Source: Verrucomicrobiia bacterium
GTDB lineage: Bacteria > Verrucomicrobiota > Verrucomicrobiia > Verrucomicrobiales > Akkermansiaceae
Assembly (NCBI GenBank): GCA_030431475.1
Contig: JAUIJD010000050.1
Location: 1-36,085, forward strand
Direction of reading: 5' to 3'
Length of the DNA: 36,085 bases
Part shown: in pieces, positions 1 to 36,085 of the stretch
Layout of the letters: every line of letters begins with the position of its first letter
How positions within the stretch are numbered: the stretch's first letter is position 1
Program-made: the position numbers and the translations under genes
The notes under the pieces: model-generated
What the model saw: the letters and a program-made list of their open reading frames with translations, nothing else
Databases searched by the model: none
What the model was told of the DNA's origin: nothing

Positions 1-113
1 TCCTCCAGCAACGCCAGCAATTCGCCTTGGAGAGACCGGTGATGTCGGGCGGCCCGACGCTTGAGACGGTCAATCGTGGGTTCGGGAACACCTCGAATGT
101 GTAGCGATTTCAT
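1..113 (-). CDS. FitA-like ribbon-helix-helix antitoxin, C-terminus cut by window edge
   Basis: The first 37 residues read MKSLHIRGVPEPTIDRLKRR and then AARHHRSLQGELLALLE. This matches the FitA/Arc-type ribbon-helix-helix antitoxin pattern: a short beta strand (SLHIRGVP) followed by two helices with the SLQGEL turn. Such proteins bind DNA as dimers, neutralise a PIN-domain toxin (FitB/VapC type) and repress their own operon. The toxin should lie just beyond the left edge, so the pairing is inferred. There is no Shine-Dalgarno sequence before the ATG at 113, and a good promoter is placed so that transcription would begin at or next to the start codon. Only the N-terminal half is visible. Confidence 0.75.
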   Translation of the reverse strand, partial: MKSLHIRGVPEPTIDRLKRRAARHHRSLQGELLALLE

Positions 114-147
114 AGTGGTATCATAATAATATCAACGAGTCGTGCAA
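113..147 (-). promoter_or_regulatory. Promoter/operator of the FitA-like antitoxin, apparently leaderless
   Basis: On the minus strand a -35-like TTGCAC (147-142), a 16-bp spacer and a -10-like TATGAT (125-120) place the expected start of transcription at about the A of the ATG at 113. The box region carries two TATCA direct repeats 11 bp apart (120-135, plus strand), suitable for binding by a ribbon-helix-helix dimer. The promoter match is direct; autorepression is inferred from the family. Confidence 0.5.
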
Positions 148-365
148 GCGTTGAAACCCAACAGGGGGGCTCACGAGCGGTGGGTGATTGCCGGTTGGGG
201 GGAGCGGAAAGGAGCGCCGGATTCATCCGGCATGGTGGTTCGGTGCGAATGAGGCGGTTGCTGGGTCGGCGCGACGGCGTCGCGCGTGCCGGCAGGCCGA
301 GGGGAGTCGGTCAAGGTGGGTTGGTCGTCGAAGTGCCGCGCCGTCGCTCGTCCAACGAATCCAAA
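148..365. other. Intergenic stretch with repeats, no gene
   Basis: I see no credible gene between the antitoxin promoter and the 114-bp repeat at 366. The short reading frames here lack family signatures and overlap one another on both strands. The stretch holds a GGAG-headed REP hairpin (211-231) and a perfect 7-bp stem hairpin, GCGCGAC with loop GGC (269-285). Confidence 0.5.
211..231 (+). repeat. REP singlet, family 2
   Basis: A GGAG head and a C are followed by the hairpin GCCGGATTCATCCGGC (7-bp stem, TC loop). The same 21 bases recur exactly at 8825-8845. Close variants form inverted pairs at 23820-23969 and 29628-29699. A short head tetranucleotide at the foot of a small hairpin is the usual REP layout. 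Confidence 0.65.
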
Positions 366-479
366 GGAGTGGCGCTCTCCGGAGCGCCATGAGCTGGGAC
401 GGCGATCTCCGGTCGCCTTGACGCCGGGAGTCTTGAAAGCCTCCCTCCCGGCTCATGGCCCCTCGAAAGGAGCCACTCC
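366..479 (+). repeat. REP/BIME family 1, copy A
   Basis: This 114-bp palindromic element starts GGAGTGGC and ends GCCACTCC. Four small hairpins lie in order: GGCGCT/AGCGCC, GGCGAT..GTCGCC, a GGGAG..CTCCC stem, and a GGCCCCT..AGGAGCC stem. The flanks GCCATGAGC and GCTCATGGC are complementary, so a larger cruciform is also possible. It lies 8 bp beyond the 3' end of the sulfotransferase gene. Four further copies are at 11681, 15269 (inverted), 20072 and 20880. Confidence 0.85.
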
Positions 480-487
480 TCACGGCT

Positions 488-1189
488 TCACGATCGGTAG
501 CCGAAGACGTCGATGAACCTGGCGAAGCGCTCCCGGATCCTGGCAATGGATGCCGGATCGAGCACCTCGTGGTGATAGCCGGGGCGGCCGGATTGACGTG
601 AGACGTGCCGACCGTGGATTTGGTCCTGCGGATCGAAGCGGTCGAAGCTCTGCAGCTTCTCGGCGCGCTCCCTGACTGCGTCGATGGAGAAGCGCCGCTC
701 GAAGTCCTTCCGGGCAGATGCTTCCGCCCGCTTGCCGAGGAAGCCTTCGATGGGGGTGAAGAGCCGATCGAAATCGCCGTAGAAGTCCTCGTAGCGAAGA
801 ATCAGCGCTCGCGAGTGGTTTCGCAGCCAGATCGCATCCGCCATCCCCTGGCGCGCGAGTTCTTCGATTTTCGAATCCACCGCCTCCGGAGTGGGCGTGA
901 GTTCGGAAACGCCGAGCATCGAGGCGATGATGTCGGAAGGATCGCGGACCGTGGCGATGAATCGAGCCCGGCACAGAGGACTGCGGTGAAGGAAGCTCAG
1001 ATCGTGGCGTTTGGGAACCTCGAGCTCGGGGCAGATCGCGCGGACCGCATTCCAGACCAGCGTGCTGCCGGTTCTTGGCGGGCCGAACTGAATCACCGGG
1101 GACAACAGATGGTCTCGGAGCGTGCGGAGCGGATTGATGGGTGAAGTTTCAAACTTGAAACTCGAAACTTCAAGAGAGGCATTTCGCAA
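488..1189 (-). CDS. PAPS-dependent sulfotransferase family protein
   Basis: The protein resembles sulfotransferases that move sulfate from PAPS to a sugar or lipid hydroxyl. The 5'-phosphosulfate loop FGPPRTGST is near residues 35-43, the 3'-phosphate motif VRDPSDIIAS at 81-90 (Arg82 and Ser90), and a conserved LRYEDF at 131-136. Beside a polysaccharide locus it could sulfate the exported glycan; that is inference. The start is doubtful. The frame opens at a TTG (1189) inside a hairpin repeat, and residues 6-16 are encoded by degenerate heptamers. TTG at 1105 (just before SPVIQFG) or GTG at 1096 would put the PAPS loop near the N-terminus, as is common. At 233 residues or fewer it is compact for the family. 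It is divergent from the membrane-protein genes that follow. Confidence 0.75.
   Translation of the reverse strand: MRNASLEVSSFKFETSPINPLRTLRDHLLSPVIQFGPPRTGSTLVWNAVRAICPELEVPKRHDLSFLHRSPLCRARFIATVRDPSDIIASMLGVSELTPTPEAVDSKIEELARQGMADAIWLRNHSRALILRYEDFYGDFDRLFTPIEGFLGKRAEASARKDFERRFSIDAVRERAEKLQSFDRFDPQDQIHGRHVSRQSGRPGYHHEVLDPASIARIRERFARFIDVFGYRS
1146..1174 (-). repeat. Degenerate heptamer array at the sulfotransferase 5' end
   Basis: Read on the minus strand the units are TTGAAGT, TTCGAGT, TTCAAGT and TTGAAAC. They resemble the GGAACTT heptamers at 22228-22255. If the TTG at 1189 is the start they encode residues 6-16; otherwise they are leader. Confidence 0.5.
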
Positions 1190-1210
1190 GGAGCGGCTCC
1201 TTGCAGGTGC
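1186..1210 (+). repeat. Hairpin repeat unit (GCAAGGAG/CTCCTTGC)
   Basis: An 8-bp stem GCAAGGAG with loop CGG and CTCCTTGC is followed by AGGTGCC. Near-copies are at 8785-8809 (same AGGTGCC tail) and, degenerate, at 9753-9780 over the end of the fucosyltransferase gene. Confidence 0.6.
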
Positions 1211-1273
1211 CCTGAACCCAATCGGGTGAGGCCGAGGAGCGAATCGCCTCGGGCGTTCGTCCGGAAAGAAGTG

Positions 1274-1295
1274 GGCGCCTGGAAAGCGCCTCTCC
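1274..1295 (-). repeat. REP singlet related to family 1
   Basis: On the minus strand a GGAG head is followed by a GGCGC/GCGCC hairpin with loop TTTCCAG. A near-identical singlet lies at 26805-26826. It is upstream of the membrane-protein gene at 1383. Confidence 0.5.
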
Positions 1296-1382
1296 TTGAG
1301 GGGCTTGCCGGGCTGTCATCCGGAAGGGCAGAAATCGCATGTGGTCATGAGGTCATCCCGGGACGTGGGTGGAGAGGCAAAC

Positions 1383-2576
1383 ATGCCATCGGGGAAGGAC
1401 CGCGTGAACCTCGCGGTCCGTTGGCTTCTCGGCGTCTTGCTGGTCGTCGCGGTGATTGACCAACTCATGCGGGCGCCGGGTTGGGGGCACGACAGCTGGC
1501 GCATCAGCGAGTGGTTGATCCACTATGGCGACGGCTTCGTCCGCCGGGGGCTGGCGGGGACGGTGTTCCGCTGGGGGGGTGAGGTTACGGGCATCCCGGC
1601 CAACCTGCTGGCGATCGGTGTCAGCCTGGGGCTTTATCTGCTCCTCGCCGGGTGGCTGTTTCATCGGGGTCGCGAGACGTTTGCGGCAGGCTTGCTGCTC
1701 TCCTGCGTCGTGCTGGGCTTTCCGGCCTATCAGGATGCAATCGTACGCAAGGATTGCCTCGGTCTGTTGCTCTTCGTCGGGTGCCTCGGCTGGATGGACC
1801 GCTGCGAGCCGCCGGCCGTCCGCTGGGTGGGAGTCAACCTGCTGGCCTGCACGGCGCTCCTGATTCACGAGACGTTTGCCTTCTTTGCCTTGCCCTCCCT
1901 CGTCCTGTTCGGGGTGCCGGACTCGATGGAGTGGAGGCGGCTCGCGACGCGAACCCTGGCGCTGGGACCCGCCTGGGTTGTTTTTGCCCTCACGGCCGTT
2001 TTCCACGGCTCGCCGCATACGGCGCATGCCATCCATGAGTCGTGGCTACCCTTGTGGAGGGAGATCGAAGGTCCGGCGGCCGACCTTTCGGAACCGGCCG
2101 CCGCGATTGCGGCGCTGGGCTGGGAACCGCAGGAGGGGATGGCACTGGTCAAGGGCATCTGGGGTGCCGGCCCCTACCAACCGCTGGCTTGGGCGATGGT
2201 GTTCGGCGTGAGCCTGCTGCTGGTGCTGGCCTTCACCCGGTCGGAGCGGCGCGGACGGTTGTTCGGGATCATGGCGGTTCAATGGGTCGGCATCGCGCCG
2301 CTCTTCGTACTCGGCATTGACTACGGCCGCTGGCTGTTCCTCTGGGTCGTGAGTGCGATGATCCTCCACCTCCACGGTCGTCGGCTGCCCGTCGCGGTGG
2401 AGTCGCGGATCGCCTCCTGGGTGCGGGTTCCTTTCGTCGAGCGCAGCATGAACCACCTTGGGCGGCATGAGTGGGTGTTCCTGTTCTTCGGGGTGCCGGT
2501 GCTGTGGAGCCTGCGAAACTTCCTGACCGCCGGCCCGATTCCCCACCACGGCTGGTCCTGGTTCGGGCCCTTTTGA
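1383..2576 (+). CDS. Polytopic membrane protein with GFVRRGL motif, unassigned
   Basis: This 397-residue protein has many hydrophobic segments (about 12-30, 72-92, 99-118, 123-137, 150-175, and several to the C-terminus). I do not recognise a characterised family. Conserved-looking motifs are YGDGFVRRGL (48-57) after the first membrane segment, VRKD (121-124) and IHETF (161-165). I have an impression of similar motifs in uncharacterised membrane proteins of polysaccharide clusters. The start is ATG 1383, because GGAGAGG lies 5 bases upstream; the frame stays open further upstream to 1296. The next gene begins 3 bp after the stop, so the two are probably translationally coupled. A role in glycan assembly (polymerase- or GT-C-like) is inferred from context only. 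Confidence 0.7.
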   Translation: MPSGKDRVNLAVRWLLGVLLVVAVIDQLMRAPGWGHDSWRISEWLIHYGDGFVRRGLAGTVFRWGGEVTGIPANLLAIGVSLGLYLLLAGWLFHRGRETFAAGLLLSCVVLGFPAYQDAIVRKDCLGLLLFVGCLGWMDRCEPPAVRWVGVNLLACTALLIHETFAFFALPSLVLFGVPDSMEWRRLATRTLALGPAWVVFALTAVFHGSPHTAHAIHESWLPLWREIEGPAADLSEPAAAIAALGWEPQEGMALVKGIWGAGPYQPLAWAMVFGVSLLLVLAFTRSERRGRLFGIMAVQWVGIAPLFVLGIDYGRWLFLWVVSAMILHLHGRRLPVAVESRIASWVRVPFVERSMNHLGRHEWVFLFFGVPVLWSLRNFLTAGPIPHHGWSWFGPF

Positions 2577-2579
2577 TCC

Positions 2580-3809
2580 ATGGAAACGAACGGCTCGATG
2601 AGGTTTCATGGCCCGTGGGTGGGGGGGCTCGTCCTCGCGCTATGGATTGCGGGTCCGTCCTTCGGCTTCCTGCAGGAACATGTCGGTACCTGGTCGGTGC
2701 CGTTCTATGCGCTCGTCGTGTGGGTGGCTCTCGCGGTCGGCGGCCGATGGGCGCGCCGCGCGGAGCCATGGCTCGATCGTCACTTCTTGTGGATGGCGCT
2801 GGTCTGCCTGGCCGGACTGCTCGGGGCGCACCTGCTGCTCCATCCCTTCGAGGACGGCCGCGGCCCGCTGCTCAGCAGCGATCGCGACGAGGCGCTCGAG
2901 GTGGCGGTGGGACGATGGCTGGACGGGGACTATCCCTACTACGCGAAAAGCGAGGTGGCCGGACCCTTGTCCGTGCTGCCCGGTGGAGTGCTGCTGGCGC
3001 TGCCCTTCGTGATGATAGGGAAGGTCGGCCTGATCAACGTCGCCTGGCTGGTGGCGTTTCTATTTGTCATGCGCCGCGAGTTTGGCTCGGCGGGCCGGGC
3101 CATCGGGTTGCTGGTGCTGATGCTGGGGGGCTCCCCGGCCGCGTTGTATGAATTCGTGTCCGGGGGCGACCTGATCGCCAACGGGATCTACGTGGCGGTC
3201 GGGGTGGGGCTCTGCCTCCGATGCTGGTCGGCCGAAGCGTTGCGACCCGGCCCGGCGCTGGCAGCCGCGGCCTTCCTCGGGGTGGCGGTTGCCTCGCGCG
3301 CGAACTTCCCCTTGGTGTGCCCGCTGGTGCTGGCGTGGTTGTGGCGTCGGGTGGGATGGCGCCGGGCGCTGTCGTGGGCGGGCGTGACCGCCGGTGTGTC
3401 GCTCGGCTTGATCCTGGGATTCTATTTCTGGGATTCACAGGCCTTCACCCCCTTCATGTCCCGGAGCAAGTTGATGATTGGCGGGGCGCCCGAGTGGACG
3501 GGGCCGGTGGTGCTGGCCGCGACCGGGGTGGCGGTGGTGGGGTTCGCCGTTTCCTTTTTCGTTCGCCGGAGTGTCCCGGATTCCGCGGCCTGCTTCCGCG
3601 CCTGTGCCTGGATCACGCTGGTTCCGATTCTTGGCATGATCCTCGTGGCCTCGGTCCTGCACGGGCGACTGGACTTCGCCATCCTCCACGATCGTTTTGG
3701 CCTCATGTGGGTGCCTTTTGCGCTGCTGGGCTGGGGTGGCCTGGGTGTCGATGCCTGCACCAAGGGGTTTCATCCGGGTGCTCCGAGTCCGCGCGCGATT
3801 GTGGCTTGA
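2580..3809 (+). CDS. Polytopic membrane protein, possibly GT-C type glycosyltransferase
   Basis: This 409-residue protein has about ten hydrophobic segments. After two N-terminal segments it carries an acidic stretch SSDRDEALE (99-107) and then WLDGDYPYY (113-121). This resembles the first-loop acidic motif and Gly-Asp-Tyr-Pro-Tyr element of GT-C or DUF2029-type polyprenyl-phosphate-sugar transferases. That suggests a periplasm-facing transferase using a lipid-linked sugar, but similarity is weak and it could be a polymerase or an unrelated transporter. The ATG at 2580 follows the previous stop by 3 bp; ATG 2598 is an alternative. After it, GC content drops toward the acetyltransferase genes. 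Confidence 0.65.
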   Translation: METNGSMRFHGPWVGGLVLALWIAGPSFGFLQEHVGTWSVPFYALVVWVALAVGGRWARRAEPWLDRHFLWMALVCLAGLLGAHLLLHPFEDGRGPLLSSDRDEALEVAVGRWLDGDYPYYAKSEVAGPLSVLPGGVLLALPFVMIGKVGLINVAWLVAFLFVMRREFGSAGRAIGLLVLMLGGSPAALYEFVSGGDLIANGIYVAVGVGLCLRCWSAEALRPGPALAAAAFLGVAVASRANFPLVCPLVLAWLWRRVGWRRALSWAGVTAGVSLGLILGFYFWDSQAFTPFMSRSKLMIGGAPEWTGPVVLAATGVAVVGFAVSFFVRRSVPDSAACFRACAWITLVPILGMILVASVLHGRLDFAILHDRFGLMWVPFALLGWGGLGVDACTKGFHPGAPSPRAIVA

Positions 3810-3941
3810 TTGAGCGCTCTCTCGGCACTCGGTCTCGCTACTTTAGCATGTCTCAAGTGTATGGCTTCCGGAATCCATGTCTCCAACTTTGCGATAAGTA
3901 ATATACCATTATAAAAGATAATCTTTTCTTACCGATAATTC
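3810..3941 (+). promoter_or_regulatory. AT-rich leader with candidate promoter for the O-acetyltransferase genes
   Basis: This 132-bp gap is far more AT-rich than its surroundings, especially 3885-3935. A possible -35 TTGCGA (3889-3894) precedes TATAAA (3910-3915) with a short 15-bp spacer; GATAAT (3917-3922) is a second -10-like word. No clear Shine-Dalgarno lies before the ATG at 3942. Confidence 0.35.
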
Positions 3942-5471
3942 ATGCTATTTAACTCTTGGGATTTCCTGGTCTTGTTGCTGGTCACGGTGGTGCTCTACTA
4001 CTTTCCGATCGGTGTTTCCCTGCGACGTGTCTGGCAGGTGGCGTTGTTGCTGGCCGCGAGCGCGATCTTCTATGCATGGGAGAATCCGAAGCTTCTGATT
4101 TTGCTAGCGGCTTCCTGTGTGCTCAACGCGGTCGCTGTTGAGCGGATTTTGTTTTACAGGAGTCGAAATAAAGAAGAGCCGGAAGGTCGCAAGTCTGGAG
4201 ATCCAGCGAAGCGCTGGATGCAATGGTCCGTCGCGGCGAACTTACTGCTGCTAGCTTTCTTTAAGTATGCTGCGTTCATTGCCGGATGGATCCCCGATGT
4301 CTGGATCGGCGAGGTGGCGCTCGAATGGTTCCGCGACATTCCGCTGCCGGTAGGTATCTCGTTCTACACGTTTCAGGGTATCAGTCTTGTGGTCGATACA
4401 TGGCGTCGAGATATCAGTCCGCACTCGGTCGAGATATTGCGCCTCCGCGGTCGCGACCGCGTCGGATCGGTTCGCGATCTTTCGTTCTACATCTCCTTCT
4501 TTCCGCAGTTGGTCGCTGGGCCGATCGTCAAAGCCCGAGACTTTCTCGACCAAATTGGTGCGAAGGTCTTTCGTGATGTCGATTGGATAACCGTGCGCCG
4601 CGGGCTGGTCACCGGCTACTTCCTGAAAGTGTTCGTAGCCGACAATCTTGCCGAACAGACAGGCATCCTCACTCTGGGTGGCGAGAAAGTTGAGGGCCTG
4701 AGCACGGTGGTCAGCATGTCGTTGCTTTACTCGTATTCTTTCCAGATCTTCGCGGATTTCGCCGGCTATTCGCTGATTGCGATCGGGTTGGGCGCCCTGT
4801 TTGGCTACAGGCTGCCGCCGAATTTCAACTTCCCCTACCTTTCGACCAGTATCACTGAGTTCTGGCGGCGCTGGCACTTGTCCCTTTCTTCGTGGCTGCG
4901 CGACTACCTCTACATTCCGCTCGGCGGGAACCGAACGAGCGCGGGACGGACGTATTTCAACTTGTTCCTCGTTATGTTTCTCGGCGGGCTGTGGCATGGG
5001 GCTGCATGGAAATTCGCGCTGTGGGGCAGCCTGCACGGGCTGTTTCTCGCTGCGGAGCGGCTGGTGGGCCGAGAAGCTAGGGCCGGAAAGCTGGAGAAGT
5101 TCTCCGTGGCGAAAAGACCATTCAACATTTGTTGTTCAGTATTCATTATGATCAAGTGGTTTTTTGTCTTCCACGTGGTTGCCTTTCTGTGGCTTACCTT
5201 CATGATGCCGGATATGGCGAGTATAGCTGCATTCCTCCAAGCTGTGAGCTCGATGAGCCTTGGGTTTTCAGGGCCGCCGGTATTCGGGCTTGGCTTTTAT
5301 GGAAGCGCGGTGGTGGCGTATCACGCATGGGGATGGCTGGCAGAACATCGATCTCACTTCGCGAGGAGGCTCGCCCGATCGCCGCTTGAACCCCTCTGCC
5401 ACGCGATGATGATCTTCCTCGTGGTTACCAATCCCGGCGCGCCGCAGGGTTTCATTTATTTTCAGTTCTGA
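3942..5471 (+). CDS. MBOAT-family O-acyltransferase (AlgI/DltB-like)
   Basis: This 509-residue protein has the MBOAT fold: about ten membrane segments, the WRRWHLSLSSWLRDYLYIPL block from about residue 307, and GGLWHGAAW (348-356) with the likely catalytic His352. MBOAT proteins such as AlgI and PatA move acetyl groups across the inner membrane for O-acetylation of exported polysaccharide. The gene directly downstream encodes an SGNH-type protein, reproducing the AlgI/AlgJ-AlgX or PatA/PatB pairing. Base composition and codon choice are more AT-rich than in the flanking genes, suggesting a separate origin. Function as an acetyltransferase is secure at family level; the substrate is inferred. 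Confidence 0.92.
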   Translation: MLFNSWDFLVLLLVTVVLYYFPIGVSLRRVWQVALLLAASAIFYAWENPKLLILLAASCVLNAVAVERILFYRSRNKEEPEGRKSGDPAKRWMQWSVAANLLLLAFFKYAAFIAGWIPDVWIGEVALEWFRDIPLPVGISFYTFQGISLVVDTWRRDISPHSVEILRLRGRDRVGSVRDLSFYISFFPQLVAGPIVKARDFLDQIGAKVFRDVDWITVRRGLVTGYFLKVFVADNLAEQTGILTLGGEKVEGLSTVVSMSLLYSYSFQIFADFAGYSLIAIGLGALFGYRLPPNFNFPYLSTSITEFWRRWHLSLSSWLRDYLYIPLGGNRTSAGRTYFNLFLVMFLGGLWHGAAWKFALWGSLHGLFLAAERLVGREARAGKLEKFSVAKRPFNICCSVFIMIKWFFVFHVVAFLWLTFMMPDMASIAAFLQAVSSMSLGFSGPPVFGLGFYGSAVVAYHAWGWLAEHRSHFARRLARSPLEPLCHAMMIFLVVTNPGAPQGFIYFQF

Positions 5472-5477
5472 TCGAAG

Positions 5478-6314
5478 ATGAGATATGCATCTATTTTGGT
5501 GTTCGGGCTGTTGGCGTTGTTCGTGATTCAACACGTTGCGCTACGTGCGGTGGGCGGGCGCACGGTGAAAAGTGAGTCGAACTACTTCTCTTCACTGGGT
5601 CGCATCCAAGCAGGGGTCCGGAGCCAACCGCTAGTCATGGTTCTTGGGTCTTCGATCACCGGTCGCTTGCCGGATTGTGCGCAAGGATTCGAAGGGGTTG
5701 CGAACCTCGGTTGCGACGGTGGGAGCGCGGTGGATACGATCCGCGCGATTGACGAGGGGAGGTTGCCGTGCGCTCCGGTTCTGCTGGTCGAGGCAAACTC
5801 GCTTCCGGTGGCATTGCGGGGCGAAAGCAAGGTGGCCGAAGCGATGCGCGAACCATGGTTTAGAGTCGGATTGCACGTTCCTGCCGTCAGCGCATACGCC
5901 CGGCCGGCCGCATTCCTCTATTCGCCGTTGTTGGCGAGCCGAACTGGCGGCTACGAAGATCCAGGTGGAGCGGATCTGGGGGTCAAATCAAGGCCCGGCG
6001 AGCCACCGGCTGGTTGGACCGAGTTAACACTATCTGATGTGGAGCGAGATCTGGTGGCGGATCTTTCCCCGCGGATCCGGGCTATCCGTGAATCAGGGAC
6101 CAGAGTCGTCTTTGTGTGGCTGCCGCCGGCAAGGCCGAGGGGCGCGGAACCTCAGCCGTGGATTCGTCAGTTGGTGACAGCTTCCGGCAGCGAGTGGTGG
6201 GATATCGGTCAGCAGGCTTCTCCTGACCTAGTTTGCCTCACCGACGGTGTTCACATGGATGCTGCGACGGCGACAAGGACCACCAATTCTATCTTGTCAG
6301 TGTTCGCCCGCTAG
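5478..6314 (+). CDS. SGNH-hydrolase-like O-acetylation partner protein
   Basis: This 278-residue protein has an N-terminal membrane anchor (about 4-24) followed by a periplasmic domain. SGNH landmarks are visible: VLGSSITG (55-62, nucleophile Ser58 or Ser59), NLGCDGG (77-82), VEANS (104-108) in the Asn position, and DGVHMD (256-261) supplying the Asp-x-x-His pair. It starts 6 bp after the MBOAT gene and shares its lower GC. Such partners (AlgJ/AlgX, PatB) take the acetyl group from the MBOAT protein and place it on the glycan. Overall similarity to named families is low, so an esterase role is also possible. Confidence 0.7.
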   Translation: MRYASILVFGLLALFVIQHVALRAVGGRTVKSESNYFSSLGRIQAGVRSQPLVMVLGSSITGRLPDCAQGFEGVANLGCDGGSAVDTIRAIDEGRLPCAPVLLVEANSLPVALRGESKVAEAMREPWFRVGLHVPAVSAYARPAAFLYSPLLASRTGGYEDPGGADLGVKSRPGEPPAGWTELTLSDVERDLVADLSPRIRAIRESGTRVVFVWLPPARPRGAEPQPWIRQLVTASGSEWWDIGQQASPDLVCLTDGVHMDAATATRTTNSILSVFAR

Positions 6315-6386
6315 GATGTCCTGTTGGTTTATGGTGGTTGGGGCGGGATGTTCTGTCGGGATAGGGGTGCTTCAGAAACTCATCCG

Positions 6387-7139
6387 ATGAAGCTCGAACT
6401 AATTCACCCCGACCCGGAGGTTCCGATCGATCCGCGGGCGGAAGCGATGCTGCCGGCCGTGGGAGGCTTTCCGCCTTCGGATCGGCATTTATTCCTCTCC
6501 GGCTATGGCGAACTGTGCCGGGAGGACCTGAGCGGCGGACGAGCGCTCGAGATCTGCGGAGGATTCGGCAAGCTGGCGGCGGGCCTGGCGGCGGCGTTGC
6601 CGGAAGCGGAGGTCATCGGCCTCGACCTTTACGCCGCCTCCGGGCCGGAGATCGAAGCCAAGCTGAAGAAGCATCCGAAGCTGTCCTACGTGGCGGGCGA
6701 TGCCTTCGACTTGTCCCGCTACGACGACGACAGCTTCGATCTCGTGTTCGGCCAGGCGGCCCTGCATCACCTCGCCCATGACCTGAAGGGACTGCGCCGT
6801 GAGGTCCTGCGGGTGCTGAAGCCGGGAGGGCGTTTCGTGTTCATCTTCGAGCCGCTTGGACATAATCCTCTCTTTGCGGCGATCCGGGCGTGGCGTTTCG
6901 CCCTCGCCGAGCTGGGAGATGAGAGCAATCTGTATCTCTCGCAGTTCGAGGTGCTGGGGGAAGGGTTCTCGCGCTGCGAGGTCCAGTGCTTCAACGTGCT
7001 CGGCTATCCGATGAAGGCGCTCTCGGATCGACTCCAGCCTCTGGCCGAGTTGGTGCAGCGGCTCGACCATCGGCTCATGTCGGGGTTTCCCGGACTGAAG
7101 AAATATGCGGCCAACTGCAATCTGGTGCTGACGAAGTGA
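6387..7139 (+). CDS. Class I SAM-dependent methyltransferase
   Basis: This 250-residue protein shows the Rossmann methyltransferase core: motif I LEICGGFGKLA (54-64), the acidic end of strand 2 at VIGLD (76-80), GDAFDLS (104-110), and FDLVFGQAALHHL (117-129), then LRVLKPGGRFVFI. These are UbiE/Methyltransf_11 features. ATG 6387 is chosen over the open frame from 6324 because the protein then begins directly with the family-like MKLELIHPDPE. In this locus it may methylate a sugar or a lipid carrier; the substrate cannot be read from sequence. Confidence 0.85.
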   Translation: MKLELIHPDPEVPIDPRAEAMLPAVGGFPPSDRHLFLSGYGELCREDLSGGRALEICGGFGKLAAGLAAALPEAEVIGLDLYAASGPEIEAKLKKHPKLSYVAGDAFDLSRYDDDSFDLVFGQAALHHLAHDLKGLRREVLRVLKPGGRFVFIFEPLGHNPLFAAIRAWRFALAELGDESNLYLSQFEVLGEGFSRCEVQCFNVLGYPMKALSDRLQPLAELVQRLDHRLMSGFPGLKKYAANCNLVLTK

Positions 7140-7169
7140 CGGTCGGTGTTTCGGTGAGCGTGATTGGAG

Positions 7170-7544
7170 ATGAAGAAGGTCAATAGTGTTCGGGAGCTCG
7201 AGGTGTACAAGGAGGCGTTTGCGCTGCAGCAGGCAATCTTCGGGGAGACGACACGGTTTCCGAAGGAGGAGCGGTATTCGTTGGTCGATCAGATCCGGCG
7301 GTCCTCAAGGTCGATCGGAGCGAATCTCAGCGAGGCGTGGGCGAAGCGGCACTACCCGGCTCACTTCCTTTCCAAGCTGACCGATGCCGACGGAGAACTT
7401 CAAGAAACCCTGCACTGGCTCACAACGGCCGAAACCTGCGGCTATCTCGAACCCGAGTTGGGGAGCCGCTTGCAGGAGCAGGCCGTTGCTGTAGGCCGTC
7501 AGCTGGGAAGCATGATGAAACGCCACGAGTCGTTCTGCTTCTGA
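7170..7544 (+). CDS. Four-helix bundle protein (S23/IVP family)
   Basis: This protein of about 124 residues has the signature of the four-helix-bundle family first seen in 23S rRNA intervening sequences: VRELEVYKEAF, then FPKEERYSLVDQIRRSSRSIGANLSEAWAKR (written here with its key residues Q-I-R-R-S..S-I-G-A-N), a GELQETLHWL helix, and a final amphipathic helix. Family members occur alone in many genomes and one branch (bAvd) serves diversity-generating retroelements; no reverse transcriptase is present here. ATG 7170 gives the usual N-terminus; TTG 7164 is a possible alternative. Function unknown. Confidence 0.85.
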   Translation: MKKVNSVRELEVYKEAFALQQAIFGETTRFPKEERYSLVDQIRRSSRSIGANLSEAWAKRHYPAHFLSKLTDADGELQETLHWLTTAETCGYLEPELGSRLQEQAVAVGRQLGSMMKRHESFCF

Positions 7545-7590
7545 CGGCCTCCACCGAGGCACCGCCCTTCCGAAACACCGAAACACGGGA

Positions 7591-8781
7591 ATGAAATGGT
7601 TCACCTGCACGCCGGTCGCTTTCGGGGGCGGTGAGGATTTTTTCTCCCGAGATAGCGGTTTGCTGTCCCGGGGCTTCCGGGCCATCGGCGTGGAGAGCCG
7701 GGCGGTGATGCCGGGCGAGCGTCGGCCCGATGATCTCGACGAGCTGATCCGCACCGACTTCGCGAACCTCGAATCACCGGATTGGTGGAGTGCTCATGCG
7801 CTGGATGGCGTCGTGCTCTATGCCTGGGGACGGCCGAAGTTTCGCAAGGTGGCGGAGGCGATCCGGCAGGCCGGCATCAGGTTGGTGCTCAATCAGGACA
7901 GCGGAGGATTGGTCAGTCCACGCTGTGGTATTCGGGCCTGGTTGGAGGAGCAGTGGATCCTGTCCGGGGCGGGCCGGGTGCCGAGGGGATGGCTGAAGTA
8001 TCTCGAGCTGTTGGCCCGTGGGCTCACCGTCGGACTGCTGGTCACCGATCCCTTGCGGGCCCGTCATCTGCGCCAGGGCGACTGGATCGCGGCCGTGTCG
8101 CCCCGGGCCGCGGAACACTACCGAAAACTATGCACGTCGTATGTCGGCTCCGGCATGGAGAAGCGAGTCACGTTCGTGCCGCATCCGGTATCTCCGGTTT
8201 TCGCGCTGCGGGGAGGATCCCGGAACCCCCGGGTGGTCGCGGTGGGGCGATGGGATGACGAGCGACAAAAGCGGACGTCTCTGCTCATGCAGGTGGTCGA
8301 ACTCCTGCTGACCCGTAGTCCGGTCGTGGGAGTGGATCTGGTCGGCGTGGCGGGTGACGCGCTGGAGGCATGGCAAGCTAATCTGGATGCGTCCGTGCGG
8401 GACCGGGTGGTCGTCCATGGCCGGCGCTCACCGGCCGAGATCGTGGACCTTCTGAACCGGGCGCAGGTGTCCTACTGTCCGTCGGCCTTCGAGTCCTTTC
8501 ACATCGCCAGCGGCGAGGCGCTTTGCTGCGGCTGTTCGGTGGTGGCGGGCCGTTCGGTTTCGATGGCGAGCTTCGAGTGGTTCGTCGGCGAGGGAGACGG
8601 TCGGCTGGCGGATCGGGATGATGTCGACGGCCATGCGGACGCTTTGCTCGAGGAGCTCGGAGCTTGGACCGACAACAAGCGCGATGCCGGGAAGATCAGC
8701 GCAAGATGGACCGCTCGACTGCACGCCCCGTGCGTGGCGGAGAGGGTGCTGGGGCTTTTTCGTGAGGGTGACGGGGAATGA
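7591..8781 (+). CDS. GT-B glycosyltransferase, GT4-like
   Basis: This 396-residue protein has two Rossmann halves. The C-terminal half shows AVGRWDDERQKR (217-228), a nucleotide-sugar phosphate-binding segment, a VHGRRSPAEI strand-helix (275-284), and PSAFESFHIASGEALCCG (297-314). In the last, Glu301 and Glu309 form the E-x7-E motif of retaining GT4 enzymes. The N-terminal half has the expected acceptor-side GGGEDFF loop (12-18). It should add a sugar to a lipid-linked glycan at the cytoplasmic face. It is followed within 4 bp by a repeat-filled gap. Confidence 0.85.
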   Translation: MKWFTCTPVAFGGGEDFFSRDSGLLSRGFRAIGVESRAVMPGERRPDDLDELIRTDFANLESPDWWSAHALDGVVLYAWGRPKFRKVAEAIRQAGIRLVLNQDSGGLVSPRCGIRAWLEEQWILSGAGRVPRGWLKYLELLARGLTVGLLVTDPLRARHLRQGDWIAAVSPRAAEHYRKLCTSYVGSGMEKRVTFVPHPVSPVFALRGGSRNPRVVAVGRWDDERQKRTSLLMQVVELLLTRSPVVGVDLVGVAGDALEAWQANLDASVRDRVVVHGRRSPAEIVDLLNRAQVSYCPSAFESFHIASGEALCCGCSVVAGRSVSMASFEWFVGEGDGRLADRDDVDGHADALLEELGAWTDNKRDAGKISARWTARLHAPCVAERVLGLFREGDGE

Positions 8782-8784
8782 CCT

Positions 8785-8870
8785 CAAGGAGAGGCTCCTT
8801 GCAGGTGCCGTGGCCCTCTCCGGTGGAGCGCCGGATTCATCCGGCATCGGGCGCTGGAAGTGCGCCCCGT
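8785..8870 (+). repeat. Composite hairpin repeat between GT4 and GT11
   Basis: The gap starts with AAGGAG-AGG-CTCCTT plus GCAGGTGCC (8785-8809), as at 1186. Next is a family 2 REP identical to 211-231 (8825-8845), then GGCGC-loop-GCGCC (8850-8866). The fucosyltransferase start follows at 8897. The unit begins 3 bp after the GT4 stop codon. Confidence 0.65.
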
Positions 8871-8896
8871 CTTGGCGCGCGGGACACTAGGACGCG

Positions 8897-9781
8897 ATGA
8901 TCCGAATCGTCATGCTCGGGCGGACCGGGAACAACCTGTTCCAGTATGCCCTCGGCCGGGTGCTGTCGAAGAGGCACGGCGTGCCGCTGGTGATGGACGC
9001 CTCGTGGTTCAATGCCGAGGGCTGGGGCCAGGTGTCGTGCCTGAAGCGGTTGCCGCTCGAGGCGACGGTGCGCCGCGGAGGGTCGTTCGGCAGCCGGGCC
9101 CTGCGGAAGGTGACCGGCCGTCACTACTGGGAGTGGCGGGGCGTGCCGGTGCTGCGCGAGCGCGACGGGCACGGAGGGTTCGATCCTTCATTTCTCAAAG
9201 CGCCGGCGGACTGCGTCCTGATGGGATACTTCCAGTCGCCCCGATACTTCGGCGACATCGAGGAAGAGTTACGTGAGACGCTCGATCTCTCCCGACTGCC
9301 CTGGGAGTCGGCGACGCGCGACATGGCCCGGCGCTTGCGGGAGTCGGAGACAGTGGCCGTCCACGCCCGCCGGACCGATTTCGTCGGGCGGGAGGAGTTC
9401 GACCTGTGCGGGCCGGACTACTACGAACGCGCCATGGAGCGTCTGCGCCAACGGCTCGCCTCTCCTCGCTTCCATTTTTTCTCGGATGATCCGGCCTGGT
9501 GCCGGGGCCAGTTCGAAGGCCCGGATGTCGAGGTGGTCGATTTTCCCGTGGCCGCGGAAAATCCCCTGCACGATCTCTACCTGATGAGCTGCGCGCGGCA
9601 CCACATCATCGCCAACAGCAGCTACTCGTGGTGGGCGGCGTGGCTGGCCCGGCATGAGGCGCAGCAGGTAATTTCGCCGGACCGGTGGTTCGGGGGCGGC
9701 ATCGACGCCCCGATGGCGGACCGCCTGTGCCCGGGCTGGGAGACCCTGCCGACAAGGAGCGGCTCTTTTCAGGTACGGTGA
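8897..9781 (+). CDS. Alpha-1,2-fucosyltransferase (GT11)
   Basis: This 294-residue protein carries all GT11 landmarks: LGRTGNNLFQYALG (7-20) at the N-terminus, the GDP-fucose-binding VHARRTDF (155-162) equivalent to H-x-R-R-x-D, FFSDDPAWC (194-202) and ANSSYSWWAAWLA (239-251). GT11 enzymes add L-fucose in alpha-1,2 linkage to galactose-type acceptors, so the glycan probably contains fucose. GDP-fucose synthesis genes (gmd, fcl) are not in the window. The last six codons and the stop overlap a degenerate copy of the AAGGAG..CTCCTT repeat (9753-9780), so the C-terminus may have been rewritten by it. Confidence 0.93.
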   Translation: MIRIVMLGRTGNNLFQYALGRVLSKRHGVPLVMDASWFNAEGWGQVSCLKRLPLEATVRRGGSFGSRALRKVTGRHYWEWRGVPVLRERDGHGGFDPSFLKAPADCVLMGYFQSPRYFGDIEEELRETLDLSRLPWESATRDMARRLRESETVAVHARRTDFVGREEFDLCGPDYYERAMERLRQRLASPRFHFFSDDPAWCRGQFEGPDVEVVDFPVAAENPLHDLYLMSCARHHIIANSSYSWWAAWLARHEAQQVISPDRWFGGGIDAPMADRLCPGWETLPTRSGSFQVR

Positions 9782-9801
9782 TACCAACTCACGGAATATC
9801 C

Positions 9802-9955
9802 TGGTAGGATGGGAGTTTCGGAAGAATCTGAAATTCAGTCGCTTCGCGAGGATATGGCAGGCCGGGCGCCTTTTCTCAATCTCTGCGTTGCTCCTCCAGC
9901 ACCGCGCTCTCGTCGCGCCTTGAGTTTGAGAAAAATCACTCCGGCCATTCTACCA
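9802..9955. repeat. Long imperfect inverted repeat
   Basis: The gap between GT11 and vapB (9782-10082) has no gene. It contains nested complementary arms: TGGTAGGATGG (9802-9812) with CCATTCTACCA (9945-9955), GGCCGG (9860-9865) with CCGGCC (9941-9946), and TTTTCTCAA (9871-9879) with TTGAGAAAA (9926-9934). The arms are symmetric about one centre, as in a MITE-like or cruciform element. It is unrelated in sequence to the REP families. Confidence 0.5.
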
Positions 9956-10048
9956 GCCTATTCCGTTCATCGGTATGCGGAGAGCGGGGCGGTCAAAGGG
10001 CGTCCCACAGAGTGATGTCGTCGCTGCCCGCATCGACAAAGGGGTTTG

Positions 10049-10090
10049 TTGACATGTGCGCATAAATATGCGCACATTCAGTATGCGCAC
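10049..10090 (+). promoter_or_regulatory. vapBC promoter and operator
   Basis: A consensus -35 TTGACA (10049-10054) precedes three copies of an 8-bp half-site: GTGCGCAT (10056-10063) and, inverted, ATGCGCAC (10068-10075 and 10083-10090). The first pair forms a perfect palindrome with 10-bp arms (10054-10077), and the third half-site contains the vapB start codon. The -10 element is weak (CACATT at 10073 fits best). Autorepression by VapB or VapBC is the family norm. Confidence 0.65.
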
Positions 10091-10322
10091 CACGATTGAC
10101 TTGCCAGACCGTCTGTTTCGGGAAGCGAAGACGTTTTCCGCCGCGAAGGGTCAGACGCTGAAGGAATTTGTGACGGCGGCCCTCGAAAAGGCGGTGGCGG
10201 ATGCTTCGGGCCTTCAAGAGCGGCGCATGACCCGGCCTCCGATTCGGGGTCTTCAGGATCGCGCGATCCCGGGGAGAAGCAACGAGGAGCTCGCTGTCTT
10301 GCTGGAGGCCGAGGTGGAATGA
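10083..10322 (+). CDS. vapB: VapB-type antitoxin
   Basis: This 79-residue protein begins MRTTIDLPDRLFREAKTFSA, a ribbon-helix-helix DNA-binding domain, and ends in a flexible acidic tail (SNEELAVLLEAEVE) that would wrap the toxin. The frame is open to a GTG at 10056, but ATG 10083 starts the fold exactly and lies inside the operator. A leader of only a few bases, with no Shine-Dalgarno, is expected. Its stop overlaps the toxin start (ATGA), so the pair is translationally coupled. Confidence 0.85.
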   Translation: MRTTIDLPDRLFREAKTFSAAKGQTLKEFVTAALEKAVADASGLQERRMTRPPIRGLQDRAIPGRSNEELAVLLEAEVE

Positions 10323-10753
10323 AGGCGCTGGTCGACGTGAATGTGGTGTTTGCCCTGCTGGTGGAGCGCCACATGCACCATCCGGCGGCTTGGAGGTGGT
10401 GGCAGGAACGCGAGCCCGGAGAAGTTGCCTTGTGCCTGCCGGTCCGCCTCGGAGTGCTTCGGCTGCTGACGAATACCCGGGCCATGGAGGATGCCCCGGT
10501 CGGTCCCGAGGAGGCCCTCTCCGCTTGGGATGCCCTGGAGGCCGACGGGAGAACGTGCCCCCTGGATCATACCTCGATGCCAACGGCCGAGGCCTTCTTT
10601 CGTCGGAATGTCGATGGGCGGACGCCCTCTCCCAATCTTTGGACCGATGCCTTGCTGGCGGCCTGGGCCGAAGCCTCCAACATTCGCTTGGCTTCTTTCG
10701 ATGGTGGCTTCCGTGCCTTCCCCAGTCTGGATTTCGAGTGGTTGGGGCGCTGA
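10319..10753 (+). CDS. vapC: VapC-type PIN-domain ribonuclease toxin
   Basis: This 144-residue PIN-domain protein has the acidic catalytic positions in order: Asp6 in LVDVNVVFAL, the LCLPVRLGVLRLLTN segment (39-53) typical of the VapC branch with LGxLRLLTN, Asp109 in WTDALLAAWA, and a final Asp in ASFDGGF. PIN toxins are Mg-dependent RNases that cleave tRNA or rRNA sites. The second acidic residue normally found before LG is an Arg (PVRLG); many relatives have Gln or Glu, so activity should not be assumed. It overlaps vapB by 4 bp. Confidence 0.88.
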   Translation: MKALVDVNVVFALLVERHMHHPAAWRWWQEREPGEVALCLPVRLGVLRLLTNTRAMEDAPVGPEEALSAWDALEADGRTCPLDHTSMPTAEAFFRRNVDGRTPSPNLWTDALLAAWAEASNIRLASFDGGFRAFPSLDFEWLGR

Positions 10754-10846
10754 GGTGGCGGGGACACCTCGGGCGCAGGTCGATTCCGCGATGCCCAGCC
10801 GGCCTTGTGATCGGTAGAAGCTGCGGCTGGAAGCCACAGACACCGT

Positions 10847-10865
10847 CTGCCGCTGAGAGCGGCAG
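10847..10865 (+). terminator. Hairpin after vapBC
   Basis: CTGCCGCT-GAG-AGCGGCAG forms a perfect 8-bp stem in the vapC-GT2 gap. No T-tract follows, so it may be a processing or stability hairpin, not an intrinsic terminator. Confidence 0.35.
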
Positions 10866-10876
10866 CCACCATCGTC

Positions 10877-11680
10877 ATGGACTTTACCATTGTTACCCCG
10901 AACCTGAACTACGGACGCTTCCTCGGCGATTGCCTGGAGAGCGTCGCGTCGCAGGAGGGCGTCGAGGTCGAGCATCTCGTCATGGACGGGGGATCGACCG
11001 ATGACAGCGCCGAGGTGGTGGCCGGGTTTCCGCATGCGACGTGGATCCGGGGATCGGACCGGGGCATGTCGGATGCCATCAACCGGGGATTCGAGCGGGC
11101 CCGGGGCGAATGGGTGATGTGGTTGAACGCCGACGACCGGCTGAAGCCCGGCGTGCTCGAGGAGCTCAAGCGACGGCTGGACGCCTCGTCCGAGGATGTC
11201 GTTTACGGCGACTTCGATTTCATCGAGGCGGACGGACGTTTCCGGCGGTCGGTCCGCTTGCCGGGGTGGTCGCGCTTCGTGCACATCCACCACCACTGCT
11301 ACGTCGGTTCGACGGCGGCGTTCTACCGTCGGGCGACGGTGATCGACGCGGGCTACCGGCTGCGGGAGGACTTCCGCTACGTGATGGACGGCGAGTTCTA
11401 CGCCCGACTCGACCGGGAGGGTCTGCGCTTTCGGCACCTTCGTCTTCCGATTGCCGACTTCCGCCTTCACGACACGAATGCCTCGATGCGCCACCTCGGC
11501 AAATCCCGAAGCATGGAGAAGGTGCTCGAGGCCGAGCGCCAGCACGTCGAGTCGCGGGCGATCCGCCGGGTCTACGGGATCACGCTCTTCGAGGACCCCT
11601 ACCTCAACGGCCTCGTCGACGGCATTCTCTGGATCGTCGCGAAGGGCTGGAAGGCGGTGTTGAGAGCGGTAGGCGGGTAG
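10877..11680 (+). CDS. Family 2 glycosyltransferase
   Basis: This 267-residue GT-A enzyme begins MDFTIVTPNLNYGRFL with the conserved nucleotide-binding strand. It has VMDGGSTDDS (35-44) and the metal-binding NADD (84-87) in the context SDRGMSDAINRGF..GEWVMWLNADD, typical of WcaA/GT2 sugar transferases. DGEFYARL further on supplies the catalytic-base region. It should add one sugar to a lipid-linked oligosaccharide on the cytoplasmic side. The stop codon TAG is directly followed by REP copy B. Confidence 0.9.
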   Translation: MDFTIVTPNLNYGRFLGDCLESVASQEGVEVEHLVMDGGSTDDSAEVVAGFPHATWIRGSDRGMSDAINRGFERARGEWVMWLNADDRLKPGVLEELKRRLDASSEDVVYGDFDFIEADGRFRRSVRLPGWSRFVHIHHHCYVGSTAAFYRRATVIDAGYRLREDFRYVMDGEFYARLDREGLRFRHLRLPIADFRLHDTNASMRHLGKSRSMEKVLEAERQHVESRAIRRVYGITLFEDPYLNGLVDGILWIVAKGWKAVLRAVGG

Positions 11681-11795
11681 GGAGTGGCGCGCTCCCGGGC
11701 GCCATGAGCCGGGTGGGTGATCTCCGGTCGCCCGACTCGCGGGGAGGCACGAAAGCCTCCCTCCCAGCGCATGGCTCCTTGAAAGAAGCCACTCC
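11681..11795 (+). repeat. REP/BIME family 1, copy B
   Basis: Begins GGAGTGGC immediately after the stop of the upstream GT2 gene and ends GCCACTCC 4 bp before the ATG of the next. It has the same orientation as copy A but is the most diverged of the plus-oriented copies: the first hairpin is GGCGC/GCGCC around GCTCCCGG, the second begins GGTGATCTCCGG, and the last has GAAAGAAGCC. It fills the intergenic gap and leaves no room for a separate ribosome binding site. Confidence 0.8.
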
Positions 11796-11799
11796 AGTC

Positions 11800-12699
11800 A
11801 TGAAAGTCGCCGCAATCTTCGCCAGCTACAACCGCAAGGACGTGGCTCTGGAATGCGTGGCGCGCCTGCGAGCCCAGACGCGGCTGCCGGACCTCGTGGT
11901 GGTGGGCGACAATGCCTCCGGGGACGGGAGCCCGGAAGCGCTGCGCGCCACCGGATGGGATCGGCTCGAAGTGCTCGATACGGGGGACAACCTCGGCAAC
12001 GCGGGGGCGGTGCAGATGGCGATGGAGCATGCCTTCGACCGGGGCTGCGAGGCGGTGTGGATCCTCGACGACGATTCGTGGCCGCGGCCGAACGCGCTGG
12101 AAGCGATGCTTCGGGATCCGTGGGACGGGCGTACGCTGCGTCATCCCCTGCAGGAGGACCCGGCCACCGGCCGCTTCACCTGGCCGCTTCAGCTCGTGGA
12201 TGACGATGGGGCGGTCACCCTCGTCTCATCGCGGGACGAGTTGCCGTCTGGCGAGAGGCTCCGCAGCCGGGGAGTCTGGACCGGCGCTCTCGTTTCCCGT
12301 CGGATTCGGCAGGAGGCCGGCCCGGTGAAAGGGGATCTCTTCATTCGCGGAGAAGACGAGGAATACCCGTGGCGCATCGAACAGGCGGGCTTCGAGAGTG
12401 AGGCGGTCACCGCGGCGGTCCTGGATCATCCGGGTCCCCGCGATCTCGTGAGCATGAATCTTTTCGGGAAGCGCCTCTTCCTCGAGCGGGGGCTGGCGGA
12501 CTGGAAGCTCTACTACAAGGTGCGCAACATGGTGTGGCTCAAAAAGTGCCAGGGAGGGGCGGGGACGGCGCTGGCGATGGCTCTGGCCTACGCCTGGGGG
12601 ATCGGGCGAGAGGACGGACTTCATCGCTTGTCCTTGTGGTGGGAGGCCGTGCGGGACGGGTGGGCCGGACGCCTCGGGCGCTGGAGGCGTCAGGGCTGA
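11800..12699 (+). CDS. GlfT2-like family 2 glycosyltransferase
   Basis: This 299-residue GT-A enzyme has FASYNRKDVALECVARLRAQ at the N-terminus, VVGDNASGDGS (34-44), the metal-binding ILDDDSWPRP (88-97), and GEDEEYPWRI in the second half. This pattern resembles rhamnosyl- and galactofuranosyltransferases of the RfbN/GlfT2 type. The frame is open upstream to 11041 but that part is the shadow of the preceding GT2; ATG 11800 starts the fold. REP copy B lies 4 bp upstream. Its 3' end overlaps the convergent VanZ-like gene by 10 bp. Confidence 0.88.
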   Translation: MKVAAIFASYNRKDVALECVARLRAQTRLPDLVVVGDNASGDGSPEALRATGWDRLEVLDTGDNLGNAGAVQMAMEHAFDRGCEAVWILDDDSWPRPNALEAMLRDPWDGRTLRHPLQEDPATGRFTWPLQLVDDDGAVTLVSSRDELPSGERLRSRGVWTGALVSRRIRQEAGPVKGDLFIRGEDEEYPWRIEQAGFESEAVTAAVLDHPGPRDLVSMNLFGKRLFLERGLADWKLYYKVRNMVWLKKCQGGAGTALAMALAYAWGIGREDGLHRLSLWWEAVRDGWAGRLGRWRRQG

Positions 12700-13805
12700 A
12701 GCTTGCACCGCCGGCGGTGCTTCCACTTCGTGAACACGGCCAGCGCGAGGAGGATGCCGATGGCATCGGTGGCAAGGTCCAGGAGGTCGGAGCCCTCGAA
12801 GCCGTAGCCGAAGCCCCATTGGGCGAGTTCGACCCCGCAGGCGAGGCAGGCGGCGAGCAGGAGCGCTCGTCGAGGCGAGTCCGCTCCCCAGCAAAAGCCC
12901 AGCATGGGAACAAAGAACAGGAGGCCGTGAAGCAGGGGACGCAAGGGGCGAAGCCGGAGCTTCCAGCGGAGGAGCAGATTCGGGGCTTCGGTGATTCCCG
13001 GGTGGCAGTCGGTGGGGATGAAGGCCTCGGCGGGGATCTCGATCGCGGCTTGCGACGGCCGGGCCATCACGAACTCGTTCACGAGCGGTGAGCGCGTCTC
13101 CCAGGGGCCGGGCACGATGAGTGCGTGCGCGCAGATCAACCAGAGGGCGCCGGCCAGCCACGGGCCGGGACGCCGCAGCGAGCCCGCGGCGGAGGCGGCC
13201 CAGAGAAGCCATCCCGCGGCGGCGCCGATCAGTCCGGCGCGGGCCATGGGCCGGGCGTGGACGGGATAGGCCTCGAAACGGACCAAACGGCAGCGCCCCG
13301 AGAGCCCCAGGTTCTCGAGGTGGAGGCGGGCGGATGCGTGGGGTGGGATGTCGGGGAAAACCGTGGATGAGCGGCGGGCAACATGGTCGTCCCACACGGA
13401 GGCGAGAAAGACCCGCTGCACCACGTCGCCATCGCGGATCCACTCGAGATGGAGGCGCCCCGTCTGCCATTCCGCCGGTCCGCGGACGAGGGATTCGGCT
13501 TCCAGGTGCAGGTTCACGTGCAGGCCGCCGGCGGCGCCGATGCCCGGCAGTCCGACCCAGCAGGCGGAGGATTCGCCATGCTGCCAAGGACTGCCTTCCG
13601 GGAGAACGATCGCATGATCGCCTTCGGCGATCCGCCAGACGCGGTTCCATGAAAAGACCGTGGCGGCCACAAGCAGCAGCGCGGTCACCGCGTGGATCAC
13701 CAACCGGAGCACCCGTCGAAAAGAGCACCCCAAGGCGGGGCTGCCGATGGAAAAGTTGGCATTCCTCCGGCAGCTGATGCGCCCAACCTCAAGCAATTCG
13801 GGCAT
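12690..13805 (-). CDS. VanZ-like membrane protein with large extracytoplasmic domain
   Basis: This 371-residue protein has an anchor at about 33-51, a beta-rich presumably extracytoplasmic stretch (about 60-170, with HLEWIRDGDVVQRVFLASVW), membrane segments from about 180, and a C-terminal VanZ-like helical unit. The last carries CGVELAQWGFGYGFEGSDLLDLATDAIG (323-350; key residues Glu326, Gln329 and the Asp-rich turn), which matches the E..Q..R/G..D..D..N/D..G VanZ pattern. AGGA lies about 5 bases before the ATG. VanZ-like proteins occur in exosortase-type polysaccharide clusters; function unknown. The architecture is longer than a plain VanZ protein. Confidence 0.72.
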   Translation of the reverse strand: MPELLEVGRISCRRNANFSIGSPALGCSFRRVLRLVIHAVTALLLVAATVFSWNRVWRIAEGDHAIVLPEGSPWQHGESSACWVGLPGIGAAGGLHVNLHLEAESLVRGPAEWQTGRLHLEWIRDGDVVQRVFLASVWDDHVARRSSTVFPDIPPHASARLHLENLGLSGRCRLVRFEAYPVHARPMARAGLIGAAAGWLLWAASAAGSLRRPGPWLAGALWLICAHALIVPGPWETRSPLVNEFVMARPSQAAIEIPAEAFIPTDCHPGITEAPNLLLRWKLRLRPLRPLLHGLLFFVPMLGFCWGADSPRRALLLAACLACGVELAQWGFGYGFEGSDLLDLATDAIGILLALAVFTKWKHRRRCKLQP

Positions 13806-13864
13806 TGCTTCCTGATGCGGGCTTCCCTATCCCCTTGCGGCCCGGCACCACCGGCGTTCCATCC

Positions 13865-15268
13865 ATGCCTGTCGGAAGACGAGAAGCCTTTTCCATTCAA
13901 CTCCTCCAATTGGTGGACGCCGGATTGGTGTGGCTGGGCTTCTACCTGGCGGATCTGCTCCGGGATCCCCTCCGCGATGTTCTGGGTGAGGAACCGATGG
14001 GGGAAAGCGGGCTGATGCAGATGGCGTGGATCCTCTACGTCGCGGTCCCCTTCACGCCGCTCATTCTCGAGTTCTTCCGCTTTTACCAACGCCTGCGGAC
14101 CAAGACCTTCGGGCGATCGGTGTCCCAGCTGCTCCGGTCCCTGGTCGTCATGGCGCTGGCTCTGGGGATGCTGGTGGTGTTCGCCCGGCTCCCGGAAGGA
14201 AGCCGCCTGGTGCTGGGGGTGGGGGCCGGCTTGGTGTTTTTCTTCATCCTCGCCCGCGACCGGGCCCTCACCCTGCACCTGCGGCGGCAGGGGGTGCGGG
14301 AGGATCTCAAGGAGCGGGTGCTGATCGCGGCCTCGCGCGAGGAGCGGGACGAGTTCCTGGCGGAACTGGATCCGGAGGTTCTGGAAGGCTTCAACATCGT
14401 CGGTCGCTTCGACCTGGGAGAGAGCGAGGTGAGCGACCTCTACGACTTGCTCAAGGAGAAGTCGGTCGAGCGGGTGATCATCGCCGCGGGCGACACGGTG
14501 TTCGACAAGGTCGCCGAATGCGTCGAGGCCTGCGAACTGCAGGGCATCGAGGCCTGGGTAGCGGCATCCTTCATGCGCACGCAGGTGGCACGGCCGACCT
14601 TCGATGTGATCGGCGACAAGCCGATGCTGGTCCTGCGCTCGACCCCCGAGCTGTCCTGGGAGCTCGCCTCGAAGGCGGTGTTCGACCGGGTCGGCGCCTT
14701 CCTCATCATCCTGCTCACCTCGCCGCTGTGGGTCTTCGCCTGGGTGGGCATCAAGATCGCGAGCCCGGGCCCGGCCTTCTACTTCCAGAAGCGGGCCGGC
14801 AAGTACGGCAAGCCCTTCCGGATGTGGAAATTCCGGACGATGGTTCCGGATGCCGACAAGCTGCTCGCGAAGATCAAAGAGGAGCACGGCAACCAGATGG
14901 ACGGGCCGGTCTTCAAGCTCGAGAACGACCCCCGGATCTTCAAGTTCGGGGCGATCCTGCGCAAGCTGAGCATCGATGAGCTGCCGCAGCTTCTCAACGT
15001 GCTGATGGGTGACATGAGTTTGGTCGGCCCGCGACCGCTCCCGCTCTACGAAGTCGAGGCCTTCCAGAAGTCGGAGCACCGTCGGCGCCTGAGCGTGAAG
15101 CCGGGGATCACCTGCGAGTGGCAGTGCGGGGGGCGCAACACCATCACCAGCTTCGAGCAGTGGGTCGAGATGGACCTCCGCTACATCGACAACTGGTCGC
15201 TGTGGCTCGACATCAAGTTGCTGCTCAAAACCGTCCCCGCCGTGATCTTCGGACGCGGGGCGAAGTGA
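13865..15268 (+). CDS. Polyprenyl-phosphate sugar-1-phosphate transferase (WcaJ/EpsE-like)
   Basis: This 467-residue protein has four N-terminal membrane segments (about 10-130), a central nucleotide-binding-like domain (ERVLIAASREERDEF; VERVIIAAGD), and the catalytic bacterial sugar transferase domain (about 275-467). The last contains a membrane helix, KFRTMVPDADK, KLENDPRIFKFG, LRKLSIDELPQLLNVLMGDM and SLVGPRPLP. These enzymes start a lipid-linked repeat unit by moving sugar-1-phosphate onto undecaprenyl phosphate. ATG 13865 is preferred to TTG 13805. It is divergent from the VanZ-like gene, and its stop is directly followed by REP copy C. Confidence 0.93.
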   Translation: MPVGRREAFSIQLLQLVDAGLVWLGFYLADLLRDPLRDVLGEEPMGESGLMQMAWILYVAVPFTPLILEFFRFYQRLRTKTFGRSVSQLLRSLVVMALALGMLVVFARLPEGSRLVLGVGAGLVFFFILARDRALTLHLRRQGVREDLKERVLIAASREERDEFLAELDPEVLEGFNIVGRFDLGESEVSDLYDLLKEKSVERVIIAAGDTVFDKVAECVEACELQGIEAWVAASFMRTQVARPTFDVIGDKPMLVLRSTPELSWELASKAVFDRVGAFLIILLTSPLWVFAWVGIKIASPGPAFYFQKRAGKYGKPFRMWKFRTMVPDADKLLAKIKEEHGNQMDGPVFKLENDPRIFKFGAILRKLSIDELPQLLNVLMGDMSLVGPRPLPLYEVEAFQKSEHRRRLSVKPGITCEWQCGGRNTITSFEQWVEMDLRYIDNWSLWLDIKLLLKTVPAVIFGRGAK

Positions 15269-15387
15269 GGAGTGGCTCCTTTCGAGGAGCCATGGGCTGG
15301 GAGGGAGGCTTTCAAGCCTCCTGAGTGGCGCCGGATGACCTGGAGGTCGCTCCCCCTGGCTCATGGCGCTCGGGAGAGCGCCACTCC
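15269..15387 (-). repeat. REP/BIME family 1, copy C (inverted)
   Basis: This copy runs opposite to the others: GGAGTGGCTCCTTTCGAGG comes first and GGCGCTCGGGAGAGCGCC with ACTCC last. GGGAGGCTTTCAAGCCTCC is the third hairpin; the second has diverged. It starts at the base after the TGA of the sugar transferase gene. At 119 bp it is slightly longer than the others. Confidence 0.8.
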
Positions 15388-15399
15388 GGGGTGCTCCTC

Positions 15400-15453
15400 G
15401 GAAAGCCAGTTCAGACTTTCGACCTTTGACGTTTCGACCTTAAGACTCGGACC
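15400..15453 (+). repeat. Degenerate heptamer array before the ligase gene
   Basis: Units such as GACTTTC, GACCTTT and GACGTTT (15414-15434) run to the base before the ATG at 15454. There is no Shine-Dalgarno. Similar wording occurs at 23718-23737 and 23985-24004. Confidence 0.45.
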
Positions 15454-17397
15454 ATGAAATTCGTCGCAGCGACGCTTCTGGCCGTCTCCTTCCTGTTGGC
15501 CCTGGTCTTCGGGGCGCAGACGGCGGAGTGGAGCTGGGGCCCCGCCTTGGTGGCGCTGGCTCTCGCGTGTGGGGCGGCGGCTTTCATCAAGAGTGATCGG
15601 GGAGGACTCGGCGTCGGGATCGCGCTGCTGCCGGCGGCGGGGTGGATCCTCTATCGGGGGGTGACCTCGGACGTGGCCGATTTCGCGCGAGCCGACGCGC
15701 TGCTGCTGCTGGCGGTGCTGGCGACGGCCACGGTGGTGGCCGGCCTCCGGCCCGGAGCCCGCTCTGTGCCGGCCCTGTTTGCAGGCCTGGCCATGGTTTC
15801 AATCCTGAACCTGGCGGTGGGAGTCATCCAAAGCCAGAGCCCGGAGTTCATGTGGCCCTACCACCACCGACCCACCGACCGGGTCACGGGTTTCTTCGGG
15901 CATTACAACTATTTTTCCTGCTTCACCTACACGGTCGGCCTGCTGCTCGCAGCACGGGGCTTCTTCGCCAAGGACCACGTCGCGCTGCGCTTCCTGTTCG
16001 TCGCCACCGCCCTGTGGTCTTCGGTGATGGTGCCGGTCTCGGGCTCGCGCGGTGGCACCGTGGCGATGGCGGTTGGCGTCGTGGTGCTGGTCGCCTGCGC
16101 CGGGGTGCTGGCGTGGCGCCAGGGGGCGTGGTGGTCGAAGGTGTTTCTGATCCTGTTTCCGCTGCTGCTGGTCGGGTCGGCCATTGCCGGGTGGTGGATG
16201 CTGTCGAAGGTTCAAGAAAAGCGAGCGACGCCGGGGCAAGCGACGAATTCCGTACTCCTGCTCGACAACGCGGCGCGGCTCGAGTGGGTGGATCTGGCGT
16301 TGCAGGTGGGCATGGACCATCCGGTGGCCGGAGGAGGAAGCCGTTCCTACTCATGGGAGCGCAACCGGCGGTGGGACGTCGAGGAGTTCGGACAGGGGGC
16401 CGAGAACGAGCGCTTCGTGCACAACGAACTGCTCCAGTTGTTCACCGACTACGGGGCCGCCGGTGTGGTGCTGGTCCTGATCCCGATCGGCTGGGTCGGT
16501 TGGTTGGGTTTTTCCAGGCTGTTCCTCGGCGAAATCGGGGGAGGCGGGCATCTGGATGCGGTGGCGATCGGCGTGCTCTCGGCCGGGGCGGCCATGCTCA
16601 CCCAGGCAAACTTCAGCTTTATCTTTCATTTGCTGCCCTCGACCCTGTTGTTGGGATTGCTGCTGGGTCTCGGGGCGCTGCTTTCGCCTTCGAAGGACGC
16701 GACCTGTGCCAGCCGGTCGGCCCGATGGGTGGTCGGCGGGCTCCTGGCCTGTGGAATCGCGTGGTTCGGGGTTCAGGGAACTCGATCGCTGCGTCTGGTG
16801 TGGCCGGTGATGTATGGAGAAACCTCCTTGATTCACAGCGATCCCGAGGCGGCCGCCGAACGATTGGAGCGGGCGGCCACGATGTGGCCCGGGCACCGCA
16901 TGTGGGAGGAAGCCGGCCATGCGTGCCGCGTCGCGGCCGCCGGGACGGAGTCTCCGGCCGCACGGGAGGCATGGAACCGGCGGGCCGTGGCCAACTACCG
17001 CGCAGCCATGCCGCTGCATCCCCACCATCCCGGCCTCGCGCTCAATCTGGCCAATGCACTTTCCGAGCTCGGGGAGAACGAGCTGGCAGAGCAGGCCTAC
17101 CTCGAGTCGATCGAACTTCAGGGCGGTCTGGAGGCGGCTTTCCGGGCCCGCTACTACCATGCCAAGCACCTGTATGAGATGTGGTACCGCCGCTGGACGG
17201 ATCCCGACGAGCGACGATCCGGCGAAGCGTTGTGGGCGTTTCGCGAGTGCCTCGCGCTCCTCGATGAGTCCAAAGAACAGGCGCCGTGGCGCAACGAGGA
17301 GCGGTTGGCGCTGAGGCGCCAGGTGGAAGAGGCGATCGCGTTTCTCGAGGGAGCGCGGGTCCGGCCCGTGGTGCCGGATGGTGCGATCAGCGAATGA
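15454..17397 (+). CDS. O-antigen ligase/polymerase-like membrane protein with TPR tail
   Basis: This 647-residue protein has about ten membrane segments and a Wzy_C/O-antigen-ligase block. GFFGHYNYFSCF lies at about 145-156, VSGSRGG near 193, HPVAGGGSRSY near 289 and HNELLQLFTDYG near 323; the last is the periplasmic ligase-type motif. From about 440 on, helical repeats of the tetratricopeptide type follow (SDPEAAAERLERAATMWPGH; MPLHPHHPGLALNLANALSELG). Such proteins polymerise or transfer glycan from undecaprenyl pyrophosphate. In exosortase clusters they are often the Wzy-like polymerase. The 3' end overlaps the convergent epsI by 11 bp. Confidence 0.85.
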   Translation: MKFVAATLLAVSFLLALVFGAQTAEWSWGPALVALALACGAAAFIKSDRGGLGVGIALLPAAGWILYRGVTSDVADFARADALLLLAVLATATVVAGLRPGARSVPALFAGLAMVSILNLAVGVIQSQSPEFMWPYHHRPTDRVTGFFGHYNYFSCFTYTVGLLLAARGFFAKDHVALRFLFVATALWSSVMVPVSGSRGGTVAMAVGVVVLVACAGVLAWRQGAWWSKVFLILFPLLLVGSAIAGWWMLSKVQEKRATPGQATNSVLLLDNAARLEWVDLALQVGMDHPVAGGGSRSYSWERNRRWDVEEFGQGAENERFVHNELLQLFTDYGAAGVVLVLIPIGWVGWLGFSRLFLGEIGGGGHLDAVAIGVLSAGAAMLTQANFSFIFHLLPSTLLLGLLLGLGALLSPSKDATCASRSARWVVGGLLACGIAWFGVQGTRSLRLVWPVMYGETSLIHSDPEAAAERLERAATMWPGHRMWEEAGHACRVAAAGTESPAAREAWNRRAVANYRAAMPLHPHHPGLALNLANALSELGENELAEQAYLESIELQGGLEAAFRARYYHAKHLYEMWYRRWTDPDERRSGEALWAFRECLALLDESKEQAPWRNEERLALRRQVEEAIAFLEGARVRPVVPDGAISE

Positions 17398-18121
17398 TCT
17401 GACCCCAGGCGATGTTCGACTCCGCCAGTTCCGCAAGGAGCTGGCGGATTTTTTTGTCCGCCATTTCGAGGTCGGGCGGGTCGCCGAACTCGCGTTCCTC
17501 CACCTCGGCGTAGGGCATGGTCGCGCTGACGTAGGCCCACCGCTGGGCGTCTCCCTTCAGGACGCGGTCCTTGATGTCGATCAGGGTCCGTTCGGTGTGG
17601 CTCTCGGTGATGCGCTGGTGTCCGACGAAAAAGTAGTAGGTCAGGCAGTTTCGCGTGACCTGCTGGCGGTCGTCTTCCGGGCCGTAGCTCACATCCTGCT
17701 TTGAAAGGATGCGGGTGATCGGGAACTGATGACCCGTCGGGAGCTCGAGCACCGACTTGGAGCTCTGCAGCGAGCGGTGGCCCTGGGCCGGCATGCAGCG
17801 CTCGGGGCGGTGGATGGAGTTGGCGAGGTCGTGGCCGGAGAGGACGACGGACAGGTCGACGACATCGATCGGCGAGGTGCCGTGGATGTAGGACATTTCC
17901 TCGACCCGACGTCGCATGCAGTGAGCCTTCGAGAACTTCGTATCGCCAGCGAGAATCTTGAGTTCCTTCTCCGAGGGAGGATAGACCCGCGTCTCCCAGG
18001 AGCCGAGGAAGTCATCCAGCTCCATATCGAGGGCGCTCTCGACCTCCTCGAACGGCGGCAGCATGTAGATCGCCGACATCACGGCGGCGATCAGGGCGGC
18101 GGGGAGGAAGGCGCGGAGCAT
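17387..18121 (-). CDS. epsI: Exosortase-associated protein EpsI
   Basis: This 244-residue protein has one N-terminal anchor (about 5-22) and an extracytoplasmic EpsI domain. The domain includes LDDFLGSWE (35-43), AGDTKFSKAHC (58-68), VVLSGHDLANSIHRPERCM (92-110) and the PAQGH that follows, and TYYFFVGH. EpsI proteins accompany exosortases, fused or as the next gene, and are needed for exopolysaccharide in several species, though their chemistry is unknown. The start lies 4 bp after the exosortase stop, so the two form an operon. Confidence 0.9.
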   Translation of the reverse strand: MLRAFLPAALIAAVMSAIYMLPPFEEVESALDMELDDFLGSWETRVYPPSEKELKILAGDTKFSKAHCMRRRVEEMSYIHGTSPIDVVDLSVVLSGHDLANSIHRPERCMPAQGHRSLQSSKSVLELPTGHQFPITRILSKQDVSYGPEDDRQQVTRNCLTYYFFVGHQRITESHTERTLIDIKDRVLKGDAQRWAYVSATMPYAEVEEREFGDPPDLEMADKKIRQLLAELAESNIAWGQIIR

Positions 18122-18125
18122 CGGG

Positions 18126-19076
18126 TCAGGCGGGAGAGGATTCGACGTCGCGACGGGTAAGGTGGGGGCGGCGGAAACGCCTAAGGCCTCCTTCCAGGAA
18201 GGAGTGGGTGGCGAGCAGGAGAGCCAGCGAGATGGGGTAGAAGATGATCAACCCGGACCAGTCGTGCCAGGTGTCGCGGGCGAAGACCGGGTCGCCGTAT
18301 TCGGCGATGACGAAGATCGAGGTGAGCCGCAGCATGTTGCCGATGATCGCCAGGGGGATGGCCGCGGCGCAGAGCAGCCCCTTCTTCCACAGGCTCATCT
18401 TCGCGACGTAGGCCCACACCGTGGAGATCAGGATGAGCGCCATCAGAGAGCGGATGCCGCCGCAGCCCTCGTCGATCTCCAGAGGTTCCCACTTTTCGGT
18501 TACCGAAAAGATCTGGGTGCCTCGGACTTCCGTTTCGACGCCGAACAGGCTGCAGCCGATCTGGGCCAGCTTGGTCGAGAGAATCTGGAGGTGGGTGGTG
18601 GCCTGCTGGAACTGGGGCACCGGGATCGCCAGCCAGAAGACGAAGCAGGGAAATGCGGTGAGCTTGGCCACCTTCCAACCCCAGAAATACCACGAGCAGC
18701 CCCACAGGATCATGGGCAACCCTCCCACCGCGAGACGAGCCTGTCCGGTGCGGTGGGCGAGAATGAAGAATCCGGCGCCAGCGAGGGCCACGAGGAATCC
18801 CAGCCAAGCTCCCTTGCCGGGCGAATCGCTGGCGGCCTCCTTGAGTCGTGGCCATTGCCAGACAATGAGACCGAGGCTGATCAGCGGAACGAGAAACCCG
18901 TGCTCGAAATCGGTCTCCGGATTCCACGCACTTTCCAACCAGGCCAGCGGGCTCATGACCTGATCCGGCCCGAAGCCCTTCACGAAGAAGTAGAAGAAGC
19001 CCACCACCAGCCCCACCGCGATCGCGCCGGGCAGGGTAGGGGTGTGCGAAATCTCGGGTTTCCGCTGGGTTTCCAT
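18126..19076 (-). CDS. Exosortase (transpeptidase-like membrane protease)
   Basis: This 316-residue protein has about eight membrane segments and the exosortase catalytic set: Cys205 in DEGCGGIRSL, Arg250 in GNMLRLTS and His271 in WHDWSG. It also has AIPVPQFQQATTHLQ before the active site. Exosortases recognise short C-terminal sorting signals (PEP-CTERM and variants such as VPDSG in Verrucomicrobiota) and process proteins during export beside EPS production. ATG 19076 is chosen as the start of the fold; the open frame beyond it runs through prs in antisense. No sorting-signal protein is encoded in the window. The subtype cannot be fixed from sequence alone. Confidence 0.92.
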   Translation of the reverse strand: METQRKPEISHTPTLPGAIAVGLVVGFFYFFVKGFGPDQVMSPLAWLESAWNPETDFEHGFLVPLISLGLIVWQWPRLKEAASDSPGKGAWLGFLVALAGAGFFILAHRTGQARLAVGGLPMILWGCSWYFWGWKVAKLTAFPCFVFWLAIPVPQFQQATTHLQILSTKLAQIGCSLFGVETEVRGTQIFSVTEKWEPLEIDEGCGGIRSLMALILISTVWAYVAKMSLWKKGLLCAAAIPLAIIGNMLRLTSIFVIAEYGDPVFARDTWHDWSGLIIFYPISLALLLATHSFLEGGLRRFRRPHLTRRDVESSPA

Positions 19077-19095
19077 CAATCGGCTGGCTGAAGGG

Positions 19096-19124
19096 TTGCC
19101 GACGCCACCGGGACTGTCAACAAT
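19096..19124 (+). promoter_or_regulatory. Candidate prs promoter
   Basis: TTGCCG (19096-19101), a 17-bp spacer and AACAAT (19119-19124) lie in the 69-bp gap between the divergent exosortase and prs genes. On the other strand TTGACA (19120-19115) could be a -35 for the exosortase, but no good -10 follows. Confidence 0.4.
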
Positions 19125-19145
19125 CCCGGCACCGCCGAAAAGCCC

Positions 19146-20072
19146 ATGAGAATCATCAGTGGAACCGCCCACCGCACGCTGGCCGAGCGCATCGCCGCCG
19201 AGCTGGAGATCGACCTCGCCGACGTCCGCGTCACCGCCTTTCCCGACGGCGAGACCTTCGTCAAAATCAACGAGAACATCCGCGGCGAGGACGTGTTCAT
19301 CGTCCAGCCGACCTGTCCGCCGACGAACCACAACATCATGGAGCTGCTGATCATGGTCGACGCCGCCCGCCGCGCGTCGGCCGAGCGCATCACCGCCGTG
19401 ATCCCGTTCTTCGGCTACGCCCGCCAGGACCGCAAGGACCAGCCGCGGGTGCCCATCACCGCCAAGCTGGTGGCCAACCTGCTCACGTCCGCCGGCGTGG
19501 ACCGGGTCCTGACCATGGACCTCCACGCGCCGCAGATCCAGGGCTTCTTCGACATTCCGGTCGACCACCTCTACGCCAAGCCGGCCCTCATCGGCTACAT
19601 CCGCCGGCGGGTCGAGGACACCGAGTCCCTGACCGTGGTGTCGCCGGACGTCGGCGGCGTGAAGCTCGCCCGGGCCTACGCCGACGCGATCGGCTCCGAC
19701 CTCGCGATCGTGGCCAAGCACCGCGTGAGCGCGACCAAGGTCGAGGCGATGAACGTCATCGGGGAGGTCGAGGGCCGCGACGTGATGCTGGTCGACGACA
19801 TGACCGAGACCGCCGGCACGCTCTGCGCCGCCGCCGAAATCCTGTCGAAACACGGCGCCAAGCGGATTTTCGCCGGAGTCTCCCACGCGGTGCTCGGGGA
19901 CATGGGGCGCGAGCGGATCCGAAATTCGGCCATCGAGGAGGTCATCACCACCGACTCGGTGCCCCAGGCCAGCGGCGAGAAGGTCCACGTCTGCAGCATT
20001 GCCAACCTCATGGCCGAGGCCATCCGCCGCATCGCCGGCGGCCAGTCGGTGACCTCGCTGTTCGATGTGTAG
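19146..20072 (+). CDS. prs: Ribose-phosphate pyrophosphokinase
   Basis: This 308-residue enzyme makes PRPP from ribose-5-phosphate and ATP for purine, pyrimidine, histidine and NAD synthesis in the cytoplasm. It has the full class I signature: FPDGETFVKINENIRGED, the flexible-loop FFGYARQDRKDQPR, VDRVLTMDLHAPQIQGFF, VVSPDVGGVKLAR and the PRPP-binding VMLVDDMTETAGTL. Its usual verrucomicrobial neighbour is rplY; here the two are separated by a RAYT and two REP elements. The TAG stop shares its G with the first base of REP copy D. Confidence 0.97.
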   Translation: MRIISGTAHRTLAERIAAELEIDLADVRVTAFPDGETFVKINENIRGEDVFIVQPTCPPTNHNIMELLIMVDAARRASAERITAVIPFFGYARQDRKDQPRVPITAKLVANLLTSAGVDRVLTMDLHAPQIQGFFDIPVDHLYAKPALIGYIRRRVEDTESLTVVSPDVGGVKLARAYADAIGSDLAIVAKHRVSATKVEAMNVIGEVEGRDVMLVDDMTETAGTLCAAAEILSKHGAKRIFAGVSHAVLGDMGRERIRNSAIEEVITTDSVPQASGEKVHVCSIANLMAEAIRRIAGGQSVTSLFDV

Positions 20073-20185
20073 GAGTGGCGCTCTCCGGAGCGCCATGGGC
20101 CGGGGTGGCGAGCTCCGGTCGCCTTGGACGCGGGAGGCTTGAAACCCTCCCGCCCGGCTCATGGCTCCTCGAGAGGAGCCACTCC
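20072..20185 (+). repeat. REP/BIME family 1, copy D, flanking the RAYT gene
   Basis: Begins with the G of the prs stop codon (TAGGAGTGGC) and ends GCCACTCC. Hairpins are GGCGCT/AGCGCC, GGCGAGCTCCGGTCGCC, GGGAGG..CCTCCC and GGCTCCT/AGGAGCC. The RAYT stop codon and last eight or so codons (minus strand) lie inside its right end. It has the same orientation as copy E on the other side of the RAYT. Confidence 0.88.
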
Positions 20186-20842
20186 TGAGCCAACCTGCTC
20201 GCCCCGAAATCGATCGCCGAGGCGGCTCGTGCCCATCACGCACTGACCGTCGCGAAGACCCGCCTTCCGGGGATTCCTGAGGATGTAGCGGACGCAACGC
20301 CCGAAGTGCGGCCAGTCGCGGATCATGCGGTCGAAGTAGCTGCGCTGCCACAGCGTTCCGGTCCGTCCCGTCCGGGCGTTGATCTGTCTTGCGGTGTAGC
20401 CTTTCCACGACTGGAGGATTTTCGACGGTGCGTGTTCTCCGAGCGTCTCGAAGACGACGTGGACATGGTTCGGCATGATGACCCAGGCGTGAAGAAGGTA
20501 GCGCTGCTCATCGAAGAAGCGCAGCGTTTCCTCGACGATGCCGGCGTTCTCGGGATCGTTCAGCGGGCACTCGCCGGAGCCAGCATCGAGCCAGCGCTCG
20601 ACGGTTCCGAAGAATCGGCGCTGGTAGTCGAGGTCGGCTTCCGCGGGCCAGGGCCGGGGCCCCTGCGCCTCCTTGAAGCGGTGTCGCGCTTCTACCAACG
20701 CCCGGAGCTTTTTGCCGGGAATGGAATCGACCGTGCGGAAAGTGACGAAGTAGGTGGAGGCACGCTGCGACCAATGGGGGAGCCGGTTGCGGCTGCCCTC
20801 GACCGGTCGATGGGGGTCGTAGAACTTCGGGGGCTTGATCAA
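20159..20842 (-). CDS. REP-associated tyrosine transposase (RAYT, Y1_Tnp/IS200-like)
   Basis: This protein of about 227 residues is a single-domain HUH nuclease of the Y1 transposase superfamily. It has LPHWSQRASTYFVTFRT (21-37), HAWVIMPNHVHVV (118-130) with the metal-binding His126 and His128, WQRSYFDRMIRD (165-176) with catalytic Tyr169, and CVRYILRNPRKAGL (183-196) typical of RAYTs. RAYTs cut single-stranded REP hairpins next to a GTAG or GGAG head and are usually domesticated, one copy per genome. Here GGAG-headed REPs lie on both sides, the normal REPtron layout. No ATG starts the frame; TTG 20842 is the earliest candidate after an in-frame TGA, with no Shine-Dalgarno. The C-terminus (GSGVAPLEEP) is read from REP copy D. 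Confidence 0.93.
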   Translation of the reverse strand: MIKPPKFYDPHRPVEGSRNRLPHWSQRASTYFVTFRTVDSIPGKKLRALVEARHRFKEAQGPRPWPAEADLDYQRRFFGTVERWLDAGSGECPLNDPENAGIVEETLRFFDEQRYLLHAWVIMPNHVHVVFETLGEHAPSKILQSWKGYTARQINARTGRTGTLWQRSYFDRMIRDWPHFGRCVRYILRNPRKAGLRDGQCVMGTSRLGDRFRGEQVGSGVAPLEEP

Positions 20843-20879
20843 ACAGTGTTCAAAAGAACTACTTCATGACAAGGGCAAA

Positions 20880-20993
20880 GGAGTGGCGCTCTCCGGAGCG
20901 CCATGCGCCGGGGTGGCGAGCTCCGGTCGCCGCCGTCTTGGTAGGCTTGGAAGCCTCCCGTCCGGCTCATGGCTCCTTGAAAGGAGCCACTCC
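20880..20993 (+). repeat. REP/BIME family 1, copy E, flanking the RAYT gene
   Basis: GGAGTGGC begins 37 bp upstream of the RAYT start and GCCACTCC ends 11 bp before the rplY -35. Its first hairpin, loop CTCCGG and GGCGAGCTCCGGTCGCC match copy D almost exactly; the third hairpin differs (GTAGGCTTGGAAGCCTCCC). Both A and E are preceded by AAA. Confidence 0.88.
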
Positions 20994-21004
20994 GGAACAA
21001 TTTT

Positions 21005-21033
21005 TTGACAATTCCCTCCGGCGTCGCTATGAC
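21005..21033 (+). promoter_or_regulatory. rplY promoter
   Basis: A consensus -35 TTGACA (21005-21010), exact 17-bp spacer and -10 TATGAC (21028-21033) lie between REP copy E and rplY, leaving a leader of about 40 bases. The leader includes a GCCGTCGGTGACGGCGGC hairpin (21043-21060) and no strong Shine-Dalgarno. Confidence 0.7.
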
Positions 21034-21081
21034 CCGCGCCCCGCCGTCGGTGACGGCGGCTGAACACGAATCATTTCCGTC

Positions 21082-21747
21082 ATGGCCAAGAAGCACACCC
21101 TCAAAGCCGAGCTCCGCGCCCGCACCGGTTCCGGTCTCCTCAAGCAGATGCGCCGCGAAGGCTGGCTGCCCTCGGTGATCTACGGCAAGGGCGCCGAAAA
21201 CAAGAATCTCAAGGTCGACGCCAAGACCTTCCGCGAGCTTCTCGCCGACAGCGAATCCGAGAACATCCTGATCAACCTCGACGTCGAGGGCGAAGGCTCG
21301 GATCTTGCCTTCCTGCAGGACATCCAGCACGACCCGCTCACCGGCGAGGCGCTGCACGCCGATTTCCGCGCGGTGAACGAGAAGACCGAGATCAACGCCT
21401 CGGTGCCGGTCCACCTGCTGGGCGACCCGGTCGGCGTGACTCAAGGCGGTGGCATTCTCGAGCAGGGTCTCCACACCCTCGACGTGACCTGCGCCGCGAC
21501 CAACCTTCCCGAGTATCTCGAGTTCGACGTCTCCGGACTCGACGAGGGGGACTCCCTCCACATCGGCGATGTCGAGTTCCCGAAGGGCGTGAAGCCGAAC
21601 TACGAAGACGAGGTGGTCATCGCCCACATCGGCCGTCCCGGCGCCGCGATCTCCGAAGATGCCGCTGCCGGTGAAGGCGAGGAAGGCGCTCCGGCCGCTG
21701 CCGAGGCTGCTCCGGCGGAGGAAGAGGCCGCTCCGGCCGAAGCCTGA
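21082..21747 (+). CDS. rplY: 50S ribosomal protein L25/general stress protein Ctc
   Basis: This 221-residue protein is the long (CTC/TL5) form of L25, which binds 5S rRNA. The N-terminal L25 domain (1-95) begins HTLKAELRARTGSG and includes SVIYGKG; the C-terminal beta domain (96-190) has VPVHLLGDPVGVTQGGG. A low-complexity Ala/Glu tail (about 194-221) follows, as in many relatives. It has its own promoter and a strong terminator, which makes it monocistronic here. Confidence 0.96.
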   Translation: MAKKHTLKAELRARTGSGLLKQMRREGWLPSVIYGKGAENKNLKVDAKTFRELLADSESENILINLDVEGEGSDLAFLQDIQHDPLTGEALHADFRAVNEKTEINASVPVHLLGDPVGVTQGGGILEQGLHTLDVTCAATNLPEYLEFDVSGLDEGDSLHIGDVEFPKGVKPNYEDEVVIAHIGRPGAAISEDAAAGEGEEGAPAAAEAAPAEEEAAPAEA

Positions 21748-21770
21748 TCCCGGTCCTGCTCCGAATTTTC

Positions 21771-21810
21771 AACCCCGGCTCGCCTCGCGCGGCCCGGGGT
21801 TTTTCTTTTG
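21771..21810 (+). terminator. Rho-independent terminator of rplY
   Basis: AACCCCGG (21771-21778) pairs with CCGGGGTT (21794-21801) across a 15-base loop, followed by TTTTTCTTTT. Confidence 0.85.
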
Positions 21811-21845
21811 GAGCGAAGAGCGAAGAGCGGAGAGCGGAGAGCGGT
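21811..21845 (+). repeat. Heptamer array GAGCGRA, five units
   Basis: GAGCGAA twice, GAGCGGA twice and GAGCGGT once, directly after the T-tract of the rplY terminator. Confidence 0.85.
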
Positions 21846-21861
21846 CGAGGTATCCGATGGC

Positions 21862-21957
21862 GCGATTGCGATTGCGATTGCGATTGCGATTGCGATTGCG
21901 ATTGCGATTGCGAGGGCGAGGGCGAGGGCGAGGGCGAGGGCGAGGGCGAGGGCGAGG
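21862..21957 (+). repeat. Two-species hexamer array: eight GCGATT then eight GCGAGG
   Basis: Eight perfect GCGATT units (21862-21909) pass in register into eight perfect GCGAGG units (21910-21957). The array is 96 bp, uninterrupted and non-coding; apparent Ala-Ile or Arg-Gly peptides from it are low-complexity artefacts. Perfect identity implies recent slippage. Confidence 0.95.
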
Positions 21958-21960
21958 GAT

Positions 21961-22139
21961 GGCCCGAAGGGTCATGACAACGCAGCCCAGGGTCATCGAC
22001 CCTGGGTGAGGATCGGTGGAGAAATGCGGCCTGAAGGGTCGCGAGACGGGCTCTTGCGACCCTCCGGGCCGCCGGTATTTGTGGACTCGAATTCCCAGAG
22101 CCGCTGGCCCTGGGCTGCGTTCTGGCGACCCTTCGGGCC
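21961..22139. repeat. 179-bp inverted repeat with internal hairpins (third palindromic family)
   Basis: The 32-base arms 21961-21992 and 22108-22139 match at 27 positions: GGCCCGAAGGGTC, five differing bases, then AACGCAGCCCAGGG and its complement. Inside are CCAGGGTC-ATC-GACCCTGG and a long hairpin (22028-22070) whose arms repeat the GGCCYGAAGGGTC word. That word therefore occurs four times, alternating in direction, as in BIMEs. Its head differs from GGAG. Confidence 0.75.
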
Positions 22140-22157
22140 GCTCGGGATTGGTTACCC

Positions 22158-22255
22158 GTCATTCGTCATCCGTCATTCGGGTTCTATCATTCGTCATTCG
22201 TCATTCGTCATTCGTCATTCGTCATTCGGAACTTGGAACTTGGAACTTGGAACTT
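22158..22255 (+). repeat. In-register heptamer array, 14 units, abutting the pth ribosome binding site
   Basis: Ten units of GTCATTC type (22158-22227; three degenerate: GTCATCC, GGGTTCT, ATCATTC) are followed without phase change by four perfect GGAACTT units (22228-22255). The Shine-Dalgarno of pth begins 6 bases after the last unit. Confidence 0.93.
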
Positions 22256-22274
22256 CGAGCCGGAGGGTCGCCGC

Positions 22275-22910
22275 GTGTCCGAATTTCGTCTCATCGTCGG
22301 TCTGGGAAATCCGGGGCGCCAGTACGAGCGCACCCGCCACAACATCGGCTTCATGGTGCTCGACCGCCTGGCCGATGATGCCGGCACGGGCTTCGAGTCG
22401 CGGCCGAAGTGGCAGGGGCACCTCGCCAAGCTCGCGGACGGCACGCTGCTGCTGAAGCCCCAGACCTTCATGAACCTCAGCGGACGCTGCGTGCGGCAGG
22501 TGGCCGCGTTTCACAAGTGGACCCCCGAGCAGGTGCTGGTCGTCTACGACGATGTCGCCCTGCCGCTCGGTCGACTGCGCTTTCGCGAAAAGGGCAGCGC
22601 CGGGGGGCACAACGGGATCAAGTCGATGATCGAGCACCTCGGCTCCGATGCCTTCCCGCGACTCAAGATCGGGATCGGCGGGGCCTCGCCCGGGGGCATG
22701 ACCGGGCACGTGCTCGGGACCTTCCGCGAGGACGAGCACGAGGCGGTGGAAAACACGCTTGCAAGCGCCGTGGACGCCGTGCAGCTTGCGCTCTCCCAAG
22801 GCTTCGCGACCGCCGCGAACCGCTTCAACTCACGCACACCAGTCACTGATAACCAAGATCATGAGCAGGAACTACGAAGGCCTGATCGTCCTCAACACGA
22901 AGGGGATTGA
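22275..22910 (+). CDS. pth: Peptidyl-tRNA hydrolase
   Basis: Pth frees tRNA from peptidyl-tRNA that has dropped off ribosomes. Motifs: IVGLGNPG (7-14; Asn12), TRHNIGF (20-26; catalytic His22), KPQTFMNLSG, YDDVALPLG and GSAGGHNGIKS. GTG 22275 is the start because GGAGGG lies 7 bases upstream; in-frame codons further upstream come from the heptamer array. At 211 residues it is some 20 longer than usual, because the frame runs 50 bp into rpsF, giving a tail with no family resemblance (after RFNSRTPVTDNQD). Confidence 0.93.
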   Translation: MSEFRLIVGLGNPGRQYERTRHNIGFMVLDRLADDAGTGFESRPKWQGHLAKLADGTLLLKPQTFMNLSGRCVRQVAAFHKWTPEQVLVVYDDVALPLGRLRFREKGSAGGHNGIKSMIEHLGSDAFPRLKIGIGGASPGGMTGHVLGTFREDEHEAVENTLASAVDAVQLALSQGFATAANRFNSRTPVTDNQDHEQELRRPDRPQHEGD

Positions 22911-23145
22911 CGGCTCCATCGACGACCTCGTCAGCAGCATCGGAAAGGAACTCGAAGCCGAAGGCGCCAAGTTGGAGGAAGTCCAGCAGATGGGCCGCCG
23001 CCAGTTCGCCTATCCGTCGAAGACCTCCGATGGCGGTCACTACGTGAACTACCACTTCGAGGCCGATCCCGTGAGCATCGAGAAGATTCAGGCGCGCCTG
23101 AAGCTCAACGATGCGGTGCAGATCCAGCACTACCAGACCCGCTAA
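22861..23145 (+). CDS. rpsF: 30S ribosomal protein S6
   Basis: This 94-residue protein has the S6 fold: YEGLIVLNTKG (strand 1), IDDLVSSIGKELEAEGAKL (helix 1), GRRQFAYP(S)K and GHYVNYHFEADP, ending in the helix that includes LKLNDAVQIQHYQTR. S6 binds 16S rRNA with S18. ATG 22861 starts the family N-terminus MSRNYEG. It overlaps the end of pth by 50 bp in another frame and has no Shine-Dalgarno, so coupling to pth translation is likely. Confidence 0.95.
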   Translation: MSRNYEGLIVLNTKGIDGSIDDLVSSIGKELEAEGAKLEEVQQMGRRQFAYPSKTSDGGHYVNYHFEADPVSIEKIQARLKLNDAVQIQHYQTR

Positions 23146-23163
23146 CTGTTCTTGCGAACAGTT
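23144..23163 (+). terminator. Hairpin at the rpsF stop codon
   Basis: AACTGTTC-TTGC-GAACAGTT is a perfect 8-bp stem beginning on the rpsF TAA and followed by TTCCC. The short U-run suggests partial termination or a 3' stability hairpin between rpsF and ssb. Confidence 0.6.
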
Positions 23164-23188
23164 TTCCCTGCTTGACCTCGGTCGGCGG

Positions 23189-23203
23189 GGAGTCTCAGAC
23201 TCC
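23189..23203 (+). promoter_or_regulatory. Hairpin in the ssb leader
   Basis: GGAGTC-TCA-GACTCC, 8 bases before the ssb ATG. The only purine-rich Shine-Dalgarno-like word (GGGGAG) is inside its stem and too far upstream to serve directly. A TTGACC (23172-23177) upstream could be a -35. Confidence 0.35.
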
Positions 23204-23211
23204 GTGTTGCC

Positions 23212-23682
23212 ATGGCCAATCTGAACAAAGTGATGCTGATCGGGAACCTGACGCGGGATCCCGAGCTCCGCTACACGCCGAAAGGCACCGCGGTCGCCGA
23301 CCTCGGTCTCGCCGTCAATCGCCGCGTTTCCGACGGCAACGGCAACTGGAGTGACGAGACGACCTTCGTCGACGTCACGGTCTGGGGCAACACCGCCGAG
23401 AATTCCCAGAAGTACCTTTCCAAGGGCCGCGGGGTGTTCGTCGAAGGGCGCCTGCAGCTCGACACCTGGGAGGACAAGCAGAGCGGCCAGAAACGCAGCA
23501 AGCTCAAGGTCGTCGGCGAGAACGTCCAGTTCCTTCCCGACGGCCGCGGTGGCAGCGGCGGTGGAGGCGGCGGACGCTCCCAGGGCGACGAATCGTCATC
23601 GTCTCCCGCCCCGCAGAAGCCCCAGGGCGGATCCGCCGCGTCGGACGAAGATTACGACGAAGGCGACGACATTCCGTTTTGA
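23212..23682 (+). CDS. ssb: Single-stranded DNA-binding protein
   Basis: This 156-residue protein has the OB-fold DNA-binding domain (1-108): NKVMLIGNLTRDPELRYTPKG, FVDVTVWGNTAENSQKYLSKG, VEGRLQLDTWEDKQSGQKR. A Gly/Ser-rich linker and the acidic partner-binding tip DEGDDIPF at the C-terminus follow. It binds single-stranded DNA in replication and repair. It follows rpsF as in many bacteria, with a terminator-like hairpin between them. Confidence 0.97.
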   Translation: MANLNKVMLIGNLTRDPELRYTPKGTAVADLGLAVNRRVSDGNGNWSDETTFVDVTVWGNTAENSQKYLSKGRGVFVEGRLQLDTWEDKQSGQKRSKLKVVGENVQFLPDGRGGSGGGGGGRSQGDESSSSPAPQKPQGGSAASDEDYDEGDDIPF

Positions 23683-23717
23683 GTCGGCTTCGCCTTCGTC
23701 CGAAGGACCAAGTCGAA

Positions 23718-24004
23718 AAGTCTGAAGGTCCGAACTGCCGAGTCTGTGGGTGGTTCGGACTTTTAATGTTCGGACGTTCCGGGACTCGTGCTTCGTCCGC
23801 ATTGAGGTCGCGGAGGGCTGGAGCGCCGGGTTCACCCGGCCGGAGCCTCGGGCGAGCGTGGTGCGATGGAGCCGGACCTTTTCATCCGCGGGGGAAACAA
23901 GCGATGCAAGGGTGACGCGCCACTTGTCGAGGTGGCCCACGGGCACCAGCCGGGTAAACCCGGCGCTCCTTCCGACCGATCCGTCAGTTCGGACCTTCCG
24001 ACTT
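23718..24004. repeat. Composite element with 20-bp terminal inverted repeats around a family 2 REP pair
   Basis: The 322-bp gap between convergent ssb and purK has no gene. AAGTCTGAAGGTCCGAACTG (23718-23737) and the complement of 23985-24004 agree at 19 of 20 bases. Nested inside are the REP arms at 23820-23840 and 23949-23969. Outer arms are heptamer-like and related to 15400-15453. The right end abuts the purK stop codon. Confidence 0.7.
23820..23969. repeat. Family 2 REP inverted pair
   Basis: A left GGAG head with hairpin GCCGGGTTCACCCGGC and a right inverted copy, GCCGGGTAAACCCGGC before GCTCC, agree at 20 of 21 bases. The pair encloses about 108 bp that hold smaller hairpins (for example CCAC..GTGG) and no gene. 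Confidence 0.78.
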
Positions 24005-25159
24005 TCAGGCCGTCGACCCCGCCGCCTCGCTCAGCCAGGCTTCCTTGAGCTTCTCGGCCCGCAGCAGGCAGTCCTCGACATCGTCGCCGAGCAGGTTGGC
24101 ATGTCCCATCTTCCGGCGGCCGCGGGCGTGGCGCTTCCCGTAGAGGTGGAGGCAGGCGCCGCCATCGGCGAAAAGCGGCGACCAGTCGGGTGCCGTGGTC
24201 TCCTCCGGCCACATGTCGCCGAGCAGGTTGAGCATCACGACCGGTGAAAGCAGCCGGGTGGACCCCAGCGGCAGCCCGCACACGGCACGGAGCTGCTGCT
24301 CGAACTGCGAGGTCACGCAGGCGTCGAGCGTGTGGTGGCCGCTGTTGTGCGGACGGGGAGCCATCTCGTTGACCCGTAGCGAGCCATCGGGGAGGACGAA
24401 GAACTCGACCCCCATGATGCCCCGGTAGTCGAGCGCCTCGGCCACCCGCCGGGCGAGCTGGACGGCCTCTTGGGCGGTTTCGTCGGAGACCCGGGCCGGC
24501 ACGATGGAGACGTCGAGAATGTGATGGCGGTGGCGGTTCTCGGCCGGGTCGTAGACGTGGTAGTCGCCGTGTCCGTCGCAGGCGATCATCACCGAAATCT
24601 CCTTTTCGAAGGGGACGAAGGCCTCGAGCACCGCCCGGGCGCCGTCGAAGTCGCGCCAGACCTCCCCCGGGTCCTCGCCGCCCTCGAGCTTGCGCTGGCC
24701 CTTGCCGTCGTAGCCGAAGGCCGCCGTCTTGAGCACCGAGGGCGTGCCGATGCGCTTGATGGCCGATGCCAGTTCCTCGGCGCTGGCCACCACCTCGAAG
24801 TCGGCGCAGGGGATGCCGTGGGTGCGGAGAAAGCGCTTTTCGCGCTCGCGGTTCTGACAGATGGCGAGCGCCTCGGGGGAGGGATGGAGCGGGATTTCGG
24901 CCGCCACCGCCTCCAGGGCTTCGCGCGGGATGTTCTCGAACTCGACGGTGGCGATCGTGGCCTTGCCGACGAACTCGGCCAGCGCCTGCGGCGAGTCGAA
25001 GGGGGCGTCGATCGCCTCGTCGGCGACGACCATCGCCGGGGCCTCGAGCCCGCCGGTCCAGACCACCGTGCGGTAGCCCATGCGTCGTGCGGCCATGCAG
25101 AACATCCGGCCGAGCTGGCCGCCGCCGATGATGCCGAGAGTGGTGCCGGGTTGGATCAT
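24005..25159 (-). CDS. purK: 5-(carboxyamino)imidazole ribonucleotide synthase
   Basis: This 384-residue ATP-grasp enzyme converts AIR, ATP and bicarbonate to N5-CAIR in purine synthesis. It shows TLGIIGGGQLGRMFCMAARRMGY at the N-terminus (key GGGQLGRM), ATVEFENIP, GYDGKGQRKL, the EAFVPFEKEISVM loop and VNEMAPRPHNSGH near the catalytic centre. It follows purE with a 34-bp spacer made almost wholly of heptamers, and no Shine-Dalgarno is visible before ATG 25159. The 3' end abuts the composite repeat. Confidence 0.96.
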   Translation of the reverse strand: MIQPGTTLGIIGGGQLGRMFCMAARRMGYRTVVWTGGLEAPAMVVADEAIDAPFDSPQALAEFVGKATIATVEFENIPREALEAVAAEIPLHPSPEALAICQNREREKRFLRTHGIPCADFEVVASAEELASAIKRIGTPSVLKTAAFGYDGKGQRKLEGGEDPGEVWRDFDGARAVLEAFVPFEKEISVMIACDGHGDYHVYDPAENRHRHHILDVSIVPARVSDETAQEAVQLARRVAEALDYRGIMGVEFFVLPDGSLRVNEMAPRPHNSGHHTLDACVTSQFEQQLRAVCGLPLGSTRLLSPVVMLNLLGDMWPEETTAPDWSPLFADGGACLHLYGKRHARGRRKMGHANLLGDDVEDCLLRAEKLKEAWLSEAAGSTA

Positions 25160-25160
25160 C

Positions 25161-25188
25161 GGATCGCGGATCGTGGATTGCGGATGGG
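25161..25188 (+). repeat. GGATNNN heptamers filling the purE-purK spacer
   Basis: GGATCGC, GGATCGT, GGATTGC and GGATGGG occupy 28 of the 34 bp between purE and purK and end 1 bp from the purK start codon. The same unit type recurs at 26213-26226, 35384-35418 and 35960-35994. Confidence 0.8.
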
Positions 25189-25193
25189 GGAAT

Positions 25194-25688
25194 TCACGAA
25201 AGTTCCGGCAGCTTGGCGGCCTTGACGGTTTCGTTCTGCGTCCTGCGGAAGGCCTGCAGGCGCTCGAGCAGGGCCGCGTCCTCCCCGGCCAGCATGGCGA
25301 CCGCGAAGAGGGCGGCGTTGATCGCCCCGGCCTTGCCGATGGCGAAGGTGGCGGTCGGGATGCCGCCGGGCATCTGGACGATGGAAAGCAGCGAGTCCAT
25401 GCCCTTGAGGGCCTTCGATTCGACCGGCACGCCGAGCACCGGAAGGTCGGTGATGGCGGCGGTCATGCCGGGCAGGTGGGCGGCGCCGCCGGCGCCGGCG
25501 ATGAGGCACTTCAGGCCGCGCCCGCGGGCGTTCTCGGCGTAGTGGTAGAGCTTGTCGGGCGTCCGGTGGGCGCTGACGACCTCGGCCTCCCACGCCACCC
25601 CGAGGTCCTCGAGCGTGCGTGCCGCGTGTTCCATGGTGGGCCAGTCGGAGGTGCTGCCCATGATGATGCCGACCTGTGCGTCTGCCAT
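25194..25688 (-). CDS. purE: N5-carboxyaminoimidazole ribonucleotide mutase (class I PurE)
   Basis: This 164-residue enzyme converts N5-CAIR to CAIR, the step after PurK. Signature: [15 protein letters not shown] (8-22), [12 protein letters not shown] with the catalytic His, [17 protein letters not shown] and PVLGVPVES. Presence of purK supports the class I (mutase) type. ATG 25688 starts the family N-terminus; the frame is open to 25757, where it would run into the guaD-like gene. A TTGACC (25723-25718) could be a -35. Confidence 0.96.
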
Positions 25689-25719
25689 GCGCGGAGCGTG
25701 GCGAGCGTCCCGCGCCGGG

Positions 25720-26193
25720 TCAATACCGGGCCCGGTCCGGCAGGGCCAGAAACTCATCGATCAGCCCGCCCGCCTCGTCGCCGAGGAGCTGGGAGGCGGG
25801 GATCGGGGAATCCCCGGCGGGGCGCGCGAAGGTCTCGTAGAAGGCCAGGTCGTCGAAGCCGCCCCGCGCCGCCTCTTCGATACGGAATCCGTAGTAGATT
25901 CTTCCGATCCGTGCCCAGTGGATCGCGCCGAGGCACATCGGGCAGGGCTCCCCGGTGGTGTGGATCTCGCAGCCGTCGAGATGCGGGTCGCCGACGCGGC
26001 GGCAGGCGTCGCGGATAGCGGTGACCTCGCCGTGGGCGGTCGGGTCGGTGGTGGCGATCACGCGGTTCCAGCCTTCGCCGATGATTTCCCCGTCGCGGAC
26101 GACCACCGCGCCGAACGGCCCGCCGTCGCCCGCCCGCATGCCCTGCCGGGCGAGCTCGATCGCGCGCTCCATGAATCGTGAGGGCGTTTCCAT
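25720..26193 (-). CDS. guaD: Guanine deaminase-like nucleoside deaminase
   Basis: This 157-residue zinc cytidine-deaminase-fold enzyme resembles Bacillus GuaD more than TadA. It has [15 protein letters not shown], the zinc site [10 protein letters not shown] (His54, proton shuttle Glu56) and [16 protein letters not shown] (Cys84, Cys87), then the GuaD-type [10 protein letters not shown] and a longer C-terminus. GuaD turns guanine into xanthine. TadA proteins usually have HAE and a different C-terminal end, so tRNA adenosine deamination is the less likely option. It lies 31 bp upstream of purE on the same strand, making a purine operon plausible. Confidence 0.82.
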
Positions 26194-26212
26194 GACGCAC
26201 GAAGCTAGGGAA

Positions 26213-26226
26213 GGATCGCGGATTGA
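26213..26226 (+). repeat. Short GGATNNN heptamer pair upstream of guaD
   Basis: GGATCGC plus GGATTGA, in the guaD leader. On the minus strand a TTTTCA, 16-bp spacer and TAGCTT arrangement overlaps it and could be the guaD promoter. Confidence 0.4.
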
Positions 26227-26320
26227 AAAGGATCAGTCGTCGGGGTGGGACTGGCAGGAAGTGGCGGGCAAGCATCTGTGGGCGGGCGTCCGCTGCGTGG
26301 CAGGCGGGTGCCGACCGCTT

Positions 26321-26776
26321 TCATTCACCCTCGTCGGGGCGCCGGTCCCGGCGTCCTCCGCCGTAGTGGGACCGGAGGATGCGCGACATCACCGCGAAGA
26401 GCGTGGCGGTCGAAACCCCGAACATCATCACGCCCACGCTGGCCTCCAGCGCGCCGGCCAGCCGCCAGGGATGCTCCATCACGAGGTCACCGTAGCCGAG
26501 CGTGGTGTAGTTCACCGTCGAGTGGTAGTAGGCCGAGCCGAAGTCGCCGAACTGTCCGAAGACCCGGAACAGCGTGGCCCACACGGCGATCTGGAACAGG
26601 TGGCCGAGGAAGAGCGTGGTGACGAGAGCTCCGAGGCATTTGATCTCCTGGAAATACGACCGCTCGGCCCGCTCGCGGAGCGGGCGGGCGAAGGACAGGC
26701 CGACGGCGATCGCCCCGAGCTGAAGCAGCAGGTTCGAGAGCAGCGCGCCGACGCAGAGGGAAAGCAGGAGCAGCAT
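26321..26776 (-). CDS. Two-TM potassium-channel-like protein
   Basis: This 151-residue membrane protein has an N-terminal segment (about 3-30), a second segment (about 48-72), a pore loop with HSTVNYTTLGYGDLV (85-99; selectivity filter TLGYGD at 92-97), and a last segment (about 106-130). This is the ion_trans_2 pattern (pore between two helices) with an extra N-terminal helix. It lacks a regulatory RCK domain. A K+-selective pore is likely; gating is unknown. Confidence 0.85.
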   Translation of the reverse strand: MLLLLSLCVGALLSNLLLQLGAIAVGLSFARPLRERAERSYFQEIKCLGALVTTLFLGHLFQIAVWATLFRVFGQFGDFGSAYYHSTVNYTTLGYGDLVMEHPWRLAGALEASVGVMMFGVSTATLFAVMSRILRSHYGGGRRDRRPDEGE

Positions 26777-26804
26777 GAGCCTGCCGTGAATCTAGCCGAT
26801 TCGT

Positions 26805-26826
26805 GGCGCATGGAAAGCGCCACTCC
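26805..26826 (-). repeat. REP singlet related to family 1
   Basis: On the minus strand a GGAG head and T are followed by GGCGC-TTTCCAT-GCGCC. It is nearly identical to 1274-1295. It lies in the divergent gap between the channel and amidase genes. Confidence 0.6.
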
Positions 26827-26866
26827 GTACTCGCCACGATCCGCGCCGTGGACTCATTCTGCGGCC

Positions 26867-27595
26867 ATGCGACATTTGATCGGCCTCATGTTTTCCGCGC
26901 TCCTGCTGGCCTCCTGCGGTTCCGGCGGCGGGGCCGGGGCGGTGAGTTACAAGCGCGACTACTGGGGCCACCGGCCGGGCCCGAAAGGGTTCACCACCGT
27001 GATTCTCGATGCCGGCCACGGCGGCAAGGACCCAGGGGCGGTCTCCCGCACGACGGGCGACCGGGAGAAGGCCCTCGCCCTCGACACGGTGAAGCGCGTG
27101 CAGCGCAAGCTGCGGGGCAAGGTCGATGTTCGCCTGATGCGTTCCGACGACACCTTCGTCGATCTCGATGAGCGGGTCCGTCGCGCGAGCAAGAAGGACG
27201 GCGCGATCCTCATCAGCATCCACTACAATGCCGGTCCCGGCGGCTGGAACGGCCCCGAGAACTACTGGTGGCGGGTCGACAGCCACGGCCTCGCCACGCG
27301 CCTCCAGCACGAGCTGGACAAGGCCTCGCCCTACAACGGTCCGAACCGCGGCAAGGTCCGGCGTCGCCTGCGCCTCACCCGCAACCCGAACGTGCCCAGC
27401 GTGCTCGTCGAGTGCGGCTATCTCAGCCATCCCGGCGAGGCCCGCCGCTGCGCCGAGCCGGGCTACCGCGACCGGCTGGCCTCGGCGATCGCCCGCGCCA
27501 TCCTTGACCAGCAGGCGAAGGGCGACCCGCCCGGGCCACTGCCCAAGCCGATCAACAAGCCGCCGAGTCGCCCGACCGATCCTCCCGGGTCCTGA
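26867..27595 (+). CDS. N-acetylmuramoyl-L-alanine amidase (Amidase_3), lipoprotein
   Basis: This 242-residue protein has a lipoprotein signal, LLLASC (12-17, Cys17), and an Amidase_3 zinc hydrolase domain: VILDAGHGGKDPGA (45-58, His51), Glu68 in GDREKAL, ISIHYNA (116-122, His119), and VLVECGYLSH with the catalytic Glu. These enzymes cut the bond between MurNAc and the stem peptide. A Pro-rich tail ends the protein. ATG 26867 is chosen for the signal sequence. A 3-bp gap to the next gene suggests one transcript. No AmiC-like localisation domain is seen. Confidence 0.92.
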   Translation: MRHLIGLMFSALLLASCGSGGGAGAVSYKRDYWGHRPGPKGFTTVILDAGHGGKDPGAVSRTTGDREKALALDTVKRVQRKLRGKVDVRLMRSDDTFVDLDERVRRASKKDGAILISIHYNAGPGGWNGPENYWWRVDSHGLATRLQHELDKASPYNGPNRGKVRRRLRLTRNPNVPSVLVECGYLSHPGEARRCAEPGYRDRLASAIARAILDQQAKGDPPGPLPKPINKPPSRPTDPPGS

Positions 27596-27598
27596 CCG

Positions 27599-29623
27599 AT
27601 GACCCCGGAGCTGGAAAAGTTCATCGAGCTCGCCACCCGGCCGCTCGAAGGCCGGGAGGTGGCGCGTGACGAGGCGCGGGGCGAGCTGATGGGGCGCCTC
27701 AGCCATCAGGGCGTGCCCCTGGAGATGATCGACGTCTCCGGCCCGACCGATCGCCTCGAGGCCGCCAAGCGCCTGCCCACGCCGTGGCGCCGCGGACTCG
27801 TCCTCGGGGCGCTGCTGGTGATGCTCGCGGCGTTCGTCGTGGGGGTCGGGCGCGATGGGTCCCTGCTGGCCCGCTTCATCTACGTGCAGGAAATGGGATG
27901 GCGCTCCGCGTCGGGCGGCGTGACCGTCGACAGCAACTGGGACCGCTTTTTCTTCGGCTGGCTCGACCGCCGGGCGCCGGACCTCCCCATCAGTGGCCGG
28001 GCGGGGGAGATCGAGATGCTTCGTCAGACCCATCCCGAGGATCTGGCCATCCTCCAGGAGGCGCTGCTGCGGCGCTCGATCGAGGAGTCCGAATTCATGA
28101 CCGACGGGGAGCGGGCGCGGGTCGCCCGGCTGGATCCCGGCAACGCCCTGTGGCCCCTGTTGGAGATGCGCTGGGAGCTCTACAAGGCGCAGGGATACGA
28201 CCCGGCGGGTGGCTACTTCTACGGTCGCTCGGTGACGCGGGACCCGAAGGCCGAGGAGCGGGCCTGGGAGCGGTTCGCCGAGGCGGCACGGTGCGACCAT
28301 TACCGTGCCCACGGCCCCGATCTGGCACGGCGCCAGAGGGAGGCGTGTCCGGAGGCGGAGACGGTGCTGGAGGACCTGCTTTGGTCGCGACTCGCCCAGC
28401 TGCCGCGTTCGGCCGGTCAGGGCATGCGGGGCTACTACGAGGCGGATTTCGCCGGCGCGGGGCAGGTGGGGGCGCATTTCCGGGTGTTTTCCTCGCCCGA
28501 GGACGACGAGGCGCTTCTCGGCTTCTTTGAGGACTGGAAAATGGTGTGGCGGCTGCTGATCACGCCGGAGCATCCCGATGCCATGACCGTGTTTGGGACG
28601 GTGCAACAGGTCGAGAACGACGCCCGGGCCTTCCAGTCGGCCTTTGCGGGCCGGGGAATGGCCGAAGCCGAGAAGGACGCGGAGAAGCTGATCCGGGAGC
28701 TTTCGTCGGGGGGAGGCCGCACCCCCTACCACGGCTCGGATCCCGAGGGGGGGATGCGCTATCAGATCCACTCCCGCGGGGCCGCCGGGGCGACGCCGGA
28801 AGAACTGAAACCCGGGCGCCGCGCGGACATGGCGATGTTTCACCGGATGCTGATGTGGCCTCTGATCCTGATCGCGCTGATCTTCATCCTGCTGTGTGGC
28901 TTCGAGGCCTGCCGCCGCTCGCTCGAGGTGAAGGGCATGGCCAAGGGGCTGCTGCCGCTGCTCACCCGCCGCGATCATCTGCAGATCGGCGTGGCCGGCC
29001 TGCTGGTGCCGTGGCTCTACTGGTGGACGGTCACGCGTCTCACGCCGATCGGGATCAGCGACAAGGTCTTCGGAGACGACGAATGGGTCGCGCTCGCCTG
29101 GGTGCTGCAGATCGCGCTCGGGATGGTGCTGGGGCTGGTGATGCTCACCCAGGCGGTGCACTGGCGCTGGGCCCAGGTCGGAGGATTCCTCGGTCTCGCC
29201 GGACACGTGCCGTGGCTCGGCCGAGCGGTCGCGTGGCTGGTCGCCGCCGCGTTGCCGGCCGTTGGGTTGATCCGTTTCCTCCCGGACATCGATGACGACC
29301 ACAAGGGTTACTTCATGCTCGCCTGCGCCGGGATGGGCGCGATCGGGTTGCTGTGGTTGTTGTGGATCGGGATCATGAACCTCTGCACCCCCCGCCACGG
29401 CGCGCTGCGTCCGAACCTGGTGGCGCGCACGCTCATCCCCTGGTCGCTGGCCGGGCTCGGCAGCCTGCTGCTGGTCGCCGGAGGCCTGCGCCTGGCCGAG
29501 GGCTGGTGGCTGCAGCGCGATCCGCTGGTGCCGGCGTGGACCAGCGAGCACTACGCCAACGCCCTGCAGGAACGGGCGGTGCTGAAGCAGGTCGATGCCC
29601 TGCGAGCGGCCTTTGTCGAGTGA
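27599..29623 (+). CDS. Unassigned large membrane protein downstream of amidase
   Basis: This 674-residue protein matches no family I know. Layout: cytoplasmic start (1-62), one membrane segment (about 64-83), a large soluble, probably periplasmic helical region (about 85-415, rich in Arg/Glu, with GRAGEIEML and WELYKAQGYDPAGGYFYGRS), then about seven hydrophobic segments (420-645) and a short tail. The pattern could belong to an envelope or secretion-type system, but this is open. It begins 3 bp after the lipoprotein amidase and probably shares its mRNA, which links it loosely to peptidoglycan work. Confidence 0.7.
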   Translation: MTPELEKFIELATRPLEGREVARDEARGELMGRLSHQGVPLEMIDVSGPTDRLEAAKRLPTPWRRGLVLGALLVMLAAFVVGVGRDGSLLARFIYVQEMGWRSASGGVTVDSNWDRFFFGWLDRRAPDLPISGRAGEIEMLRQTHPEDLAILQEALLRRSIEESEFMTDGERARVARLDPGNALWPLLEMRWELYKAQGYDPAGGYFYGRSVTRDPKAEERAWERFAEAARCDHYRAHGPDLARRQREACPEAETVLEDLLWSRLAQLPRSAGQGMRGYYEADFAGAGQVGAHFRVFSSPEDDEALLGFFEDWKMVWRLLITPEHPDAMTVFGTVQQVENDARAFQSAFAGRGMAEAEKDAEKLIRELSSGGGRTPYHGSDPEGGMRYQIHSRGAAGATPEELKPGRRADMAMFHRMLMWPLILIALIFILLCGFEACRRSLEVKGMAKGLLPLLTRRDHLQIGVAGLLVPWLYWWTVTRLTPIGISDKVFGDDEWVALAWVLQIALGMVLGLVMLTQAVHWRWAQVGGFLGLAGHVPWLGRAVAWLVAAALPAVGLIRFLPDIDDDHKGYFMLACAGMGAIGLLWLLWIGIMNLCTPRHGALRPNLVARTLIPWSLAGLGSLLLVAGGLRLAEGWWLQRDPLVPAWTSEHYANALQERAVLKQVDALRAAFVE

Positions 29624-29627
29624 GGCC

Positions 29628-29699
29628 GTGGAGCGCCGATGATGAAATCGGCTCGTTCGCACCGATCGAAAGAGGCCGATTTCATCATCGGCGCTCCAC
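29628..29699. repeat. Family 2 REP inverted pair with 25-bp perfect arms
   Basis: Arms 29628-29652 and 29675-29699 are perfectly complementary over 25 bp and enclose a 22-base loop. Each begins GTGGAGC and contains its own small hairpin, GCCGAT..ATCGGC. It lies 4 bp after the stop of the unassigned gene and may also act as a terminator, though no T-tract follows. A CCGCTT..AAGCGG hairpin (29713-29732) follows before the transporter. Confidence 0.85.
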
Positions 29700-29762
29700 A
29701 TCACCGGCGCATCCGCTTCTGCTTGAAAAGCGGCAGGCTTCGGCGATCTAGGAGACGTGTCG

Positions 29763-31544
29763 ATGGAGAGTTTCCAGTTGGGTTTCACCCTCGTGGTGCT
29801 GGCTGCGGTGTTCCTGTGCTTCGCCCGGGAATGGCTGCCGGCGGAGCTCGCGGCGCTGGCGGGCATGGCGGTGCTGATCGTGGGCGGCGTGCTGAGTGGC
29901 GACGAGGTGGCCGGTGTGTTCAGCAATCCGGCGCCGCTGACCATCGGCGCGATGTTCGTGCTCAGCGGCGCGCTCACCCGCACCGGGGCGATCGACTGGC
30001 TGGCCGACCGCTTTTCCCGCTGGGCCGGCAAGTCGCTGTCGCGTGTCTTCATTATCCTCGCGCTGGTGGCGGTTCCGCTCTCGGCCTTCCTCAACAACAC
30101 GCCGGTCGTGGTCGTCTTCCTGCCGGTGTTGATGGCCTTCTGTCGTCGTTCGGGGCTCAAGGCGAGCAAGCTGCTGATCCCGCTTTCCTTCCTCAGCATC
30201 CTCGGTGGCAGCGCGACCCTGATCGGAACCTCGACCAACCTGCTGGTCGCCGGCGTCGCCACCGAGCACGGCGAGCCGGCCTTCGGGATCTTCGAAATCA
30301 CCGGCCTGGGAGTGATCTACGCGCTCATCGGCTTCCTCTACCTTTATTTCATCGGGCGCCACCTGCTGCCCGAGCGCGACACGGTGAGCAGCCTGATCGA
30401 TGCCGAGGACACGCGCCAGTTCTGCAGTGCCGTCGAGATCCGCGAGGGGTCGCCGCTGGTCGGAAAACGCCTGATCGGGCACCCGCTCTTCTCCGACCGC
30501 AAGCGGACCATCGTCTACGAGGTCGCGCGCGACGGCCGGCGGGTCGAGGACATCCCGCTCGACGCGCTGGTGCTGGCTGAGCGCGACGTGCTGTGGTTCC
30601 GCGCGACGTCCAAGCAGCTTGCCGAGATCCGGGCCGCGAAGGGCTTGCGGATGCTGCATGAAAAGGACGGCCCGGCCGGCGGTGGCACCGAGGTCAGGAT
30701 GGTCGAGGCGATCATCGGGCCGCGCAGCGGCCTGATCGGCCGCTCGGTGCGGGAGTCGGGCATCCGCCGGCGCTACGGCATCGTCGTCACCGCCGTCCAC
30801 CGCCGCGGCGTGAACCTGCGCGAGGGCTACCGCGACGTCCGGCTCGCCTTCGGCGACACCCTGTTGCTCGAAGGTCCGGCGCACAACCTGGTGCGACTCC
30901 GCAGGGAGGGCGATTTTCTGAGTCTCAACGAAACCGAAATCAAGGCGCCCCGGCGCTCGCGCGTGCTGCTGGCCGCCGGCATTCTCGCCGCGGTGGTGAT
31001 GGCCGCCGCGCTCGAGCTGCTGCCCATCGCCAGCGCGGCGCTCGCCGGCGCGGTGCTGGCGATCCTCACGCGCTGCCTCGACCTGCGCGAAGCGTACCGC
31101 AGCATCGAGTGGAACATCCTGTTCCTCATCTACGGCATGCTCGCGATCGGGCGGGCGGTGGAGACCACCGGCGGGGCGGAGCTGATGGCCGACGCGGTGG
31201 TGGCCTCGATGGCCGCGCTGGGTCCCATCGCCATTCTGGCCGCGATCTACCTGCTGGCCTCGCTGCTCACCGAACTCATCACCAACAACGCCGTCGCCAT
31301 TCTCCTGACCCCGGTGGTGATCTCCATTGCGGCTTCGCTGAATGTCGACGCGCGGCCCTTCATCGTCGCGATCATGTTCGGGGCGAGCGCCAGCTTTCTG
31401 ACGCCGATCGGCTACCAGACGAATACCTACGTCTACGGCGCCGGCGGCTACAAGTTCGGTGATTTCGTCAAGGTCGGCCTGCCCCTGAACCTGCTGCTGT
31501 GGGGTGCGGCGACGCTGCTCATCCCGCGCTTCTGGCCGTTCTGA
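29763..31544 (+). CDS. SLC13-family permease with two RCK_C (TrkA-C) domains
   Basis: This 593-residue transporter has two membrane halves of the DASS/SLC13 type. The first contains SAFLNNTPVVVVFLP and GTSTNLLVAG; the second contains ELITNNAVAILLTP and GASASFLTPIGYQTNTYVYG, the paired Asn-Asn/Ser-Asn-Thr-like signatures. Between them (about 210-390) sit two RCK_C/TrkA-C units (SAVEIREGSPLVGKRL; AIIGPRSGLIGRSV). Related proteins carry dicarboxylate, sulfate or other anions. ATG 29763 is chosen over GTG 29757 because GGAGA lies 7 bases upstream. A sulfate role is tempting given the sulfotransferase, but unsupported. Confidence 0.9.
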   Translation: MESFQLGFTLVVLAAVFLCFAREWLPAELAALAGMAVLIVGGVLSGDEVAGVFSNPAPLTIGAMFVLSGALTRTGAIDWLADRFSRWAGKSLSRVFIILALVAVPLSAFLNNTPVVVVFLPVLMAFCRRSGLKASKLLIPLSFLSILGGSATLIGTSTNLLVAGVATEHGEPAFGIFEITGLGVIYALIGFLYLYFIGRHLLPERDTVSSLIDAEDTRQFCSAVEIREGSPLVGKRLIGHPLFSDRKRTIVYEVARDGRRVEDIPLDALVLAERDVLWFRATSKQLAEIRAAKGLRMLHEKDGPAGGGTEVRMVEAIIGPRSGLIGRSVRESGIRRRYGIVVTAVHRRGVNLREGYRDVRLAFGDTLLLEGPAHNLVRLRREGDFLSLNETEIKAPRRSRVLLAAGILAAVVMAAALELLPIASAALAGAVLAILTRCLDLREAYRSIEWNILFLIYGMLAIGRAVETTGGAELMADAVVASMAALGPIAILAAIYLLASLLTELITNNAVAILLTPVVISIAASLNVDARPFIVAIMFGASASFLTPIGYQTNTYVYGAGGYKFGDFVKVGLPLNLLLWGAATLLIPRFWPF

Positions 31545-31642
31545 GCCCGGCGGGAAAGCGCGGTCGTGCCGGCATTCAGGCTTGCATTTCGACACCTCTT
31601 GCCACGCCGGATCGGAGCCGCGTAGGTTCCCGTTCCGCACCC

Positions 31643-33945
<2,303 letters not shown>

Positions 33946-33946
<1 letters not shown>

Positions 33947-33961
33947 ATGGAGCGCTCCATT
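33946..33961. terminator. 16-bp perfect palindrome between convergent genes
   Basis: AATGGAGCGCTCCATT fills the 15-bp gap between the tex stop and the helicase stop. It is two GGAGC words joined head to head, the same GGAG head used by the REPs. It could act in both directions, but has no loop or clear T-tract. Confidence 0.4.
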
Positions 33962-36085
33962 TCACCCCAGCGGGGCGAGGAGTTTGGTGAGGACGCCGGG
34001 GTCGGTGGTGGCGGACTTGGCGGCGTCGGCGAGCAGGGCGTCGGCGAGCTGGCTCTTCTTCGCCTGGAGCTGGTGGATGCGCTCCTCGACAGTGCCCTGG
34101 CAGATGAGCTTGTGGACGAAGACCGGGTTCTTCTGGCCGATGCGGTAGGCGCGGTCGGTGGCCTGGGCCTCGGCCGCCGGGTTCCACCACGGATCGTAGT
34201 GGATGACGGTGTCGGCGGCGGTGAGATTGAGACCGGTGCCGCCGGCCTTGAGGCTGATCAGGAACAGCGGGATCTCGCCGGTCTGGAAGCGCTCGACCAA
34301 CTCGCCGCGGTTCTTCGAGCCGCCGGTGAGCATGAGGTAGCCGATTTTGCGTCGCTTCAAGTGCGCGGCGATGAGGTCGAGCATGGAGGTGAACTGCGAG
34401 AAGAGCAGGATGCGCCGGCCTTCCTCGACGAGGGTATCGAGCAGGTCGGCGAGGTAGTCGAGCTTGGCGGAGCCGGCGGCGTCGGCCTCGAGCTTCGACT
34501 CGTTCTCGAACTTGAGCAGCTTAGGCTCGCAGCAGATCTGGCGCAGCTTGAGCAGGGCCTCGAGGAAGAGCATGCGGGAGCCGTCCATGCCCTTGATGGC
34601 GATCGACTGGCGGACGCGCTTGTCCATGGTCGCGCGGACGGTTTCGTAGAGGTCCTTCTGGGCGGTGTTGAGCTCGACCGGGTGGACGAGGAGGGTCTTC
34701 GGCGGCAGTTCCTTGGCGACCTGGTCCTTGGTACGGCGGAGGATGATGGGCGCGACGCGCTCCTTCAGGGCCTTCTGCCGGTCGTCATCCCCTTCCTCCT
34801 CGATCGGCTTGCGGAAGCGGCGCTTGAAGTCCTCCTGTCCACCGAGGAAGCCGGGCATGAGGAAGCGCATCAGGCTCCACAGCTCGCCGAGGTGGTTCTC
34901 CACCGGCGTGCCGGAGAGACAGAGCCGGTGGCGGCCGTCCAGCTCGCAGGCGGCCTTGGAGACCTTGGCCGCCGGGTTCTTGATGTGCTGGGCCTCGTCG
35001 AGAATCACCAGATGGTACGAATGCTGCCGTAGTTTCTCGATGTCGCGCTGGAGCAGCGCGAAGGAAGTGAGGACGAGGTCGGCGTAGGGAATGGAGCGGA
35101 AGTATTTCCTCCGCTGCGGCCCTTCGAGGACCAGCGGGGTGAGGGATGGGGCGAACTTCTTCGCCTCGGACAGCCAGTTGGGCACGACCGAGGTCGGGGC
35201 GACGACCAGCGCGGGCGTCTTCTCGAGTTTTCCCGCCTCCTTCGCCGCGAGGATGTGGGCGAGGGTCTGCATGGTTTTCCCCAGGCCCATGTCGTCGGCG
35301 AGGATGCCGTGGAGCTCGTTGTCGGCGAGGAAGCGCATCCACTCGAAGCCGGTCTTCTGGTAGTCGCGAAGGTCCGCCCGGAGGGATTGCGGAATGCGGA
35401 TCTCGGATTTCGGATGGGAAGAAGAGCTGCTGAGCGAGCGGATGAGCTCTTCGAGCTTGGCGGGCGGGGAGAACTTCTCGGGGTCGTTGTGGGCCAGCGT
35501 CGCCGCGTCGAGCGGATGGAGCTGGAGCTTCGACCCCTTGAAGCGCCGCGGGTCGATGAGGGCGGAGAACTGCTTGAGGATGCGCCGGATGCGGTCGGCG
35601 GGGAGCTGCAATGCGCGGCCGTCGTCGAGATGGTGGAGGAAACTGCCCTCGGCGGGGAACTCGAGCGTGACCTCGTCGGCGCCGCGGTCGAGCAGGTCGG
35701 CGAGGATGGGCAGGAGGTCGAGTTGCTTGCCGCCGACGTCGAAGCCGACGGAAAGGTGGAACCACGAGCCGCCGGCGTCGCTCTCGAGCGAGTAGTCGAT
35801 GGCATCGGGGTCGATGGCGATGACCTCGTGGCCGACGTCGTCGTCGAAGGCGACGGCCCATTCCTGGGCCTCGAGCTGGGGGGCGCCGGTCACGCGCAAC
35901 CACGGCCAGTACTCGTCGAGGGTGCCGTGTCCCGGGTTGGGGAACCAGAGGCCCGATGCGGATGGCGGATGGCGGATGGCGGATGGCGGATCGTGCTTTT
36001 TCTCCAGCGCGAGGAGGAAGCGGAACTGGGCGTGGGAGCCGAGGGAGGCGAGGCCGGCCTGCTGGAGCTGGAGGATGGCGTTCAT
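33962..36085 (-). CDS. SNF2-family DNA helicase/translocase, N-terminus beyond window edge
   Basis: The 707 visible residues carry a bacterial SNF2 ATPase: motif I ADDMGLGKT, motif Ia VVAPTSVVPNW, DEAQH (motif II), LSGTPVENHLGELWS (III), LLFSQFTSMLDLI (IV), SLKAGGTGLNLTAAD (V) and QATDRAYRIGQ (VI). The 230 residues before the ATPase match the SNF2-associated region of 900-1100-residue relatives. These usually begin with a SWIM zinc finger, so the first Met here is probably internal. Two GGATNNN heptamer arrays lie in frame, at about residues 31-42 (DPPSAIRHPPSA) and just before the ATPase (HPKSEIRIPQS). Such proteins remodel protein-DNA complexes; the target is unknown. Confidence 0.93.
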   Translation of the reverse strand: MNAILQLQQAGLASLGSHAQFRFLLALEKKHDPPSAIRHPPSASGLWFPNPGHGTLDEYWPWLRVTGAPQLEAQEWAVAFDDDVGHEVIAIDPDAIDYSLESDAGGSWFHLSVGFDVGGKQLDLLPILADLLDRGADEVTLEFPAEGSFLHHLDDGRALQLPADRIRRILKQFSALIDPRRFKGSKLQLHPLDAATLAHNDPEKFSPPAKLEELIRSLSSSSSHPKSEIRIPQSLRADLRDYQKTGFEWMRFLADNELHGILADDMGLGKTMQTLAHILAAKEAGKLEKTPALVVAPTSVVPNWLSEAKKFAPSLTPLVLEGPQRRKYFRSIPYADLVLTSFALLQRDIEKLRQHSYHLVILDEAQHIKNPAAKVSKAACELDGRHRLCLSGTPVENHLGELWSLMRFLMPGFLGGQEDFKRRFRKPIEEEGDDDRQKALKERVAPIILRRTKDQVAKELPPKTLLVHPVELNTAQKDLYETVRATMDKRVRQSIAIKGMDGSRMLFLEALLKLRQICCEPKLLKFENESKLEADAAGSAKLDYLADLLDTLVEEGRRILLFSQFTSMLDLIAAHLKRRKIGYLMLTGGSKNRGELVERFQTGEIPLFLISLKAGGTGLNLTAADTVIHYDPWWNPAAEAQATDRAYRIGQKNPVFVHKLICQGTVEERIHQLQAKKSQLADALLADAAKSATTDPGVLTKLLAPLG
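35384..35418 (+). repeat. Five GGATNNN heptamers inside the helicase gene (pre-ATPase linker)
   Basis: GGATTGC, GGAATGC, GGATCTC, GGATTTC, GGATGGG. On the coding strand they encode HPKSEIRIPQS, directly before LRADLRDYQKTGFEW where the ATPase begins. Confidence 0.8.
35960..35994 (+). repeat. Five GGATNNN heptamers inside the helicase gene (N-terminal region)
   Basis: Four perfect GGATGGC units and GGATCGT. Because 7 is not a multiple of 3, three units (21 bp) encode a seven-residue peptide period: DPPSAIRHPPSA. Any gain or loss of one unit would shift the frame. Confidence 0.88.

Follow-up and report, generated by a model that had tools for sequence, protein, structure and literature searches.

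What kind of element lies between prs and rplY of a member of the Akkermansiaceae, where a gene for a Y1-type transposase is enclosed by two long palindromic repeats, is the question raised by the 36,085 nucleotides of Verrucomicrobiia DNA analysed here (the window; features in Table 1). The preliminary description took the gene to be a REP-associated tyrosine transposase (RAYT) flanked by its probable cognate REP element, in the layout known as a REPtron. That reading is supported by tests of family, fold, flanks, copy number and co-occurrence, and the element is very probably a REPtron, a RAYT between two cognate REPIN-like units that it would move in trans. RAYTs and REPtrons are a known kind; new here is a verrucomicrobial REPtron whose head is GGAG and whose REPIN-like unit has four hairpins and covarying outer stems.

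Table 1. Neighbouring genes, the RAYT, and the repeat units with their parts; positions count from the first letter of the window.
Feature	Position	Strand	Remarks
prs, ribose-phosphate pyrophosphokinase, left neighbour	19146-20072	+	Pfam Pribosyltran_N, 4e-55
REPIN-like unit, downstream of RAYT	20072-20185	+	its first G closes the prs stop codon TAG; the RAYT's own stop is inside it
Left REP of copy 20072	20072-20095	+	head GGAG (20072-20075) and hairpin TGGCGCTC/GAGCGCCA (20076-20095)
Central stem around two inner hairpins	20096-20161	+	20096-20104 with 20154-20161; hairpins 20107-20123 and 20130-20153
Right REP, inverted	20162-20185	+	hairpin TGGCTCCT/AGGAGCCA (20162-20181) and CTCC (20182-20185)
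RAYT	20159-20842	-	227 aa, TTG start likely; HVH 126-128, Tyr169
REPIN-like unit, upstream of RAYT	20880-20993	+	about 88-89% identical to copy 20072-20185
Promoter-like TTGACA-17-TATGAC of rplY	21005-21033	+	ancestral; common to 15 of 15 relatives
rplY, ribosomal protein bL25/TL5, right neighbour	21082-21747	+	Pfam Ribosomal_TL5_C, Ribosomal_L25p
Unit copy	366-479	+	90% identical to copy 20072-20185
Unit copy	11681-11795	+	begins right behind the stop codon of ORF 10877-11680
Unit copy, inverted	15269-15387	-	begins right behind the stop codon of ORF 13805-15268

An insertion between prs and rplY

The first base of the element is also the final one of the prs stop codon, and its other end lies just ahead of the promoter box of rplY. 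Among the 15 relatives with the rplY locus, four (G002, G014, G010 and G015) have prs 112-251 bp before rplY with the RAYT absent between them; in the other 11, prs is absent from the 1.5 kb upstream of rplY. That the element splits prs from rplY, as first proposed, is thus seen against four uninterrupted relatives, the comparison being one between species, with no polymorphic empty site seen within a species. The promoter of rplY had been called fresh, and this part of the preliminary description does not hold: the box AACAAnnTTTTGACA is found ahead of rplY in every one of the 15 relatives, so it is ancestral, was not brought by the element and was already there when the element inserted upstream of it.

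The protein is a RAYT. His126, His128 and Tyr169, at the residues originally given for them, supply the HUH motif and tyrosine of the Y1 family, and the protein is a Pfam Y1_Tnp match (E=5e-10). It scores 83.5 bits with the NCBIfam model NF047646 (REP_Tyr_transpos), for which the cut-off is 80, and 36.6 bits with the IS200 model, below the cut-off of 55. An AlphaFold model built from 48 sequences has a mean pLDDT of 91, falling below 50 solely at residues 218-227, the tail that is encoded by the REP: the last eight codons (GVAPLEEP) and the TGA stop fall within the unit copy 20072-20185, so that the claim of a stop codon inside one repeat copy is also correct. The top PDB match of the model in Foldseek is 4er8, the E. 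coli RAYT with bound REP hairpin (E 3.8e-6, probability 1.00), a likeness at the level of the family and not a close one (TM-score 0.53 by target and 0.40 by query, rmsd 14). The motifs NHVH and WQ are present, and YILRNP departs from YIxNNP at one position. Several near-identical copies of the whole element, a criterion for IS200/IS605 elements, were not found in the genome, where the RAYT is single-copy and the next one is 49% identical to it; dN/dS between it and its homologue in E54, the nearest relative, is 0.16.

The repeat on either side is REPIN-like, with two inverted GGAG-headed REPs at its ends and a central stem that encloses two inner hairpins. Its order is GGAG, a TGGC..GCCA hairpin, the stem TGAGCCGGG, the two inner hairpins, CCCGGCTCA, a second TGGC..GCCA hairpin and CTCC; the unfamiliar four-hairpin unit of the preliminary description thus does have four hairpins, two of them end REPs. 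The head is invariant in all 17 aligned full copies, and across the 29 pairs of the outer stems 95.7% of cells are paired as against 43-50% with slid partners, a percentage that is favoured by derivation of the structure from the same 17 sequences. By helix, pairing is 99.3% in the left REP (helix 2), 89.5% in the central stem (helix 3) and 97.1% in the right REP (helix 4). Compensatory cells number 39 where shuffles average 15.9, and none of 500 shuffles is as high; further pair types show no excess (17 vs 19.1 in shuffles). The covariation test was confined to these outer pairs because the types of inner hairpin swap places, which makes the MAFFT alignment unfit for counting pairs there, and the inner hairpins are drawn from sequence and single folds. 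As single strands, 125-nt stretches comprising copy 20072 or copy 20880 with short flanks fold with z-scores of -5.2 and -4.1, respectively, and 0 of 200 shuffles do as well.

Copies of the unit and their link to RAYTs

As had been noticed from the start, two 114-bp GGAG-headed palindromes enclose the RAYT and three more copies, one of them inverted, lie elsewhere in the window; the five measure 114-119 bp and the other four are 80-90% identical to copy 20072. The same orientation reported for the two flanking copies stands insofar as they are direct repeats (88% over 118 bp, E=4e-41), but since each unit is nearly palindromic the orientation is only nominal. The genome search that had been proposed finds the unit outside the window as well: 43 BLAST match rows reduce to 32 places when eight opposite-strand duplicates are dropped and neighbours merged, full units being 104-120 bp long, and a covariance model from the 17 full copies gives at least 83 matches in the genome, both strands counted and 150 of 9196 candidates scored. 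No exact match to a 26-mer of the left REP was found in viral contigs, and Rfam has no match in the window. Five copies in 36 kb compare with 0.24 expected (Poisson P 6e-6), and the three that remain without the RAYT flanks are still in excess (P 0.0015). In similarity to the downstream flanking copy, ranks 1 (the other flank), 2, 4 and 5 of 31 are all in the window. Most copies differ from that flanking copy by 10-30%, so recent movement is not demonstrated.

Ten of 18 full units have their start at -10 to +1 relative to the stop codon that ends an open frame of 150 aa or more, while random places in the same loci give a mean of 0.53 and a maximum of 4, none of 1000 draws reaching 10; the test counts open frames and not verified genes, and the one next to copy 20880 runs antisense to the RAYT. 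This position, together with the strong hairpins, is what would be expected if the unit were an RNA-level element, a terminator or stabiliser of mRNA 3′ ends under host selection, with the RAYT lying between two of them by chance; described REPs, too, are mostly located behind genes and often supply stop codons (available text of PMC3733652). We regard this explanation as unlikely. TTTT occurs within 12 nt of an end in just one of the 18 full units, and there it is the rplY promoter box, which speaks against an intrinsic terminator as the main reading. In addition, the presence of the unit across the genus follows that of the RAYT, and host terminators would not explain the matching repeats, with stems that differ, that flank ten RAYT-like genes of this genome.

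Among 17 relatives in the genus, the unit, scored as present at 10 or more covariance model matches, is found in all four genomes whose best RAYT match reaches 200 bits and in two of the 13 others (Fisher P 0.006), both strands being counted and 150 candidates scored per genome. The two are G002, with 26 unit matches and a best RAYT of 171 bits, and G011, with 15 and 113 bits, a genome that is 72% complete. The preliminary description had named many units in genomes lacking the RAYT as what would speak against a cognate pair: G005, G012 and G016 have neither a RAYT match nor a unit match, but G002 and G011 do have units without a RAYT above 200 bits, which counts against the pairing. G010 has three unit matches and a best RAYT of 94 bits, and G014 has a RAYT of 178 bits with no unit match. 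Altogether the covariance model finds the unit in eight of the 18 genomes of the genus, and plain BLAST finds it in at least four of 57 genomes when the best 15 candidates per genome are scored, the present genome being included in both counts.

The E54 homologue of the RAYT, 67% identical, adjoins a gene for a HAD-type phosphatase, and that of Co_bin.289, 56% identical, lies between genes for an ABC-transporter ATPase and a dihydrouridine-synthase-like protein, the neighbours being named by eye from their translations. Since it lies at different loci in the two, the RAYT has changed place, by movement or exchange, after the split. The outer foot of the unit, GGAGTGGC, is kept beside both homologues while the central stem changes, to ACGGGGCGT in E54 and GGCACGGAC in Co_bin.289. 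In E54 the RAYT is inside one split unit, whose halves form 51-bp inverted repeats on either side of it. This is the layout expected of an autonomous parent, from which the short units would be deletion derivatives; with such an apparent parent and short units in one genus, the route from transposon to REPIN becomes testable.

Of the 19 Y1_Tnp matches in the genome, 10 are similar to the RAYT of the window at E<=1e-10, and all 10 have a matching repeat at both flanks, the weakest being that of C55 (28 nt, E 7e-6). For C34, one of the ten, BLAST lists 116 match rows of the repeat family over both strands, among them places at 29629-29698 of the window. With so many candidates the units could be deletion derivatives mobilised by another of the genome's Y1 transposases, but we think this very improbable as the RAYT-like genes carry flanking stems of their own and it is the foot of this unit that is retained beside the two nearest homologues, with the central stem changing.

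A different possibility is that the RAYT has been fully domesticated, the element being immobile and the protein keeping the units for a host role in, for instance, replication or repair. The single copy in the genome, dN/dS values of 0.16-0.32, the divergence of the units from each other and the fixation of related RAYTs inside host genes are all in keeping with this, and it deserves to be taken seriously as the less probable account; the different loci in E54 and Co_bin.289, implying movement or exchange since the split, and the local clustering of the most similar copies are at odds with an immobile element.

On the favoured REPtron reading, units would fold on single-stranded DNA, most likely the lagging-strand template, into a form with two inverted hairpins, each headed by GGAG, at the ends. 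To these hairpins the RAYT would bind, and it would nick beside them with Tyr169 and would so move the unit in trans, copies spreading round the genome with a preference for places right behind stop codons. The gene in the window is the probable source copy, inserted behind prs and ahead of the promoter that rplY already had.

Related RAYTs in frame within host genes

The larger interest is outside the window, where related RAYTs reside in frame within central genes. A good part of the RAYT matches in 57 genomes lie within long open frames. Thirty-two such frames were read and 25 of them scanned with Pfam (L156, L168, L169, L179, L181, L182 and L183 being left out), and in 20 of the 25 there are host domains on both sides of the RAYT, which argues against antisense or accidental open frames. 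The hosts of these 20 are IspG (four), CarB, LeuRS and a DUF5107/TPR protein (three each), MetH, an Eco57I-type methylase and a glycosyltransferase (two each) and AlaRS (one). In two of the other five, L173 and L176 (NUDIX), the host is on one side only, and L167, L174 and L175 gave no clear call; for L155 and L180 Pfam does not report Y1_Tnp and identity as a RAYT comes from protein search. Two embedded RAYTs are in the genome of the window itself, in ispG (C23) and in the TPR protein gene (C29).

Where searched, for IspG, LeuRS and CarB, the interrupted host gene is the only copy found. IspG is present once per genome, as two pieces of one frame, in all 10 genomes searched (chosen from the 57), four of which have the RAYT. 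In G027, G014 and G056 the interrupted LeuRS is the sole strong match to the editing domain, weaker matches (E 1e-8 to 4e-4) resembling other synthetases, and in G053, G056 and G026 the interrupted CarB is the only CarB found; all the genomes in these searches are drafts except G002. LeuRS is essential, as is IspG where no mevalonate pathway exists. Assembly error was rejected as the source of the embedded RAYTs, since the 5.68-Mb genome of G002 is a single contig and four genomes share the ispG insertion.

A RAYT phylogeny had been suggested. The resulting tree of 53 RAYTs is a quick one, with SH-aLRT support alone and 19 of its 50 inner branches open. Nine host groups have at least two rows, and six of these each hold together as a single group: ispG (support 97), methylase (98), adenosine deaminase (98), leuS (88), glycosyltransferase (88) and TPR (61). 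Those in carB, metH and nudix genes do not. Such clustering by host gene fits with inheritance in place, though related RAYTs may instead have entered one site repeatedly.

HUH is kept in all 53 RAYTs, and the catalytic tyrosine is replaced by serine in 18 of 26 embedded ones, with one more having Phe, as against one of 27 other rows (Fisher P 4e-7, kinship ignored). These 27 are eight free-standing genes of this genome and 19 GTDB rows, for L057 and L058 of which the context is known; the sole Ser among them is in a gene of this genome, L045, and two GTDB rows have Arg or Pro. Tyr is retained by the residents of leuS and of the glycosyltransferase gene, and by one of the four in ispG. The ispG resident of this genome is bounded by 54-bp inverted repeats. 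The dN/dS of its core is 0.28 against E54 and 0.15 against G002, where dS is near saturation, and is not computable against G023; the repeat-derived linkers of the insertion give 0.46-0.69, and the host part 0.09-0.11 N-terminally and 0.15-0.28 C-terminally. A structure model of the IspG fusion is poor (mean pLDDT 45, four sequences) and no inference was drawn from it.

It seems to us an even chance that the RAYT family has in Verrucomicrobiales a second lifestyle, as an in-frame passenger domain, inherited in place, of central single-copy enzymes. IspG, LeuRS and CarB, and also MetH, AlaRS and others, would be its hosts, with the RAYT's own repeats translated as linkers, and residents would be kept in place across genera and families, many converted from HUH-Tyr to HUH-Ser. 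The gene in the window would represent the free-standing, Tyr-bearing state from which residents come. Within an essential reading frame a transposase would persist because it could not be removed, and this bears on how a RAYT can stay for so long in single copy and yet not spread. The Ser forms would no longer nick but would be kept as protein domains, perhaps as binders of single-stranded DNA. The open-access literature searched, subscription papers being outside its scope, yielded no account of a complete RAYT read in frame within a host enzyme. An earlier survey of TnpA proteins discarded ‘unexpectedly long’ ones as fusions or annotation errors (available text of PMC6006769), which may be why embedded RAYTs went unnoticed.

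Comparison with known REP systems

The comparisons that follow refer to the available text of the papers cited. With the REPtrons, or TnpA-REP systems, of E. coli, Pseudomonas and Stenotrophomonas (PMC2817692, PMC8266576) the element in the window shares HUH plus Tyr, a score above the REP_Tyr_transpos cut-off, 4ER8 as the best fold, flanking repeats that are dispersed in the genome and stems that differ between RAYTs. It differs from them in its head, GGAG instead of GT(A/G)G, in having a two-REP, four-hairpin unit on each side and in its verrucomicrobial host, and because of the head it is classed as a variant rather than a canonical GTAG REPtron. In published work the RAYT of E. coli and others cut single-stranded REP, with a dependence on GTAG that varies (PMC8266576).

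REPINs (PMC3116915) likewise have two inverted REPs at conserved ends and a less conserved, foldable spacer, whereas the spacer of the present unit contains a central stem and two further hairpins within full units of 104-120 bp; its 32 merged places compare with 430 REP doublets in SBW25 (PMC3116915). A further near system is TnpA-REP subclass 2.4, or RAYT group 4, with its ‘double foot’ REPs (PMC6006769), for which NH[IFV]H, WQ and YIxNNP are characteristic and where REPs occur inside the tnpA-REP genes. By motif, and not by tree, the window element resembles it in NHVH and WQ, in a repeat that ends in a foot on one side and the reverse complement of that foot on the other, and in REPs in frame inside proteins; it differs in having YILRNP instead of YIxNNP and a foot of GGAG/CTCC instead of GT[AG]G/C[TC]AC.

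The 51-54 bp inverted repeats that bound the RAYT of E54 and that of the ispG insertion recall TIRtrons (PMC3733652), but in E54 they are the halves of a REPIN-like unit. Among the GTAG repeats described, which often supply stop codons, those of O. terrae, and the RPEs of Rickettsia, contribute a peptide to host proteins without breaking the frame (PMC3733652), as do the repeats here; unlike in those cases, at the loci outside the window it is a whole RAYT that is read in frame.

Apparent RAYT-repeat pairs and further repeats

The genome from which the window comes (4.7 Mb, GCA_030431475.1) appears to contain some ten pairs of a RAYT and its repeat, because all 10 of its RAYT-like genes have matching hairpin repeats on both flanks and the stems vary from gene to gene, with, for example, GGAGCGCCGATTATGAAATCGGC at the gene on contig C34 versus GGGGAGAAGGGATTTGAAATCCCTT at that on C87. 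The flanking-repeat match is weakest for the gene on C55. The same genome has seven IS200-type TnpA genes, assigned by eye and distinct from the RAYTs (L039-L043, L052 and L055), and that at L052 has an internal stop.

Within the window, 22-27 nt matches to the repeat of the C34 RAYT occur at 29629-29698, and this C34-type repeat is a second REP family there. The interval that separates rplY from a gene resembling peptidyl-tRNA hydrolase, an assignment made by eye, contains tandem runs of GCGATT and GCGAGG at about 21861-21958, and at 21961-22139 there is an inverted repeat pair with 46-bp arms, 83% complementary and separated by 87 nt, that is possibly another repeat family.

RAYTs inside host proteins

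Several RAYTs are read in frame inside host enzymes. The interrupted ispG is the only ispG of the window's own genome; its RAYT follows the first GcpE stretch and is accompanied by 54-bp inverted repeats, and the same insertion site is also filled at loci L154, L155 and L157. The interrupted leucyl-tRNA synthetase is likewise the sole strong match in each of the three relatives' genomes that carry it, G027, G056 and G014.

In-frame RAYTs by host protein, with the residue at the catalytic Tyr position
Host	Loci	Coordinates	Strand	Insertion	Residue
Leucyl-tRNA synthetase	L163 (G027), L164 (G056), L165 (G014)			in frame, downstream of editing domain	Tyr, intact
IspG	L053	contig C23:32000-37000, frame 951-3599	+	in frame	Ser where Tyr expected
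CarB	L159, L160, L161			in frame	Ser
MetH	L171, L172			in frame	Ser
AlaRS	L180			in frame	Phe
Eco57I-type methylase	L166, L170			in frame	Ser
Glycosyltransferase	L177, L178			in frame	Tyr, kept
DUF5107/TPR protein	L054, L158, L162			in frame	Ser

Possible start and stop codons in the unit feet

Among the 18 full copies of the REPIN-like repeat that flanks the window RAYT, 17 have an ATG at each end behind its outer hairpin (the exception being L018), and ATGA is present at one or both ends in 16 (all except L012 and L018). With these motifs in its feet, one full unit could, as read from sequence, supply a potential stop codon for one gene and a start codon for the next.
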